Source: Polynucleobacter sp. AM-26B4
GTDB taxonomy: Bacteria > Pseudomonadota > Gammaproteobacteria > Burkholderiales > Burkholderiaceae
NCBI RefSeq assembly: GCF_018882285.1
Contig: NZ_JACVOT010000001.1
Span: 875,916 to 939,915 of the forward strand
Length of the DNA stretch: 64,000 bases
Direction of reading: 5' to 3'
How positions within the stretch are numbered: position 1 is the first letter of the stretch; the number at the start of each line of letters is the position of its first letter. Below the pieces are notes generated by a model, which had not been told where the DNA came from, did no database searches, and saw nothing but the letters and a program-made list of their open reading frames with translations. Below are positions 1 to 64,000 of the stretch, piece after piece. The position numbers and the translations under genes were made by a program.

Positions 1-2
1 TG

Positions 3-953
3 GCTAGAAATGCAGAAAACCATGATAAAAAACTAATGAGTGAGCGCCTACTATCCCAAGGATTCAATCATCAAAATGCTCAAGTAGTTTCTCCTGATGA
101 AGCTAAGGTACTTTGTGGGGTGTCATTGGCGGGCACATTTTTCCCAGAAGGCGGCTGGGTGAACCTCAAGCAAATTTGCGAGGATCTGTTTTCTGAATTA
201 ACAGACCAGCAGGTCAGGATGTCATGCACAGTTACAAAAATTGCATATCGTGACAAACTTTGGGTTGTTTATGACGAAGAGCAAAAAATCATTGGGGTGA
301 CGCCTCGATTGTTTTTGGCGAGCGGTTTAGGAGTTAAATCATTGGCAGCATCAACACAGATTGATTTGCCTTTGAAGCCTGTTCGCGGACAACTATCAAC
401 CTTTGGCTACAAAAAAGAAAGCTCATGGGCTAGATGCCGACCAAGCGTGGCCATTTCTGGCAAGGCGTATTGTTTACCCCCGATTGAAATGAATGATGGC
501 TCTTACCAATGGATGGTTGGATCAAGCTACGATGAGCACGAAGAAGATTTGAATGTATGGCAGAAAAGCCATCAAGAAAACTTAAGTCTCATTCAGGAAA
601 TGCTGGGCAAGGAATGTGACCTTGCAGAAATTGAACCATTGGATGCGTTTGTTGGGATACGTTGCGTGGCCAGCGATCGTCTACCAATCATGGGCCCTGT
701 CAAAGGATATCCCGGTTTGTACATCTTGACTTCTTTGGGATCAAGAGGTGTGATGTGGTCAGCGCTCGCCCACCAGATGTTCACAGAACATCTGGCAGAA
801 GAGATTCGTCAATCAGCTTTTTTGGACGCGCGTTTTTTTGCAGGTGCTCGTTTAGCTGGCTTAGGCTTATCAGAAGACTTGGTTTCTGCTTTGCTGCCTG
901 CGCGTTTTTTAGCGGGCGCTTCAAATTCAAAACCGATTTTGCCATCCGCCTGA
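3..953 (+). CDS. mnmC: MnmC C-terminal FAD oxidoreductase domain (5' end outside window)
   Basis: The reading frame is open to the left edge, so only the C-terminal part of the gene is seen. The protein matches the FAD-dependent oxidoreductase half of bifunctional MnmC, which removes the carboxymethyl group of cmnm5s2U34 in tRNA (family knowledge). Visible signs are the GVSLAGTFFPEGGWVN segment, the LKPVRGQLS strand, the VGIRCVASDRLPIMGPV motif and the GSRGVMWSALAHQ FAD-binding end. The last 48 codons, which include a family-like LLPARFLAG tail, lie antisense to the end of topB. The methyltransferase half, if present, would lie to the left. An ATG at 36 is internal. The family call is firm; the exact C-terminus is less so. 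Confidence 0.85.
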   Translation, partial: ARNAENHDKKLMSERLLSQGFNHQNAQVVSPDEAKVLCGVSLAGTFFPEGGWVNLKQICEDLFSELTDQQVRMSCTVTKIAYRDKLWVVYDEEQKIIGVTPRLFLASGLGVKSLAASTQIDLPLKPVRGQLSTFGYKKESSWARCRPSVAISGKAYCLPPIEMNDGSYQWMVGSSYDEHEEDLNVWQKSHQENLSLIQEMLGKECDLAEIEPLDAFVGIRCVASDRLPIMGPVKGYPGLYILTSLGSRGVMWSALAHQMFTEHLAEEIRQSAFLDARFFAGARLAGLGLSEDLVSALLPARFLAGASNSKPILPSA

Positions 954-3421
954 CGTGCCAAATAGGCTTTAAAGCCTCGGCCAGTTCTGGACGATTTGAA
1001 ATTGGTGAGTAAATCTGTTTTACCCTCATTCAAAAGTTTTGATACTTGCTCTTGAGAAATCTCTTGTTGCAAGACAACTTTGCCGGTAGAGAAATCACAG
1101 GATTTGTTCGGACCCACACTGCGTTCGCAGAGATATTTCATGCCATGCTCATAAACTGCGCCTGAGCACTTAGGGCAGGCGCCTAATGACGATTGACCAG
1201 TGAAGTCAACTTCTTCATTGTTGTCTTCATCGCTGTTACCAAAATCAAACTCAAGTTTGTAGCCAGCATTTGGATAGTCTTTGTCGTCTTCAGGAATAGA
1301 GACTAATTTAATGATCGCAGCAAATGGGCGCCCCATCTTGCTTCTAAAACCTTGGAGTGGGCCGATCTCTTTATTCTTAATGAACTCTTCGGCTTCGTGA
1401 TATTCAAATGCGCGGCCACCAGGAATTTTGCTGATAGAGAAGCCACATTTTTCACAAGCAAAGCGACGGTAGTTTTCTTTGACTAAGCCGCCACAATGAG
1501 GACAAGGTGTTTTTAGATCTGCGTAATCACCAGGAATCGTATCGCTGTCATATTCTTTGGCACGCTTAACAATTCGCTGAGTGATTTGTGCAATTTCTTG
1601 CATGAAGGTATTGCGATCAATTTGACCTTTTTCCATCAACGCAAGTTTGTGTTCCCAGTTGCCCGTCAATTCTGGATGGGTTAATTCTTCAACGCCCAGA
1701 CCTCGCAACAAAGTCATTAACTGAAAAGCTTTGGCGGTTGGAATAATTTCTCTTGCTTCACGAACCATGTATTTTTCAAATAACAAACCTTCAATGATCG
1801 CTGCCCTAGTGGCGGGGGTACCCAAGCCTTTTTCAGACATGGCTTCACGGAAGTCTTCGTCATCAATGAGTTTGCCCGCACCTTCCATGGCAGATAAAAG
1901 CGTTGCCTCGGTGTACCGTGCTGGAGGTTTTGTTTTTAATGGATTTGGCGTGACGGACTCAGTTTGAACCTTTTCATTCTCGCCGACCACAACAAGCTCT
2001 TTGTCGTCTTGTGACGACTTTCCATAAACTGCTAGCCAACCTGGATTGATCAAAATCTTGCCATCTGTTTTAAATAGATGACCACTTACTTCAGTAATGC
2101 GAGTGGTGACTTTGAATTCGGCAGATGGGAAAAAGATTGCCATGAAACGACGAACCACCAAGTCATAAAGTTTTTGCTCTGGCTCAGAAAGATTTTTTGG
2201 AGCCTGAAGAGTTGGGATGATCGCAAAGTGATCAGAAATTTTGCTGTTATCAAAAATCTTCTTATTAGGCTTGACCCAAGAGTTATTCAAGATTTGTGAG
2301 GCATGCGGATAGTAGTTATCAGAACTCTCGGCCAGCATTTCTAAAGTGCTGGTGACAGTAGGTAGATAGTCTTCTGGTAGGGCGCGCGAATCAGTTCTTG
2401 GGTAAGTAAGAACTTTGTGTCTTTCATACAAAGCTTGAGCTAAGCCCAAGGTATTTTTTGCTGAGAAACCAAACCTAGCGTTCGCCTCACGTTGCAAACT
2501 GGTTAAGTCAAAAAGCTGCGGAGCTGCCTGAGAACTTGGCTTTGATTCTTCGCGGACCTTGCCAGTTTTATCGTGACAAGCGGCAACAATACTTGCAGCT
2601 GCTGCCTCGCTCCACAAGCGACTGTCTTTTTTCTCTGGATCTGCGTTCGCGTCTTTAGAGTCTTTTTTAAACTTAGGGTCAAACCATCTGCCCTGATAAA
2701 TACCTGCTGCACAAATGAATTCAGCAGTGACTTCCCAGTAATCTCGAGAGATAAATTTTCTGATCAGCTCTTCTCTTTCAACCACGATCGAGAGCGTTGG
2801 CGTTTGCACACGCCCTACGGTGGTTAAGAAAAAGCCACCGCTTTTACTATTAAAGGCGGTCATGGCACGCGTGCCATTGATACCAATCAACCAATCAGAC
2901 TCTGAGCGACAGCGTGCTGCATTGGCAAGGTTGAGCAGTTCTTCATCGCTGCGCAATTTACTAAAACCATCCTTAATGGCTTGAGGCGTCATGGACTGTA
3001 GCCATAAGCGCTCAACTTTTTGAGTGGCTTTGGTGTGCTGTGCGATCAAGCGGAAAATAAGTTCACCCTCTCGACCCGCGTCACAAGCATTGATCAAACG
3101 GTTGATATCTTTGCGTTTGATCAGTTTTTGTAAAACTTTTAACCGGGCTTCTGTTTTAGCAATCGGACGAAGATCAAAGTGTGGTGGAATCACTGGTAAG
3201 TTAGCAAATGACCATTTGCCTCGTTTAACTTCATACGCATCAGGAGCGGCTATTTCAAGCAGGTGTCCAACGGCAGATGAAACAACAAACTGATCACTTT
3301 CAAAGTAATCCTCATGTTTTGTGAATCCGCCCAGTGCGCGCGCGATATCCGCTGCAACCGATGGTTTTTCAGCAATGATTAAGGCCTTAAAAGGTCCAGT
3401 TTGAGCAGTTGTTTTTGCCAC
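809..3421 (-). CDS. topB: DNA topoisomerase III
   Basis: A type IA topoisomerase of 870 residues that relaxes and decatenates DNA through a 5'-phosphotyrosine. The Toprim domain begins with AEKPSVA (residues 17-23) and carries the acidic DAGREGE motif (114-120). The catalytic tyrosine is in LTYPRTDSR (Tyr340). TVGRVQTPTL at 201-210 is also typical. Two C-terminal zinc ribbons are visible (CPHCGG...CEKCGF and CPKCSG...CERS), followed by a Lys/Ala-rich tail. The start is GTG, preceded by GGGGA about 9 nt upstream. The last 145 nt overlap mnmC tail to tail. The family TopB/TopIII is clear. Confidence 0.95.
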   Translation of the reverse strand: MAKTTAQTGPFKALIIAEKPSVAADIARALGGFTKHEDYFESDQFVVSSAVGHLLEIAAPDAYEVKRGKWSFANLPVIPPHFDLRPIAKTEARLKVLQKLIKRKDINRLINACDAGREGELIFRLIAQHTKATQKVERLWLQSMTPQAIKDGFSKLRSDEELLNLANAARCRSESDWLIGINGTRAMTAFNSKSGGFFLTTVGRVQTPTLSIVVEREELIRKFISRDYWEVTAEFICAAGIYQGRWFDPKFKKDSKDANADPEKKDSRLWSEAAAASIVAACHDKTGKVREESKPSSQAAPQLFDLTSLQREANARFGFSAKNTLGLAQALYERHKVLTYPRTDSRALPEDYLPTVTSTLEMLAESSDNYYPHASQILNNSWVKPNKKIFDNSKISDHFAIIPTLQAPKNLSEPEQKLYDLVVRRFMAIFFPSAEFKVTTRITEVSGHLFKTDGKILINPGWLAVYGKSSQDDKELVVVGENEKVQTESVTPNPLKTKPPARYTEATLLSAMEGAGKLIDDEDFREAMSEKGLGTPATRAAIIEGLLFEKYMVREAREIIPTAKAFQLMTLLRGLGVEELTHPELTGNWEHKLALMEKGQIDRNTFMQEIAQITQRIVKRAKEYDSDTIPGDYADLKTPCPHCGGLVKENYRRFACEKCGFSISKIPGGRAFEYHEAEEFIKNKEIGPLQGFRSKMGRPFAAIIKLVSIPEDDKDYPNAGYKLEFDFGNSDEDNNEEVDFTGQSSLGACPKCSGAVYEHGMKYLCERSVGPNKSCDFSTGKVVLQQEISQEQVSKLLNEGKTDLLTNFKSSRTGRGFKAYLARQADGKIGFEFEAPAKKRAGSKAETKSSDKPKPAKRAPAKKRASKKAD

Positions 3422-3551
3422 GTGACAGCTTCCCCAATGGGTCTAATTAAATGAATTTCCTTTTTTCATTATTAACCGATAAATGGAAAAGAAGGAAATA
3501 ATTAAGAAAACCCATATCCCTAACCAGCCATTAGTCCTTGATTAATATGGA

Positions 3552-4217
3552 TTATTTTTCAAAAAACCTTAATTCTTCAAATATATCCCCAGGCCGCACC
3601 ACTAGCTTTGCACCTTCCTTAATGAGCTGGTGACACCCCAATGATTGGGGTTGGTGAATGGAGTTGGGGATGGCAAACACCTCGCGCCCCAAATCATTGG
3701 CGTATTTTGCAGTTGTCAAAGAGCCTGAGCGAATAGCTGCCTCAACCACCAATATCCCTAAAGAGAGTGCGGCAATCAGCCGGTTTCTTTGTCTAAAGAA
3801 GTATGGTTTGGTGACCGAGCCAGATGGATATTCTGAAATCAGTAAGCCTTGACGAGCAATAGTTTGGAATAGGGATTGATTTTTGCTGGGGTAGCAGCGA
3901 TCTAAGCTTGTCCCACAAACGGCTATGGTCGATAGAAGCGGCCTAGCCTGTAGAGCCCCTAAGTGGGCCGCTGAGTCGATACCCTCGGCCAGCCCAGAAA
4001 CGACCAATAAGCCATGGTCAACCACAGCGTTCGCAAAATAAGAGGCAGTTTTCAAGCCTTCATTGGATGCTTGACGAGACCCAACAATGCCAAGACCTGG
4101 GATTTTCAGCGCTTCAAGATTACCTAGGCAGTAAATTTCTTGAGGGGCATCAGGCAAATCCAGCAATCTGCTTGGATAATAGGGGTGTGATTGTTTAACG
4201 GTGATAATTGAGCTCAT
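3552..4217 (-). CDS. dprA: Short DprA/Smf DNA-processing protein
   Basis: The Rossmann-like core of DprA, which loads RecA on incoming single-stranded DNA during transformation (family knowledge). The signs are GIVGSRQAS, VVSGLAEGIDSAAHLGAL, TIAVCGTSLDRCYP, FRQRNRLIAALS, RSGSLTTAKYANDLGREVFAIP and GCHQLIKEGAKL. At about 221 residues it is much shorter than the usual 350-400. The N-terminal SAM-like domain and the C-terminal winged helix are both missing, and the divergent def gene leaves no room upstream. The ATG at 4217 is chosen; a TTG two codons earlier (4223) is possible. The 130 bp between it and topB hold only AT-rich sequence, probably the topB promoter. Confidence 0.9.
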   Translation of the reverse strand: MSSIITVKQSHPYYPSRLLDLPDAPQEIYCLGNLEALKIPGLGIVGSRQASNEGLKTASYFANAVVDHGLLVVSGLAEGIDSAAHLGALQARPLLSTIAVCGTSLDRCYPSKNQSLFQTIARQGLLISEYPSGSVTKPYFFRQRNRLIAALSLGILVVEAAIRSGSLTTAKYANDLGREVFAIPNSIHQPQSLGCHQLIKEGAKLVVRPGDIFEELRFFEK

Positions 4218-4291
4218 AGACAAGCAGTCTATGAATTAAGATTGATTGAACTGTCAGAGAACCCTGAACTTATTTGTAAGAAATTTCTGAA

Positions 4292-4801
4292 ATGGCTGCA
4301 TTACCTATTCTTTGTTACCCAGACCCTCGCTTACACACGGTTGCAAAACCAGTTGTGGCTGTGAACGATGCTGTTCGTCAATTGGTGGCCGACATGGCGC
4401 AAACCATGTACGAAGCCCCTGGTATTGGATTGGCTGCTACCCAAGTAAATGTTCATCAACAAGTGATCGTGATTGATCTATCTGATGAAAGAGATCAGCT
4501 ACAAGTCTTCATCAATCCAGAAATTATTTGGAGCAGTGAAGAAAAGAAAGTTTGGCAAGAAGGATGTTTGTCGGTGCCAGATTTTTTTGATGAGGTTTTG
4601 CGTCCCTCTGAAGTAAAAGTTCGTGCATTAAATTTAGAGGGAAAGTCATTTGAGATACATGCTGATGGATTATTGGCAGTTTGTATCCAACACGAAATGG
4701 ATCACCTCAAAGGCAAAGTGTTTGTTGAGTACTTGTCATCATTAAAGCGCATGAGAATAGCCGGCAAACTGAAAAAGAAAACAAAAGCAGGCGCCCTCTG
4801 A
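4292..4801 (+). CDS. def: Peptide deformylase
   Basis: Removes the N-formyl group from new proteins. All three metal-site motifs are present: GIGLAATQV (45-52), EGCLSVP with Cys92, and QHEMDH with His134, Glu135 and His138. The length of 169 residues is normal. The stop codon shares its last base with the fmt start (TGATG), so the two are translationally coupled and functionally paired: Fmt adds the formyl group that Def removes. The gene is divergent from dprA across about 70 bp. Confidence 0.97.
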
Positions 4802-5772
4802 TGTTGAAGGTTGTATTTGCAGGAACCCCTGAATTTGCCAGAGTTGCCCTAGAGGCAATCGTTCATGCAGGTCATGAAGTGGTGATGGTCATGACTCAGC
4901 CTGACAGGCCTGCAGGCCGAGGGATGCAATTGCACGCCAGCCCAGTCAAGCAATTTGCGTTAGAAAAAAATATTCCAGTCATGCAGCCCACGTCACTTAA
5001 AGTAACAGGTCCTTATGGCGATGAAGCTCGAGAGGCTTTGAGTGTTTTACAAAGCTTAGATTTTGATGTGATGATCGTGGCTGCTTATGGTTTGATTCTG
5101 CCCCAAGAGGTTTTTGATATTGCAGAGCAGGCTGGCCGAGCTGGATGCTTGAATATTCATGCTTCTTTATTGCCGCGCTGGCGAGGAGCCGCCCCGATTC
5201 ACAGAGCCATTGAAGCCGGAGATCTTGAGACCGGAATTGCGATCATGCAAATGGATTTAGGTTTGGATACTGGTGCCGTGATTGCGATGAACAAAATGCC
5301 GATTGCGGCCAACGAAACAACAGCAACACTTCATGACGCATTGGCAAAGATGGGCGCTTTGATGATTGTGGAAACCTTGAACCGATTTGCACAAGAGCGA
5401 ATTTTGAAGTCTGAACCTCAGGTACTTGAAGGCATCACATATGCTCACAAGATCATGAAGGATGAGGCAAAGATTGATTGGCAGAAAGATGCCAAGGCAA
5501 TAGATTTAAAAATAAGAGCATTCAATCCTTTTCCGGGAGCGACGTTGCTTGATGGAACATCGATCATCAAAATTTGGAATAGCTCCTTGATCAATGATCA
5601 ATTGCAGGGTGAGCCAGGAAAGATCATGAACATCACTCAAGAGGGTGTGGAGTTGGCCTGTGGAAAGGGCAGCGTTTTATTGACTGAATTACAAAGAGCT
5701 GGCGGCAAGAAAATGTCAGCGTCACAGCTTGCTCAAACCTTGGGCTGGAAGCCCGGCCAAGTGCTGAATTAA
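4801..5772 (+). CDS. fmt: Methionyl-tRNA formyltransferase
   Basis: Transfers a formyl group from 10-formyl-THF to Met-tRNA(fMet). The N-terminal formyltransferase domain shows VFAGTPEFARVALEAI and the catalytic-site region LNIHASLLPRWRGAAPIHRAI. The C-terminal OB-like domain includes IRAFNPFPGA. The length of 323 residues is normal. The start overlaps the def stop by one base. The following 96 bp before htpX carry a short inverted repeat, described separately. Confidence 0.97.
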   Translation: MLKVVFAGTPEFARVALEAIVHAGHEVVMVMTQPDRPAGRGMQLHASPVKQFALEKNIPVMQPTSLKVTGPYGDEAREALSVLQSLDFDVMIVAAYGLILPQEVFDIAEQAGRAGCLNIHASLLPRWRGAAPIHRAIEAGDLETGIAIMQMDLGLDTGAVIAMNKMPIAANETTATLHDALAKMGALMIVETLNRFAQERILKSEPQVLEGITYAHKIMKDEAKIDWQKDAKAIDLKIRAFNPFPGATLLDGTSIIKIWNSSLINDQLQGEPGKIMNITQEGVELACGKGSVLLTELQRAGGKKMSASQLAQTLGWKPGQVLN

Positions 5773-5828
5773 CAACCCCAAGCGATAATCAACAATTAAG
5801 ACGGGGTATGCTAGAGATGAGTATTAAT

Positions 5829-5843
5829 TTTAGAATTTCTAAA
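5829..5843. repeat. Inverted repeat in the htpX upstream region
   Basis: TTTAGAA-T-TTCTAAA is a perfect 7-bp inverted repeat with a single-base spacer, 26 bp before the htpX start. It could be an operator or part of the promoter, but all its bases except two are A/T, so chance is a real alternative. Confidence 0.35.
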
Positions 5844-5868
5844 TCTGTTTTCAAGAAGGATTTTAAAG

Positions 5869-6729
5869 ATGTTTAATTGGTTCAAGACAGCCGTATTAAT
5901 GGCCGGCATCACGGGTTTGTTTATCGTGGTGGGCGGAATGATTGGCGGCGAGCAGGGGATGTTGATGGCCTTGCTTTTGGCCTTTGGCATGAACTTCTTT
6001 AGCTATTGGTTTTCAGACAAAATGGTCTTGAAGATGATGAATGCCAAAGAGGTGGATGAAGTGACTGCACCTCATTTTTATCGAATGGTGCGTGAGCTTG
6101 CGCAAAAAGCTGAGTTACCAATGCCAAAGGTTTATTTAATTGAAGAAGACTCTCCAAATGCTTTCGCCACAGGTCGCAATCCGCAAAATTCTGCAGTTGC
6201 TGCGACCACGGGTATCTTGAGAGTTTTATCTGAAAGAGAAATTCGTGGAGTCATGGCCCATGAGTTGGCACACGTCAAACATCGTGATATTTTGATTTCA
6301 ACCATTTCAGCCACAATGGCAGGCGCCTTGTCTGCGCTTGCAAACTTTGCCATGTTCTTTGGCGGCAGAAACTCTGATGGTCGTCCAAGCAATCCGATGG
6401 CGAGTATTTTGGTAGCAATCTTGGCGCCGTTAGCGGCGAGCTTGATTCAAATGGCGATCTCTCGTGCTCGTGAATATGAAGCTGATCGAGGTGGCGCAGA
6501 AATTTGTAATGACCCAGAGGCGCTGGCCATGGCATTGGACAAGATTCACCAAGTTGCCAGTGGCAGACATTTTGATGCGGTTGAAAGACACCCAGAAACT
6601 GCACAAATGATGATCATGAGCCCTCTATCTGGTGGTGGTCTAGCGGGTTTGTTTTCAACTCATCCGCCAACCGAAGAGCGCGTTGCTCGTTTGATGCAAA
6701 TGGCAAGAACTGGAACATATCCTGGCTGA
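5869..6729 (+). CDS. htpX: Membrane zinc metalloprotease HtpX
   Basis: An M48B inner-membrane protease involved in quality control of membrane proteins. Two hydrophobic segments lie in the first 50 residues. The zinc motif HELAH is at 131-135, another membrane segment follows near 175-200, and the third ligand region is REYEADRGG. The length of 286 residues is normal. The start has an AAGGA ribosome site about 9 nt upstream. The end abuts rsmB, whose N-terminal coding probably begins before or at the htpX stop. Confidence 0.96.
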
Positions 6730-6784
6730 TATCAAACAACAAGGCATCAGTCTTTCAAAAGCACTTTTTGCATCTGCCAAGGTA

Positions 6785-8020
6785 TTGCAGGATGTTCAAA
6801 ACGGGACCTCGCTGACCCTTGCTCTGCAGAGCACACCCCAAGATTTAAGGCCTGCTGTACAGAGCATTGCTTTTCAGGCCCTGAGAAGAGGTTTTTGGGC
6901 TCAGGAGGTTTTGAATCAATATGTTCAAAAAACTCCACCGGGCCTAACCCTTTATTTGCTTTGGGCTGCGATTGCTTTGTTGCCAGAAAAAAATGGCGAG
7001 CCCATGTATGCCACACATACTTTGGTGAATGAGGCGGTAAATGCAAGTAGCTTGGATAGCAATCTTGGCTTTGCCAGAGGCTTGATCAATGCTGTATTGC
7101 GCAGAGCTCTTAGAAATGAAAAGCTTTATCAAGAAATTCCGGAAGAACAGCACCCTTCTTATCCAGAATGGTGGACAAGAAAATTAAAGTACTCTTACCC
7201 AGAGCAGCATTTGAATATGTTGGCCGCATCTAAAGAAAAGCCACCATTAACCCTGCGTTTAAATCATAGATATCTGAAAGATGAAGCAGGCGTTCAAAAA
7301 TATTTAGATGATTTAAGCAAGGCTGATATTGAGTATCAATTGATCAATACAGTTGCTGGGCAAAAGTTATCAGGCGCGATCGAACTAAAAAACCCAATGC
7401 CAGTTGCACAGATTCCGGGCTTCTTTGATGGCTCTTGTTCGGTTCAGGATGCGGGTGCACAGGTGGCGGCAGAATTGCTAAAACTCGAACCGGGACAAAG
7501 GGTACTTGATGCATGTGCTGCACCTGGTGGTAAGGCCGCACACTTTTTAGAAAAATACGATGTTCACCTAGATGCCCTAGAGATAGATGCATCAAGAGCC
7601 AAAAGAATTGAAGAAAATTTCAAACGATTAAAACTGACAGGTGGACACATCATCATTGGTGATGCCTCAAATCCAAAAGAATGGTTCGGCGGCGAGTTGT
7701 ACGATGCGATCATTGCAGACGTGCCATGTTCTGCTTCGGGCATTGTGAGGCGGCATCCCGACATCACTTATTTGCGCCAAGAGGGCGACATCAAGAATCT
7801 GCAGGTGGCACAACGAAAAATACTCACAGCCCTTTGGGGCTTGTTAAAGCCAGGCGGTAAGTTACTATATGTCACTTGCTCAGTATTTCCAGATGAAGGA
7901 GAGCTGCAAGCTAAGTGGTGGCTGAATGCCATGCCAGATGCAGTCAGATTGAAGGCCCCTGGACAGCTTTTGCCATCAAAGCAGCACGATGGATTTTTTT
8001 ATGCGCTTTTTGAAAAATGA
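6785..8020 (+). CDS. rsmB: 16S rRNA m5C967 methyltransferase RsmB
   Basis: A SAM-dependent RNA methyltransferase with an N-terminal NusB-like domain. The C-terminal Rossmann domain has VLDACAAPGGKAAH. The two catalytic-site cysteines are in DVPCSASG (near residue 315) and YVTCSVFPDEGE (near 366). The only standard start codon is TTG at 6785. The frame upstream, open back to 6695, still encodes a plausible first helix (SKALFASAKVLQ) that usually belongs to this family. That stretch contains CTG codons at 6710 and 6722 but no ATG, GTG or TTG, so the true start is uncertain and may overlap the htpX stop. Confidence 0.93.
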   Translation: MQDVQNGTSLTLALQSTPQDLRPAVQSIAFQALRRGFWAQEVLNQYVQKTPPGLTLYLLWAAIALLPEKNGEPMYATHTLVNEAVNASSLDSNLGFARGLINAVLRRALRNEKLYQEIPEEQHPSYPEWWTRKLKYSYPEQHLNMLAASKEKPPLTLRLNHRYLKDEAGVQKYLDDLSKADIEYQLINTVAGQKLSGAIELKNPMPVAQIPGFFDGSCSVQDAGAQVAAELLKLEPGQRVLDACAAPGGKAAHFLEKYDVHLDALEIDASRAKRIEENFKRLKLTGGHIIIGDASNPKEWFGGELYDAIIADVPCSASGIVRRHPDITYLRQEGDIKNLQVAQRKILTALWGLLKPGGKLLYVTCSVFPDEGELQAKWWLNAMPDAVRLKAPGQLLPSKQHDGFFYALFEK

Positions 8021-8042
8021 AAGCTTCAGATTAACAATAAGC

Positions 8043-8633
8043 ATGCGCCAACTATTCAATTGGATTGCTAAGATTTTCTTGCTGATCGCAACGGTCAGCT
8101 TTGCGCACGCCAATGACATTACCTTAAGCAATGTTAGGCTGACCCCCCTTGAAAAATCATGGGCTTTGAACGCTGATGTTCAATTAGAACTCAGCCCCGC
8201 TCTTGAGCAACTCGTTAACAAAGGAGTGACGCTTCACTTTGTCACTGAGTTTCAGTTAAGTAAAAAAAGATGGTATTGGTTGGACAACAAAATTGTGGAT
8301 GTCCAACGAGTATCAAAAATATCTTATCAAGCATTAACGAATCAATACCGGGTGACCCTAGGTACCTTCAGCTTGACTGCTGCGACATTAAAGCAAGCAT
8401 TAGCGGCCGTTAAAACGATTGAAGATTGGATGGTTCTTGATGCAACTGCCATTGAATCAAAACAGACCTATCAAGCGGCTCTTCGGATACGCTTGGACAC
8501 CAATCAATTAGCAAAGCCATTTCAGGTCAATGCGATCAATTCAAAATCTTGGAATTTACAAAGTGATTGGCATCGTTTTGACTTCGCGCCAATCGCACAG
8601 CCAGCTTCGCAAGCCCCAGGAGCACAGCCATGA
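8043..8633 (+). CDS. DUF4390 exported protein
   Basis: A conserved betaproteobacterial protein of unknown function that typically lies just before ntrY. From the ATG at 8043 it has a good signal peptide (hydrophobic stretch ending FAHA). The DUF4390 body follows: RLTPLEKSWALNADV, FVTEFQLSKKRWYWLDN and SYQALTNQYRVTLG. In-frame ATGs at 7989 and 8001 would overlap rsmB and add a tail before the signal peptide, so 8043 is preferred. The stop overlaps the ntrY start (ATGA). The context suggests an accessory to NtrY signalling, but that is inference. Confidence 0.85.
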   Translation: MRQLFNWIAKIFLLIATVSFAHANDITLSNVRLTPLEKSWALNADVQLELSPALEQLVNKGVTLHFVTEFQLSKKRWYWLDNKIVDVQRVSKISYQALTNQYRVTLGTFSLTAATLKQALAAVKTIEDWMVLDATAIESKQTYQAALRIRLDTNQLAKPFQVNAINSKSWNLQSDWHRFDFAPIAQPASQAPGAQP

Positions 8634-10873
8634 TGAGATTGTTGGCTAAGCCATTTTTGATTGGGCTTGTAGTATTTTTAGCGCTTATTTTATTGTTGTT
8701 ATTGGCCTTTGCTTCGGCCAACACATCATTTTTTGATGAATATTTTGCTTTACTGTTCGTGGCCAATGTATTGATTGGCACCCTGTTTTTACTGGTGATC
8801 ATTGCCTTAGTTTTTAACTTGGCCATGCGCTTGCGCCAAAAGTATTTTGGCTCAAGATTGATTGCAAAGTTAGCGATGTTCTTTGCTTTGGTGGGTGTTT
8901 TGCCAGGAGCTATTCTTTACGGCGTTTCTTTGCAGTTTGTGTCGCGCAGTATTGAATCATGGTTTGACGTCAAGGTTGAGCGCGCTCTTGAGGCGGGCTT
9001 ACAGCTTGGTAGAACATCGATTGAGATTTCTCGCACAGAGTTGTTGAGCAAGGGCCGCGAGATTGCTAGCCAGATTCAAGCGACTTCACGCGCCTCAGGT
9101 GAAGGTGCTTTAACCTTGTTGTTATCAAGGCAGCGGGATCAAAACAGCCTTGAAGAAATCACTTTGTTTGGCTTGGGCTCGAAGGTTGTTGCCAGCGCAA
9201 GCCTTGGATTAAGTTCCGCTGTCTCGGAGATGTCTCAAGCGGATAAATTGCAACAAGCAAAATCAGTGGGATATTTCACGCAGATAGATGAGCCGAATCC
9301 AGATCTGTCTAAAAAGACTTATACGATCAAATTATTAATTCCAATTGATGGTCTTTCTGGGGGTGGTTTGGGTGGATTTAATTTGCGCTCTCAGTCAGAA
9401 GACAGGTATTTGCTACTGGTTAAAAATATGCCAGAGAGTCTCAGCAATAACGCTTTGGCTGTTCAAAGTGCTTATATTGAGTATCAAGAGAAAGCGCTTG
9501 GTCGTTCCGGTTTGCGAAAGATGTATATCGGTACCCTGACCATCACTTTATTTTTAGCCCTATTCATCGCAATGGCCTTAGCCTTGTTACTGGGTCGTCA
9601 GTTGGCCACCCCTTTGATCATGCTGCTCAAGGGAACCAAGGCAGTTGCAGAGGGCGACCTCTCGCCCAGACCAGAATTGAACACCGGCGATGAACTTGGT
9701 TTGTTAACCAAGCAATTCAATGTAATGACCAGACAGCTCTTAGAAGCTAGAAACTTATTAGAAGATTCAAAAACATTTTCTGAAAGTGTTTTATCTAACT
9801 TAACTGCGGGTGTTTGTGTTCTAGATAAAGAATTTAAGTTGGTGGTTTCTAATGCGGGCGCTTCCCGAATTTTTGGAACTCCATTAGATGAGTTTATCGG
9901 GAAGAGTTTGGGGGGCATCCCGCGCTTGCAAGAGTTTGAGGCCGCCATCAAAGATGCGTTCAGTGCTCATGAAGTCTCCAGCAATGGCCAAAGTGATCAC
10001 TGGCAAAAACAAATTATTTTGGATGCATCAAGTCATATAGATTCACAGCATGATCATGGCATTACCTTATTGGTGCGTGGCACACATTTACCAAGCGGTC
10101 TGTTCATTGTGGTGTTTGATGATATTTCAGAAGTGATTACCGCCCAGCGATCGATTGCTTGGGGTGATGTGGCGCGACGCTTGGCTCATGAAATCAAAAA
10201 TCCTTTAACGCCAATTCAATTGTCTGCTGAGAGAATTCAACTGAAGTTAAAAGAGCATTTAGATCCTCAGCAGCAAGAATTCCTTGAGCGCAGCACAACC
10301 ACGATCATCACTCAAGTTGAGGCCATGAAACAAATGGTGAACGACTTTAGAGATTTTGCCAAAACTCCAGATGCGCAGTTACAAGAGTTATCAATCAATG
10401 AATTGGTGCTTGATGTCTTGGGCTTATATGGCGGCACTCCGGTTCGCGCCGATCTTGATCAAGCGTGTCCACTGATCTTGGCTGATGCGACGCAAATTCG
10501 TCAGGTGATTCATAACCTGATTCAAAATGGTTTAGATGCCAGCGTTGAGGCCAACAAAGGCGAATTTTCAATTTTGGTGAAAACAGAGTTCTTGCCTTAC
10601 CCAGATTCAAATGATGTTGATAAAGTTGGCAAGGGCATTGTTAAGTTGAGTATTTTGGATGCGGGCACAGGTTTTGCCCCAAGAATTTTAAGTCGTGCCT
10701 TTGAGCCTTATGTAACAACTAAAGCAAAGGGAACCGGCTTAGGCCTTGCTACCGTGAAGAAAATTGTGGATGAGCATGGCGCAAGAATTGAATTACGCAA
10801 TCGCATGGCAGACAATCAGCTCATTGGTGCTGAGGTGTCTATTTATTTCAATCAACTGGTAAAGCAAAGTTAG
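8630..10873 (+). CDS. ntrY: NtrY-type sensor histidine kinase
   Basis: A membrane kinase of 747 residues. Transmembrane segments lie near residues 8-30, 40-63, 78-102 and 298-322. A HAMP segment follows (LATPLIMLLKGTKAVAEGDL), then a PAS domain near 385-500. The phospho-accepting His520 is in AHEIKNPLTPIQLS. The ATPase shows IHNLIQNGLDAS, LDAGTGFAP and KGTGLGLATVKKI. Together with ntrX, two bases downstream, it forms a two-component system often linked to nitrogen or redox control (family knowledge). ATG codons at 8630 and 8633 are both possible. Confidence 0.94.
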   Translation: MMRLLAKPFLIGLVVFLALILLLLLAFASANTSFFDEYFALLFVANVLIGTLFLLVIIALVFNLAMRLRQKYFGSRLIAKLAMFFALVGVLPGAILYGVSLQFVSRSIESWFDVKVERALEAGLQLGRTSIEISRTELLSKGREIASQIQATSRASGEGALTLLLSRQRDQNSLEEITLFGLGSKVVASASLGLSSAVSEMSQADKLQQAKSVGYFTQIDEPNPDLSKKTYTIKLLIPIDGLSGGGLGGFNLRSQSEDRYLLLVKNMPESLSNNALAVQSAYIEYQEKALGRSGLRKMYIGTLTITLFLALFIAMALALLLGRQLATPLIMLLKGTKAVAEGDLSPRPELNTGDELGLLTKQFNVMTRQLLEARNLLEDSKTFSESVLSNLTAGVCVLDKEFKLVVSNAGASRIFGTPLDEFIGKSLGGIPRLQEFEAAIKDAFSAHEVSSNGQSDHWQKQIILDASSHIDSQHDHGITLLVRGTHLPSGLFIVVFDDISEVITAQRSIAWGDVARRLAHEIKNPLTPIQLSAERIQLKLKEHLDPQQQEFLERSTTTIITQVEAMKQMVNDFRDFAKTPDAQLQELSINELVLDVLGLYGGTPVRADLDQACPLILADATQIRQVIHNLIQNGLDASVEANKGEFSILVKTEFLPYPDSNDVDKVGKGIVKLSILDAGTGFAPRILSRAFEPYVTTKAKGTGLGLATVKKIVDEHGARIELRNRMADNQLIGAEVSIYFNQLVKQS

Positions 10874-10875
10874 TT

Positions 10876-11553
10876 ATGGCAAGTATCTTAGTTGTTGACG
10901 ACGAGATGGGCATCAGAGAGCTCCTCAATGAGATCCTTACGGATGAGGGGCACTCAGTGGTGTCTGCGCAGAATGCAGATGAGGCCAGAAAGGCCCGAGA
11001 AAATCTTGAGCCTGATTTGGTTCTCTTAGACATTTGGATGCCTGATGTTGATGGCGTGACTCTTTTAAAAGAATGGTCTAACAATGGTCAGCTGACGATG
11101 CCGGTGGTGATGATGTCAGGACACGCCACCATTGATACGGCCGTGGAAGCCACCAGAATTGGTGCAGTGAACTTTTTAGAGAAACCAATTGCTTTACAGA
11201 AGTTATTAAAAACAGTTGAGCAAGCTTTAGAAAAAGCGCCACCCAAAGAGCTATTTTCTGTTGAAACTAAAACGGACATCAAGGCCGATGGATCTATACA
11301 AATAAGCAGCAAGATTGAGGAATTCATTGTTGAAGAAGCTGAAAGCAATCAAGCTGAATTCAATTTAAGTTACATCGATCTGCCATTAAGAGAAGCCAGG
11401 GATTTATTTGAAAAAGCTTATTTTGAATACCATCTCAATCAAGCCTCAGGCAGCATGACACGCGTTGCTGAAAAGACGGGTCTGGAGAGAACGCACCTTT
11501 ACCGAAAACTTAAGGCCCTTGGCATTGATGTTGGTAATTACAAAGGTGACTAG
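10876..11553 (+). CDS. ntrX: NtrX-like response regulator lacking the AAA+ domain
   Basis: A receiver domain (ILVVDDE, phospho-acceptor Asp52 in LLDIWMPD, MMSGHA, Lys in FLEKPIALQKL) is joined by a linker to a C-terminal Fis-type helix-turn-helix (RVAEKTGLERTHLYRKLKALGI). At 225 residues it lacks the central sigma-54 AAA+ ATPase of classical NtrX. It should therefore act as a plain DNA-binding regulator rather than a sigma-54 activator (inference). It pairs with ntrY immediately upstream. Confidence 0.9.
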   Translation: MASILVVDDEMGIRELLNEILTDEGHSVVSAQNADEARKARENLEPDLVLLDIWMPDVDGVTLLKEWSNNGQLTMPVVMMSGHATIDTAVEATRIGAVNFLEKPIALQKLLKTVEQALEKAPPKELFSVETKTDIKADGSIQISSKIEEFIVEEAESNQAEFNLSYIDLPLREARDLFEKAYFEYHLNQASGSMTRVAEKTGLERTHLYRKLKALGIDVGNYKGD

Positions 11554-11581
11554 CTGGTCTTTTGCTAAGTTACGCGTGACC

Positions 11582-12352
11582 ATGAAGCTTAAAAGATTTT
11601 TTCTATCAAAGACTCTGTTATCAGTAGTAACAGTTTTCTTTGCCACATTGGTAAATGCTCAACAGGCAACGGTGGTGGTTGCTGCAAATATGAAGCCAGC
11701 CATGGAAGAGATTTACCGGCAATACAAAATGGCGGGTGGCCAAGATCTCAGAATCATTTATGGCTCATCCGGTAATTTTGCTCGTCAGATACAACAGGGC
11801 GCACCGTTTAATTTATTTGTGTCTGCTGACGAGAGCTTTCCAATAGCTTTGCATCACCAGGGTTTAACAGTGGATGAGGGAAAGGTTTATGCGATTGGCC
11901 GATTGGCTTTGATTGCTCATAAATCAAGAAAAATCAAGTTGAGCCTCAATCCAGTTGAGTTGAAGAAAATCATTGAGGATACAAATAAGATTGCGATTGC
12001 AAAGCCTGATACAGCCCCCTATGGAAAGGCAGCGACTGATTTTTTGAATGCTCTAGGTTTATATGAGTCAGCAAAGAATAAGATTGTTTTTGGCGAAAAC
12101 ATTTCATCGGCAACCATGTTTGTGACTTCTGGTTCGGCAGGCATCGGATTAACAGCCTATTCTTTGGCCAAATCTAAAGAGGTGCTGCAATTAGCAGATC
12201 ATCTTTTAATTCCTAATAACTTTCATGAGCCAATCAAGCAGAGAATGGTGTTATTGAAGAACCCGCCCAGGTCGGTTGTGGATTTTTATGCCTATCTGCA
12301 AAGCCCCAAAGCCAAGGATGTTTTTAGGCTCCATGGGTACTCAAGCCTTTAG
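11582..12352 (+). CDS. ModA-like periplasmic substrate-binding protein
   Basis: A substrate-binding protein of the molybdate ABC family (ModA/PBP-like II fold). The start at ATG 11582 gives a signal peptide ending VNAQQ. The mature part begins VVVAANMKPAMEEI and shows YGSSGNFARQIQQGAPFNLFVSADE, DTAPYGKAATDFL and SGSAGIGLTAYSLA. No modB or modC permease or ATPase gene is nearby, so it either works with components encoded elsewhere or binds another oxyanion. An upstream in-frame start at 11465 lies inside ntrX and is rejected. Confidence 0.8.
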   Translation: MKLKRFFLSKTLLSVVTVFFATLVNAQQATVVVAANMKPAMEEIYRQYKMAGGQDLRIIYGSSGNFARQIQQGAPFNLFVSADESFPIALHHQGLTVDEGKVYAIGRLALIAHKSRKIKLSLNPVELKKIIEDTNKIAIAKPDTAPYGKAATDFLNALGLYESAKNKIVFGENISSATMFVTSGSAGIGLTAYSLAKSKEVLQLADHLLIPNNFHEPIKQRMVLLKNPPRSVVDFYAYLQSPKAKDVFRLHGYSSL

Positions 12353-12366
12353 TTGGGGTGGGCAGT

Positions 12367-12395
12367 TTGGGGTAAAAAGCCTTTTATAGTACAAT
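12367..12395 (+). promoter_or_regulatory. Likely tRNA-Phe promoter
   Basis: TTGGGG at 12367-12372 and TACAAT at 12390-12395 are separated by 17 nt and lie just before the tRNA. Transcription would begin a few bases upstream of the mature 5' end. Confidence 0.5.
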
Positions 12396-12406
12396 TCTCG
12401 ATTCTT

Positions 12407-12482
12407 GGCCTGGTAGCTCAGTCGGTAGAGCAGAGGATTGAAAATCCTTGTGTCGGTGGTTCGATTCCGCCCCGGGCCACCA
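12407..12482 (+). tRNA. tRNA-Phe (anticodon GAA)
   Basis: The 76-nt cloverleaf has acceptor arm GGCCTGG paired with CCGGGCC, a D arm with GCTC...GAGC, anticodon stem GAGGA/TCCTT with loop TTGAAAA (anticodon GAA at 12440-12442), and a T loop TTCGATT. The 3' CCA is encoded in the DNA. A terminator follows within 10 bases. Confidence 0.97.
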
Positions 12483-12514
12483 AGATTCAATAAACCACCC
12501 TCGGGTGGTTTTTT
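12479..12514 (+). repeat. Left copy of a 36-bp direct repeat
   Basis: This 36-bp stretch covers the last bases of tRNA-Phe and its terminator. It matches 14422-14457 at 33 of 36 positions by hand alignment. The two copies frame the MarR/MFS cassette. Confidence 0.75.
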
Positions 12515-12516
12515 CG
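12492..12516 (+). terminator. Rho-independent terminator after tRNA-Phe
   Basis: Stem ACCACCC/GGGTGGT with a two-base TC turn, flanked by A and T runs; six Ts follow the stem. Confidence 0.85.
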
Positions 12517-12614
12517 TTTTTGGGAATTGGCAGCCCTTATCCTCAGATATCTTCCGCAAGAAATGTCTTTTAAAGGGACAAATTAGTTATTCATCCTTGT
12601 GCTAATATGTGTAT

Positions 12615-13058
12615 ATGCACTTAAATAATCAAACTCTTACAGATCCATGCGTCTGTATTTCAACTAGAAAAGCCGCTAATGCCCTAACCAATTTATATGA
12701 TGAGGCATTGGCAAAATCTGGGATTAAAGTGACCCAGTATTCTTTATTAAAAAAGATATATGGCGCTTCCGAAATCACTATTAATGAGCTTTCTAAGCTA
12801 ACTAAATTAAATCGTACAACGTTGACAAGAAATCTAGCAATCTTGGAAAGCGGCGAACTTATTGAACTCATTAGCGATCCCGAGGATCTGCGTAGAAGCG
12901 TTGTGAGACTTACTAAGGGTGGTGAGAGGGCTTTAAAAAAAGCTCAGACCTCTTGGGAAGATGTTCAAAAGAAAGCAAAAAAAGTGTTGGGTAAAGACCT
13001 TGAGTTTTATATTGAGCTCAATAAAAAACTAAGTGAGTTATCTCAATCAATTGGTTAA
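12615..13058 (+). CDS. MarR-family transcriptional regulator
   Basis: A winged-helix repressor-type protein of 147 residues. The HTH core reads ITINELSKLTKLNRTTLTRNLAILESGELIE, followed by a wing SDPEDLRRSVVRLTKGGERAL. ATG at 12615 is used; a GTG two codons earlier (12609) is possible, and no clear ribosome site is visible for either. It sits 9 bp before an MFS transporter on the same strand, so it probably controls that gene and itself (inference). A partial palindrome (GTGC...GCAC, 12599-12620) overlaps the start and could be the operator. Confidence 0.88.
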   Translation: MHLNNQTLTDPCVCISTRKAANALTNLYDEALAKSGIKVTQYSLLKKIYGASEITINELSKLTKLNRTTLTRNLAILESGELIELISDPEDLRRSVVRLTKGGERALKKAQTSWEDVQKKAKKVLGKDLEFYIELNKKLSELSQSIG

Positions 13059-13067
13059 GGAAACAGC

Positions 13068-14285
13068 ATGAACACACAAACCATCAAGAACTATAAATAT
13101 ATTATTTTTTGTGGCGGTGTCATTCTGACATTATCGTTGGGTATTAGGCATTCATTTGGCATGTTCATGATGCCCATGATTTCTGATTTTCATTGGGGTA
13201 GAGAAGTATTTGGTTTTGGTATAGCGCTACAAAATTTAATGTGGGGTCTTGCACAACCAATTACAGGTCGCATTGCTGATAAGTATGGCGCCGGTAAAGT
13301 GATTCTCGCAGGCGGAGCGCTTTATGCGATAGGGTTGCTTTTAATGGCACTGACCACCAGCACAACAGAGTTCACGATTTCCGCAGGCCTGCTCATTGGC
13401 CTGGGCTTATCAGGAACTACATTTCCAATTGTTTTTGGTGTGGTTAGCAGGTCTGTATCTCCAGAAAAAAGAAGTATGGCCATGGGTGTATGTATGTCTT
13501 TAGGCTCATTGGGGCAATTTGTTTTGCTACCGGGATCGGTTGGGTTAATTGATGGATTGGGCTGGTCTGGCGCCTTGATAGCGATGGCCTTCTTATCCTT
13601 ATTGATCTTTCCATTGGCGGTTCCTTTGATGGAAAAAAAGAATGCAACTGAAACTAAAGCTCCTGAGCCAGAAATGAAACTCAAAGAAATACTAAGTGAG
13701 GCATTTTATTCAAAAGCATTTTGGATGTTGTGCGGCGGCTTTTTTGTGTGCGGTTTTCATATTGTGTTTATTGCTGTTCATTTACCAATTTATTTGGTTG
13801 ACAGTGGTTTAACAGCCTTAGATGGATCAATTGTTTTGGGTTTGATAGGGCTTGGAAATATTTTAGGATCATATTACGCAGGCTTGTGGGGTGGAAAGTA
13901 TCCAAAAGCTAAATTACTGAGCGCACTTTATTTTGGAAGAGCGCTATTGTTTTTGTTATTTATTATGCTTCCTATGAGCCAAATAACTGCTTATGTTTTT
14001 GGTTTCATCATGGGGTTCTTGTGGTTGAGTACAGTTCCTCTAACCAATGGCGCAATTGCTACTATTTTTGGAGTGAAGAACCTTTCAATGTTGGGCGGCT
14101 TTGTTTTTTTAGCTCATCAAGTTGGCGCATTTTTAGGCGGATGGCTTGGCGGCAAAATGTACGATCTTGTAGGGTCATATGATTCCGTATGGATTATTTC
14201 AATAGGCTTAGGAATAATGGCCGCATTAATTAACTTACCAATCAAAGAAGTTCCGATTGATAGGACCGCACATGCAACGGCTTAA
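13068..14285 (+). CDS. Major facilitator superfamily transporter
   Basis: A 12-helix MFS permease of 405 residues. The loop 2-3 motif is GRIADKYGAGKVILAGG and the central cytoplasmic loop is charged (about residues 190-215). The N-terminus, with GIRHSFGMFMMPMISDF, resembles the anion/monocarboxylate-type MFS proteins common in Burkholderiales, but the substrate cannot be read from sequence. An AAGGAAAC ribosome site lies before the ATG. It forms an apparent operon with the upstream marR gene. Confidence 0.88.
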   Translation: MNTQTIKNYKYIIFCGGVILTLSLGIRHSFGMFMMPMISDFHWGREVFGFGIALQNLMWGLAQPITGRIADKYGAGKVILAGGALYAIGLLLMALTTSTTEFTISAGLLIGLGLSGTTFPIVFGVVSRSVSPEKRSMAMGVCMSLGSLGQFVLLPGSVGLIDGLGWSGALIAMAFLSLLIFPLAVPLMEKKNATETKAPEPEMKLKEILSEAFYSKAFWMLCGGFFVCGFHIVFIAVHLPIYLVDSGLTALDGSIVLGLIGLGNILGSYYAGLWGGKYPKAKLLSALYFGRALLFLLFIMLPMSQITAYVFGFIMGFLWLSTVPLTNGAIATIFGVKNLSMLGGFVFLAHQVGAFLGGWLGGKMYDLVGSYDSVWIISIGLGIMAALINLPIKEVPIDRTAHATA

Positions 14286-14409
14286 GGACAATTTAAAAAT
14301 TCAAAAAGCCCTAATGTATGGGTTTGGAATTGTTATTTGTGTAATTGGGTTTTGGATGACAACAAGTCCATTAGTCCAGATAAATTTATTGGGTCTGAGA
14401 CTTTGTTGA
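14272..14409 (+). CDS. Possible 45-residue single-helix membrane protein
   Basis: A short frame beginning inside the last codons of the MFS gene (14-nt overlap) and ending before the terminator at 14435. The product has a basic N-terminus, one hydrophobic segment of about 20 residues (YGFGIVICVIGFW) and a short tail. The overlap suggests translational coupling. No homologue is recognised, so it may be a chance frame. Confidence 0.35.
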   Translation: MQRLKDNLKIQKALMYGFGIVICVIGFWMTTSPLVQINLLGLRLC

Positions 14410-14421
14410 TTTTTTCACTTT

Positions 14422-14457
14422 ACAAAGAATCAATAAACCACCTTCGGGTGGTTTTTT
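14422..14457 (+). repeat. Right copy of the 36-bp direct repeat
   Basis: Matches 12479-12514 at 33 of 36 positions, including the whole terminator stem and the TCAATAAACC lead-in. It lacks the tRNA acceptor sequence proper. Confidence 0.75.
14435..14457 (+). terminator. Rho-independent terminator after the MFS cassette
   Basis: Stem AACCACC/GGTGGTT with a TTCG tetraloop and a run of six Ts. It may also serve the convergent cupin gene, since the A run lies on the other side. Confidence 0.85.
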
Positions 14458-14475
14458 ATTGCGTCGATGATTAAT

Positions 14476-15147
14476 TTACTGCTCTAGCTTGTGATTCAGA
14501 TGCCCTGTTTTGACATAGATGAGCGCACCTTCTTCTTTTGTGAAGGGTGCGTGCTTGCTGTATCTAGGACTTCTGATCCACGTGCCACTCGGGTACGAAC
14601 CGTGCTCATCATGAAAGACACCTTCTAAAACGAGGATCTCTTCGCCACCTGGATGAACATGAGGATTGAAGATGGTATTCGGTGCCCACCTTACAAGCGC
14701 TGTACTCACGCCATCGAATTCATGCAAGTGCATCACTGATAGTCCAGGAACAAGACCTGGATACCAAGCAGTGTTGTTGGTATCGATTCGGATGGTGGCT
14801 GAATCGTCTGGATGAAATTGTCTTAATTTGACAAAAATCGTACAGCCTTCTTTTGAGTAAGGCGTGTGCGAGCTGTTGGGTGGATTGCGCAGGTACATGC
14901 CCGCTGAGTAATCACCACTTTCGTCTGAGAAGGTGCCTTCAAGCACCAAGATTTCTTCCCCAGCAGGATGAGCGTGTTTTGGAAAAGAAGAATTCGGTGC
15001 ATAGCTCACGATGGTTGTTGCAATGGCAACTTCATCACCGATGCGATCCAAAGGTTTTCTATTAACGCCTGCCATGGGTGATGGCAACCAAGCTGATTCG
15101 TGAGTGTTGACCACAGCTTTTTGGCTGAAGTCTGCATTGATGTTCAT
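14476..15147 (-). CDS. ChrR-like double-cupin protein
   Basis: Two tandem cupin repeats with nearly the same metal-site wording: HAHPAGEEILVLEGTF in the first and HVHPGGEEILVLEGVF in the second. Each is followed by the same SGD/GSYPxGxxxRxP strand. This matches the ChrR anti-sigma/cupin family, whose members respond to singlet oxygen or bind metals (family knowledge). No sigma factor gene is adjacent. ATG 15147 is chosen over the TTG at 15177 because it follows AGGG at good spacing and leaves a 2-nt gap after the upstream channel gene, implying co-transcription. Confidence 0.83.
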   Translation of the reverse strand: MNINADFSQKAVVNTHESAWLPSPMAGVNRKPLDRIGDEVAIATTIVSYAPNSSFPKHAHPAGEEILVLEGTFSDESGDYSAGMYLRNPPNSSHTPYSKEGCTIFVKLRQFHPDDSATIRIDTNNTAWYPGLVPGLSVMHLHEFDGVSTALVRWAPNTIFNPHVHPGGEEILVLEGVFHDEHGSYPSGTWIRSPRYSKHAPFTKEEGALIYVKTGHLNHKLEQ

Positions 15148-15149
15148 GG

Positions 15150-15785
15150 TTAAGCCCTGAATGTGGGTAGGTGCCAATTCTTATACAAAGCAATGGCACG
15201 AATAATGAAAATAAACATGAATGAAATAACTGCAGCCATTGATTCATCTAGCAAGTAAGTGCTTAGTAGAATGTACAAACCACTTCCAGCAAAGGCAATC
15301 ACTGCATAGGGTCGGTTGTCAGAGAACAGTTGAGGAATTTCTCCGCAAACGATGTCTCGCAGGGCACCGCCAAAAGTTGCAGAAATAACACCCAGCAAAA
15401 TAGCCACCACCAAAGGCATGTCAAATTGAAGTGCAATTTGAGTGCCCAGTATGGTTGCCAAGGCAAGACCCATGGCATCAGGTAGCTGAATCATTTTTTC
15501 TGTATAGATCAAGTGTTTATTTTTGATGAACCAAATGCTGATGCTGGTCAGTGCAATGATGACCCAAAGCCAGTAAGAGTGTTCAACCCAAAAGAAGGGC
15601 CTGCGATCCAAAAGAATGTCTCTTAATGTGCCACCACCAAAAGCCGTCAAACCAGCCACGATGCTGACACCCACCAGATCTAATTTTTTCTTTAGACCTG
15701 CAATCAGTCCTGAAGCAGCAAACGAGAAGATACCAATCAACTCAATGATTTCTTGGAAAAAGCTGAGGGTTGGTGTGCTGAACAT
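15150..15785 (-). CDS. TRIC-type (UPF0126/YicG) membrane channel
   Basis: A membrane protein of 211 residues with about seven hydrophobic helices and the duplicated signature GGGTLRDILLDRRPFF and GGALRDIVCGEIPQLF that defines the UPF0126/TRIC cation channel family. The duplication of three-helix units is visible. It lies directly before the double-cupin gene in the same direction. Confidence 0.9.
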   Translation of the reverse strand: MFSTPTLSFFQEIIELIGIFSFAASGLIAGLKKKLDLVGVSIVAGLTAFGGGTLRDILLDRRPFFWVEHSYWLWVIIALTSISIWFIKNKHLIYTEKMIQLPDAMGLALATILGTQIALQFDMPLVVAILLGVISATFGGALRDIVCGEIPQLFSDNRPYAVIAFAGSGLYILLSTYLLDESMAAVISFMFIFIIRAIALYKNWHLPTFRA

Positions 15786-15918
15786 GAATTGATGACTTAT
15801 TTAATGTTTATAAGAAGACAGAAGATGTCCTTATTATGCAATGCGCCTGAAAATTATTCAGATAGTGATTAATATTGAAAGATAAGATTAAACAAATGAG
15901 CGAGCTAAGGTAAATAAT

Positions 15919-16794
15919 ATGAAGCGTCTTCTGGGTATTCAGGGAAATGATCAAGGCCATTGGGTGGGCGATGGTTTCCCCGTGCGCACTCTATTCTTCT
16001 ATCAGCAACTGGGTAAAGAGATGAGCCCATTTTTAATGCTTGATTTGGCCGGTCCTGCGGAGTTCCCGCCAACAACAGAGCGCAAGGGCGTGGGCACTCA
16101 TCCTCACCGTGGTTTTGAGACTGTGACGATTGTTTATGACGGCGAGGTCTCACATAAAGACTCAACGGGTCAAGGTGGAACGATTGGCCCAGGAGATGTT
16201 CAGTGGATGACTGCTGGTGCAGGGATTCTTCATCAAGAATTTCATTCAGATGCTTTTGCAAAGCAAGGCGGAGTTTTGCAAATGGTTCAGCTGTGGGTGA
16301 ACTTGCCAGCAAAACATAAAATGACTGCGCCTGGCTATCAGCCTATCTTGAGTCAAACTATTCCAGAGATTGAATTATCAAACTCAAGCGGATCAATCAG
16401 AGTGATTGCGGGCGATTATGAAGGACGAATGGGCCCTGCAAAAACCTTCACACCCATGAATGTGTTTGATATTCGTTTGAAAAAAGGTGAAGAACTTGTT
16501 TTGCCGGCATCCAATGGTTGGAATACTTCTGTGGTCGTTTTGCGCGGAGCATTAGAGAGCTCTGGCAATGCTGGAGATCATGGCGTTGTTGCAAAAGACG
16601 CAAAGATGCTGATGTTCAGTCAAGATGGAGAAGATATCAAAGTCAGAGCCCTTGAAGATACAGTGGCATTGTTATTAAGTGGTGAACCAATTAATGAGCC
16701 CATCGTTGGTCATGGACCCTTTGTGATGAACACCCGAGAAGAGATCGAACAAGCGATTAATGATTTCAATCGAGGGGCTTTTGGTAGTATTTAA
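15919..16794 (+). CDS. Pirin-family bicupin protein
   Basis: The N-terminal cupin carries the pirin metal motif GTHPHRGFETVTIVYDGEVSHKD and GPGDVQWMTAGAGILHQE; the second cupin domain is more degenerate. The length of 291 residues is normal. Pirins are iron proteins, some with quercetinase activity (family knowledge); the substrate here is unknown. An AAGG ribosome site precedes the ATG. The 133-bp upstream spacer contains a 17-nt sequence also found in the GST gene at 18456. Confidence 0.9.
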   Translation: MKRLLGIQGNDQGHWVGDGFPVRTLFFYQQLGKEMSPFLMLDLAGPAEFPPTTERKGVGTHPHRGFETVTIVYDGEVSHKDSTGQGGTIGPGDVQWMTAGAGILHQEFHSDAFAKQGGVLQMVQLWVNLPAKHKMTAPGYQPILSQTIPEIELSNSSGSIRVIAGDYEGRMGPAKTFTPMNVFDIRLKKGEELVLPASNGWNTSVVVLRGALESSGNAGDHGVVAKDAKMLMFSQDGEDIKVRALEDTVALLLSGEPINEPIVGHGPFVMNTREEIEQAINDFNRGAFGSI

Positions 16795-16810
16795 ATACTT
16801 TGGGCAGTAT

Positions 16811-17074
16811 TTAAAGAATTCCAATGCCCTTGAAGAACTGAGAGCCCAAGGGTGAGATTGGTTCATGAACCTCGCCAATCTTGCCCGTGATCTTTTTTAC
16901 TTCATCGATCAAGATCCTGCCATAGCCTTGGCGTCGATAGGCCAAGTTGACATAGATGTACTCAATGTCACCAGAATCTAAAAATCTACAATAAGCAATC
17001 GTCGTGTTTTGATTCTTGATCAGCACAATGCCATCAGAGATATCTATCTGATAGCTGTTTTTATCAATGGTCAT
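16811..17074 (-). CDS. Small GNAT-like acetyltransferase
   Basis: At 87 residues this is a minimal GNAT core. The acetyl-CoA binding loop reads YVNLAYRRQGYGRILIDEVKK, followed by FFKGIGIL at the C-terminus. Full GNAT proteins have about 140 residues, so this is a short member of the family. It lies 5 bp after the next gene on the same strand and is probably co-transcribed. The substrate is unknown. Confidence 0.72.
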   Translation of the reverse strand: MTIDKNSYQIDISDGIVLIKNQNTTIAYCRFLDSGDIEYIYVNLAYRRQGYGRILIDEVKKITGKIGEVHEPISPLGSQFFKGIGIL

Positions 17075-17079
17075 TTAGA

Positions 17080-17394
17080 TCACAAAAATGTGACACGTTT
17101 GGTCAGAGCTTCTAGGGTGACTTGAGGGCTGGCGATTGTTTTGCCATTGTCTGCACTGTTGGCAACCACCCCCTTGCCTGCGATGGGTGCCAAGTTATCA
17201 ACCTTGAAGCGGCCAACCTGATCTTGTTGGCGAATAAAACATTCTTCATCAAAGAATAGCTGGTCAAAATTAGCATCGATTTCATCAGAGTCGACCGTTT
17301 TGAAACCAATCAAATCTTGAACTGCTTCAATGGTTGGTTCAATTTCAACTTCTGTGACTTCTTTGAGCTTGGGGTTGATTAAGAATGCTTTCAT
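17080..17394 (-). CDS. Hypothetical protein, possibly DUF3846-like
   Basis: A protein of 104 residues beginning MKAFLINPKLKEVTEVEIE and containing FFDEECFIR and NLAPIAGKGVVANS. This layout resembles the DUF3846 family of small proteins of unknown function, but the match is from memory and weak. It has no signal peptide or membrane segment. It leads a two-gene unit with the small GNAT gene. Confidence 0.6.
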   Translation of the reverse strand: MKAFLINPKLKEVTEVEIEPTIEAVQDLIGFKTVDSDEIDANFDQLFFDEECFIRQQDQVGRFKVDNLAPIAGKGVVANSADNGKTIASPQVTLEALTKRVTFL

Positions 17395-17490
17395 GGGCTT
17401 GCCTCTAGAGTATGTATACCTTACCCACTCTAAAGGATTTTTGATAAATTTGCTGATGCTGTGCTGGATTCAAAGGCGTAAAATTAAGAA

Positions 17491-18426
17491 ATGAAAAATA
17501 AAATATCAGCGGTAGCGGTTATTGGCGCTGGAGCTGTTGGCAGTTACTTTGGCGGATTGTTGGCAAGAGCCGGGTATGACGTCACCTTGATTGCGCGCCA
17601 AGACCATGTGAAAGCCATTCAAGAAAATGGTTTGTATATGGAGTGCCAATCTTTTCAAGAGCGCGTTTCAGTCAAAGCCAGCACCGAATATCAAGCCATC
17701 AAGAACGCAGACCTTATTTTGTTCTGTGTTAAGTCACCTGATACAGAATCTGTTGCTAAAGAGATCAAACCCTATTTGTCCGAAGACTCAATCATATTGA
17801 GCCTACAAAATGGGGTTGATAACGCTGGGCGCATAAGAGCAGTGCTTTTAAATCCTGTTTACCCAGCCGTTGTCTATGTTGCAACAGGAATGGCTGGCCC
17901 CGGTCACGTGAAGCATTTTGGTCGAGGCGAGTTGGTGATTGGTGATCTAGAAGGTAACGAAGCTTGCCTTGATCAGCTGAACATGCTTCAAGAGTACCTA
18001 AAAAAGGGAAATATTCCTTGCGGCATTTCTAAAAATATTAAACATGATATGTGGTTAAAATTTTTAGTGAATTGCAGTTACAACGCAATCTCTGGAATTG
18101 GCCAAATTGAGTATGGGCAAATGGTTCAATCAACGCACATCAATACCCTTATTGAGCAGATCACCAAAGAGTTTTTAGCTGTTGCAGGAAAAGAAGGTCT
18201 TAACATCACCCTTGAGCAAGCAATCTTGGCAAATGAGCAAATTGCTAAGACCATGACAAAACAAAAGTCTTCTACTGCGCAAGATTTGATGAAGTTTAAA
18301 AAAACTGAAATTGATTTTTTAAATGGCTACATTGTTAGGCGTGGCTTGGTTCACCAGATTCCAACACCGGCTAATCAAAGCGTTTATGCCTTGGTGAAAA
18401 TGCTAGAGATGGCTTATCTAAAATAA
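17491..18426 (+). CDS. panE: 2-dehydropantoate 2-reductase
   Basis: A ketopantoate reductase of 311 residues, the NADPH-dependent step to pantoate in coenzyme A synthesis. The Rossmann motif is VIGAGAVGSYFGGLLARAGYDV, SLQNGVDN is typical of the family, and the C-terminal domain contains the catalytic-lysine region (KHDMWLKFLVNCSYNAISG). Several paralogues of this family act on other 2-oxoacids, so the exact substrate is less sure than the family. The gene is followed 3 nt later by a GST. Confidence 0.85.
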   Translation: MKNKISAVAVIGAGAVGSYFGGLLARAGYDVTLIARQDHVKAIQENGLYMECQSFQERVSVKASTEYQAIKNADLILFCVKSPDTESVAKEIKPYLSEDSIILSLQNGVDNAGRIRAVLLNPVYPAVVYVATGMAGPGHVKHFGRGELVIGDLEGNEACLDQLNMLQEYLKKGNIPCGISKNIKHDMWLKFLVNCSYNAISGIGQIEYGQMVQSTHINTLIEQITKEFLAVAGKEGLNITLEQAILANEQIAKTMTKQKSSTAQDLMKFKKTEIDFLNGYIVRRGLVHQIPTPANQSVYALVKMLEMAYLK

Positions 18427-18429
18427 TTG

Positions 18430-19056
18430 ATGGCCTCAAACATTCTTTACTCATACAGAAGATGTCCTTATGCCATGAGAGCCAGAATGGCTTTGGCTTA
18501 TTCAGGCATTCCAGTTGAAATCCGAGAAATTTCTTTAAGAGAAAAGCCAGCCTCTTTATTGGCCATATCACCCAAAGGAACTGTTCCAGTATTGCAAAGT
18601 GATGATCTAGTGATTGAACAAAGTTACGACATCATGAAGTGGGCCTTAAAACAGTTTGATCCAGACCAGTGGCTTTCTGCAGAGACGGAAAATGTCACCG
18701 ATGAATGGATTGAGAAGAATGATGGCCCTTTTAAAAAGTTATTGGATCAATACAAGTACCCCGATAGATACCCAGATATTTCTCTTGAAGAGACTTTGAG
18801 TCAAGCAACATCATTATTTCTAGGTCCAATTAATGAGGAGCTAAAGAAAGGCGCTTATTTGTTAGGGCCAAAGATCAGTTTGGCTGATATAGCGATATTT
18901 CCTTTTGTGCGCCAGTTTGCAATGGTGAATCCTGACTGGATTGATCAATCAGGCCTGAAATTCTTAAAACAGTGGTTAAATGAACATACCGAGTCACCTT
19001 TGTTTTTGAGTGTGATGCATAAATACCCAACTTGGCACGATTCAACCCCGGAGTGA
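18430..19056 (+). CDS. Glutathione S-transferase family protein
   Basis: An N-terminal thioredoxin-fold domain (YSYRRCPYAMRARMALAYSGI, SPKGTVPVLQ, IEQSYDIMKWA) is followed by an all-alpha C-terminal domain with SLADIAIFPFVRQF. The CPYAMR motif suggests a cysteine-type active site (glutaredoxin-like or omega-like GST) rather than tyrosine or serine type. The ATG at 18430 is used; a TTG lies directly before it. The gene follows panE and precedes a small membrane-anchored protein in one apparent transcript. Confidence 0.87.
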   Translation: MASNILYSYRRCPYAMRARMALAYSGIPVEIREISLREKPASLLAISPKGTVPVLQSDDLVIEQSYDIMKWALKQFDPDQWLSAETENVTDEWIEKNDGPFKKLLDQYKYPDRYPDISLEETLSQATSLFLGPINEELKKGAYLLGPKISLADIAIFPFVRQFAMVNPDWIDQSGLKFLKQWLNEHTESPLFLSVMHKYPTWHDSTPE

Positions 19057-19058
19057 GC

Positions 19059-19409
19059 ATGAAAAAATTTTTAGGATTCTTGTTGTTATTGGTTTTACTT
19101 TTCTGCCTTTACACCTGGTTGGCTTTGACTTGGAGCTATTCAGCTGGTGAACGCGCTGGGTATGTGCAAAAGTTTTCTAAAAAAGGTTGGGTATGTAAAA
19201 CCTGGGAAGGTGAGTTGGCCATGATTAACATGCCCGGAACTTTGACTGAAAAATTCAATTTCACTGTTCATGATGAAGCGGTGGTCAAAAAAATCAATGA
19301 AAGCATGGGTAAGCGCGTTTCATTGGTATATGAAGAGCACGTGGGCATTCCAACGACCTGTTTTGGTGACACAGGTCATTTTGTTAAAGACATACTAATT
19401 GTTGATTAA
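19059..19409 (+). CDS. Conserved hypothetical protein with N-terminal membrane anchor
   Basis: A protein of 116 residues. The first 25 form a strongly hydrophobic segment (LGFLLLLVLLFCLYTWLAL), probably an uncleaved anchor. A soluble domain follows, with AGYVQKFSKKGWVCKTWEGELAM and YEEHVGIPTTCFGDTGHFV. Similar short proteins occur in Burkholderiales, sometimes labelled 6-phosphogluconate dehydrogenase, for which I see no basis. The two cysteines (WVCK and TTCF) could pair in the periplasm (inference). The ATG follows GGAG. Confidence 0.75.
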   Translation: MKKFLGFLLLLVLLFCLYTWLALTWSYSAGERAGYVQKFSKKGWVCKTWEGELAMINMPGTLTEKFNFTVHDEAVVKKINESMGKRVSLVYEEHVGIPTTCFGDTGHFVKDILIVD

Positions 19410-19580
19410 TTACTTGGTCAGAATTAGTTTTCTGTATTTGGTGATTCTCAGTCGATAGACTTCACCCTCATGTGCAATGTCCAAGTAATTGGACTTACCC
19501 ATCAATTCTTTGCTATCAATCAATTTAATATCTGTTTTTTCTGCTTCTCTTGTGGAGAAGTGATTATTTTCTTTGGTCAT
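19410..19580 (-). CDS. hemP: Hemin uptake protein HemP
   Basis: A 56-residue protein. The C-terminal half reads IDSKELMGKSNYLDIAHEG followed by EVYRLRITKYRKLILTK, the recognisable HemP pattern (GxxxLxIxHxGExYRLRxTxxxKLILTK). HemP is a small protein tied to hemin uptake and in Burkholderia to its regulation (family knowledge). No hemin receptor or ABC genes are adjacent. The stop abuts the stop of the preceding plus-strand gene. The start is preceded by AAGAAGAG, which lies inside a perfect inverted repeat. I saw no clear Fur box. Confidence 0.85.
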   Translation of the reverse strand: MTKENNHFSTREAEKTDIKLIDSKELMGKSNYLDIAHEGEVYRLRITKYRKLILTK

Positions 19581-19587
19581 AAGACAC

Positions 19588-19605
19588 TCTTCTTTTGAAA
19601 GAAGA
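19588..19605. promoter_or_regulatory. Inverted repeat over the hemP ribosome-binding site
   Basis: A perfect 8-bp inverted repeat with a 2-nt turn (TCTTCTTT facing AAAGAAGA) ends 7 nt before the hemP ATG. One arm contains the purine-rich stretch that would be the ribosome site, so the hairpin could hide it, or the repeat could be an operator. Confidence 0.5.
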
Positions 19606-19673
19606 TGTGATTCTAAAGCATCAAATCAACACTCAAAATAGGGATTAAGCCCTCAGTGGTTTAGTGGCGTGAC

Positions 19674-20231
19674 TCAAGCTTTTTGATTAAAGCTTCTTTT
19701 CTTGTAAAGAAAAATAACAGCCTTGGCAAAGTAAATAACAATGAAGGTACCAATCAGATCTCCAATGATCATCACCCCCAAGTGTTCAAAGAAGAAACCA
19801 TCTTTGTTATGCAGTGAGTACCATGCTTGGTGCATGAGAGGACTGACAATTGAAAAAACAAAAACACAGTTAAGCAATTGCTTCGCATCGAGTTGTGAGA
19901 GGTCTTGCTTTAAGTCAGAGTCTCTAAACACGAGTAATTTCGCAATATAGGGCGCAAGACCACTGATGATTCCTGCGCCAATGCCAAGGATTGGATCCTC
20001 AAAATAGAAGCCCAAGCTGATGGCAATTGAAGCAATGGCAATGCCTAGAGCCCCATTTTTGTCTAATAGCAAAGTCAGCAAAAGCCTTAATCCTGCCGGC
20101 AAAAAAACCCAAGATACCCCAAGCGAAAATGAAAACGAGCCCATGACATAAGAGTTGATTGAAAAGCTTGCCGCGTAAAGAATGGCGGCAATACTGATCA
20201 GGGCGGGACTTAGAAAAACGGCGGAGTACAT
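19674..20231 (-). CDS. Integral membrane protein, possibly MASE1-like
   Basis: A protein of 185 residues with five or six hydrophobic helices. SWVFLPAGLRLLLTLLL and GIGAGIISGLAPYIAKLLV recall MASE1-type sensory membrane domains, but there is no attached output domain. The function is unknown. ATG 20231 is chosen over a TTG three codons upstream. It lies upstream of hemP with a spacer of about 90 bp, so co-transcription is possible. Confidence 0.65.
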   Translation of the reverse strand: MYSAVFLSPALISIAAILYAASFSINSYVMGSFSFSLGVSWVFLPAGLRLLLTLLLDKNGALGIAIASIAISLGFYFEDPILGIGAGIISGLAPYIAKLLVFRDSDLKQDLSQLDAKQLLNCVFVFSIVSPLMHQAWYSLHNKDGFFFEHLGVMIIGDLIGTFIVIYFAKAVIFLYKKRSFNQKA

Positions 20232-20325
20232 TGCCTTCAATATAACAAATTGTTCGCTATTTTGTTACTTTAAACATTTAACTCAAATTTAATATTCTTT
20301 CCAAAAATTATGGTTACAATTTGAA

Positions 20326-20345
20326 GCACGTAGGGTTCTACGTGC
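20326..20345 (+). promoter_or_regulatory. Perfect hairpin in the HU gene leader
   Basis: GCACGTAG-GGTT-CTACGTGC is a perfect 8-bp stem with a 4-nt loop, 33 nt before the HU start. A TACAAT -10-like box (20315-20320) lies just upstream, so the hairpin would be at the extreme 5' end of the transcript. It has no T run, so it is not a terminator. It could stabilise the mRNA or be an operator. Confidence 0.6.
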
Positions 20346-20378
20346 AACTATCCAACAATGATTGATAAGGAGCATCAC

Positions 20379-20663
20379 TTGAATAAAGCAGAACTTATTT
20401 CCGCAATTGCAGAAGAATCAGAATTGTCAAAAGCCAAGGCTGAATTTGCATTGAATTCAGTTATGGATAACATCAAGAAGGCTGTTACTAAAGGTGATAG
20501 CGTTCAGTTAATTGGTTTCGGTACTTTCGGTTCTGGTAAGCGTGCTGCTCGTATGGGCCGTAACCCAAAGACTGGCGAAGCAATCAAGATTGCTGCAGCT
20601 AAGACAGTTAAATTTACTGCAGGTAAAGCATTTAAAGATGCCGTGAATAAGCGTAAGAAGTAA
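20379..20663 (+). CDS. hup: HU-family nucleoid protein
   Basis: A DNA-bending histone-like protein of 94 residues. It starts [22 protein letters not shown] and carries the beta-arm region [27 protein letters not shown] in sections and [14 protein letters not shown] at the end. The TTG at 20379 is chosen because it gives the standard HU N-terminus and follows a perfect AAGGAG at 20367-20372 with 6-nt spacing. An upstream ATG at 20358 would add seven unusual residues and lacks a good ribosome site. A strong terminator follows. Confidence 0.94.
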
Positions 20664-20683
20664 TTCGCTGATTTGCAATATTA

Positions 20684-20714
20684 AAAAGCCCAGCTGTTTA
20701 GCTGGGCTTTTTTT
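20684..20714 (+). terminator. Rho-independent terminator after HU
   Basis: Stem AGCCCAGC/GCTGGGCT with a 6-nt loop, preceded by As and followed by seven Ts. It may work for the convergent rodA operon as well. Confidence 0.92.
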
Positions 20715-20757
20715 ATGACTCTTTTTAATCTATCTCGATAGATAACTTTATTAGTCT

Positions 20758-21900
20758 CTAGCTTTGTACGAGTCTTCGGTAGCGATGAATACTCATCAAA
20801 ATACCAACACCGATGCCCAAGGTCACAAGGGCTGTGCCACCATAGCTGATGAATGGAAGTGGTACACCGACCACTGGTAGCAGACCGCTGACCATGCCCA
20901 TATTAACGAAGGCATAAGTGAAGAAAATCATTGTCACAGCACCGCCCAAAAGTCTTGTGAAGAGCGTTGGGGCATTAGACGAAATAGCAAGACCTCTTTG
21001 AATCAAGGCAGTAAATAAGCCCAACAAAATGATGTTGCCAAGCAATCCAAATTCTTCTGCAAAAACAGCAAAAATAAAGTCAGTATGTTTTTCTGGAATG
21101 AACTCAAGGTGTGCTTGAGTACCGTTGAGCCAGCCCTTGCCAAAAAGTCCGCCAGAGCCAATCGCAATGATTGATTGAATCGTGTGAAAGCCTTTACCAA
21201 GAGGATCTGAACTAGGGTTTAAAAGCGTACAGACACGATTTTTTTGATACTCATGAAGAAAGGGCCACTTAACTTCTGGTTCGCAAATATAACCACCGAA
21301 AATGATGATCAATAAAATGCCGAGTGTTCCTGCACCAACCACTGGAATGATGTACTTCCATGGAAAGCCTGCAAGAATGATGACGTAAAGACCAGATGCT
21401 AAAACAAGTAACGCTGTGCCAAGGTCAGGCTGTCTACCAATCAAGGCAACCGGCAAAATTAACAACAAAGCTGCAACACCGTAATCCCAAGTCTTTAAGA
21501 CACCTTCACGACGTTGAAAGTACCAAGCCAACATCATCGGCATAGCAATCTTCATGATCTCTGAGGGTTGTATTACGATGCCAATATTGACCCAGCGTCG
21601 CGCACCTTTTTTAATCAAGCCAAAAGCCGCTACTGCAAGAAGTAATGCAATACCAATGGTGTAAATCCAAATCGCAGATTTTTCTAGCCACTTGGGTGGA
21701 ATTCTGGAAACAATCAACATCAAACCAATCGATACAATCAGATTGCGTGCTTGATCAACAAATTGCACATGCGTTCCGCTCGTCGCTGAAATAAATGTGA
21801 CGATACTGATGGCTACAAGAGCCAGAACAATCAGACCTAAAGTTTTGTCTAGGCCGTTCCAAAGAAAATCAATTTTATGAATTAAGGAGCGTTTTTCCAT
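20758..21900 (-). CDS. rodA: Rod-shape SEDS peptidoglycan glycosyltransferase RodA
   Basis: A polytopic SEDS-family protein of 380 residues and about ten helices. It polymerises glycan strands of the lateral wall with its partner PBP2. The signature PSEIMKIAMPMMLAW, the RQPDLGTALLVLASGL segment, FAVFAEEFGLLG and the C-terminal GVPLPFISYGGTALV are all present. Its start overlaps the end of mrdA by 19 nt. It is the last gene of the mre-mrd operon. Confidence 0.96.
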   Translation of the reverse strand: MEKRSLIHKIDFLWNGLDKTLGLIVLALVAISIVTFISATSGTHVQFVDQARNLIVSIGLMLIVSRIPPKWLEKSAIWIYTIGIALLLAVAAFGLIKKGARRWVNIGIVIQPSEIMKIAMPMMLAWYFQRREGVLKTWDYGVAALLLILPVALIGRQPDLGTALLVLASGLYVIILAGFPWKYIIPVVGAGTLGILLIIIFGGYICEPEVKWPFLHEYQKNRVCTLLNPSSDPLGKGFHTIQSIIAIGSGGLFGKGWLNGTQAHLEFIPEKHTDFIFAVFAEEFGLLGNIILLGLFTALIQRGLAISSNAPTLFTRLLGGAVTMIFFTYAFVNMGMVSGLLPVVGVPLPFISYGGTALVTLGIGVGILMSIHRYRRLVQS

Positions 21901-23801
21901 TCAGGAACCTCCTTAGGCCAGCGACCCTCAAGATAGTAATCAAGCGCACGTCGTGCGATAGGGGCTGCGTGAGCAGCGCCGAAGCCAGCATTTTCAACAA
22001 TCATGGCAATGGCAATTTTTGGATTTTCTGCTGGAGCAAAGACGACGTATAAAGCATGGTCTCTTAAAAATTCTGGGGTAGCGCCGTGGTTATAGTTTTT
22101 GGCATTCAAACTGTAAACCTGGGCCGTACCAGTTTTACCGGCAGCGTTGTAACCAGCTCCTTTAAATGCGCCTGCTGATGTGCCGAATCTATTCACATCC
22201 ACCATGGCGTTAGTGATCACATCAATATTTTCTTTCTTGAGATCGATTTTGTAACTCTCTTGCGGCGTTGTTAAAAAACGCTCTTTGGTGATTGGGTTTT
22301 CAATTGATTTCACCAGGTGAGGTTTCATCACAACACCTTGATTGGCAATATTTGCTGTGGCATGAGCCAATTGCAAAATAGAAAAGCTGTTGTAGCCTTG
22401 CCCAATACCTAAAGAGATGGTTTCACCTTCAAACCATTTTTGTTGTTCTGGTTTTTTAAATGCTTTTTCTTTCCAGGAGGTCGAAGGCAAGATGCCTCGT
22501 GCTTCGCCCACAAGATCAATGCCAGTGATTTGACCAAGCCCAAGCGGCTTCATGAAGTCGTGCATCGGGTTGACGCCCATATCACGTGCTAAATGGTAGT
22601 AATAGGTGTTGCAAGATTCAACAATCGATTTGGCCATGTCGACTGAACCGTGACCGCCGACCTTATCGTCTCGGAAGGTATTGTTGCCGAGAATGAAGTA
22701 GCCAGGATCCGCGATCGATTGACTAGGAGTACGTTTACCGGTTTCAAGAGCTGCCAGTGCCATGAATGGCTTATAAGTTGATCCAGGGGCGTAGGTGCCT
22801 TTTAATGGGCGATTGTAGAGAGGCTTTTCTGGAGAATCATTCAAGTCTTTCCAGGTGCTTGCATCAATACCTTCCACAAAATCATTTGGGTTGAAATTAG
22901 GCTTTGAAACAAACGCAAGGATGTCGCCAGTTTTTGGTTCAATCGCCACAAATGCGCCGCGCCTTTTTCCGTATAGCTGTTCAACCATATGTTGAAGTTT
23001 GATATCAACGGCTAGTACTAGATTTTTTCCTGGCGTAGAGGAAGATGTTGAAAGTGTTCTGACTGCTCTTCCGCCAGCGGTGATTTCAACTTGTTCAAAT
23101 CCTGGAGAGCCTCTGAGCGCTTGTTCGTAACTTTGTTCAATGCCAACTTTGCCTATGTATGGCATGCCTAATAAGTTGATATTTTTTCTCTGAGCCCAAT
23201 CTTCATCCATACTTTTGCTGGAGTCTAATTCGGCAATTAATTTTTCACGATCTTTTTGTGAAACTCTGCCGATGTATCCAATCAGATGTGAGCCAAGCTC
23301 ACCATACGGGTACTGTCTAAATAAGCGCGCACGAATTTCAACGCCAGGAAATCTGAAGCGTTGAGCTGTGAATCTGGCAACTTCAACATCGCTGAGTAAA
23401 GTTCTGACCGGGAATGAATCAAAGGTTTTTGACTCTGCTGCTAACTTCAAAAAGTTACGACGATCTTTTGCTTGAATATCAACGACTGCTGATAGTTGAT
23501 CAAGCAAATCATTTAAGTTAGTCTCAACTTGCGAAGGATTTATTTCTAGGGTGTAAGCAGAGTAATTGCGCGCAATCACAATGCCGTTGCGATCATAAAT
23601 GAGGCCGCGATTGGCTGGAACTGGAATCAAGGCAATGCGATTATTTTCGGCCGCCAAAGAGTGGCGTTGATGCGTGACCACTTGCAACCAAACAAATCTC
23701 AATAAAAGTATTGAAAAACAAATCAATACAAAAATCATTGCAACAGAAAGTCGATCTTGAAATGACTTAACTGTTGGTTGAGATTGTTTAAATCGATTCA
23801 T
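21882..23801 (-). CDS. mrdA: Penicillin-binding protein 2
   Basis: The class B transpeptidase of the elongasome, 639 residues. A single transmembrane helix lies near 20-42 and a dimerisation (pedestal) domain follows. The catalytic motifs are STYK (Ser341), SCN (396-398) and KTG (557-559). It works with RodA, encoded immediately downstream with a 19-nt overlap, under MreBCD. It lies 10 nt after mreD. Confidence 0.96.
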   Translation of the reverse strand: MNRFKQSQPTVKSFQDRLSVAMIFVLICFSILLLRFVWLQVVTHQRHSLAAENNRIALIPVPANRGLIYDRNGIVIARNYSAYTLEINPSQVETNLNDLLDQLSAVVDIQAKDRRNFLKLAAESKTFDSFPVRTLLSDVEVARFTAQRFRFPGVEIRARLFRQYPYGELGSHLIGYIGRVSQKDREKLIAELDSSKSMDEDWAQRKNINLLGMPYIGKVGIEQSYEQALRGSPGFEQVEITAGGRAVRTLSTSSSTPGKNLVLAVDIKLQHMVEQLYGKRRGAFVAIEPKTGDILAFVSKPNFNPNDFVEGIDASTWKDLNDSPEKPLYNRPLKGTYAPGSTYKPFMALAALETGKRTPSQSIADPGYFILGNNTFRDDKVGGHGSVDMAKSIVESCNTYYYHLARDMGVNPMHDFMKPLGLGQITGIDLVGEARGILPSTSWKEKAFKKPEQQKWFEGETISLGIGQGYNSFSILQLAHATANIANQGVVMKPHLVKSIENPITKERFLTTPQESYKIDLKKENIDVITNAMVDVNRFGTSAGAFKGAGYNAAGKTGTAQVYSLNAKNYNHGATPEFLRDHALYVVFAPAENPKIAIAMIVENAGFGAAHAAPIARRALDYYLEGRWPKEVPEWKNAP

Positions 23802-23811
23802 GTGCCGTCAA

Positions 23812-24330
23812 TTAAATCGGACGGTTGAGGTCAACATCGGTCGGCCTGCGTTGCGGTGCTAATAATAAGAACACTGCTACTGGCCACAAAAGGGCTTCAA
23901 TAAAACCAGAGAAAAGACTAGACCATGCCCAGAATGGAATTTCACCAGTTGCAACCCAACGAATGATCAGTGGCCAAATAGAGGCGGAGATGAAAAGAGG
24001 TAATAGATGCAAGGCTTGCTGGATGCGCGTAAAGCCCATCACTCGTCTTTGCCAAAAAATACCGAAGTAAGCAACGAGCGGGTACATGAATGCGTATTGA
24101 CCAAGCAAGTTGCCATTGTGAACATCCATGACCAAGCCTAAACAAAAGGCCCAAATCACACCGACTTTTCTTGGTTGATGAATGGTCCAAAACACCAAGC
24201 AAAGCAACAACCAATCAGGCACCCATGGAGCATTGCCAAGAGGCAAGAAATTCAGCAAGGTGGCCGCTAGCAAGCTAAAGGCAATAAAAAGAGGATTCGC
24301 AGGACGAAGGATGTAGCCGCTATCTATCAT
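23812..24330 (-). CDS. mreD: Rod shape-determining protein MreD
   Basis: A small membrane protein of 172 residues with five or six hydrophobic helices. The conserved WVPDWLLLCLVFW and FCLGLVMDVHNGNLLGQYAF segments mark MreD. It helps anchor the elongasome. The start overlaps the mreC stop by 4 nt. Confidence 0.93.
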   Translation of the reverse strand: MIDSGYILRPANPLFIAFSLLAATLLNFLPLGNAPWVPDWLLLCLVFWTIHQPRKVGVIWAFCLGLVMDVHNGNLLGQYAFMYPLVAYFGIFWQRRVMGFTRIQQALHLLPLFISASIWPLIIRWVATGEIPFWAWSSLFSGFIEALLWPVAVFLLLAPQRRPTDVDLNRPI

Positions 24331-25241
24331 GGCTTACCTCTATATAAACGATTGGACTTTGAGTCAGTTTCTTTGAAATTTTTACTTGCTTCTGGCTTAG
24401 GACCAAATCCAGAATCGTAGAAAAGAATCATCACGTGACGAAAGCGATTCACACCGCCCACAGGAGAGCAGTAAACGTAGGCAAAGTTCTTATCCACGTT
24501 GCGTTCAATTTTATCGATGGTGGCCACTGCAAATCCTGGTGGATAAATACCATCAATGCCAGATGTCATTAAAACGTCACCCACTTGCAAATCGCTCACA
24601 GCGGCCATGTGTCTTAATTCCAGTGGTCGACCTCTGCCGTTGCCGTGTAGGGCGCCCCTGAGCCCATTTCTAGCAACTTGAATTGGAATCACCATGTCTC
24701 TATCGTCTAACAAAGTCACTTCAGATTTGTTTTCCATGACCCGAACCACTTGACCGACAATGCCTTGGTGATCAGAAACTGCTTGTCCAAGTGAAATGTT
24801 GTCTGATGCCCCGCGATCAATCACGACGCGTTGAGACATTGGATTAGATGGACTGTAAAGAATTTGGGCAATCAAAATCTTGAAGCGAGCCTGTTCTTTG
24901 ATGCCAATCAGGTTTCGCAATTGTGTATTTTCAGACATGAACAGCTCTGACTGATTCGCTAAGAGTGTTAATTCGGCCACTCGCTTGGTGAGAGCCTCGT
25001 TTTCAACCTCTAGAGAGCCTTTGCTTGTCAGATAGTCGTAACTGCCCACCAAAGCATTTCTGGGCATTTGCATGGCATATTGAAATGGTGTGAGCAAGTA
25101 GCTTGCCACCGAACGAACCTCATTCAGCGCCTTGAATTGATGGTCCATGACCATCAACAAAATGCTGATGAAAAGGCAGATAGCCAGCTTGATAAGAGCT
25201 GGCGTACCTTGTTTGAAGAGAGGAGGTGGGCTAAGCTGCAA
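24327..25241 (-). CDS. mreC: Cell-shape protein MreC
   Basis: An N-terminal transmembrane segment (residues 15-35), a coiled-coil stretch (about 70-105) and the periplasmic beta-domain with LIGIKEQARFKILIAQI, VIDRGASDNISLGQAV, GIVGQV and VLMTSGIDGIYPPGFAVATI. The length of 304 residues is normal. It scaffolds PBP2 activation. The gene follows mreB by 27 nt. Confidence 0.95.
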   Translation of the reverse strand: MQLSPPPLFKQGTPALIKLAICLFISILLMVMDHQFKALNEVRSVASYLLTPFQYAMQMPRNALVGSYDYLTSKGSLEVENEALTKRVAELTLLANQSELFMSENTQLRNLIGIKEQARFKILIAQILYSPSNPMSQRVVIDRGASDNISLGQAVSDHQGIVGQVVRVMENKSEVTLLDDRDMVIPIQVARNGLRGALHGNGRGRPLELRHMAAVSDLQVGDVLMTSGIDGIYPPGFAVATIDKIERNVDKNFAYVYCSPVGGVNRFRHVMILFYDSGFGPKPEASKNFKETDSKSNRLYRGKP

Positions 25242-25268
25242 TGAAATCTCTCTAGCTGCTTAGCGAAG

Positions 25269-26336
<1,068 letters not shown>

Positions 26337-26379
26337 TTAATACGTTAATGAACCCTTTAATGATACCGTAGCAGGACAA

Positions 26380-26673
26380 ATGAATCTCGAAGATGTTAAG
26401 CGCATAGCGCATTTATCCCATTTATCGCTCTCGGAAGACGAGGCAAAGGCCACTTTGGGCCAATTGCAGAAAGTCTTCAATTTAGTAGAGCAAATGCAGG
26501 CAGTTAATACCGATGGTATTGAGCCTTTGGCTCATCCAATTGAGCAAATCATGGCCATTGCCCAGCCATTGCGTGAAGACGTCGTCACGGAGCATGATCA
26601 AAGGGATGCTTATTTAAAAAATGCACCCGCAGAGCATGATGGTTTATTTCTTGTGCCAAAGGTGATCGAATGA
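26380..26673 (+). CDS. gatC: Asp-tRNA(Asn)/Glu-tRNA(Gln) amidotransferase subunit C
   Basis: The small subunit of the GatCAB amidotransferase, 97 residues. It begins with [17 protein letters not shown] and contains [12 protein letters not shown] and LREDVV, the usual GatC pattern. It stabilises GatA. It overlaps gatA by 4 nt (ATGA), as first gene of a six-gene run to rlmI. Confidence 0.95.
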
Positions 26674-28172
26674 GTTGGCACACCAAAACCATTGCAGAGC
26701 TATCAAAATCACTTCATTCAAAAGAAGTGAGCAGCCAAGAGCTTGCAAATTACTTTTTGACTCGCATTGCGCAATCTAATGAGCTAAACGCATTTGTTGA
26801 TGTGAACGTTGAGCAAACTTTGTTGCAAGCGAAGGCGGCTGATGCTCAGCTGGCCGATGGCTCTGCAACTACTTTGACAGGTGTGCCATTGGCGCACAAA
26901 GATATATTTGTCACCAAGCATTGGAAGACAACTGCTGGTTCAAAAATATTGAATAACTACATCAGTCCATTTGATGCGCATGTGGTTGCTGAGCTCGGAG
27001 TTGGTCGTGCCGGCATGGTTTGTTTGGGCAAGGTCAACATGGATGAGTTCGCCATGGGATCTTCAAATGAAAGTGCTTACGCAGGCCCCACTAAAAATCC
27101 TTGGGATCTCGCGCGAGTACCCGGAGGTTCTTCAGGTGGTTCTGCTGCAGCCATTGCTGCGGGTTTAGCACCTGCTTCAACAGGAACAGATACTGGCGGA
27201 TCGATTCGTCAGCCCGCAGCTTTTTGCGGCATCACGGGCATTAAGCCAACCTATGGCCGAGTGTCACGTTACGGCATGATTGCTTATGCATCTTCTCTTG
27301 ATCAAGCCGGGCCAATGGCCAAGACGGCAGAAGATTGCGCCATCATGCTCAACGCCATGGCAGGACATGATGCAAAAGATTCCACAAGCTTGGATCGTGC
27401 CAAAGAAGATTACACAAAAGCACTTGGGAAAACTTGGTCAGGTGAGCCAGGCTTGCCTCTCAAAGGTTTAAGGGTTGGATTGCCCAAAGAGTATTTTGGC
27501 GATGGCTTGAATGCAGATGTTAGAACAGCGGTTGATGCTGCCATTGAGCAATTGAAAAAAATGGGCGCCGAGTGTGTGCCCGTGTCTTTACCTAAAACAG
27601 AATTATCGATTCCGGTTTACTACGTGTTGGCTCCCGCTGAAGCCTCCAGTAATTTGAGTCGTTTTGATGGCGTTCGTTATGGACATCGTGCAGCAGAGTA
27701 CAGCGATTTATCAGACATGTACAAGCGCTCAAGATCTGAAGGTTTTGGCGCAGAAGTTAAACGCCGCATCATGATTGGTGCTTACGTTTTGTCGCACGGT
27801 TATTACGATGCTTATTATTTAAAAGCACAGAGAATTCGTCGCATCATCGCGCAAGATTTTCAAAATGCATTTGATGCGTGCGACATCATCGCAGGACCAG
27901 TTGCACCGAATGTTGCAGGCAAGCTTGGTGAAAAAGTTTCAGATCCAACACAAATGTATTTAGAAGATATTTACACGCTTTCACCAAATTTGGCAGGATT
28001 GCCAGCGATGAGTGTGCCTTGTGGTTTTGGCGATCATGGCATGCCTGTTGGTTTGCAGTTAATTGGTAATTACTTCTCTGAAGCTGCTTTGCTTCAGGTG
28101 GCGCATGCTTATCAACAAGAAACCAATTGGCATCAAGCCCAATCACCTTTTGCAGTGAAAGGTGGTGCGTGA
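26670..28172 (+). CDS. gatA: Asp-tRNA(Asn)/Glu-tRNA(Gln) amidotransferase subunit A
   Basis: The amidase-signature subunit, 500 residues, which releases ammonia from glutamine. The Ser-cisSer-Lys triad region is visible: Lys in [10 protein letters not shown], the serines in [14 protein letters not shown] and in [18 protein letters not shown]. Its stop shares one base with the gatB start. Confidence 0.97.
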
Positions 28173-29638
28173 TGAAATGGGAAGTCGTGATTGGCATGGA
28201 AACCCATGCGCAACTAAGAACCAATTCAAAGATATTCAGCGGCGCCTCGATTGAGTTTGGTGCAGAGCCAAACAGACAAGCGTGTGCGGTTGATTTGGCT
28301 TTGCCAGGCGTTTTACCTGTTTTAAATAAAGGCGCAGTGGCCCACGCGATTCGTTTTGGTTTGGCCGTTGGCGCACACATTGCACCATTGAGTATTTTTG
28401 CCCGTAAAAACTATTTCTATCCTGATTTACCTAAGGGTTATCAAATTAGTCAATTTGAAATTCCAGTGGTGCAAGGTGGCAAGGTTCACATTGTTTTAGA
28501 CGGTGAAGCTAAAACTGTTCAGCTGACCAGGGCTCACTTGGAAGAAGACGCGGGCAAATCATTGCATGAAGATTTTCGTGGTCCTCATGGCGAATCATCC
28601 AGCGGTATCGATTTGAATCGTGCTGGCACGCCATTGCTGGAGATTGTTACAGAGCCAGATATGCGAAGTGCAGCTGAAGCTGTGGCTTATGCCAAGGCGC
28701 TGCATAGTTTGGTGGTTTGGTTGGGCGTTTGCGATGGCAATATGCAAGAGGGTTCTTTCCGATGCGATGCCAACATTTCAGTTAGACCCGTCGGGCAAAA
28801 AGAATACGGCACCCGTTGCGAAATTAAAAACTTGAACTCTTTCCGCTTTTTAGAAGAGGCGATTCAATACGAAGTTCGTCGTCAAATTGAATTGATCGAA
28901 GATGGCGGCCGAGTTGTTCAAGAAACGCGACTATACGATCCAGATAAAAAAGAAACACGCAGCATGCGCAGCAAGGAAGACGCGAATGACTATCGCTATT
29001 TCCCAGATCCTGATTTATTGCCACTGATGATTTCTGAAGAGTGGATTGCTAAAGAGCGTTCTGAAATGACAGAATTGCCAGCACAAAAATCAGAACGCTG
29101 GCAGTCAGAGTTCGGTTTGTCTGCGTACGATTGCCAGGTTCTCACGCAAGAGCGAGCCACGGCTGATTTTTATGAAGACCTGCTTAAAAAGGTCGGCAAA
29201 GATCAAGCCAAGGCAGCCGCCAATTTGATGACTGGTGAATTTGCTTCAGCTCTGAATAAAGAAGGCATCAGTGCAGCGCAATCACCACTGAACCCTTCTC
29301 AGTTGGCGCAATTAATTCAGCGAATTGCCGATGGCACGATTTCTAACAAAATCGCGAAAGAAATTTTCACGGCGATGTGGGATGAAAAAGCATCTGACCT
29401 TGATGCGGTTGATCGCATCATTGAAGCAAAAGGGCTTAAGCAAATCAGCGATAGCGGTGCCTTAGAGACGATCATTGATCAAGTGTTGGCTGCTAATCAA
29501 AAGTCAGTAGAGGAATTCCGCGCTGGCAAAGAAAAAGCTTTTAATGCTTTGATTGGTCAGATCATGAAAGCAACACAAGGCAAGGCCAATCCACAGCAAG
29601 TCAACAAATTACTCACGGATAAGTTAAATCAATCATGA
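28172..29638 (+). CDS. gatB: Asp-tRNA(Asn)/Glu-tRNA(Gln) amidotransferase subunit B
   Basis: The tRNA-binding and kinase subunit, 488 residues, starting [15 protein letters not shown] at ATG 28172, which overlaps the gatA stop (TGATG). [29 protein letters not shown] and [10 protein letters not shown] are GatB signatures; the YqeY-like tail closes the protein. An earlier in-frame start at 28127 lies inside gatA and is rejected. The presence of GatCAB implies misacylated Glu-tRNA(Gln) and/or Asp-tRNA(Asn) routes. Confidence 0.97.
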
Positions 29639-30237
29639 CACAAGAAAACAATCAAACGGCTGAGCAACAAGAGCGCGAAGCTTTAGTGGCAGAGTGGCTT
29701 TTGGCAACCCCAGGTTTTTTTGAAAGACATGCTGATTTATTGGCAGACATTCAATTAAAAAATCCGCATGGTGATCGCGCCATTTCTTTGCAAGAGCGTC
29801 AGTTGGGTGTTTTGCGTCAACAAAACCAAGCTTTGAATCAGCGCCTGTCAGACATGCTGCGCTTTGGTAGTCAAAACGATAAAACTCAGGGTTTGATGAT
29901 TCAGTGGTTATCAAATTTATTGTCCGCCAAATCTGAAGCCGACGTCAGAGCTGCCATCAGCTCTGGACTGGCCAAGATTTTTGATATTGAGCAAGTTGAG
30001 CTTCTCGATGGCGAGCATGATAATTTTTGTGGCTCAGCTGATCAGGTCAGCGATGCTGTCAAAGCTCATCTAAACGAAGAGATGAAGAGTCTTGCAGTGG
30101 TTAATCTATCACCGTTAAAAGTTCAAATATTGCTTGCTAGTCGCAATGTCGAAAAGTTCACATCTGACATGGGCCGCGTTTACTTAGATCAAATCGGCGA
30201 ACTTGCTTTAGCAGCATTAACCCGCTCAAAAGAATAG
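29635..30237 (+). CDS. DUF484 family protein
   Basis: A protein of 200 residues with the typical start [29 protein letters not shown] in sections, then a coiled-coil stretch with [21 protein letters not shown], and a GAF-like C-terminal part. The function is unknown; DUF484 genes are commonly placed just before xerC, as here. It overlaps gatB by 4 nt. Confidence 0.88.
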
Positions 30238-30250
30238 GATTGATCTAATC

Positions 30251-31210
30251 ATGAAGTCTTTGCTCGCGCAAGAATACCTGCGTGAACTTCATGTGGTCAG
30301 GCAGGTATCTCAGCACACAATTGCTGCCTATACAAAAGACCTTGATTATTTGTTGGCCAGACTTGAGGAACAAAGACTGGAGCTGGCAGATGTCACATCA
30401 GATCAGGTGCGGTCCTGGGTTGTAAAGCTCCACTCTCAGGGTCAAGCATCAAGAAGCATTGCAAGGATGTTGTCGGCTTGGAGAGGTTTTTATTTGTGGT
30501 TAGCCAATCAAAAAGGCTTGGTCAATAAAAGTCCTTTGAGTGATATCAAGGCTCCCAAACGCAACAAGCCTTTACCCAAAGCTCTGTCTGTTGAGCAGGC
30601 GATTAATTTGGTGGAAAGCGCTAATAAAGAAAGCGTTCAAGCAGATGATTTTTTAAGAGCAAGAGACCGGGCGATTGTTGAATTACTGTATTCCTCTGGT
30701 TTGCGCTTATCAGAGTTACTCGGTGTTGATCTGACCCCAATCGAAACCAAAGAATATGCCTCTGCTGGCTGGATTGATTTTGATGCTGGTGAAGTGATGG
30801 TCTTGGGTAAAGGTAAAAAAAGAAGAACGGTGCCCGTTGGTGAGGCAGCTTTACATGCTTTGAAAGATTGGCTAGTTGTCCGGGCTAATTACGTCTCGAC
30901 TGATAAAGGTGTGGTTCAGGCTCTTTTTATCAATAAACAAGGTAAACGAGCTTCAGCTAGAACAGTTCAGCAACATTTGGCAGCACTGGCAGTCAAGGCA
31001 GGATTGCCCACACATGTTCACCCACATATGTTGAGACATAGTTTTGCCAGCCACGTTCTACAATCATCGGGTGATTTGCGTGCAGTCCAAGAAATGTTGG
31101 GGCATGCCAGCATCACCAGTACGCAGATTTATACCGCCTTGGATTTTCAGCATTTGGCTCAAGCCTATGACTTGGCCCATCCAAGAGCTAAAAATAAGAA
31201 GAGTCAATAA
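30251..31210 (+). CDS. xerC: Tyrosine recombinase XerC
   Basis: The site-specific recombinase that resolves chromosome dimers at dif with XerD. The N-terminal SAM-like domain (1-100) is followed by the catalytic domain with Arg152 (GLRLSE), Lys in GKGKKRR, His259-x-x-Arg262 (HMLRHSFASH), His285 (LGHASI) and Tyr294. The position after DUF484 is the housekeeping position, so this is not an island integrase. It overlaps rlmI by one nt. Confidence 0.94.
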   Translation: MKSLLAQEYLRELHVVRQVSQHTIAAYTKDLDYLLARLEEQRLELADVTSDQVRSWVVKLHSQGQASRSIARMLSAWRGFYLWLANQKGLVNKSPLSDIKAPKRNKPLPKALSVEQAINLVESANKESVQADDFLRARDRAIVELLYSSGLRLSELLGVDLTPIETKEYASAGWIDFDAGEVMVLGKGKKRRTVPVGEAALHALKDWLVVRANYVSTDKGVVQALFINKQGKRASARTVQQHLAALAVKAGLPTHVHPHMLRHSFASHVLQSSGDLRAVQEMLGHASITSTQIYTALDFQHLAQAYDLAHPRAKNKKSQ

Positions 31211-32415
31211 TGCAAGCGAGCATCACATTAAAAGCCGGTAAAGAGCGCCCACTCCTAAGACGACATCCTTGGGTGTACTCGAATGCGATCGAACGCGTCG
31301 ATGGCAAGATTTATCCTGGCGCAACAGTTCAAGTTTTATCTGATGAAGGCAAGTTCATTGCCAAAGGTCTTTACAGCCCAACATCGCAAATCAGAGTTCG
31401 AGTGCTGACTTGGGATGAAGGCAAAACAATTGACCATGCCTTTTTCAAAGAGCGTATTTCTAAAGCTCTTGCGCACAGAGCGCAGTGGGTAAAAAACACC
31501 AACGCGATTCGTTTGATTTTTGGCGAGAGCGATGGCCTGCCGGGTTTGGTGGTTGATCAGTATGCAGATACCTTGGTGTGTCAATTTTTATTCGTTGGCA
31601 TGGAGCATTGGAAAGAAGCGATTGTGCAGGCATTGGTTCAGCAAACAGGGTGCAAAACCATTGTTGAGAGATCGGATGCCGCAGTTCGCGCCCGTGAAGG
31701 TCTTGAGCCACACATTGGCGCTCTCTTTGGTGAGATGCCAGAGGCTCCTGTCAATGTGAACGAATGCGGTGTTCTTTACAGCGTCGATGTGGTGCATGGT
31801 CACAAAACAGGTTTTTATATTGACCAAAGAGATAGCCGACATCTTTTAAGTGAGCTATCAAAGGATAAAGAAGTCTTAAATATGTTTTGCTACACCGGCG
31901 GCTTTTCTTTGGCAGCCTTAAAAGGTGGTGCAAAGCATGTCACTTCCGTTGATTCTTCAGGTGAAGCTTTGGCGATGGCGCAAAGACAGATGCTGTTGAA
32001 TGGATTTGATGAGTCACGAGCCACATGGATTGATTCAGATGCGTTCGCAGTTTTGACGCAGTTAAGAAAAGAAGAAAAGCAATTCGACATCGTTGTTTTA
32101 GATCCGCCTAAATTTGCTCCATCTTCACATCATTTGGATAAGGCTTTGCGTGCTTACAAAGAGATTAATCGTGCTGGTATGCAGTTATTAAAACCAGGCG
32201 GCTTACTGTTCACATTTTCTTGCTCTGGCGCGGTTGATTCAGCATTGTTCGAAAGAACCATTGCGATGGCGAGTGCCGAGGCGATGGCGCATTCAGGCAG
32301 CACCTCGATGGATTTTAGATTAATGCAGCGTTTATCTTCTGGCGCCGATCACCCACTTTTAACAAGTTTTCCCGAAGGGGATTACTTAAAGGGCTTGTTG
32401 CTTCAGAGGCTATAG
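31210..32415 (+). CDS. rlmI: 23S rRNA m5C1962 methyltransferase RlmI-like
   Basis: An N-terminal PUA domain (LLRRHPWVYSNAIERVDG) is followed by a RlmI central region (GESDGLPGLVVDQY) and a SAM-binding Rossmann domain with VLNMFCYTGGFSLAALKGG, DPPKFAP and FTFSCSG. The length of 401 residues fits. The family is clear; the exact target base is by family. Confidence 0.9.
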   Translation: MQASITLKAGKERPLLRRHPWVYSNAIERVDGKIYPGATVQVLSDEGKFIAKGLYSPTSQIRVRVLTWDEGKTIDHAFFKERISKALAHRAQWVKNTNAIRLIFGESDGLPGLVVDQYADTLVCQFLFVGMEHWKEAIVQALVQQTGCKTIVERSDAAVRAREGLEPHIGALFGEMPEAPVNVNECGVLYSVDVVHGHKTGFYIDQRDSRHLLSELSKDKEVLNMFCYTGGFSLAALKGGAKHVTSVDSSGEALAMAQRQMLLNGFDESRATWIDSDAFAVLTQLRKEEKQFDIVVLDPPKFAPSSHHLDKALRAYKEINRAGMQLLKPGGLLFTFSCSGAVDSALFERTIAMASAEAMAHSGSTSMDFRLMQRLSSGADHPLLTSFPEGDYLKGLLLQRL

Positions 32416-32466
32416 CCATCTGCGCTCGATAGGCTCATAATTAATAGATCACACAAGGATGCAATC

Positions 32467-33546
32467 ATGGCTTTGATACCAGTAACAATTCTTTCCGGTT
32501 TTTTGGGTAGTGGCAAGACAACTTTGCTCAAACATATTCTTCATGAAAATCATGGCAAAAAAATTGCCGTGATTGAAAACGAGTTCGGTGAAGAGAATAT
32601 TGATAATGACATTTTGATTCAGGACAGTGATGAGCAAATTGTTCAGATGAGCAATGGTTGTGTTTGCTGCACCATCCGCGGTGACTTGGTCAAAGCGCTG
32701 AATGATTTATTCGAGTCTCGTAAAGACAAGAAGATTTCTTTTGATCGCGTGGTGATTGAAACCACGGGTGTCGCTAATCCTGGCCCTGTTGCTCAAACAT
32801 TTTTCATGGATGATGAGATTGCCAGCCACTACATTTTGGATGCCGTTGTGACCTTGGTTGATGCCAAGCACGGCAACCAACAATTGGACCAACATGAAGA
32901 AGCGCAACAGCAAGTTGGTTTTGCTGACAGAATTTTTATCACCAAAACAGATTTGGTCGATGCAAAAGCGGTTGATCAGTTAAAACATCGATTGATGCAC
33001 ATGAATCCTCGTGCGCCAATCACAGGGATTACTCAGGGAACTGTGTCTTTGGATCAGGTCTTGGATTTGCGCGGCTTTAATTTGAATGACAAGTTGGATA
33101 TTGACCCGCATTTCTTGGAGCAAGACGACCATGATCATGCAAATTGTGGTCACGAGCATCACGAGCATGGCCCGGACTGCAACCACGGGCATGACCATCA
33201 GCATGGTCACCAGCACGCTCAACCTGTGCAATTCATGAAAAAGACCCACACAGACAAAATCCAATCCTTTGTTTTTAGAAGCGATCGCCCCTTTGATTCG
33301 CAGAAGCTTGAGGACTTTTTGGGCGGAATTTTGTCCGTGTTCGGCGCTAAGATGTTGAGATATAAAGGTGTTTTGTACATCAAGGGCGGTGCACGTAAAG
33401 TCATCATTCAGGGTGTTCATGAAATGATGGGCTCCGATATGGGTGCTCCTTGGGGTAAAGATAAAAAAGAAACCAGGATGGTTTTCATTGGAATTGACCT
33501 ACCTAAAGACGTTTTATTGGGTGGTCTTGAAACATGTTTGGTGTAA
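32467..33546 (+). CDS. CobW/ZNG1-type G3E GTPase with His-rich metal-binding loop
   Basis: A metallochaperone GTPase of 359 residues. Walker A is GFLGSGKTT (11-19), the CxCC metal motif is CVCC (65-68), and the base-recognition motif is TKTDL. Residues 222-250 hold about a dozen histidines and two cysteines, typical of zinc-handling COG0523 proteins. The C-terminal CobW_C domain follows. Family members deliver zinc or cobalt to client enzymes. Its neighbour dksA encodes a form of DksA that has lost its zinc ligands, which fits a zinc-economy context (inference). AAGGAT lies before the ATG. Confidence 0.9.
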   Translation: MALIPVTILSGFLGSGKTTLLKHILHENHGKKIAVIENEFGEENIDNDILIQDSDEQIVQMSNGCVCCTIRGDLVKALNDLFESRKDKKISFDRVVIETTGVANPGPVAQTFFMDDEIASHYILDAVVTLVDAKHGNQQLDQHEEAQQQVGFADRIFITKTDLVDAKAVDQLKHRLMHMNPRAPITGITQGTVSLDQVLDLRGFNLNDKLDIDPHFLEQDDHDHANCGHEHHEHGPDCNHGHDHQHGHQHAQPVQFMKKTHTDKIQSFVFRSDRPFDSQKLEDFLGGILSVFGAKMLRYKGVLYIKGGARKVIIQGVHEMMGSDMGAPWGKDKKETRMVFIGIDLPKDVLLGGLETCLV

Positions 33547-33577
33547 TCTTTATAGATTAGAGTAGAATCCGCGCCCT
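33538..33577 (+). promoter_or_regulatory. Possible dksA promoter with GC-rich discriminator
   Basis: TTGGTG (33538-33543), a 19-nt spacer and TAGAAT (33563-33568) are followed by CCGCGCCC. A GC-rich discriminator is characteristic of promoters inhibited by ppGpp and DksA, so autoregulation is possible. The spacer is longer than ideal. It leaves a leader of about 120 nt before dksA. Confidence 0.4.
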
Positions 33578-33696
33578 GAGCTCTTATAAATTTGAATGGC
33601 ATTGTGGCGTAATAAATGACTCGTAAAGAGCTTGTAAAGAGACAACAAGAGTTTTAAATTAAGCGAAGTAAGAACAAAGTCCCGAAAGGACAAGAG

Positions 33697-34113
33697 ATGA
33701 GCAAGAAAGCATTAACAGAAGCAGATATCGTAAAAATGCCTGAAAAGGATTATATGAATGCTGCTCAATTAGAATTTTTCAAAGCAAAGTTATTGGCTTT
33801 GAAGGCAGACCTTTTGCTGCACGCTAACGAAACCACTGAGCATCTACGTGAAAACGTTTTGGTTCCTGATCCAGCAGATCGTGCCACGATTGAAGAAGAG
33901 CATGCTTTGGAATTGCGCACACGTGATCGCGAGCGCAAGCTTCTCAAAAAAGTAGAGCAATCTTTGTTGAGCATTGAATCAGGTGACTATGGTTGGTGTG
34001 AAGAAACTGGTGAGCCAATTGGCATCCCGCGTTTATTGGCACGTCCAACAGCCAATCTATCTTTAGAGGCACAAGAGCGCCGCGAACTGCGCCAAAAGTT
34101 ATTTGGTAATTAA
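33697..34113 (+). CDS. dksA: RNA polymerase-binding transcription factor DksA (single-cysteine type)
   Basis: DksA binds the secondary channel of RNA polymerase and works with ppGpp. The coiled-coil tip has DPADRAT (58-64, the DxxDxA motif). In place of the four-cysteine zinc finger there is Cys101, Thr104, Ser122 and Ala125, so only one of four ligands remains and zinc binding is not expected. Such cysteine-poor forms are known in alpha- and betaproteobacteria. The length of 138 residues is normal. A 150-bp upstream region holds a likely promoter; two hairpins follow the gene, the second being a terminator. Confidence 0.94.
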   Translation: MSKKALTEADIVKMPEKDYMNAAQLEFFKAKLLALKADLLLHANETTEHLRENVLVPDPADRATIEEEHALELRTRDRERKLLKKVEQSLLSIESGDYGWCEETGEPIGIPRLLARPTANLSLEAQERRELRQKLFGN

Positions 34114-34148
34114 CCCAGCTACTGGTGTTTAAGGCCAGTAGATTGCGT

Positions 34149-34175
34149 AAAAAGGCGGCTTTAGGCCGCCTTTTT
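34149..34175 (+). terminator. Rho-independent terminator after dksA
   Basis: Stem GGCGGC/GCCGCC with a 5-nt loop, extended by five A-T pairs and followed by Ts. A second hairpin, CTACTGG/CCAGTAG, lies just upstream at 34119-34141. Confidence 0.92.
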
Positions 34176-34215
34176 ACATAATTGAATAAAAATTCTAGCC
34201 AAGCATGGCAACTGA

Positions 34216-35133
<918 letters not shown>

Positions 35134-35149
35134 GCTAATTGAGATTGGC

Positions 35150-35839
35150 ATGCGCCAACCTTTATGGTTATTTGATTTAGATAACACCTTGCACGATGCA
35201 TCAAGTGCAATTTTTCCTTCTATCAATCATGCAATGACGAGCTATGTGGCTCGTCATTTAAATTTAGATACCCAAGCTGCCAGTCAATTAAGAGACCATT
35301 ACTGGCGCATGTATGGCGCAACATTGTTGGGCTTGGTCAAACATCATGCGGTTGATCCACACCATTTTTTGCGTGAAACCCACCTCTTTAACGAAGTCAG
35401 CGGCAAGCATTTGCAAGATCTTTCAGGAATGGTTCGTGGTGAAAAAGGTCTTCGGCAGATATTGAATCGTTTGCCTGGTGAAAAAATCATACTCACCAAT
35501 GCCCCAAAATCTTACGCATTGAAGGTTTTGAAGGAGCTGGGCCTCATGGGTTGTTTCAAAGCGGTAGAGGCCATCGAAGATATGGAGCTTCATCAACAAT
35601 GGCGACCCAAACCCGATCACTTGATGCTCAAAAGACTCTTAAATAAGTACCGATGCGCTCCTCAAAGAGCTATTTTGGTGGATGACACATTGGGTCATTT
35701 GCTAGAGTACTCAAAATTGGGCATAAAGACCGTATGGTTTAAAAGACATGTTAGGGCTTACACTCAAAATCGAGGAAGCGTGTCTCTGGAAGTACAATCA
35801 ATGCATCACTTATTTAAAAGTTGGCAAAAACTCAAATGA
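35150..35839 (+). CDS. HAD-family pyrimidine 5'-nucleotidase
   Basis: A HAD hydrolase of 229 residues with the nucleophile motif LFDLDNTLHDAS (residues 6-17), motif II ILTNAPKSYA, a Lys in WRPKPDH and motif IV ILVDDTLGHL. The wording DLDNTLHDA is typical of the SDT1-like pyrimidine 5'-nucleotidase subfamily. Its position before slmA is common in Burkholderiales. The stop overlaps the slmA start (ATGA). Confidence 0.88.
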   Translation: MRQPLWLFDLDNTLHDASSAIFPSINHAMTSYVARHLNLDTQAASQLRDHYWRMYGATLLGLVKHHAVDPHHFLRETHLFNEVSGKHLQDLSGMVRGEKGLRQILNRLPGEKIILTNAPKSYALKVLKELGLMGCFKAVEAIEDMELHQQWRPKPDHLMLKRLLNKYRCAPQRAILVDDTLGHLLEYSKLGIKTVWFKRHVRAYTQNRGSVSLEVQSMHHLFKSWQKLK

Positions 35840-36492
35840 ACTCACCATTTAATCAAATGCCCATCTCTGACGAAGCCGAGAGCGCAGCCTCAGCACCAGT
35901 TCGTAAACGCCCTCGTCCAGGCGAGCGAAAAATACAAATTTTGCAAGTATTGGCAGAAATGTTAGAAAGCCCAAAGGGTGATCGCGTGACCACTGCTGCC
36001 TTGGCTGCAAAATTAGAGGTCTCTGAAGCAGCTTTGTACCGACATTTTGCTAGCAAAGCCCAGATGTTTGAGGGGCTGATTGCCTTTATTGAGCAAACCA
36101 TTTTTGGTTTGATCAATCAAATCACAGAGCGTGAAGAAGCGGGCGATCGCCAAGCTCAAGAAATTTTGATGTTGTTATTGGGTTTTGGTGAAAAGAATCC
36201 AGGAATGATTCGGGTTTTATTGGGTGATGCTTTATGGCTTGAAGATGAGCGTTTGCAAGAAAGAATTTTGCAGATTTTTGAACGCATTGAATCTTCATTG
36301 AAACAATCTTTGCGCATTGCTCAAACTCAGGGTCGTTTGACACAGTCTTCAGATGGTCAAGAGGTGAGCGCCAGAGCAGCCATGATGATGAGCTATGTGG
36401 TTGGTCGCTGGCATCGTTACGCAAGAAGTGGCTTTAAGAAGTCACCGACTGAATTTAACGAGTTACCAATGAGAGTTTTATTCTCAGCATGA
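35836..36492 (+). CDS. slmA: Nucleoid occlusion factor SlmA
   Basis: A TetR-fold DNA-binding protein of 218 residues that blocks FtsZ assembly over the nucleoid. The N-terminal HTH reads [33 protein letters not shown] in sections, preceded by the basic [10 protein letters not shown] stretch. The dimerisation domain ends with [16 protein letters not shown], a SlmA signature. ATG 35836 is used, overlapping the upstream stop. It overlaps metX by 4 nt. Confidence 0.9.
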
Positions 36493-37631
36493 GTTTAGGG
36501 CTTGTAACGCCTCAAGTACTTAATTTTGCAACACCATTGAAGTTGCAAAGTGGGGCAAGTATTGCTGATTACAACTTGGTGGTTGAAACATACGGGCAGT
36601 TAAATGCTCAAAAAAGTAATGCCATTCTGATTTGTCATGCATTAAATGCTTCTCACCATGTGGCTGGCGTCAGTGCAAGCGACCCCAATGATGTGGGTTG
36701 GTGGGACAACATGGTTGGCCCTGGCAAGCCTGTAGATACAAATCGATTTTTTGTGATTGGCGTAAATAATCTGGGCTCATGTTTTGGTTCTACTGGGCCG
36801 ATGAGTTTGAATCCAGAAACAGGTAAGCCATACGGCGCATCGTTCCCGGTTGTGACGGTTGAGGATTGGGTGAATGCTCAGGCACGCGTGGCCGATCATT
36901 TTCAAATTGAGAAATTTGCTGCAGTGATGGGCGGCAGCCTTGGCGGCATGCAGGCCATGGCTTGGAGCATGATGTATCCAAAGCGTATTGGTCACTGCAT
37001 TGTGATTGCATCAACCCCTAAATTATCAGCACAAAATATTGCTTTCAATGAAGTGGCTCGCAGTGCGATTCTGAGCGACCCAGATTTTCATGGAGGCGAT
37101 TACTACGCCCATGATGTCAAGCCACGCCGTGGCTTGAGAGTGGCGCGCATGATTGGCCATATCACTTATTTGTCGGACGATGACATGGCTGAAAAATTTG
37201 GTCGTGAATTAAGACGTGCCGATGGTGATTCTGATGAATACAACTTTAATTTTGATGTTGAGTTTGAGGTTGAAAGTTATTTGAGATATCAAGGCGAGAA
37301 GTTTGCAGATTATTTTGACGCAAATACTTATCTGTTGATCACTCGCGCTTTGGATTATTTTGATCCTGCAAAATCATTTGCTAACAATCTCAGCGCAGCC
37401 ATGAAAAATATTGCCGCTAAGTTTTTGGTGGTGAGTTTCACAACCGATTGGCGCTTTGCGCCAGAGCGCAGTCGTGAAATTGTTAAAGCATTGTTGGACA
37501 ACAAGTTGGATGTCACTTATGGCGAGATTGATGCGCCTCATGGCCATGACGCCTTTTTGTTAGAAGACCCTCGATATCACAACTTGGTTAGAGCCTACTT
37601 TGAGCAAATTGCCCAGGAGCTTCAATCATGA
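36489..37631 (+). CDS. metX: Homoserine O-acyltransferase MetX
   Basis: The first dedicated step of methionine synthesis, acylating homoserine. The alpha/beta-hydrolase fold has the nucleophile Ser150 in [14 protein letters not shown], an acidic residue in [10 protein letters not shown] and a histidine in PHGHDAF. The length of 380 residues is normal. Whether it uses acetyl- or succinyl-CoA cannot be told with confidence. It overlaps metW by 4 nt; MetX-MetW pairing is standard in this group. Confidence 0.94.
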
Positions 37632-38212
37632 TGCGTTCAGATTTTGCCGCGATCGCGAAGTGGGTAGAGCCCGGCTCTCAGGTGTTAGACGTTGGCTGTG
37701 GTGATGGCAGCTTATTGCACCACTTAAAAGAAGCCAAGCAAGCCCATGTGTATGGTGTTGAGTTGGCTGATGACAAGGTTTTGGCTTGTGCGCAAAAAGG
37801 TTTGAATGTTATCCAGCAGGATCTTGAGGGTGGTTTGGCTTTGTTTGAAGATCAAAGTTTTGACAAAGTGATCCTCTCGCAAACATTGCAAACGATTCAT
37901 CAAACTGCCAGGATCTTGAGTGAAATTGCCAGGGTCGGAAAAGAATGCGTTGTTTCATTCCCTAACTTTGGCCATTGGTCGCACCGCTCAGCAGTTTTAT
38001 TGGGTAGGATGCCCGTTTCTAAGTCGCTGCCATACCAATGGTACGACACGCCCAACGTCAGAGTTTTAACGATTGCTGATTTTGAAGCTTTAGCACCAGC
38101 GGTTGGTCTTGAATTACTTGATCGCGTGGTTTTCCATGACGGACAGTCGGTGGAATTTTTGCCTAACCTAAGGGGAAGTCTTGCAGTCTATCGTGCACGT
38201 CGGGCCAAGTAG
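37628..38212 (+). CDS. metW: Methionine biosynthesis protein MetW
   Basis: A SAM-methyltransferase-fold protein of 194 residues with [15 protein letters not shown] and the MetW-typical [20 protein letters not shown] and [15 protein letters not shown] segments. MetW is needed with MetX for homoserine acylation in several proteobacteria. The start ATG 37628 overlaps metX. Its end overlaps the ampG start by 32 nt. Confidence 0.93.
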
Positions 38213-39440
38213 AACCAAAGCATTACTTGTTTGTATTTTTCTAGGGTTCTCTAGTGGACTGCCTTTATTCATTCTTTATAACTTGCTTTCAGCATGGTTA
38301 AAAAGTGAGGGCGTCGATTTAAAAGCAATTGGTTTGTTTGCCTTGGTCGGCATGCCCTACACGTGGAAGTTCTTGTGGGCTCCTGCGATGGATAGATTCA
38401 AGTTACCATTTTTGGGACGTCGCCGCGGCTGGATGGTCGTGACACAAATTGCTGTGATGTTGGCTGTGATCTTGATGGGTCAATTCAATCCAAGTACCGA
38501 AATTTGGATCGTGGTTTTTTTAGCATCTATTGTTGCTTTTTTCTCCGCAAGCCAAGACATCGTGGTCGATGCTCATCGACGCGAGTGGTTGACCGAAGGT
38601 CAAATGGGTTCTGGTACAGCGCTCTTTGTGAATGCTTATAAGTTGTCAACACTGGTGCCTGGATCACTGTCATTGATTTTGTCAGACATCATCACTTGGG
38701 ACTGGGTGTTTTTTATCACCGGCTTATTCATGCTCCCAGGTATTTTGACAACGCTGTTGGTGTCAGAGCCAAGAGAGTACGGCCCTCCGCCACTAACCAT
38801 GAGAGAGGCAGTGATTGAGCCTTTTAAGGAATTCATTCATCGCTCTGGCTGGAAGCACGCAGCTTTAATTTTGTTATTTATTTTTCTTTATAAGCTTGGT
38901 GACTCCATGGCAAGCGCCTTGGCTACGCCGTTTTATATTGAACTTGGTTTTACCCGAACCGAGATTGGCATCGTTGCCAAGAATGCAGGTCTTTGGGCCA
39001 GCATCCTAGGAGGAATCCTTGGCGCTTATTGGATGTTAAAAACAGGCGTCAATAAAGGCTTGTGGATTTTTGGTGTGTTGCAAGCGGTGGCTACTTTTGG
39101 TTTTGTTGTGCTTGCTCAATCAGGTCCTGATTTGTGGGTCTTGTCATGGGTGATTGGTTTTGAGGCAATCACGGCAGGCCTTGGAACAGCGGCATTCACC
39201 GCCTATCTTGCCTTAGAAACCAATCCACGTTTCACGGCCACTCAGTTTGCTTTGTTCACGAGCTTATCAGCGGTGCCGCGAACTTTTATCAATGCATTGA
39301 CTGGTTACATTGTTGAATTTACTGGATGGACTAATTTCTTTATCATTTGCGTTGTGTTGGCATTGCCTGGTTTGATGTTGTTGCCTAAGATTGCACCATG
39401 GGGCGAAGAAAAAAAATCTCCATTTGAAAAAAGTGCGTGA
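38181..39440 (+). CDS. ampG: AmpG-family muropeptide permease
   Basis: An MFS permease of 419 residues with 12 helices. It imports anhydro-muropeptides for cell-wall recycling. The start region LGFSSGLPLFILYNLLSAWL, then VGMPYTWKFLWAPAMDRF and ASQDIVVDAHRREWL are AmpG signatures. The TTG at 38181 is chosen because AGGGGA lies just upstream (38171-38176); a GTG at 38193 is an alternative. It reads out of metW with a 32-nt overlap. Confidence 0.9.
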   Translation: MQSIVHVGPSRTKALLVCIFLGFSSGLPLFILYNLLSAWLKSEGVDLKAIGLFALVGMPYTWKFLWAPAMDRFKLPFLGRRRGWMVVTQIAVMLAVILMGQFNPSTEIWIVVFLASIVAFFSASQDIVVDAHRREWLTEGQMGSGTALFVNAYKLSTLVPGSLSLILSDIITWDWVFFITGLFMLPGILTTLLVSEPREYGPPPLTMREAVIEPFKEFIHRSGWKHAALILLFIFLYKLGDSMASALATPFYIELGFTRTEIGIVAKNAGLWASILGGILGAYWMLKTGVNKGLWIFGVLQAVATFGFVVLAQSGPDLWVLSWVIGFEAITAGLGTAAFTAYLALETNPRFTATQFALFTSLSAVPRTFINALTGYIVEFTGWTNFFIICVVLALPGLMLLPKIAPWGEEKKSPFEKSA

Positions 39441-39444
39441 TCAG

Positions 39445-40311
39445 ATGACTGTGTTGCTTTCTTCTAATTTCAAAAGATACCTTTTATTTTCTCTGATTAC
39501 TTTATTGGGGGCATGCAGTAGTTCCTCAAGGGTCGGCCCGACGGATGGCGTGAGAGTAGGCGATAGCTCGAGTCTCAAAGAAATGGTTCCTGCCAGTCAA
39601 TTAGAAGCTTCAGCGACTAGACAATACAACTCCATGAAGCAAAAGGCCTCTCAAAAAAATGCCTTGGCACCTGACAATCATCCACAGGTCATTCGTTTGC
39701 GTGCGATTTCAAAAAAGATATTGCCGCATGCCTATGCATGGAATCCAGAATCTCAGGCTTGGAAGTGGGAAGTTAATTTGTTCATTTCTGATGAGGTGAA
39801 TGCATTTTGTATGCCCGGCGGAAAGATTGCTTTTTATACCGGCATCATAGAAAAGTTGAAGTTAAATGATGACGAAGTGGCTACTGTGATGGGCCATGAA
39901 ATTGCCCATGCTTTGCGTGAGCATGCCAGAGACAGAATCGCTAAAGCGCAGTTGAGTAATTTGGGTGCGAGTGTTTTGTCTTCAGCATTGGGCTTGGGCA
40001 ATCTTGGTGGTCAAGCCTTGGGGCAGGGTCTACAAATCTTGGGCTTGAGTTTTTCAAGAGCTGATGAAAGAGATGCTGACTTGGTTGGTATGGACATTGC
40101 TGCTAGGGCTGGCTACGATCCGCGCGCAGGAATTTCTTTGTGGCAAAAGATGGGGCAGCTTTCAAAAGACAAACAACCAGAGTGGCTCTCGACTCATCCA
40201 TCGGGTGACAGTCGAATTTATGAAATACAAAAAAATATCAACGAGGCTTTATTTTTGTATGCGCGGGCCAAAAATACGACCATTGATAAATTGCCCAATT
40301 ACAAGCCTTAA
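39445..40311 (+). CDS. M48-family metallopeptidase lipoprotein
   Basis: From ATG 39445 the protein has a lipoprotein signal with lipobox LLGAC, so it should be anchored to a membrane facing the periplasm. The zinc motif HEIAH is in VMGHEIAHALREHARD, and the third ligand region is RADERDADLVGMDI. The length of 288 residues fits LoiP/YcaL-type M48C proteases that act in envelope quality control. It starts 4 bp after ampG and ends 3 bp before the convergent xth. Confidence 0.9.
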   Translation: MTVLLSSNFKRYLLFSLITLLGACSSSSRVGPTDGVRVGDSSSLKEMVPASQLEASATRQYNSMKQKASQKNALAPDNHPQVIRLRAISKKILPHAYAWNPESQAWKWEVNLFISDEVNAFCMPGGKIAFYTGIIEKLKLNDDEVATVMGHEIAHALREHARDRIAKAQLSNLGASVLSSALGLGNLGGQALGQGLQILGLSFSRADERDADLVGMDIAARAGYDPRAGISLWQKMGQLSKDKQPEWLSTHPSGDSRIYEIQKNINEALFLYARAKNTTIDKLPNYKP

Positions 40312-40314
40312 AAC

Positions 40315-41094
40315 CTATACACCTTCATAGTCAATGATCAGTGGGGCGTGGTCAGAGAATCTTTCGGCTTTATAAATTTCGACGCGCTGCGCTTTCTTGG
40401 CAATCCCAGGCGTTGCGATTTGGTAATCAATTCTCCATCCCACATTTTTTGCGTAAGCTTGACCTCTTTGACTCCACCATGTGTAGCATTCGTCTTCGGT
40501 GTTGGGGTGTAGGAATCGGTACACATCCATGAAGCCTGCCTCACCGAAAAGATGGGTCATCCATTCGCGCTCTTCTGGAGTGAAGCCAGAGTTTTTTAGA
40601 TTACCTTTCCAATTCTTTAAATCAATTTCTTTGTGAGCGATATTGATGTCACCACAAAGAACAATTTCTAGACCTTCTGATTTCAGTTTTTTAATGTGAG
40701 GCATGAACAAATCAAGAAATCTGAATTTGGCTTCTTGGCGCTCGGGGGCGCTCGAACCCGAAGGAAAATAAGCGGAAATAACAATTAGATTGCCAAATCT
40801 TGCTTCAACATAGCGACCTTCGGCATCAAACTCTCCGTCATCAAACCCAATTTTGATACTGTCAGGCGCTTTTTTTGAATAAAGCCCAACGCCGCTATAG
40901 CCTTTTTTGTTGGCATATTGAAAAAAGCCATGATAGCCATTGGGGCTCATCAAAGCGCTGTCTAAATCGGCTTCCTGAGCCTTAAGCTCTTGAATACAAA
41001 GGATGTCAGGGCTTTGAGTATTGACCCACTCAAAGAAACCTTTTTTAGCTGCTGAACGAATACCATTGAGGTTGGCGGTAATGATGCGTAACAT
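40315..41094 (-). CDS. xth: Exodeoxyribonuclease III / AP endonuclease
   Basis: A base-excision repair nuclease of 259 residues of the exonuclease-endonuclease-phosphatase fold. [32 protein letters not shown] (metal-ligand Glu), [24 protein letters not shown] and [11 protein letters not shown] cover the active site. ATG 41094 gives the standard N-terminus. An ATG six codons earlier (41112) would overlap pyrE. Its start lies only 7 nt from that of pyrE on the other strand. Confidence 0.95.
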
Positions 41095-41101
41095 CTCGGT
41101 T

Positions 41102-41773
41102 ATGACTTCCAATCAAGAAAACTTTAAAAACGAATTTATCCATTTTGCCTTAGATGCCAAAGTGTTAGCTTTTGGCGAATTTAAAACAAAAGCGGGTCGA
41201 TTATCTCCTTACTTTTTTAATGCCGGTGGTTTCAATGATGGCGCACTCCTCAAAGCTTTGGGTGAGTTTTATGCCAAAGCATTGATTGACTCAGGCGTTC
41301 AGTTTGATATGTTGTTTGGCCCTGCCTATAAAGGTATTACTTTGGCGGCCACCACTGCTGTTGCCTTGGCTGGCATGGGACGCCCAGTACCGTTTTGTTT
41401 TAATCGCAAAGAAGCCAAAGATCATGGCGAAGGTGGCACTTTGGTGGGTGCACCTTTAAAAGGTCGAGTGGTGATCATTGATGACGTGATTTCTGCAGGC
41501 ACTTCGGTGCGTGAATCAGTCGATATCATTCGCCACGCAGGTGCAAACCCTGCAGCTGTTCTGATTGCTTTAGATCGCATGGAAAGAGCTGGCACGGCTA
41601 CTGAGATCGCTGATAGCTCAGCCGTTCAAAACGTAGAAAAAGAATTTGGTATGCCAGTGGTATCTATTGCAAATCTAGCAAGCTTGATGAGTTTTTTAGA
41701 GTCAAGCCAAAGCAAAGAGTTGCAACAGTATTTGCCAGCCGTGAAGGCCTACCGAGATCGCTACGGCGTTTAA
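41102..41773 (+). CDS. pyrE: Orotate phosphoribosyltransferase
   Basis: Makes OMP from orotate and PRPP. The N-terminal [19 protein letters not shown], the catalytic loop [13 protein letters not shown] and the PRPP motif [13 protein letters not shown] are all present. The length of 223 residues fits. ATG 41102 is the conservative start; ATGs at 41081 and 41084, preceded by GAGG, would overlap the xth coding region head to head. Confidence 0.95.
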
Positions 41774-41800
41774 AGTCAAGGATGACCTTTAGTCTGACGC

Positions 41801-42676
41801 TCAGTCGAGAGTGATCTCGCCTTCAAAAACAGTTTGAGCGGGCCCGGTCATCATGACCGGATGTTGCATCGATAAAGCGCTGTCCCACGCAATGCTCAGA
41901 TCTCCGCCGCGTGTATGAACAGTCACTGGAGAGTCTAGGTGACCTCTCAAAATGCCAGACACAACCGCTGCGCAAGCACCAGTTCCGCAGGCCAAGGTTT
42001 CTCCTGAACCTCTCTCGAACACTCGTAGTTTGATTTCGTGGCGATTTTGAATTTGCATGAAGCCAGCATTCACCTTTTTCGGAAATGCCAAATGTGTTTC
42101 TATCTGCGGGCCATCTTTTGCAACGGGTGCAGTATCAAGATCTTGCACAATTTGCACAGCGTGTGGATTGCCCATCGAGATGGCATTGATCCACACTGCA
42201 TGATCAGAAAGTTCAAGTTGGTATAAGTTCGTCTTGCCTTCAACTTTTTCTTGAAGGTTTGAAGAGTTAAAAGGAATCGCTTCATTCATCAATATGGGGG
42301 CGCCCATATTGACCGTTACTTGACCGTCGTCATTTTCAGTCAGAGACAGGATGGTGTGAGCCACTTGCACTTTGACTGTTTTGTTCTTGGTCAAACCTTT
42401 TTCTCTCACAAAGCGGACAAAGCAACGAGACCCATTACCGCATTGCTCGACTTCACCGCCATCAGAGTTAAATATTCTGTAGCGAAATTCTGCTTCAGCC
42501 ACGGTGGGCTTTTCTACCAAAAGGATTTGATCGGCACCAATGCCAAATTGACGATGGGCAAGTCTTGCCCACTGCTCTTTGGTGATGCCAGAAAGGTCCT
42601 GAGATATGCCATTTAAGACAATGAAATCATTGCCTGCGCCATGCATTTTGGTGAAGCGTAATCTTGTGCTCGTCAT
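41801..42676 (-). CDS. dapF: Diaminopimelate epimerase
   Basis: Converts LL- to meso-diaminopimelate for lysine and peptidoglycan. The two catalytic cysteines are in [11 protein letters not shown] and LACGTGACA. The N-terminus is [17 protein letters not shown]. The length of 291 residues is normal. It is divergent from metK across a 165-bp regulatory region. Confidence 0.96.
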
Positions 42677-42694
42677 AGGGGTAAATATACAGGT

Positions 42695-42722
42695 TTGCCA
42701 TCAAAAGTGAGAATGTTATAGA
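42695..42722 (+). promoter_or_regulatory. Likely metK promoter
   Basis: TTGCCA (42695-42700), a 16-nt spacer and TATAGA (42717-42722). Transcription would start near 42729-42732, exactly where the structured leader begins. Confidence 0.55.
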
Positions 42723-42729
42723 ATTAAGG

Positions 42730-42841
42730 CTATTCGCCGAGTTAAGACAACTTGCGGGGCGAATTCAAAATATCCGCTAAAGCGTCGCCGCACTTAGTAA
42801 TACTCGGCACGTGTTGTCGCTTATTTAACTAAGGAGCATTC
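42730..42841 (+). promoter_or_regulatory. Structured metK leader RNA, candidate riboswitch
   Basis: About 110 nt with interlocking pairings found by eye. Stem A: GCCGAGT (42736-42742) with ACTCGGC (42802-42808). Stem B: GACAAC (42746-42751) with GTTGTC (42813-42818), which crosses A and would form a pseudoknot. Stem C: GGCGA (42758-42762) with TCGCC (42785-42789). An alternative hairpin, ATTCGCC (42732-42738) with GGCGAAT (42758-42764), excludes A and C. CTTAGT (42793-42798) can pair ACTAAG (42828-42833), which covers the AAGGAG ribosome site. I do not recognise it as a named SAM riboswitch class. Confidence 0.6.
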
Positions 42842-44008
42842 ATGGCGAACAATTATTTCTTTACCTCAGAGTCAGTTTCTGAAGGCCACCCAGATAAAGT
42901 ATCTGACCAAATTTCTGATGCAATTCTTGATGCCATTTTGGCCCAAGACCCAACTGCACGTGTAGCTGCAGAGACTCTTTGCAATACCGGCTTGGTTGTT
43001 CTTGCAGGTGAAATCACCACAACCGCCAACGTTGATTACATCCACGTCGCACGAGACACCATTCGTCAAATTGGTTACGACAATACTGAGTACGGTATTG
43101 ATTACAAAGGCTGCGCAGTGTTGGTAGCTTATGACAAGCAAAGCCCAGACATCGCTCAGGGCGTTGATAAAGCTCATGATGACGGTCTTGATCAAGGTGC
43201 TGGTGACCAAGGTTTGATGTTTGGTTATGCGGTTGATGAAACCCCAGAATTAATGCCTTTACCAATTCATTTGTCACACCGCTTAGTGGAGCGTCAAGCT
43301 GATTTGCGTCGTGATGGTCGTTTGAATTGGTTGCGCCCAGATGCAAAGTCACAAGTGACTTTGCGTTATGTTGATGGCAAGCCAGATTCAATTGACACGA
43401 TTGTTTTGTCTACTCAGCACTCTCCAGACATTTCTTTAGAGAAGCTTCGAGAAGCCGTGATTGAAGAAATCATCAAGCCGGTGCTTCCAAAAGAATTGAT
43501 CAAGGGTGAAATCAAGTACTTGGTGAACCCAACAGGTCGTTTTGTGATCGGTGGCCCGCAAGGCGATTGCGGTTTGACAGGACGCAAAATCATTGTTGAT
43601 ACATACGGTGGTGCAGCCCCTCACGGCGGCGGCGCTTTCTCAGGCAAAGACCCATCGAAAGTGGATCGTTCAGCTGCCTATGCGGGTCGTTATGTGGCTA
43701 AAAACATCGTGGCCGCTGGTTTGGCCAGCAAGTGTTTGGTGCAGATCTCATATGCGATTGGTGTGGCTCAGCCAACGTCTGTGATGGTCAGCACCTATGG
43801 CACAGGCAAGATTTCAGATGAGAAGATTGCTGAGTTAGTGCGTACTCACTTTGATTTAAGACCAAAGGGCATCGTAAAGATGTTGAATTTATTGCGCCCA
43901 ATCTACCGCAAAACAGCTGCTTACGGTCACTTTGGCCGTGAAGAGCCTGAGTTCACTTGGGAAGCCACAGACAAGGCTGCAGCCTTAAGGGCCGCTGCTG
44001 GTTTATAA
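42842..44008 (+). CDS. metK: S-adenosylmethionine synthetase
   Basis: Makes SAM from methionine and ATP, 388 residues. The methionine/ATP motif is [18 protein letters not shown] (GHPDK 15-19). [12 protein letters not shown] and the phosphate-loop [16 protein letters not shown] are also present. An AAGGAG ribosome site is 6 nt upstream. The gene is preceded by a structured leader and followed by the SAH riboswitch of ahcY, so SAM synthesis and SAH removal are neighbouring units with separate RNA control. Confidence 0.97.
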
Positions 44009-44023
44009 TTTTGCAAAATCTCT

Positions 44024-44112
44024 AAGGAGCGTTGCGAGGTGCTTAAGTCTCTAAAGTCTTAAACACCCTAGGCTTAGAGGAAGGCCCCAGGCCTTTAGCA
44101 ACGACGCTCGCT
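44024..44112 (+). ncRNA. S-adenosylhomocysteine (SAH) riboswitch
   Basis: It matches the SAH riboswitch pattern. The 5' strand GGAGCGTTGC (44026-44035) pairs with GCAACGACGCTC (44098-44109). A second hairpin (GGTGCTTAAG with CTTAAACACC, 44038-44067) and the conserved-type CTAGGCTTAGA segment follow, then AAGGCC/GGCCTT. It lies directly upstream of ahcY, the usual target gene. In this family SAH binding turns expression on. Its 3' strand overlaps the terminator arm beginning at 44106. Confidence 0.9.
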
Positions 44113-44146
44113 AACCTGTGAAGTGATTGGTTGGCGGGCTTTTTTT
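44106..44146 (+). terminator. Conditional terminator overlapping the SAH riboswitch
   Basis: GCTCGCTAACC (44106-44116) can pair with GGTTGGCGGGC (44129-44139), an 11-bp stem with two G-T wobbles, followed by seven Ts. The first four bases, GCTC, are also the end of the riboswitch P1 helix, so the two structures compete: ligand-stabilised P1 should prevent termination. Confidence 0.82.
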
Positions 44147-44186
44147 ATTTGCCCTCCATGATCTTCCTTACTAGCTTGGAGTGGAT

Positions 44187-45626
44187 ATGAACAAACCTAC
44201 TGATTTAAACGTGCTTAAAGATTGCGCCATCGCCGATATTTCATTGGCTGATTGGGGTCGCAAAGAAATCATCATTGCCGAAACTGAAATGCCTGGCTTG
44301 ATGGCGATTCGTGAAGAGTTTTCTGCTAGCCAGCCTTTGCGCGGTGCTCGCATCACTGGCTCTTTACACATGACAATCCAAACAGCTGTTTTGATTGAAA
44401 CATTGGAAGCTCTTGGTGCTGAAGTGCGCTGGGCGTCTTGCAATATTTTTTCAACACAAGATCACGCAGCCGCTGCGATTGCTGCAAACGGCACACCAGT
44501 GTTTGCGATCAAAGGCGAAACGCTTGAGCAATATTGGGAATTCACACACCGTATTTTTGAATGGCAAGATGGCGGCTATTCAAACATGATTTTGGATGAC
44601 GGCGGCGATGCCACCATGTTGTTGCATTTGGGTACAAAAGCTGAAAAAGATTTGTCAGTATTGAACAACCCAACGAGCGAAGAAGAAACAGTGTTGTTTG
44701 CTTCAATCAAAGCCAAATTAAAAATTGACCCAACTTGGTATTCAGTTCGTCTTGAGAAAGTAAAGGGCGTGACAGAGGAAACCACAACAGGTGTGCATCG
44801 TTTGTATCAAATGCACGCCAAGGGTGAATTAAAGTTCCCAGCGATCAACGTGAATGACTCAGTGACTAAGAGCAAGTTTGATAACTTGTATGGTTGCCGC
44901 GAGTCATTGGTAGACGGTATCAAGCGCGCCACAGACGTGATGATTGCGGGTAAGGTGGCTGTGGTTGCTGGTTATGGCGACGTGGGTAAGGGTTCAGCAC
45001 AAGCTTTGCGTGCCTTGTCAGCTCAGGTTTGGGTGACAGAAGTTGATCCAATTTGCGCACTTCAGGCAGCCATGGAAGGCTACCGTGTTGTGACCATGGA
45101 CTACGCTGCAGATAAGGCAGACATCTTTGTTACTGCAACAGGTAACTACCATGTCATCACTCATGACCATATGGCAAAAATGAAAGACCAAGCCATCGTT
45201 TGTAACATTGGTCACTTTGACAATGAAATTGATATCGCTGGTGTTGAGAAGTACAAGTGGGAAGAGATCAAGCCACAAGTGGACCACGTGATTTTCCCGG
45301 CAAGCAATGGCCAACCAGAAAAGCGCATCATCATTTTGGCAAAAGGTCGCTTGGTTAACTTGGGCTGCGGTACAGGTCACCCGTCTTATGTAATGAGCTC
45401 ATCGTTTGCCAACCAAACGATTGCTCAAATCGAGTTATGGCAATCTGCTGGCACCACTAAGTATCCAGTGGGCGTGTACACATTGCCTAAGCACCTTGAT
45501 GAGAAAGTGGCTCGTTTGCAATTGAAGAAACTGAACGCTCAGTTAACTGAATTGTCAGAACAACAAGCTAACTACATCAACGTGAAAAAAGAAGGCCCTT
45601 ACAAGCCTGAAACATACCGTTATTAA
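44187..45626 (+). CDS. ahcY: Adenosylhomocysteinase
   Basis: Hydrolyses SAH to homocysteine and adenosine, 479 residues. The NAD-binding motif is [45 protein letters not shown] (in parts), [20 protein letters not shown] and the C-terminal [13 protein letters not shown] are characteristic. ATG 44187 follows GGAG; a GTG two codons before is less likely. It forms an operon with metF 14 nt downstream, under the SAH riboswitch. Confidence 0.97.
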
Positions 45627-45640
45627 AAACGTGATCAGGA

Positions 45641-46483
45641 ATGAATGACATGGAATTAAGCCTTGAGTTTTTCCCACCAAAAACAGAAGAGGGAGCTGCC
45701 AAGCTTCGCTCTGTTAGAGAGCAGTTATCCGCAGCGCTTAAACCAACATTTATTTCTGTAACGTTTGGTGCAGGTGGTTCAACACAAGACGGCACTTTGT
45801 CGACCGTCAAAGAAATCCATGAGGCAGGCCAAGAGGCCGCGCCTCATCTTTCTTGTGTCGGAAGTTCAAAAGAAAAGATTCGTGAACTTCTAAAACAATA
45901 CAAAGACATCGGTATTCGTCGCATCGTTGCTTTGCGTGGAGATTTGCCTTCTGGCATGGGTCAATACGGAGAGTTTCACCATGCTGAAGAGCTGGTCAGA
46001 TTTATTCGCTCAGAGACTGATAGCCATTTCCATATCGAAGTAGCAGCTTATCCAGAGATGCATCCTCAGGCCAAATCAATGAGTGATGACATCTTGATGT
46101 TTGCTAATAAGATGAAGGCGGGTGCAGACTCAGCCATCACCCAATACTTTTTCAACAGTGATGCTTATTTCAGATTTGTGGACGAGGCCTACAAGTTGGG
46201 CGTTGATCAACCGATAGTTCCAGGCATCATGCCAATCACCAACAGCACTCAGCTATTGCGTTTCTCTGATGCTTGTGGCGCAGAGATCCCCCGCTGGATT
46301 CGTTTGCGTCTACAGTCATTTGGTGACGACTCTGCATCCATCAAGTCATTTGGTTTGGATGTGGTGACGGACTTGTGTGATCAATTGCGTGTTGCGGGTG
46401 TTCCAGGCTTGCATTTCTACAGCCTGAATCAGGCCGAAACGACTTTGGCAATCGCCAAGAATTTGGATTTGTTGAAGGCTTGA
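45641..46483 (+). CDS. metF: Methylenetetrahydrofolate reductase
   Basis: Makes 5-methyl-THF, the methyl donor for methionine synthase, 280 residues. The TIM barrel starts LEFFPPKTEEGAAKL, with FISVTFGAGGSTQDGT, RRIVALRGDLPSG and AAYPEMHPQAKS. The ATG at 45641 or 45650 may be used; AGGAATG lies before the first. Co-transcription with ahcY places methyl-group supply under SAH control. Confidence 0.95.
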   Translation: MNDMELSLEFFPPKTEEGAAKLRSVREQLSAALKPTFISVTFGAGGSTQDGTLSTVKEIHEAGQEAAPHLSCVGSSKEKIRELLKQYKDIGIRRIVALRGDLPSGMGQYGEFHHAEELVRFIRSETDSHFHIEVAAYPEMHPQAKSMSDDILMFANKMKAGADSAITQYFFNSDAYFRFVDEAYKLGVDQPIVPGIMPITNSTQLLRFSDACGAEIPRWIRLRLQSFGDDSASIKSFGLDVVTDLCDQLRVAGVPGLHFYSLNQAETTLAIAKNLDLLKA

Positions 46484-46490
46484 TCGAACT

Positions 46491-47057
46491 TTAAACAACA
46501 ATCATCAAGTCGAGTGCTTGATCATGACTTTGAGGGCGCCATGCGCCCTCTTTTACTTCCAAAGCTTTATATCCCACACCAACCGTTTTAACAGGATGTT
46601 TATTTCTTTTGAATTCAGCAATGGTTCGATCGTAATACCCACCGCCATAACCAATTCGCCAAAACTGATCATTTTGTGCTGACCATCCAAGGCAAGGAAT
46701 GATGAGCAGGTCTGGTTCGATCTTGGAGCTGAATGAATCAAGTAAAGGTTCATTGATGTTTTGAGGGCCTTTGACCAGAGTGGTGTCTTGATTCCACTCA
46801 CCAAAGATCAATGGCTCGTTGAGTTTCACAATCGGAAGCGCTAATTTTTTCTTGGGATTTTTGGAGCACCAATCGAGTGCCAGAGGACGCAGGTCAAATT
46901 CGCTCTTGATCGGCCAATAAATACCCACACAGTTGGCATCGGTTTCATTTAAGAACTGAGTTATTTTGCTTTCAAGTTCGTCGCGCAGACTCGAATCTTG
47001 ATGAAGATCGAGTCTCTTGGCGAGTAATTCTTGTCTTAAATGATTTAAAGTTTTCAC
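46491..47057 (-). CDS. 5-formyltetrahydrofolate cyclo-ligase
   Basis: Converts 5-formyl-THF to 5,10-methenyl-THF. The signature GWSAQNDQFWRIGYGGGYYDR, in parts, and the C-terminal EGAWRPQSHDQALDLMI mark the family. The length of 188 residues is normal. It is convergent with metF, 7 bp away, so folate genes lie on both strands here. Confidence 0.9.
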   Translation of the reverse strand: MKTLNHLRQELLAKRLDLHQDSSLRDELESKITQFLNETDANCVGIYWPIKSEFDLRPLALDWCSKNPKKKLALPIVKLNEPLIFGEWNQDTTLVKGPQNINEPLLDSFSSKIEPDLLIIPCLGWSAQNDQFWRIGYGGGYYDRTIAEFKRNKHPVKTVGVGYKALEVKEGAWRPQSHDQALDLMIVV

Positions 47058-47086
47058 AAGCTATTCAAAAGTAGAAAAAATAAGGC

Positions 47087-49051
47087 ATGATTAGGGCTAT
47101 GCTACAACGAAAAACCACAAAATTGATAAATAAACACGTGCTACTGAGTTTGGTGCTCATCGCTTTTGCATCAACTTCTGCAGAGCTTGGCTATGCTCAA
47201 AAAAATCAAGCATCGACCAAGAAGAAATCGTCTGACATCAGTTTAACTTCTGATGACAAAATTTTTCTTGAATTAAGAGAAGCCTCTAAAAATAATGAAG
47301 CGACCAAGGCCAGAGATTTGGGTCAAAAGTTGTCAAATTATGAGGTCACTGATTACGTTTCATATTTTCAAATTAAACCCCGTCTATTTGATAAAGGCGG
47401 CGCTCCCAGAGCTGAAACAAATGCTGATGATGCAGTCGACCAGTTCTTAAAAAAATACGCAGGCACTGCACTTTCTGACAGGTTGAGAAATGATTGGCTC
47501 TTGGTATTAGGTAAACGCAAAGACTGGTCTAATTTTGATCGTGAATATGCGCAGTTTGTTTTGGACGATGACACTCAGGTGAAGTGTTACGCGCTTCAGT
47601 CAAGATTTGCCAAGGGTGAGCCAGTGAATGTGCTTGCCGCCGAAGTTAAAAATATCTTGTTGGACTCTCGGTATTTTGGTGATGCTTGTCCAGACCTCGT
47701 GAACTCGATATACAAGGCCAATGGATTTTCAAAATACGAAGTGGCCACATTTTCAAGAATGGCTATAGAGAACAATCTTGAAACTTTGGCCAATCGATTC
47801 GATGTAGCTGATCCGATGGCAGATATTGTCAGAAATGCTAGAAAATCGCCTGAAACAGCTTTCCGAGAGTTTGATAAAAAGGCGTGGCGCACAAGCAAAG
47901 AAAACACTGTGGCTGCCTGGGCCAGTATTGGACAGTATTTGGCCAAAAAGTTAGATCCCAATGCAATGAAAGCATTCAAGCTACAGCATGAACTTGGGCA
48001 TCATCATTTGATGACACCGGAAACCCAAGAGTGGAAGGTCAGGGCTGCATTGCGTGAAGGTGATTGGCGAATGGTCAAAGAAACGATTGATCATATGACG
48101 CCATCCGTCAGGAAGCGCGATCCAGCTTGGACCTATTGGCATGCCAGAGCACAAAAAGAATTGGGTGATGAATCTTTGGCAAAAGAAAGTTTGCAAGCCT
48201 TGGCTGATCAATACCATTTTTATGGACAGTTGGCCAGAGAAGACTTGGGCATGAAAATTTATGTTCCAAAGCGTGTGGCAGCTGAAGAAGGTTTGGTCAA
48301 ACAGATGTCATCGAATAAAGCTTTTGCAAGAGCCGTGCGCTTTTATGACATGGGTCTTCGCTTTGAGGGTAATAGAGAGTGGAATTGGGAATTGCGTGGT
48401 CTCAGCGATAAACAATTGATTGCAGTGGCTGAGCACGCTAAGCGCATTGGTTTATATGATCGGGCAGTTAACACGGCCGATCGAACAAAGTTGGAGCATG
48501 ATTTTAGTTTGCGCTACCCAACCCCATTCAAAGAGTCTCTTGCTCCAATAGCTGGATCAATTGGATTGGATACCAACTGGGCTTATGGTTTGATTCGTCA
48601 GGAGTCACGTTTCATCATGAACGCACGCTCACATGTCGGAGCCTCTGGCTTGATGCAAGTGATGCCAGCCACTGCTAAGTACGTGGCAAAAAAAATTGGC
48701 ATGAATAGCTTTAAGCCATCTCAATTAGATGACATGAAAGTTAACTTGACCTTGGGCAGTAATTATTTGAATATGGTTTTGCAGGATTTGGATGGTTCAT
48801 GGGCCTTGGCATCTGCCGCCTATAACGCTGGCCCTGGAAGACCAAAAATGTGGCGTGAAAAATTACCTAGAGCGGTTGAGGGCGCCATTTTTGCAGAAAC
48901 AATTCCTTTCAATGAAACCAGGGGATATGTCAAAAATGTTTTAGCCAACGCCAGCTATTACACAGCCATGTCTGGCAATAAAACGCCATCGCTTAAACAA
49001 AATCTTGGGATGGTTTCCCCTAAAGCATCTGTATTGTCGGAATTGCCATGA
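47087..49051 (+). CDS. slt: Soluble lytic murein transglycosylase
   Basis: A periplasmic enzyme of 654 residues that cleaves peptidoglycan glycan strands to 1,6-anhydro products. A signal peptide ends near LGYAQ. A long alpha-superhelical U/L domain (about 60-480) precedes the SLT catalytic domain with GLIRQESRF (catalytic Glu), GASGLMQVMPATAKYVA and AAYNAGPGRPKMW. ATG 47087 or 47099 may be the start. The stop overlaps the next start (ATGA). Confidence 0.93.
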   Translation: MIRAMLQRKTTKLINKHVLLSLVLIAFASTSAELGYAQKNQASTKKKSSDISLTSDDKIFLELREASKNNEATKARDLGQKLSNYEVTDYVSYFQIKPRLFDKGGAPRAETNADDAVDQFLKKYAGTALSDRLRNDWLLVLGKRKDWSNFDREYAQFVLDDDTQVKCYALQSRFAKGEPVNVLAAEVKNILLDSRYFGDACPDLVNSIYKANGFSKYEVATFSRMAIENNLETLANRFDVADPMADIVRNARKSPETAFREFDKKAWRTSKENTVAAWASIGQYLAKKLDPNAMKAFKLQHELGHHHLMTPETQEWKVRAALREGDWRMVKETIDHMTPSVRKRDPAWTYWHARAQKELGDESLAKESLQALADQYHFYGQLAREDLGMKIYVPKRVAAEEGLVKQMSSNKAFARAVRFYDMGLRFEGNREWNWELRGLSDKQLIAVAEHAKRIGLYDRAVNTADRTKLEHDFSLRYPTPFKESLAPIAGSIGLDTNWAYGLIRQESRFIMNARSHVGASGLMQVMPATAKYVAKKIGMNSFKPSQLDDMKVNLTLGSNYLNMVLQDLDGSWALASAAYNAGPGRPKMWREKLPRAVEGAIFAETIPFNETRGYVKNVLANASYYTAMSGNKTPSLKQNLGMVSPKASVLSELP

Positions 49052-49965
49052 TGAACGAAGCAAAAATATTATTAATAGGTGGCAGTGGTTTCATTGGCCA
49101 GAAAATAGCCAGTGGATTGAGTGCGCTTGGCCACACAGTTTTATTGCCAACCCGCAAAGCTGCATATGCCAAAGAGTTGTGGGTTTTGCCCAAGCTTCAA
49201 GTGCTTGAAGCAAACATTCATGACCCAGTTGTGTTGGCTGATTTGTGCCAACGTTTAGGGCCCGATGGAGTGGTGATTAATTTGGTCGGCGTGTTGCATG
49301 ACAAAACCGGAATACCTTACGGCCCAGGATTTCTAAAAAATCACGTTGAGTTAACTAAAAAAATTATTGCTGCAATGACAGCGGCAAATTTAAAGCGTTA
49401 CATTCACATGAGTGCTTTGGGCGCAAGTAGCTCAGGCTCATCGATGTATCAGCGCAGCAAAGGTGATGCAGAAAACTTGGTGAAAGCCAGTGATTTGGAT
49501 TGGACAATTTTTAGGCCGTCTGTGGTGTTTGGTGAAAAAGATAAATTCATCAACCTTTTTGCCTCTTTGCAAAAGTTCGCCCCAGTTTTACCTTTGGGCG
49601 GTGCAGGCGTTAAATTTCAGCCAGTGTATGTGTCTGATGTTGCGCAAGCGTTTGTGAAATCAATTTCAATGTCAGAAACGATTGGCCGAGTATTTGATTT
49701 GGCCGGACCTCGTGTGTATACCTTGGCTGAGTTGGTTAATTTTGCTGGCATGGTGGGCGGTAGAAAAAGTATTGTCATTCCTTTGCCAAAACCATTGGCC
49801 TATTTGCAGGCTGGTTTATTAGAAATGATGCCAGGACCAACCTTGATGTCTCGAGATAATTTGGCTTCTATGAGCGAAGACAATGTGTTGCCAGCGGGGG
49901 CTGAAAATGCTTTGGAAAAAGTGTTTAGCATCAACCCTCAAGCATTGGATGTGTTGATCAAGTGA
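49048..49965 (+). CDS. NDUFA9-like NAD(P)-binding protein
   Basis: An extended short-chain dehydrogenase-like protein of 305 residues with GGSGFIGQKIASGLSALGH and the NDUFA9-type segments VINLVGVLHDK, YIHMSALGAS, and TIFRPSVVFGEKDKFINLFA in parts. The tyrosine of the usual YxxxK site is present as MYQRSKGDAE. Family members are called complex I NDUFA9 subunit proteins, but a role in complex I is not established for bacteria. It overlaps slt and cca by 4 nt each. Confidence 0.85.
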   Translation: MMNEAKILLIGGSGFIGQKIASGLSALGHTVLLPTRKAAYAKELWVLPKLQVLEANIHDPVVLADLCQRLGPDGVVINLVGVLHDKTGIPYGPGFLKNHVELTKKIIAAMTAANLKRYIHMSALGASSSGSSMYQRSKGDAENLVKASDLDWTIFRPSVVFGEKDKFINLFASLQKFAPVLPLGGAGVKFQPVYVSDVAQAFVKSISMSETIGRVFDLAGPRVYTLAELVNFAGMVGGRKSIVIPLPKPLAYLQAGLLEMMPGPTLMSRDNLASMSEDNVLPAGAENALEKVFSINPQALDVLIK

Positions 49966-51062
49966 AGATTTATGTTGTTGGGGGCGCCATCAGAGATCAG
50001 TTGCTGGGATTGCCGGTAAAGGATCTTGATTACGTTGTTGTCGGCGCAACGCCAGAGCAAATGCTCGCACTGGGGTACACACCTGTTGGGCAAGACTTCC
50101 CAGTATTTTTACATCCCATCACACATGCAGAATATGCCTTGGCCAGAACCGAGAGAAAAGTTTCGTCAGGCTACAAGGGCTTTGTGTTTCATGCAGACCC
50201 AGAGGTGACCTTAGAGCAAGATTTGGCAAGACGTGATTTAACCATCAATGCAATGGCCAAAGAGGCTGATGAGAATGGCCAACCGGTTGGCAATCTGATT
50301 GATCCCTATGGAGGCCAAAAAGATATCAAAGATAAATTATTTAGACATATCGGCCCAGCTTTTAGTGAAGACCCGGTACGTTTATTGCGCATCGCAAGAT
50401 TTGCTGCTCGTTTTTCTGATTTTTCAATAGAGTCATCTACGCTCAAATTACTCAAAGAGATTCATTTGAGTGGCGAGTTAAACGCATTGGTCAAAGAAAG
50501 AGTTTGGCAAGAAATTTCTAGAGGATTGATGTCTGAGAAGCCATCTAGGATGTTGCAAGTATTGCTTGAGATGGGTGTTTTTGAATTATTTTTCCCAAAA
50601 CTAAATCCAACAAATTCATCTTTATTGAACGATATTGATTTGGCAGCGAAACACCAATTGAATTTATCCCAGCGTTGCGCGGTTTTGTTATCAAGTTTAA
50701 GTATTGAAGACATCAATGCTTGGGCAGCATTGTGGGGCATTCCAGTGGAGTGTCGCGATCACGCTGTGCTTGTTCGTGAATTACAGATGGGTTTGCAGTC
50801 AGCAACTCTTGAGCCTCGCAGGCTATTAGATTTATTAAATCGTGTAGATGTTTGGAGAAAGCCGGAACGATTTGATGAGCTTGTTGCAGCGGCTGATTTA
50901 TTAGGACTTCCTACAAAGCAGTTGATCAATTCATACGACTGCGCAAAAAAAGTAGATATTGCACAGATTGTTCAAGAGGTTGGTGAGCAAGGCTCGTCGA
51001 CTGGAGTGAAGATCAAGCAATTGATTGAAGAGCGAAGGCTCTTGGCAATCAAAGGCAATTAA
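49962..51062 (+). CDS. cca: CCA-adding tRNA nucleotidyltransferase (degenerate HD domain)
   Basis: Adds or repairs the 3' CCA of tRNA. The nucleotidyltransferase head has GGAIRDQLLGLPVKDLDYVVVG with the acidic pair Asp21/Asp23, the RRDLTINAMA motif and DPVRLLRIARFAARF. The length of 366 residues is about 45 short of E. coli Cca. The expected HD signature is replaced by CAVLLSSLS, so the phosphohydrolase function is probably lost. The start is GTG, overlapping the upstream stop (GTGA). Confidence 0.92.
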   Translation: MKIYVVGGAIRDQLLGLPVKDLDYVVVGATPEQMLALGYTPVGQDFPVFLHPITHAEYALARTERKVSSGYKGFVFHADPEVTLEQDLARRDLTINAMAKEADENGQPVGNLIDPYGGQKDIKDKLFRHIGPAFSEDPVRLLRIARFAARFSDFSIESSTLKLLKEIHLSGELNALVKERVWQEISRGLMSEKPSRMLQVLLEMGVFELFFPKLNPTNSSLLNDIDLAAKHQLNLSQRCAVLLSSLSIEDINAWAALWGIPVECRDHAVLVRELQMGLQSATLEPRRLLDLLNRVDVWRKPERFDELVAAADLLGLPTKQLINSYDCAKKVDIAQIVQEVGEQGSSTGVKIKQLIEERRLLAIKGN

Positions 51063-51088
51063 ATAGGGTTGTAGAGAGTTATAAAGAA

Positions 51089-52276
51089 TTACAAAGGTCG
51101 GGGCCTTAATCTAAACCCAGGCAAATCGCCCTCTTCAAAAGGCACGCTTTTACCAAAACACATCACTTTGAATAGCTCACCCATCTCTGCTTCTGATAAT
51201 AATTTTTGAATGGCATTTGAGTGTGGCATGAATTCCGTGACATTCGATGGATCCACTTTTTCCATCAGCAATGAAGCGATGCCTGCATCTAATAAGTAGG
51301 CGGCTTGGCTTGTATATCCGAGGAGTGATAGACCTGAGCTGATACCGGTCTTTGCCATGCTCGTCCAATCAACGTGCGCCGTTAAATCGCAAAGTCCTGG
51401 GTAAAAGAATGGGTCTTGAACCGCATGATGTGCATAGTGACCCATGACAGTTCCTTGGTTGCGCTGAGAGTGATAGTACTCATGCTCAGGAAATCCATAA
51501 TCAATCGTTAATATGATTCCCATGTCTAAGATCTCGGAGATGCTGTTTATCCAAGCTTTGGCATTTATATTGATTTCAGTGGTGTAACCATTTTCGAATG
51601 ATTGTTGTTGCAAGCATTCTGGAAGCATTGCTTGAGGAACCTCTTTACCCAAACAATGTCTGAAGCCGATGGTATCTTTTGATGCTTCTTCAGATGATTC
51701 TTCGGCCAAAGCAACATCTTTAAACACCCACTGTTGATTTTGATAGGTGATCAATTCAATAGGCATGGCATCCAAGACTTCGTTGGCAAGGATGATTCCT
51801 GTGAAGTTTTTTGGTAATTGATTGATCCAGGTGACTTGATCAAATTGAGGGGACAGTTTTGATTGTTGACGCTCAATTAAGTCGGCCGATAAATCAAGAA
51901 TGCTGTAACTATCAACTGCAATACCTTGGCGCTGTAATTCTGTCAAAATCGATTCAGCCAGGGCGCCTGTTCCGGCTCCAAATTCTAAGATTTGGACCGG
52001 TAGAATCAAGTTTTGAAGATGTTCAATGATGGGCAGCAAGGTTTGCACAATCGTTGCCCCAAATAAAGGGCTGATTTCAGGGGCTGTGGTGAAGTCCCCC
52101 TGGCTGCCAAGCTTGCGTTTACCTGCGGCGTAATAGCCCAATCCTGGCGCATACAGAGCCATTTCCATATACTTGGCAAAAGAAATTTGCCCGTTTTGAG
52201 CCTGAATTTCTTTCTGAATTAAACGAGCCAGCGTTTGACTATGAGACGCTTCTTCGATACTAGGGTTAATATCCAT
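51089..52276 (-). CDS. MidA/NDUFAF7-family SAM-dependent methyltransferase
   Basis: A protein of 395 residues with GDFTTAPEISPLFGATI and the SAM-binding ILEFGAGTGALAESIL, then IILANEVLDAMPIE and the conserved CLWTIDYGF-type ILTIDYGFPEHEYYH. This is the DUF185/MidA family; the mitochondrial homologue methylates a complex I subunit, and the bacterial target is unknown. ATG 52276 is chosen because the longer frame to 52417 lies antisense inside the divergent reductase gene. Confidence 0.88.
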   Translation of the reverse strand: MDINPSIEEASHSQTLARLIQKEIQAQNGQISFAKYMEMALYAPGLGYYAAGKRKLGSQGDFTTAPEISPLFGATIVQTLLPIIEHLQNLILPVQILEFGAGTGALAESILTELQRQGIAVDSYSILDLSADLIERQQSKLSPQFDQVTWINQLPKNFTGIILANEVLDAMPIELITYQNQQWVFKDVALAEESSEEASKDTIGFRHCLGKEVPQAMLPECLQQQSFENGYTTEININAKAWINSISEILDMGIILTIDYGFPEHEYYHSQRNQGTVMGHYAHHAVQDPFFYPGLCDLTAHVDWTSMAKTGISSGLSLLGYTSQAAYLLDAGIASLLMEKVDPSNVTEFMPHSNAIQKLLSEAEMGELFKVMCFGKSVPFEEGDLPGFRLRPRPL

Positions 52277-52319
52277 ACCTCGCGAGTCTACAACTCTTAT
52301 AAGTGATGCAGCAAAAAAT

Positions 52320-53102
52320 ATGAAAAACCCAAAAATTGCCTTAGTAACTGGAGCCGCCAAGCGCGTTGGACGCGCTATTGCAATTGGCCTAGCCAAGGAC
52401 GGCTGGGATGTTGCCATTCATTATGGCAACTCCAAAGATGCTGCTGAGCAGACGGTCAAAGATATCTTGGCAACTGGGCAACGCGGAGTGGCTTTGCAGG
52501 CAGATTTATCAGATGAAGCTCAGGCTAGTCAGTTGATCAGCAGATGCTGCGATGCTTTGGGTTTGCCATCCTGTTTGGTGAACAATGCCTCTTTATTCCA
52601 ATACGATGTGGCATCAAGCTTTAGCTATGCCTCTCTAGATCGCCACATGCTCACCAATGTGGCTGCACCATTGATATTGTCACGGGATCTGTACCGTCAG
52701 CATGCAAAGATTCGAGCTGCTGATGCTCGTGGTCCAAGCGGAGTGGTGATCAATTTGCTTGATCAGAAGTTAGAAAATTTGAATCCAGACTTTTTGTCTT
52801 ACACCTTGTCAAAGGCAGCGCTTAATTCAGCAACCAATTTGTTGGCGCAATCCTTTGCACCTAATTTGCGGGTTGTGGGGTTGGCTCCTGGAATCACGAT
52901 GGTGTCAGGTGATCAATCTGAAGATGGCTTTGCTAAAGCCCACAGCATGACTCCTTTGGAGCAATCGTCAACGCCTGATGATATTGCTGATGCAGTGATT
53001 TATTTGGCCAAAGCAAAAGCCATAACTGGTACAACTTTGTATGTTGATGGTGGGCAGCATTTACTTTCGACTAATCGTGACGTGATGTTTTTGACGGAGT
53101 AA
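52320..53102 (+). CDS. FolM-like pteridine/dihydrofolate reductase (SDR)
   Basis: A short-chain dehydrogenase of 260 residues. The cofactor motif is ALVTGAAKRVGRAIA, with NNAS and the catalytic YTLSKAAL. The GAAKRxGRAIA wording and the position 3 bp before folB point to the PTR1/FolM branch, which reduces dihydromonapterin or dihydrofolate. The substrate is inference from wording and neighbours. Confidence 0.8.
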   Translation: MKNPKIALVTGAAKRVGRAIAIGLAKDGWDVAIHYGNSKDAAEQTVKDILATGQRGVALQADLSDEAQASQLISRCCDALGLPSCLVNNASLFQYDVASSFSYASLDRHMLTNVAAPLILSRDLYRQHAKIRAADARGPSGVVINLLDQKLENLNPDFLSYTLSKAALNSATNLLAQSFAPNLRVVGLAPGITMVSGDQSEDGFAKAHSMTPLEQSSTPDDIADAVIYLAKAKAITGTTLYVDGGQHLLSTNRDVMFLTE

Positions 53103-53105
53103 ATT

Positions 53106-53498
53106 ATGCAAGCATTGTTATCTCACCCTCGCCTGATGGATTGCCGAAGATTGTTTCTGAGCAATTACGAGGTTTATATCAATATTGGAGTTCATGATTT
53201 TGAAAAGCGCGGAGAGCAGCGCGTTTTAATCAATGTTGATTTATTTGTACCTTTGGTAGAAAACACACCATCAAAAGATAGTCTTGATGAAGTGGTTGAT
53301 TATGACTTCATGCGCCAAAGTATTTTGGAAAGAGTTTCTAAAGGGCACATCCATCTTCAAGAAACCTTGTGTGATGATGTTGCAAAAATCATGTTGGCTC
53401 ATCCAAATGTGAGAGCCGTTAAAGTTTCAACTGCAAAGCCAGATGTTTACCCTGATTGCGAAGCGGTTGGTGTTGAAATTTTCCTGATCAAAGAATGA
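53106..53498 (+). CDS. folB: Dihydroneopterin aldolase
   Basis: A folate-pathway enzyme of 130 residues. [26 protein letters not shown], in parts, the [13 protein letters not shown] core and [24 protein letters not shown] match FolB. It overlaps ttcA by 4 nt and follows the reductase gene, giving a small pterin pair. Confidence 0.88.
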
Positions 53499-54346
53499 AA
53501 GATCCACGCAAAGTAGCCTACGAAGAAAATAAGCTAGACAAGAAGCTTTGTCGTCTAGCTGGGCAAGCCATCGTTGATTACAACATGATTGAAGATGGTG
53601 ACAAGGTCATGGTTTGCATGTCGGGTGGTAAAGACAGCTATGCCATGCTCGATATTTTGATGAAATTAAAAGAGCGCGCTCCGATTCATTTTGATTTGGT
53701 GGCAGTTAACCTTGATCAAAACCAACCAGGCTTTCCAAAAGAAACGCTGCCGAATTATTTTAAAAAATTGGGCGTGGAGTTTCATATTGAAGACCAAGAT
53801 ACCTATGGCATTGTGAAGCGCGTGATTCCTGAGGGGAAAACAACTTGTGGTCTTTGCTCTCGTTTGAGACGAGGTATTTTGTACAGAGTGGCTGGTGAGC
53901 TTGGCGCAACCAAGATTGCGCTGGGGCATCACCGCGATGACATTATTGAAACTTTGCTGATGAATATGTTTCATGGCGGCAAGTTAAAAGGCATGCCACC
54001 AAAATTAAAGTCTGATGATGGCAAGCACATTGTGATCAGACCTTTGGCATATGTGCCAGAGAGTTATCTTGAAAGATATGCTGCGCAGATGGACTTTCCA
54101 ATCATTCCTTGTAACTTGTGCGGCAGCCAAGAAAATCTTCAAAGAAATGCGATGAAGGCGTTGATCAAGGAATGGGAAAAGAAATACCCAGGTCGTGTAG
54201 AAAGCTTATTCAGTTCTATTCAAAATGTGGTGCCTTCACATTTAATGGATGCTACCCAGTTTGATTTTAAAGATTTAAGTCAGGATGCAAGTTCTAGCGA
54301 TTCGGAAGAGCCGAACGCTTGGCAGCCAATACAGATGACTCTTTGA
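53495..54346 (+). CDS. ttcA: tRNA 2-thiocytidine(32) synthetase
   Basis: Thiolates C32 of certain tRNAs using ATP and a [4Fe-4S] cluster. The PP-loop is SGGKDS (43-48). The cluster cysteines are Cys118 and Cys121 in TTCGLC, with a further CNLCGS pair. The length of 283 residues fits. Its last 53 nt overlap the convergent DUF6279 gene. Confidence 0.94.
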
Positions 54347-55211
54347 TCAGCTCTTGAACATCTAGAGCCCAAGTTTCAACTCGTCCGCTGGCATATTTTC
54401 TTTGTTCATCATTCATGATCTGCGTGATGAACGCACTCAACTGAATTCCCAGGACATTTCTTCTTTTGCCAAATTCTTGCTGTTCTTTGCTTGTGCCGTA
54501 TTCAAAGTTTTTAATGTAAGTCGCAAGTAACTCTTCAGCTTGTTGCTGATTCAATTTATTTTGATTGATTGATTTAACAATCTTAATTAAATCATTTTGA
54601 CGACGCAGGCGCTCTTGATACACCATGTTCATATCAAGAGGATTGCTTTTGATGTGTTGCCTAATTTTTTCTTCCTGTTCCTTGTTGAGGCTTCCAAAAA
54701 GCCATTCGACTCGATCGATGACTTTGTCTGCGCGAACTTTATTTTGTTTTTCTAAGCTGGGTGGCAACCATTCCTTGGCGAATTTCTCATTACTCTTCTG
54801 CATTCTTTTTTGCATTGTTTCGATTTGATTGCTTTGAAGCGTCACAAAAAGTTTTGCAGCATCCGGAGTGGTTTTCTTGGCAATTTTGTAAATGAACTTC
54901 TTAAGGTCATCAGAAAATTGGCTGACTTCATCTGTGGAGAGTGGGCGATTGAGTTGACGGCGCAGTTGCTCTAGGGTTTTAGAAACATCCGTGAGCTGTT
55001 CTGTGCGATGCCACCAAAACTGTTGCTCTAAGAGTTCGCGAGTCAGAAATTCTTGGTCGGCTGTTAAGCCAATGTAATCATCAATCCACCAACGGATCAG
55101 GGTGTCGCCCTGGTTGTAAACAAACCTCACGGCACTGCATGCGGTGATCAGCAAAAAAAGGCAGCAAATGGCCGTTATTTTGATTGTTTGGAGAGGTTTG
55201 GATAAGCTCAT
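54294..55211 (-). CDS. DUF6279-family lipoprotein
   Basis: A protein of 305 residues. From ATG 55211 it has a lipoprotein signal with lipobox LITAC. The mature part begins [22 protein letters not shown] and has a long helical region rich in Gln, Glu and Lys with [12 protein letters not shown]-type wording. This matches DUF6279, function unknown. A longer frame up to 55340 lies inside glmU and is rejected. Its start is 13 bp from that of glmU on the other strand, and its end overlaps ttcA. Confidence 0.82.
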
Positions 55212-55216
55212 ATAAT
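55211..55216 (+). promoter_or_regulatory. TATAAT box predicting a leaderless glmU transcript
   Basis: A perfect TATAAT lies 8 nt before the glmU ATG, with TTGGAG 17 nt upstream of it (55188-55193). Transcription would start at or next to the ATG, and no ribosome site is visible in the AT-only 13-nt spacer. Confidence 0.45.
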
Positions 55217-55224
55217 TATTATTA

Positions 55225-56592
55225 ATGAATATCGTCATATTAGCTGCAGGACAGGGAAAGCGCATGCGGTCAACGCTGCCCAAGGTCCTCCATCCAATCG
55301 CCGGTCGGCCCATGCTTGAGCACGTGCTCACCAGCGCCAAAGCCTTGGCGGGTGATCATATGACTGTCTTGGTTCTTGGTCATGGCGGCGAATTTGTTCA
55401 TGAATTCCTCTCAAAAACAGCTTTTCAAGCCAAAACAGCGCTTCAGTCGGAGCAAAAAGGCACAGGCCATGCTGTTTTGCAGGCCTGCGATCAATTATCT
55501 GATGATCCAGTAACCTTGATACTCTATGGCGATGTACCCTTGATACAAACTCAGACCCTTCAACAGTTAGCTCAGTTGGCTGAGTCTGGTGGTCTTGGTT
55601 TGTTGACTCAAAACATGCCAAACCCAACCGGCTATGGCCGCATTTTGCGCAATCAAGACGGCGATGTATCTGGCATTGTTGAAGAAAAAGATGCCAGCGC
55701 GGAGATTCGCCAAATCACTGAAATTAATACTGGCTTCATGGCGTTGCCAACAGAAAAATTAAAAGGTTGGCTAAAGCAACTCAAGCCAAACAATGCGCAG
55801 GGCGAGTATTACTTGACGGACGTGATTGCTTTAGCGGTTGCTGAAGGTGTTCCGGTTTATACAACTCAAGCCAGCAATGAATGGGAAACCGTAGGCGTTA
55901 ATAGTCGTGCTCAGCTTGCTGACTTGGAGCGCGTTTGGCAGAGAGAATTAGCCAATCGTTTATTAGAGTCAGGTGTCACACTGTTAGATCCCTCTCGAAT
56001 AGATATTCGTGGAGAACTTCAATGCGGTACTGATGTCCAAATTGATATCGGTTGCGTCTTTGAAGGAAAGGTCGTCCTTGGTTCAGGTGTTTCTGTTGGT
56101 CCGCATTGCGTGATCAAAGATGCAGTGATTGATGCCAACGTTAAGATTCAAGCGTTCACTCATATTGACCAAGCAACAGTTGGCGCTGGCAGTGTGATCG
56201 GACCTTATGCCAGATTGCGCCCGGGCACGGCACTTGCCGAAGAAGTTCATGTGGGCAACTTTGTTGAAATCAAAAACAGCGAGGTAGGTGCAGGGAGTAA
56301 AGCCAATCATTTGGCCTATGTGGGCGATGCCACTATTGGTAAAAAAGTAAACATTGGCGCTGGCACCATCACTTGTAACTACGATGGTGTGAACAAGCAC
56401 CGCACGATTATTGAAGACGAAGCATTCATTGGCTCAGATACTCAGCTTGTGGCCCCGGTTACCGTTGGTAAAGGTGCCACCTTAGGTGCTGGAACAACAT
56501 TGACTAAAGATGCGCCTGCCAATCAATTGACAGTCACAAGGGTGAAGCAAGTTTCATTGAATTGGCAAAGGCCAACAAAAAAATCAAAGTAA
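55225..56592 (+). CDS. glmU: Bifunctional N-acetylglucosamine-1-P uridyltransferase / glucosamine-1-P acetyltransferase
   Basis: Makes UDP-GlcNAc, 455 residues. The N-terminal nucleotidyltransferase has [25 protein letters not shown], in parts. The C-terminal left-handed beta-helix shows hexapeptide repeats and the acetyltransferase motif [21 protein letters not shown]. It is followed 42 nt later by glmS, so the amino-sugar pathway is nearly contiguous. Confidence 0.97.
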
Positions 56593-56634
56593 ATACTTTT
56601 TAAAGTATTGGCAAGTAAGGGAACAGGAAAAATC

Positions 56635-58455
56635 ATGTGCGGGATTGTTGGTGCAGTTTCTAAAAAAAATGTCGTCAATATTTTGGTTGAAGGCCTGCGT
56701 CGACTTGAGTATCGTGGCTACGATTCCTGTGGCTTTGCTTTATTAAGCGGTCAAGAGTTGGTGCGCGCTCGCACCACTGCAAGGGTTGCTGATTTGGCTG
56801 ATCAAGGTCAGTCGATGTCGGGCAATGTTGGTATTGCACACACACGATGGGCAACGCACGGTAAACCAGACACTGTTAATGCTCACCCACATTTTTCCGG
56901 CGATTTAATTGGCTTGGTGCACAACGGCATCATTGAAAATTATGAAAGCTTGCGCGAAGAATTAAAGGCCGCGGGTTATGTGTTTGTTTCTCAAACAGAC
57001 ACCGAAGTAATTGCGCATTTGATTCATCAAACATACATCAAAATGCCTGCGCGAGATTTAGCAAAAGCTGTGCGTGCAGTTGTGCCAAAGTTACACGGGG
57101 CTTATGCCATCGCTGTGATTGCTAAAGACGCACCTGGCTTATTGGTGGGTGCAAGAGTAGGCTCACCATTGGTGGTGGCTTATGGTGATCAAGAAAATTT
57201 CTTAGCTTCAGACGCATTGGCCGTATCTGATCATGCGAGCATGATGGCGTATTTAGAAGAAGGTGACATTGCTGTTTTAACGACAGATCAAGTCATCATC
57301 ACTGATGTATCTGGCAAAGTTCAGGAGCGAATTAAAAAGCCTGTGCCAACCCAAAGTGCTGAGGTTGATTTGGGACCTTATCAACACTACATGCAAAAAG
57401 AAATTTTTGAGCAGCCAAGAGCTGTTGCAGACACTTTAGGTCACGCAGAGTCTGCCGATTTGAGTTTGTTCGCCGCTAAACAGGTTGATTGGAAAAATAT
57501 CGACAGTGTTTTGATTTTGGCGTGTGGCACCAGTTATTACGCAGCGAGCACTGCTAAATATTGGATTGAAGATGTCGCAGGCATTTCAACTCAAGTTGAA
57601 ATTGCCAGTGAATACAGGTATCGCAAAACAGTGCCAAACCCTCGTTCATTGGTTGTGGTGGTGTCTCAATCAGGAGAAACGGCTGACACGTTGGCAGCAT
57701 TAAGACATGCTCAATCCTTGGGTCATCAAGAGACTCTAGCGGTTTGCAATGTGGCAACCAGCGCCATGGTTAGAGAAACAAAGTATCAGTTCTTAACGCA
57801 TGCTGGAACAGAGATCGGTGTGGCTTCAACCAAAGCTTTCACAACCCAATTAGTTGGTTTGTATTTGTTGGCTTTAACGTTAGCGAAAAACAAAAACTGT
57901 TTAAGTGTTGAGCAAGAGCGCAATGCCTTCAATCACTTGCGTCATTTGCCTTCAGCGATTCATGCGGTGCTGGCCCTTGAGCCGCAAATCATTGCTTGGA
58001 GTGAAATTTTTGCTCAATGTGAAAACGCTTTATTTTTAGGGCGTGGTCTTCACTATCCAATCGCACTTGAGGGTGCGCTCAAGTTAAAAGAAATTTCTTA
58101 TATCCATGCAGAAGCTTATCCTGCTGGAGAGTTAAAGCATGGGCCATTGGCCTTGGTCACAGAGCAGATGCCTGTGGTCACAGTCGCACCCAATGATGCA
58201 TTGTTAGAAAAGCTCAAGTCGAATATGCAAGAGGTGAAAGCGCGTGGCGGAAAGTTATTTGTTTTTGCCGATAGCGATACACAAATCCGTGCTGAAGATG
58301 GCATACATGTGATTCGTATGCCTGAGCATTATGGTGATTTATCACCTATCTTGCATGTCATCCCACTTCAATTGCTGGCGTACCACACGGCATGCGCCAG
58401 AGGCACTGATGTTGACAAGCCTCGTAATCTTGCAAAATCGGTGACGGTGGAGTGA
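56635..58455 (+). CDS. glmS: Glutamine-fructose-6-phosphate aminotransferase
   Basis: Makes glucosamine-6-P, 606 residues. The start at 56635 gives MCGIVGAV with the catalytic Cys2 of the class II glutaminase. [11 protein letters not shown] and the two SIS domains ([33 protein letters not shown] and the C-terminal [12 protein letters not shown]) are standard. A frame starting at 56608 would hide Cys2 and is rejected. Its stop overlaps the PIN-domain gene (GTGA). Confidence 0.97.
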
Positions 58456-58880
58456 AGCCAACCGTTGTTTTAGATACCAATATTCTTTTGGATGTTTTGG
58501 TATTTGATGATGAGCGAGCCCATCCTTTAAGAGCAGCTCTTGATGCCAAACAATTAGACGCCGTTGCCACTGAAAAAACTTTTGCAGAGTTCCTGGATGT
58601 TATCGGACGTGATCAATTTTCTTTGAATAAAGATCAGCAAAAGCTCATCAGTGAGCAATGGAAAAATTGGGCAAGAATTGTTTCTGATGATGAGCTTTGC
58701 CCGGCACCATGGAAATGTAAAGATCGAGACGATCAAGTATTCATTAATTTAGCCTACAGTCTTAGACCATCCGCTTTGATCAGCAAAGACAAGCAAGTCT
58801 TAAAGATTGCTAAACGTGCCATTAAAGAAAAAGTCACGATTACATCTGATCATCTAATTTGCATGAGCCTCTCTGAATAA
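58452..58880 (+). CDS. PIN-domain protein, putative toxin-like RNase
   Basis: A PIN nuclease fold of 142 residues: [14 protein letters not shown] with the first acid, [20 protein letters not shown] and SKDKQVLKI with later acids. Similar proteins are listed as putative toxin-antitoxin PIN components. No antitoxin-like gene is next to it. Instead it starts on GTG overlapping the glmS stop, so it is probably expressed with glmS. The role is unknown. Confidence 0.78.
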
Positions 58881-59072
58881 ATCCCTTAACTAAAGAATGG
58901 ATAAGCCAGGGATTTGAATCGGCTTGAACGGCTGATTTATCAAGCAATCTCTTGACCCTAGGGTAAACACCAGTCTGTTTAAGTATTACTTTTGGTGATT
59001 TTTCTTAATAATTCCTTACAATCGTAGTGTTGATTTGCTTCTTTTACGGCAACAACCATATAGGAGATATTT

Positions 59073-60056
59073 ATGAAGAAAAGTATTCGTCATGCCATGT
59101 TGGCAGTAGGTATTATTGCTGGCAGCCTTTCTGCTGGCGCACACGCAGCATTCCCAGCTGATAAGCCAGTAACTATGGTGGTTCCTTTCGCTGCTGGTGG
59201 TCCAACTGATAAAGTTGCTCGTGAAATCGCTCTAGCAATGAGCAAGACATTAAAGCAGCAGGTGATTGTTGATAACTCACCAGGCGCTGGCGGCACAATT
59301 GCTGCCAAGAAAGTAATGAATGCCCCTAAAGATGGTTATACCGTATTGATTCATCACATCGGTATGTCAACAGCTCCAGGTTTGTACAAAAACTTGGGCT
59401 ACGATCCAATGACAGATTTCGAGCATCTAGGTCAAGTGGCTGACGTGCCAATGATCATGGTTGCAAACAAAGATTTGCCAGCTAAAAACTTAACTGAGTT
59501 GCTTGCTTACATCAAAGCAAACGGAACTAAAGTTAACTATGCAAATGCTGGCATTGGTTCTGCTTCACACTTATGTGGATTGTTATTCATGAGCGCTATT
59601 CAGCAAGACATGACTACAGTGCCATACAAAGGAACAGCCCCTGCTTTGACAGATTTGATGGGTGGTCAAGTTCAGTTGATGTGTGATCAAACAACAAACT
59701 TGGCAGGCCAATTGAAAGCTGGTTCAGTGAAGTCTTACGGCGCAACAACAATGCAACGTATTGCTGCATTCAAAGATATTCCAACATTGCATGAGCAAGG
59801 CTTGAAGAACTTTGAAGTGAACGTTTGGCACGGTGTTTATGCGCCAAAGGGAACTCCTAAGGATGCAACTGACAAGATTTCTGCAGCTCTAAAGGCTGGC
59901 ATCAACGATGCTGGTTACAAAGCTAAGATGGCTGATTTAGGTGCAAACATTCCTAATGAAAAGAATGCAAGCCCTGCAGGTCACAAAGCTCATTTGAAAT
60001 CTCAAATTGATTTGTGGACACCAATCATCAAGAAGGCTGGGGTTTACGCAGATTAA
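59073..60056 (+). CDS. Bug/TctC-family periplasmic solute receptor
   Basis: A tripartite tricarboxylate transporter-type binding protein of 327 residues. A signal peptide ends AGAHAAFP. The mature part has PVTMVVPFAAGGPTDKVAREIA, VIVDNSPGAGGTIAAKKVMNAP, in parts, and GTPKDATDKI. No TctA/TctB membrane genes are adjacent, as is common for the large Bug family of Burkholderiales. The ligand is unknown. AGGAGA precedes the ATG. The 190-bp spacer before it holds an AAATCCCT/AGGGATTT inverted repeat (58879-58915) but no clear gene. Confidence 0.92.
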   Translation: MKKSIRHAMLAVGIIAGSLSAGAHAAFPADKPVTMVVPFAAGGPTDKVAREIALAMSKTLKQQVIVDNSPGAGGTIAAKKVMNAPKDGYTVLIHHIGMSTAPGLYKNLGYDPMTDFEHLGQVADVPMIMVANKDLPAKNLTELLAYIKANGTKVNYANAGIGSASHLCGLLFMSAIQQDMTTVPYKGTAPALTDLMGGQVQLMCDQTTNLAGQLKAGSVKSYGATTMQRIAAFKDIPTLHEQGLKNFEVNVWHGVYAPKGTPKDATDKISAALKAGINDAGYKAKMADLGANIPNEKNASPAGHKAHLKSQIDLWTPIIKKAGVYAD

Positions 60057-60089
60057 TTAGTTATTTAATTAAATAACTGCAGTAAAAGA

Positions 60090-60123
60090 TTGGCCCCATC
60101 TACCTTTTGGTAGGTGGGGCCAA
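60090..60123. terminator. Long hairpin between the Bug receptor and DUF1289 genes
   Basis: A 15-bp stem with one wobble and a TTTT loop (TTGGCCCCATCTACC against its complement). It has A/T-rich flanks but only a short T run, so it is probably a bidirectional terminator for the two convergent genes. Confidence 0.75.
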
Positions 60124-60156
60124 ATTGTTTCTGCATCATTATTTATAGATTGATAT

Positions 60157-60351
60157 TTATTTAGTCTTTAAGCTTGAGCGCTCTTCAAGAAGTTGCCAAA
60201 CGGATTCTTTTTCTTCTTGATCAAGACTTGACCACAGAGCAATTTCATCAAGGGTTCGATGGCATCCTAAGCAATAGCGATCCTCATCATCCATGGTGCA
60301 CAAGTTGATACAAGGCGACTCAGGGCGCTTAATGGATTCCGACTTATTCAC
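60157..60351 (-). CDS. DUF1289 small cysteine-rich protein
   Basis: A protein of 64 residues with four cysteines in SPCINLCTMDDEDRYCLGCHRT, the DUF1289 signature, probably a metal-binding module. The function is unknown. The GTG start overlaps the end of the carbonic anhydrase gene by 8 nt, so the two are translated from one mRNA. Confidence 0.85.
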   Translation of the reverse strand: MNKSESIKRPESPCINLCTMDDEDRYCLGCHRTLDEIALWSSLDQEEKESVWQLLEERSSLKTK

Positions 60352-61018
60352 TTTTGGGATAATTTTTTTCTAAGATGGTTTGGTAGCGGGCGTTCAACTC
60401 ATTGGCATTTTTGATGCTGATGCCAAGATCTCGTACCTGTCCATCTTTTAAATCATAGATCCAGCCGTGCACAGTGACTTCCTGATTTCTGGCCCAGGCA
60501 TCTTGAACACTCGTGGTTTGGCAAACGTTCATTACTTGCTCAATCACATTCAATTCACATAACTTGTCAAATTGATCTGATTCTCTTAAAACTTGCCCCA
60601 AATATTTTCCGTGCTTATCTTGAACATCCTGAACGTGTCTGATCCAATTATCAGCTAAGCCAATCCTGGTTTTTGTCTGTGCAGCTTTCACACCTGAGCA
60701 ACCATAGTGTCCAACCACAATGATGTGTTTCACCTTGATTTGATCAACAGCAAATTGAATGACTGAAAGTGCGTTGAGATCCGTATGAACCACCACGTTG
60801 GCAATGTTGCGATGAACGAACACTTCACCCGGAGCAAGGCCTGTGATTTGGTTGGCAGGAACGCGAGAGTCGGAACAGCCAATCCATAAATATTCAGGCG
60901 CTTGTTGATGCACAAGTCTGCTAAAGTAATCAGGATCGCTTTTGGTAACTGAGTCAACCCACTCTTTATTGTTCTCAAGAAGCTTGCTAAGAATATAAGG
61001 ATTGTTGGATGTAATCAT
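60344..61018 (-). CDS. can: Beta-class carbonic anhydrase
   Basis: Interconverts CO2 and bicarbonate, 224 residues. The zinc ligands are Cys48 (in GCSDSR, with Asp50 and Arg52), His104 and Cys107 (in VGHYGCSGV). The protein ends in a helical tail typical of the Can type. It is divergent from the MBL gene across about 106 bp and leads the DUF1289 gene. Confidence 0.95.
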   Translation of the reverse strand: MITSNNPYILSKLLENNKEWVDSVTKSDPDYFSRLVHQQAPEYLWIGCSDSRVPANQITGLAPGEVFVHRNIANVVVHTDLNALSVIQFAVDQIKVKHIIVVGHYGCSGVKAAQTKTRIGLADNWIRHVQDVQDKHGKYLGQVLRESDQFDKLCELNVIEQVMNVCQTTSVQDAWARNQEVTVHGWIYDLKDGQVRDLGISIKNANELNARYQTILEKNYPKSE

Positions 61019-61124
61019 GGGCTTAATTTTCGGTGTTAATTGAACATCATGATGTGTCGCGGATGTTGATAGATGAATATTACAGGTAGTTGATAAGAGT
61101 GTTTTAAAAAACTTATAAATTGGT

Positions 61125-62183
61125 ATGAAAAAAATTATTTATCCATTTGATGATCAGATGCCTAAGACCGGGGCAACCCAGGATATTCATGCTGGTTTGA
61201 AGTGGGTGCGCATGCCCCTGCCTTTTGCTTTGGATCATATTAATTTATGGTTGATCAGAGATTGCTTCGAGGGGAGAGATGGTTGGACTTTGGTAGATTG
61301 CGGTGTATCTAATCAGGCCACCAAAGAAGCTTGGCTAAATATTTTTGAGGCCGAGCTAGAAAATTTACCCATCGTGAGAATCATTGTGACTCACATGCAC
61401 CCTGACCACATTGGTTTGGCTTCTTGGTTATCTGAAAAGTGGCCTGCTCCCTTATGGATGACGATGACGGATTATGTTTTGGCAAAATGGTTGTCTGATC
61501 CAAGGGGTTCAGAAGTTGGATCGGTTGCCGGTGGCGGTGGGGCCGCTGATCATTTTGCGCGTCATGGACTGGCTAATGAAGAAGATTTGATAAAGATTCG
61601 GGCCAGAGCAAATTATTTCAGCAACATGGTTCCTTCAGTGCCACCAAGATTCAGAAGAATCATGGATCAAGAGTTGATTCAAATTGGGGGGCAGAATTGG
61701 CAAGTATTGGTTGGTTATGGACATGCGCCAGAGCATGCATGTTTATGGTGCGATGAAACGCAAACTTTGATTTCTGGGGACATGGTTTTGCCGCGCATTT
61801 CAACTAACGTCAGCGTTTTTGATACAGAGCCTGATGCAGATCCATTGGGTCTTTATTTGGATTCACTGACTTCTTTAAAGCAATTACCAGAGGATGCTTT
61901 GGTTTTGCCCTCTCACGGAAAGCCTTTTAAGGGGCTGCATGTGCGCATTGAACAGCTTCATGACCATCATCGAGATCGATTGGCTGACACTCTGGAGGCC
62001 TGCAAGAGTAGCCCTCAAAGTGCCAGGGATTTAGTCCCGGTTTTATTCAAGCGGGAGTTAGATCTGCACCAATTAACCTTTGCGATGGGCGAGGCCATCG
62101 CCCACCTTAATCACCTTTGGCGCGGCGGGTACTTGTTGCGCGAGGTTTGCTCTGACGGGGTTTTGAGGTTTTCTTGCCGGTAA
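61125..62183 (+). CDS. MBL-fold metallo-hydrolase with C-terminal winged helix
   Basis: A metallo-beta-lactamase-fold protein of 352 residues. The dinuclear metal motif is THMHPDHIG (His90, His92, Asp94, His95), later ligands are in GYGHAPEHACLW and ISGDMVLPRIS, and LPSHGKPF follows. A C-terminal helical domain with LHQLTFAMGEAIAHLNHLWRGG, in parts, resembles the BLACT winged helix. The substrate is unknown. Its last 77 nt overlap phaM on the other strand. Confidence 0.88.
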   Translation: MKKIIYPFDDQMPKTGATQDIHAGLKWVRMPLPFALDHINLWLIRDCFEGRDGWTLVDCGVSNQATKEAWLNIFEAELENLPIVRIIVTHMHPDHIGLASWLSEKWPAPLWMTMTDYVLAKWLSDPRGSEVGSVAGGGGAADHFARHGLANEEDLIKIRARANYFSNMVPSVPPRFRRIMDQELIQIGGQNWQVLVGYGHAPEHACLWCDETQTLISGDMVLPRISTNVSVFDTEPDADPLGLYLDSLTSLKQLPEDALVLPSHGKPFKGLHVRIEQLHDHHRDRLADTLEACKSSPQSARDLVPVLFKRELDLHQLTFAMGEAIAHLNHLWRGGYLLREVCSDGVLRFSCR

Positions 62184-62568
62184 AGCTGCCTGAAGCCATT
62201 TCGGTGGCCATATCAGAAGCTGCCTGAGTGGCTTGGCTGGCAGCCTTTTGGGCTGCTTTGGTGGCTTCAGCCAATGCTTCTGGGGTCATTGCAGCACTAA
62301 AGCTCTTTAAGGCCGCCAAGGTGGCTCTTTGTACTTCCAGGCCCTGAATAGTGCTGCGCAAGACGTTCATATTGAGTTGGAGCCAGTTTTCAACGCTTTT
62401 GAGGTCTTGAATCCGCTTATCAAGTTCCTCAATATCCAAGGTAGGCATACCGGCGCCGCCCCCAATCCCAGCGCCAAAGCCTGACATATCGCCGGGGGTG
62501 GGCGAATTGCCCCACATGGTTTTGAACATTTCTAGACTTTGATTGAAATCTGGCATCGCTGCAAACAT
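62107..62568 (-). CDS. phaM: PhaM-type polyhydroxyalkanoate granule protein
   Basis: A protein of 153 residues. The conserved part is FKTMWGNSP and DIEELDKRIQDLKSVENWL followed by LNMNVLRSTIQGLEVQRATLA. An Ala/Thr-rich middle and a strongly basic C-terminal tail (GKKTSKPRQSKPRATSTRR) follow. PhaM in Cupriavidus links PHA granules to DNA and activates the synthase (family knowledge), which suggests PHB storage. ATG 62568 follows GGGGG; a TTG at 62580 is less likely. The basic tail overlaps the MBL gene. Confidence 0.85.
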   Translation of the reverse strand: MFAAMPDFNQSLEMFKTMWGNSPTPGDMSGFGAGIGGGAGMPTLDIEELDKRIQDLKSVENWLQLNMNVLRSTIQGLEVQRATLAALKSFSAAMTPEALAEATKAAQKAASQATQAASDMATEMASGSFTGKKTSKPRQSKPRATSTRRAKGD

Positions 62569-62645
62569 TGTGACCCCCAAATAAAAAAGTTAATGTAATC
62601 AGATAAATATACGTAATACCGATAAAATATAGGTTTAATCAATTT

Positions 62646-62663
62646 GTCGCAATCATTTGCGAC
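62646..62663 (+). promoter_or_regulatory. Perfect inverted repeat in the metH leader
   Basis: GTCGCAA-TCAT-TTGCGAC is a perfect 7-bp inverted repeat with a 4-nt loop, 18 nt before the metH ATG. It could be an operator or an RNA hairpin just ahead of the weak GAG ribosome site. No T run follows. Confidence 0.55.
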
Positions 62664-62681
62664 CAAATAAGAGTTTTACTT

Positions 62682-63719
62682 ATGCTTTATACCCGCGGCG
62701 CAGACTTGCCTCAATTATTAAAAGACCGTATTTTGGTCTTGGATGGTGCAATGGGCACCATGATTCAGCAACGTAAATTAAATGAGCAGCAATACCGTGG
62801 TTTGCCAGAGTTAACTCGTTTTGAAAATCATGCGATTGATTTAAAGGGCAATAACGAGTTACTCAATATCACCCATCCTGAAATCATTTTGGATATCCAC
62901 CGTCAATATTTGGCGGCCGGTGCAGATTTGATTGAAACAAATACGTTTGGCGCAACAACGATTGCGCAAGACGATTACAAAATGCCAGAGTTGGCCAGAG
63001 AAATGAATTTGGCTGCAGCAAAATTAGCCAAACAGGCTTGCAATGAATTTTCAACACCAGACAAACCAAGATTTGTTGCTGGTGCAGTAGGACCAACACC
63101 AAAGACGGCCAGCATTTCTCCGGACGTGAATGACCCGGCTGTTAGAAACGTGACATTTGAACAATTACGTCAAGCATACAAAGAGCAGGTTGAAGCTTTG
63201 TATGAGGGTGGCGCGGATGTGTTTTTAGTTGAAACAATTTTTGATACGCTCAATGCAAAAGCTGCTTTATTTGCGATTGATGAGTTTTTTGAGGAGCAGC
63301 AAGTTCGATTGCCAATCATGATTTCTGGAACGGTGACAGATGCATCAGGACGCATTTTGTCTGGTCAAACAGTTGAGGCGTTTTGGAATAGTTTGCGTCA
63401 TGCCAAGCCTTTGACGTTTGGCCTTAATTGCGCTTTGGGTGCAACACTGATGCGCCCATACATTGCTGAGTTGGCAAAGGTATGTGATGTCGCTGTTTCT
63501 TGTTATCCAAATGCAGGTCTGCCTAATCCAATGAGTGATACTGGCTTTGATGAAACACCAGAAATGACATCTAGATTGTTGGATGAATTCTCAAAAGATG
63601 GTTTGGTGAATTTGGTGGGTGGCTGCTGCGGAACAACGCCGGCGCACATCAAGGCAATCGCAGATGCTGTTGCAAAGAGACCAAGTCGTCGCTGGAATGC
63701 TTATAAGGAGTCTGTGTGA
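62682..63719 (+). CDS. metH: Methionine synthase, homocysteine-binding part (split MetH)
   Basis: The N-terminal homocysteine S-methyltransferase domain of cobalamin-dependent methionine synthase, here as a separate 345-residue protein. [37 protein letters not shown] and the zinc cysteines in [14 protein letters not shown] are visible. The stop overlaps the start of the second part by one base (TGATG), so both are co-translated. A split MetH occurs in Burkholderiaceae. Confidence 0.92.
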
Positions 63720-64000
63720 TGTCAGCAACAAAACAGATCCCTCCAATGAAGTTGTCTGGTTTAGAGCCATGCAACATCAGCCCACACGTGGGCTTTGTGA
63801 ACGTTGGTGAGAGAACCAACGTCACAGGTTCAAAAGCATTTGCACGAATGATTTTGAATGAGCAATACGATGAAGCTTTATCGGTCGCAAGGCAGCAGGT
63901 TGAAAACGGTGCACAGATCATCGACATCAACATGGACGAGGCAATGCTCGATTCAAAAGCAGCGATGGTGCGCTTTTTGAATTTGATTGCTTCAGAGCCA
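63719..64000 (+). CDS. metH: Methionine synthase, pterin/cobalamin part (3' end outside window)
   Basis: The frame from ATG 63719 is open to the right edge (94 codons). [14 protein letters not shown] and the [16 protein letters not shown] segment belong to the methyl-THF-binding domain of MetH. The cobalamin and activation domains would follow beyond the window. It is joined to the homocysteine part by a TGATG overlap. Confidence 0.9.

Follow-up and report, generated by a model that had tools for sequence, protein, structure and literature searches.

A SAM-II-like pseudoknot leader upstream of metK in Polynucleobacter and other Burkholderiales, a probable translational riboswitch for SAM synthetase

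Introduction

The RNA that most closely resembles the leader described here is the SAM-II riboswitch (RF00521, SAM_alpha in Rfam). The two have in common an H-type pseudoknot made of P1, P2a and P2b, joints of 5 and 6 nt and a core of UU-GC and GC-UAAA, and the accessible text of PMC1273637 describes for SAM-II a habitual promoter just 5′ of P1 and methionine or SAM genes downstream, as is also the case here. In contrast to SAM-II, the metK element has GAGUUAA in the place of GAUUUG, a paired third P2b step, a Shine-Dalgarno (SD)-type platform and a location before metK, and it scores 11.3–20.3 bits where listed, against a cut-off of 36. Some beta-proteobacterial SAM-II were known by 2005–2007 (PMC1273637, PMC2258182), and ‘metK’ does not occur in the accessible text of either paper. 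SAM-V likewise is a SAM-II-like pseudoknot and a translational OFF switch (PMC6061858, PMC2704228, accessible parts), but has its SD inside P2a, whereas the SD of the metK element (42831–42836) lies outside P2a (3′ strand 42784–42786). The SAM/SAH riboswitch (RF01727) is also the metK leader of a proteobacterial order and an H-type pseudoknot (PMC7367207, accessible part); it was reported from Rhodobacterales, and it has no match at the metK leader studied here.

In the accessible text of a study of ~200 proteobacterial genomes (Leyn 2014, PMC4239095), metK of beta-proteobacteria is without a known methionine regulator, and the authors' own search for one failed. The same text describes the metXZ element, a beta-proteobacterial pseudoknot leader with alternative pairing and a terminator before met genes, which the metK element resembles in its bacterial group, pseudoknot, alternative pairing and met-gene context. 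However, the metXZ element was described for metX and metZ, with a terminator and, in that text, with no link made to SAM-II, whereas the metK leader is without an intrinsic terminator and has only a weak site at 42805–42819. No SAM-II-like metK element in beta-proteobacteria was found in the open-access main texts searched; in PMC8632094, a study drawing on Polynucleobacter genomes, the main text lacks ‘metK’, and ‘SAM-II’ occurs once, within a longer reference-list match. On this literature and the Rfam scans below, the metK element is undescribed. An earlier note on this DNA had proposed an undescribed riboswitch, which holds for the metK element among the papers and families searched but not for its kind, since SAM-II is already known.

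Here we analyse one window, a stretch of 64,000 nucleotides from Polynucleobacter sp. AM-26B4. Its metK leader is a real, conserved structured RNA, and we estimate a probability of roughly 0.8 that it is a SAM-II-like translational OFF riboswitch that senses SAM and controls SAM synthetase. If true, this would fill the metK-regulation gap for many Burkholderiales, supply naturally occurring pocket variants of a riboswitch that serves as a model pseudoknot and probably reveal the metXZ element to be SAM-II-like, and the bacteria would probably make less SAM synthetase when SAM is plentiful.

Results and discussion

Layout of the locus

Along the + strand, the leader is ordered as promoter, P1, loop strand, P2a, P2b, TAAAGC joint, alternative hairpin, anti-SD strand, SD and metK (Table 1). 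The strings that the earlier note quoted for the promoter, the hairpin and the anti-SD pairing (TTGCCA, TATAGA, ATTCGCC/GGCGAAT and CTTAGT/ACTAAG) all begin where it placed them. Both hexamers of its promoter, TTGCCA-16-TATAGA, are present; the promoter scan favours TTGCCA-18-TAGAAT (10/12). A −10-like hexamer, matching TATAAT in at least 5/6 letters, lies within 34 nt 5′ of P1 in 47/50 leaders (shuffled mean 10.6, maximum 18), and the best such hexamers end 5–7 nt from the edge of this 34-nt interval in 39 of the 50. Downstream, metK, a SAH riboswitch, ahcY and metF follow one after another. The SAH riboswitch (44018–44116, 47.3 bits, Rfam cut-off 37) sits between metK and ahcY-metF, and the single locus would therefore carry two different SAM-cycle riboswitches, counting the putative one in the metK leader.

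Table 1. Features of the metK leader (window coordinates) and, in the last row, matches to RF02424 at other loci
Feature	Position	Strand	Description
Sigma-70-like promoter	42695–42724	+	TTGCCA 42695–42700 with TAGAAT 42719–42724 (spacer 18) or TATAGA 42717–42722 (spacer 16)
P1 hairpin	42732–42764	+	ATTCGCC 42732–42738 / GGCGAAT 42758–42764; covariation
Loop strand GAGTTAA	42739–42745	+	Occupies the SAM-II third-strand place; G42741 where the first U is expected
P2a 5′ strand GAC	42746–42748	+	Partner GTC 42784–42786; covariation
5-nt joint AACTT	42749–42753	+	Contains two conserved U's, 42752–42753
P2b 5′ strand GCGG	42754–42757	+	Partner CCGC 42774–42777; covariation
P2b 3′ strand CCGC	42774–42777	+	Covariation
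6-nt joint TAAAGC	42778–42783	+	Place of the ligand-contacting U-A-A-A in SAM-II/SAM-V (contacts: PMC6061858, accessible part)
P2a 3′ strand GTC	42784–42786	+	Covariation
Alternative hairpin	42782–42812	+	GCGTCGCCG 42782–42790 / CGGCACGT 42805–42812, C42786 bulged; excludes P2a
Anti-SD strand CTTAGT	42793–42798	+	Partner ACTAAG 42828–42833; swap test and folding
ACTAAGGAG	42828–42836	+	Anti-SD target plus SD AAGGAG 42831–42836
metK, methionine adenosyltransferase, 388 aa	42842–44008	+	TIGR01034, 611.6 bits
RF02424 opposite-strand matches	L199:1877–1999; L174:371–493; L163:372–494; L181:1766–1897		43.6; 29.6; 22.9; 22.6 bits

Covariation and folding

We aligned 37 metK leaders, the window plus 36 loci, selected by searching for G[AC]GTTA, CAACTTGC and GCTAAAGCG while tolerating few mismatches. 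Because the same letters served as search pattern, the constancy of the anchored letters (UU, GC and UAAA included) is partly built in; the covarying columns of P1, outer P2a and inner P2b were free of anchors. The aligned leaders share the H-type pseudoknot of Table 1, and compensatory changes are seen in all three helices. In P1, 6/7 pairs change on both sides and 88.8% of cells are paired. In P2a and P2b all cells (100%) are paired, with 5 double changes in the former, from GAC/GTC to AAC/GTT, and 15 in the latter, among GCGG/CCGC, GCAG/CTGC and GCGA/TCGC. The covariation score of P1, P2a and P2b together was 0.332, against 0.169 for shuffled alignments (0/500 as high) and a maximum of 0.103 when the helices were slid. 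The hairpin proposed in the earlier note is P1, which is kept across the leaders with compensatory changes, and the covariation among related metK leaders to which it had looked extends to P2a and P2b; it had overlooked the pseudoknot that GCGG/CCGC (42754/42774) and GAC/GTC (42746/42784) form.

Concerted changes were also counted along a 50-row tree of MetK proteins. The inner P2b pair changed 9 times on one side, 11 times on the other and 13 times jointly, with corresponding counts of 3, 3 and 3 for the outer P2b pair, 3, 4 and 4 for the outer P2a pair, and 7, 3 and 9 for the P1 closing pair. Among independent pairs on this tree there were zero changes in the opposite direction, and each single sign test was above 0.05. 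The folding energy of 42730–42850 had a z of −1.78, with 10/200 shuffles equally good, and the aptamer and platform regions folded slightly better than shuffles (z −1.03 and −1.42). Folding energy alone is insufficient to establish the element; the comparison does establish it. A pairing of the P1 3′ strand with a downstream TCGCC was rejected: 83.2% of cells pair, but its covariation does not exceed that of shuffled alignments (on five measures, between 54 and 378 of the 500 shuffles scored as high).

Occurrence at metK loci

Among the 80 loci most similar to the window's MetK, R1, a covariance model built solely from metK leaders, matched 37 (36 in full, L032 in part), 32 of which were its own training rows, and gave zero matches at E 0.1 in L050–L080. 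A BLAST search with the 120-nt leader at E 0.001 reached 180/186 genomes of the genus, often through the first 60 to 90 nt alone among the matches listed. Across the order, R1 at E 0.01 matched 247/399 genomes and 118/158 genera, with some matches away from metK; metK is directly downstream in 28/30 of the loci L131–L160 and in 12 of 20 drawn from the other 120 matches listed. At class level and E 0.001, 38/274 genomes were matched, including 3 of the order to which the window belongs, and in 20 stretches from this search tblastn shows metK in one, L249. The pattern GCTAAAGCG by itself proved useless as a detector, as it occurs at 21 places in the window's own genome.

Relationship to SAM-II

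An Rfam scan of 42500–43000 with permissive filters gave no match above cut-off, to an unrelated family or otherwise, and listed only PinT and SAM_alpha. PinT (14.7 bits, cut-off 60) and similar sub-threshold matches were rejected, and the SAM_alpha score of 11.3 bits (cut-off 36) is background, because 15 other places in the same genome score higher. Of 15 other loci scanned, two had SAM_alpha at the metK leader (L019, 20.3 bits; L030, 19.9 bits). The models for SAM-I, SAM-III, SAM/SAH, SAH and SAM-VI had zero matches up to E 10 in 42500–43000, and the SAM-V model, which we take to be RF01826, was absent at the leader from Rfam matches up to the same E-value. The earlier note had judged the leader unlike SAM-I, SAM-II/V and SAH. 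With regard to SAM-II the judgement fails, since topology, spacers and core letters agree.

The agreement was measured on 30 alpha SAM-II loci, in 29 of which the anchor pattern finds the same frame. At the 5-nt/6-nt spacing from the P2b GC pairs, all three P2a pairs form in 48/49 metK leaders, 14/29 alpha loci and 12/42 second copies, and the P2a pair adjoining the joint forms in 49/49, 29/29 and 40/42, respectively. The third strand is GAUUUG in 29/29 alpha loci, whereas the window has GAGUUA: its third letter, the first third-strand U, is U in 29/29 alpha loci but G in 47/49 metK leaders, and its sixth letter is G in alpha and A in the metK set, where the A is fixed by the search pattern. 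The third P2b step pairs in 49/49 metK leaders, compared to 6/29 alpha loci and 23/42 second copies. When R1 was run on the 30 alpha SAM-II loci, it matched the SAM-II place in 10, at best with 13.2 bits (E 0.036). As judged from these alignments, kinship of the metK element with SAM-II is clear in structure and faint in score, and the element is set apart from SAM-II proper because it has neither the third-strand letters of SAM-II nor a score above the Rfam cut-off.

The changed third strand and the paired P2b could mean that the same fold serves a different ligand, with specificity shifted to SAH, MTA, decarboxylated SAM or a related sulfonium. The G in 47/49 leaders and the third P2b step, paired in 49/49 against 6/29 alpha loci, would fit such a shift, as would the related elements that precede a MATE transporter operon, and the accessible part of PMC10853860 describes a SAM-I re-aimed to spermidine through pocket changes. 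However, UU-GC and UAAA, the letters that hold SAM in SAM-V (PMC6061858, accessible part), are kept, although their constancy is partly built in by the search anchors; the downstream gene is the SAM synthetase; and a separate SAH riboswitch adjoins at 44018. We consider another ligand unlikely, and SAM remains the preferred one.

Expression platform and proposed mechanism

The platform was tested on 50 non-redundant metK leaders, with native partners compared to swapped ones. The anti-SD duplex between the post-aptamer segment and the ribosome site had a native mean of −16.4 kcal/mol, against −12.35 for swapped partners (sd 0.41; z −9.8); 0/20000 permutations were as good, and a control segment gave z −1.4. 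The native partner was the best of 50 in 6 leaders and within the best five in 19, and the pairing takes up three or more bases of the SD core in 42/49. The letters of the duplex vary by lineage, for example CTTCAGACTCC/GGAGTCTGAAG in L012 and CTCCTGGG/CCCAGGAG in L019, and the CTTAGT/ACTAAG pairing that the earlier note had placed over the ribosome site thereby has counterparts with different letters in other lineages. The alternative hairpin also favours its native partner (−14.5 against −12.55, z −7.1, 50 leaders). It is the best fold of 42782–42818 alone, while 42778–42850 favours the anti-SD fold, and the anti-SD strand overlaps it by at least 2 bases in 29/49 leaders. That the alternative helix draws on GUC is not discriminating, as it does so in 48/50 leaders against a swapped mean of 47.0. 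In an equilibrium simulation with GUC pairing forbidden, mean SD access dropped to 0.230 from 0.248, decreasing in 8 cases out of 48 and increasing in 2; the direction is the predicted one (Wilcoxon p 0.0014) and the size is small. Equilibrium folding thus weakly supports a switch which, if real, is probably kinetic.

We propose the following mechanism. Transcription would begin just 5′ of P1, P1 would fold, and GCGG in its loop strand would then pair with the downstream CCGC to form P2b. SAM would sit in the P2 groove among GAGUUAA, the UU preceding P2b and the UAAA, and would lock P2b and the short P2a (GAC/GUC). Without SAM, GCGUC(GCC) would pair instead with the downstream GGC(n)ACG, and this alternative hairpin would use or enclose the anti-SD strand, so that the ribosome site stays open. 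Once SAM is bound, P2a would hold GUC, the alternative hairpin would be weakened and the anti-SD strand would cover the SD, so that less MetK is made. Comparison of the leaders shows P1, P2a, P2b, the −10 position and the anti-SD pairing, and gives weaker support to the alternative hairpin; SAM as the ligand, the direction of the switch and the kinetic order of folding we infer. The earlier note's reading of the metK leader as a structured cis-regulatory RNA that contains a pseudoknot and an anti-SD helix is supported to this extent; its hairpin and anti-SD pairing stand, and its specific pseudoknot pairings do not.

Control of transcription by attenuation or Rho, and not of translation, might be suggested by the terminators that, by eye, follow many of the related elements upstream of other met genes, and by the one weak terminator-like site that the scan flags at 42805–42819. 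This site, however, consists of 5 pairs and lacks a strong U run, shuffled sequences yield 0.3 sites of this kind, and the anti-SD pairing persists in different lineages, all of which make transcriptional control very unlikely for the metK leader. A protein-binding or other non-riboswitch leader is highly improbable, given how closely topology, spacers and core letters match a metabolite aptamer. The crossing helices of the earlier note, GCCGAGT/ACTCGGC (42736/42802) and GACAAC/GTTGTC (42746/42813), are exact complements present where it quoted them, and a full complement of GACAAC also occurs in L001, L002, L096, L107, L110 and L146, but the chance that they form a functional pseudoknot of a new class is close to nil, since full downstream complements are found in 6/50 and 7/50 leaders, no more than with permuted partners (means 5.7 and 6.2), and the covarying helices are others, P1, P2a and P2b. 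GTTGTC (42813–42818) recurs in the Polynucleobacter metK leaders L001, L002, L096, L107 and L110, where it covers the P2a 5′ strand, and GTTGTC/GACAAC is perhaps an additional alternative pairing at the level of the genus.

Related elements before other genes

Although built from metK leaders alone, R1 also picks up elements upstream of metX, metZ and metH. From the order-wide search we took a bridging set of 32 genomes with extra or weak matches, in 40 stretches, three of which are metK loci (L164, L165, L172). The usual form is GCGCCGATTTGA..CAGCTTGC..GCTAAAGCG, in many cases followed by what looks by eye like a terminator hairpin with a U run. Rfam was run on 20 of the 40 stretches and gave SAM_alpha in 14, above cut-off in L178 (44.0 bits) and L173 (39.1 bits), and none up to E 5 in the other six. 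Part-length sequences of the products indicate O-succinylhomoserine sulfhydrylase (L171), MetX (L190), MetH (L182) and a cystathionine gamma-synthase-family protein (L173). Judging by the text of PMC4239095, the terminator-type copies are probably Leyn's metXZ element.

In L140, L157, L162, L163, L174, L196 and L199 the elements stand in tandem, the first copy with a terminator-like hairpin and the second of the SD type, as seen by eye. Such tandems resemble the SAM-II doublets described in the accessible part of PMC9481103 (forty-four, some with mixed platforms) and the SAM-II/SAM-V pairs described there. In 7 of the 8 non-metK loci sampled, as well as in L157, the element is followed by a protein of ~100 aa that starts with MYDC or MFDC and then by a MATE-like protein. 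SD-type SAM-II-like elements precede this pair in L258, L259, L260, L267, L269, L271, L272, L157 and L162, in tandem in the latter two; a MATE profile confirms the transporter in L162 only, and the three MYDC proteins tried had no Pfam match. It is conceivable, though doubtful, that RNAs of the metK type form a separate translational subclass of SAM-II/SAM-V, in which the remodelled pocket (U replaced by G in the third strand, P2b closed) recognises either SAM at a different affinity or a different SAM-like compound, and that SD-type copies behind terminator-type copies act as two-level gates, also at the MYDC-MATE operon, which would hint that export of a SAM-related compound is regulated.

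SAM-II-like elements also precede genes without an obvious methionine role in L242–L246 (five in one genome), L236–L240 and L248, with MoxR/AAA-like proteins downstream in L238 and L248. The Burkholderia sRNA family RF02424 (Bp2_287) matches the opposite strand of several SAM-II-like elements, in all cases below its cut-off of 70 (Table 1), and may represent a riboswitch and its terminator annotated on the wrong strand. Finally, a c-di-GMP-I-GGC-like match (L178:2113–2194, 50.9 bits, cut-off 59) lies near a gene that appears to be controlled by a SAM-II element.
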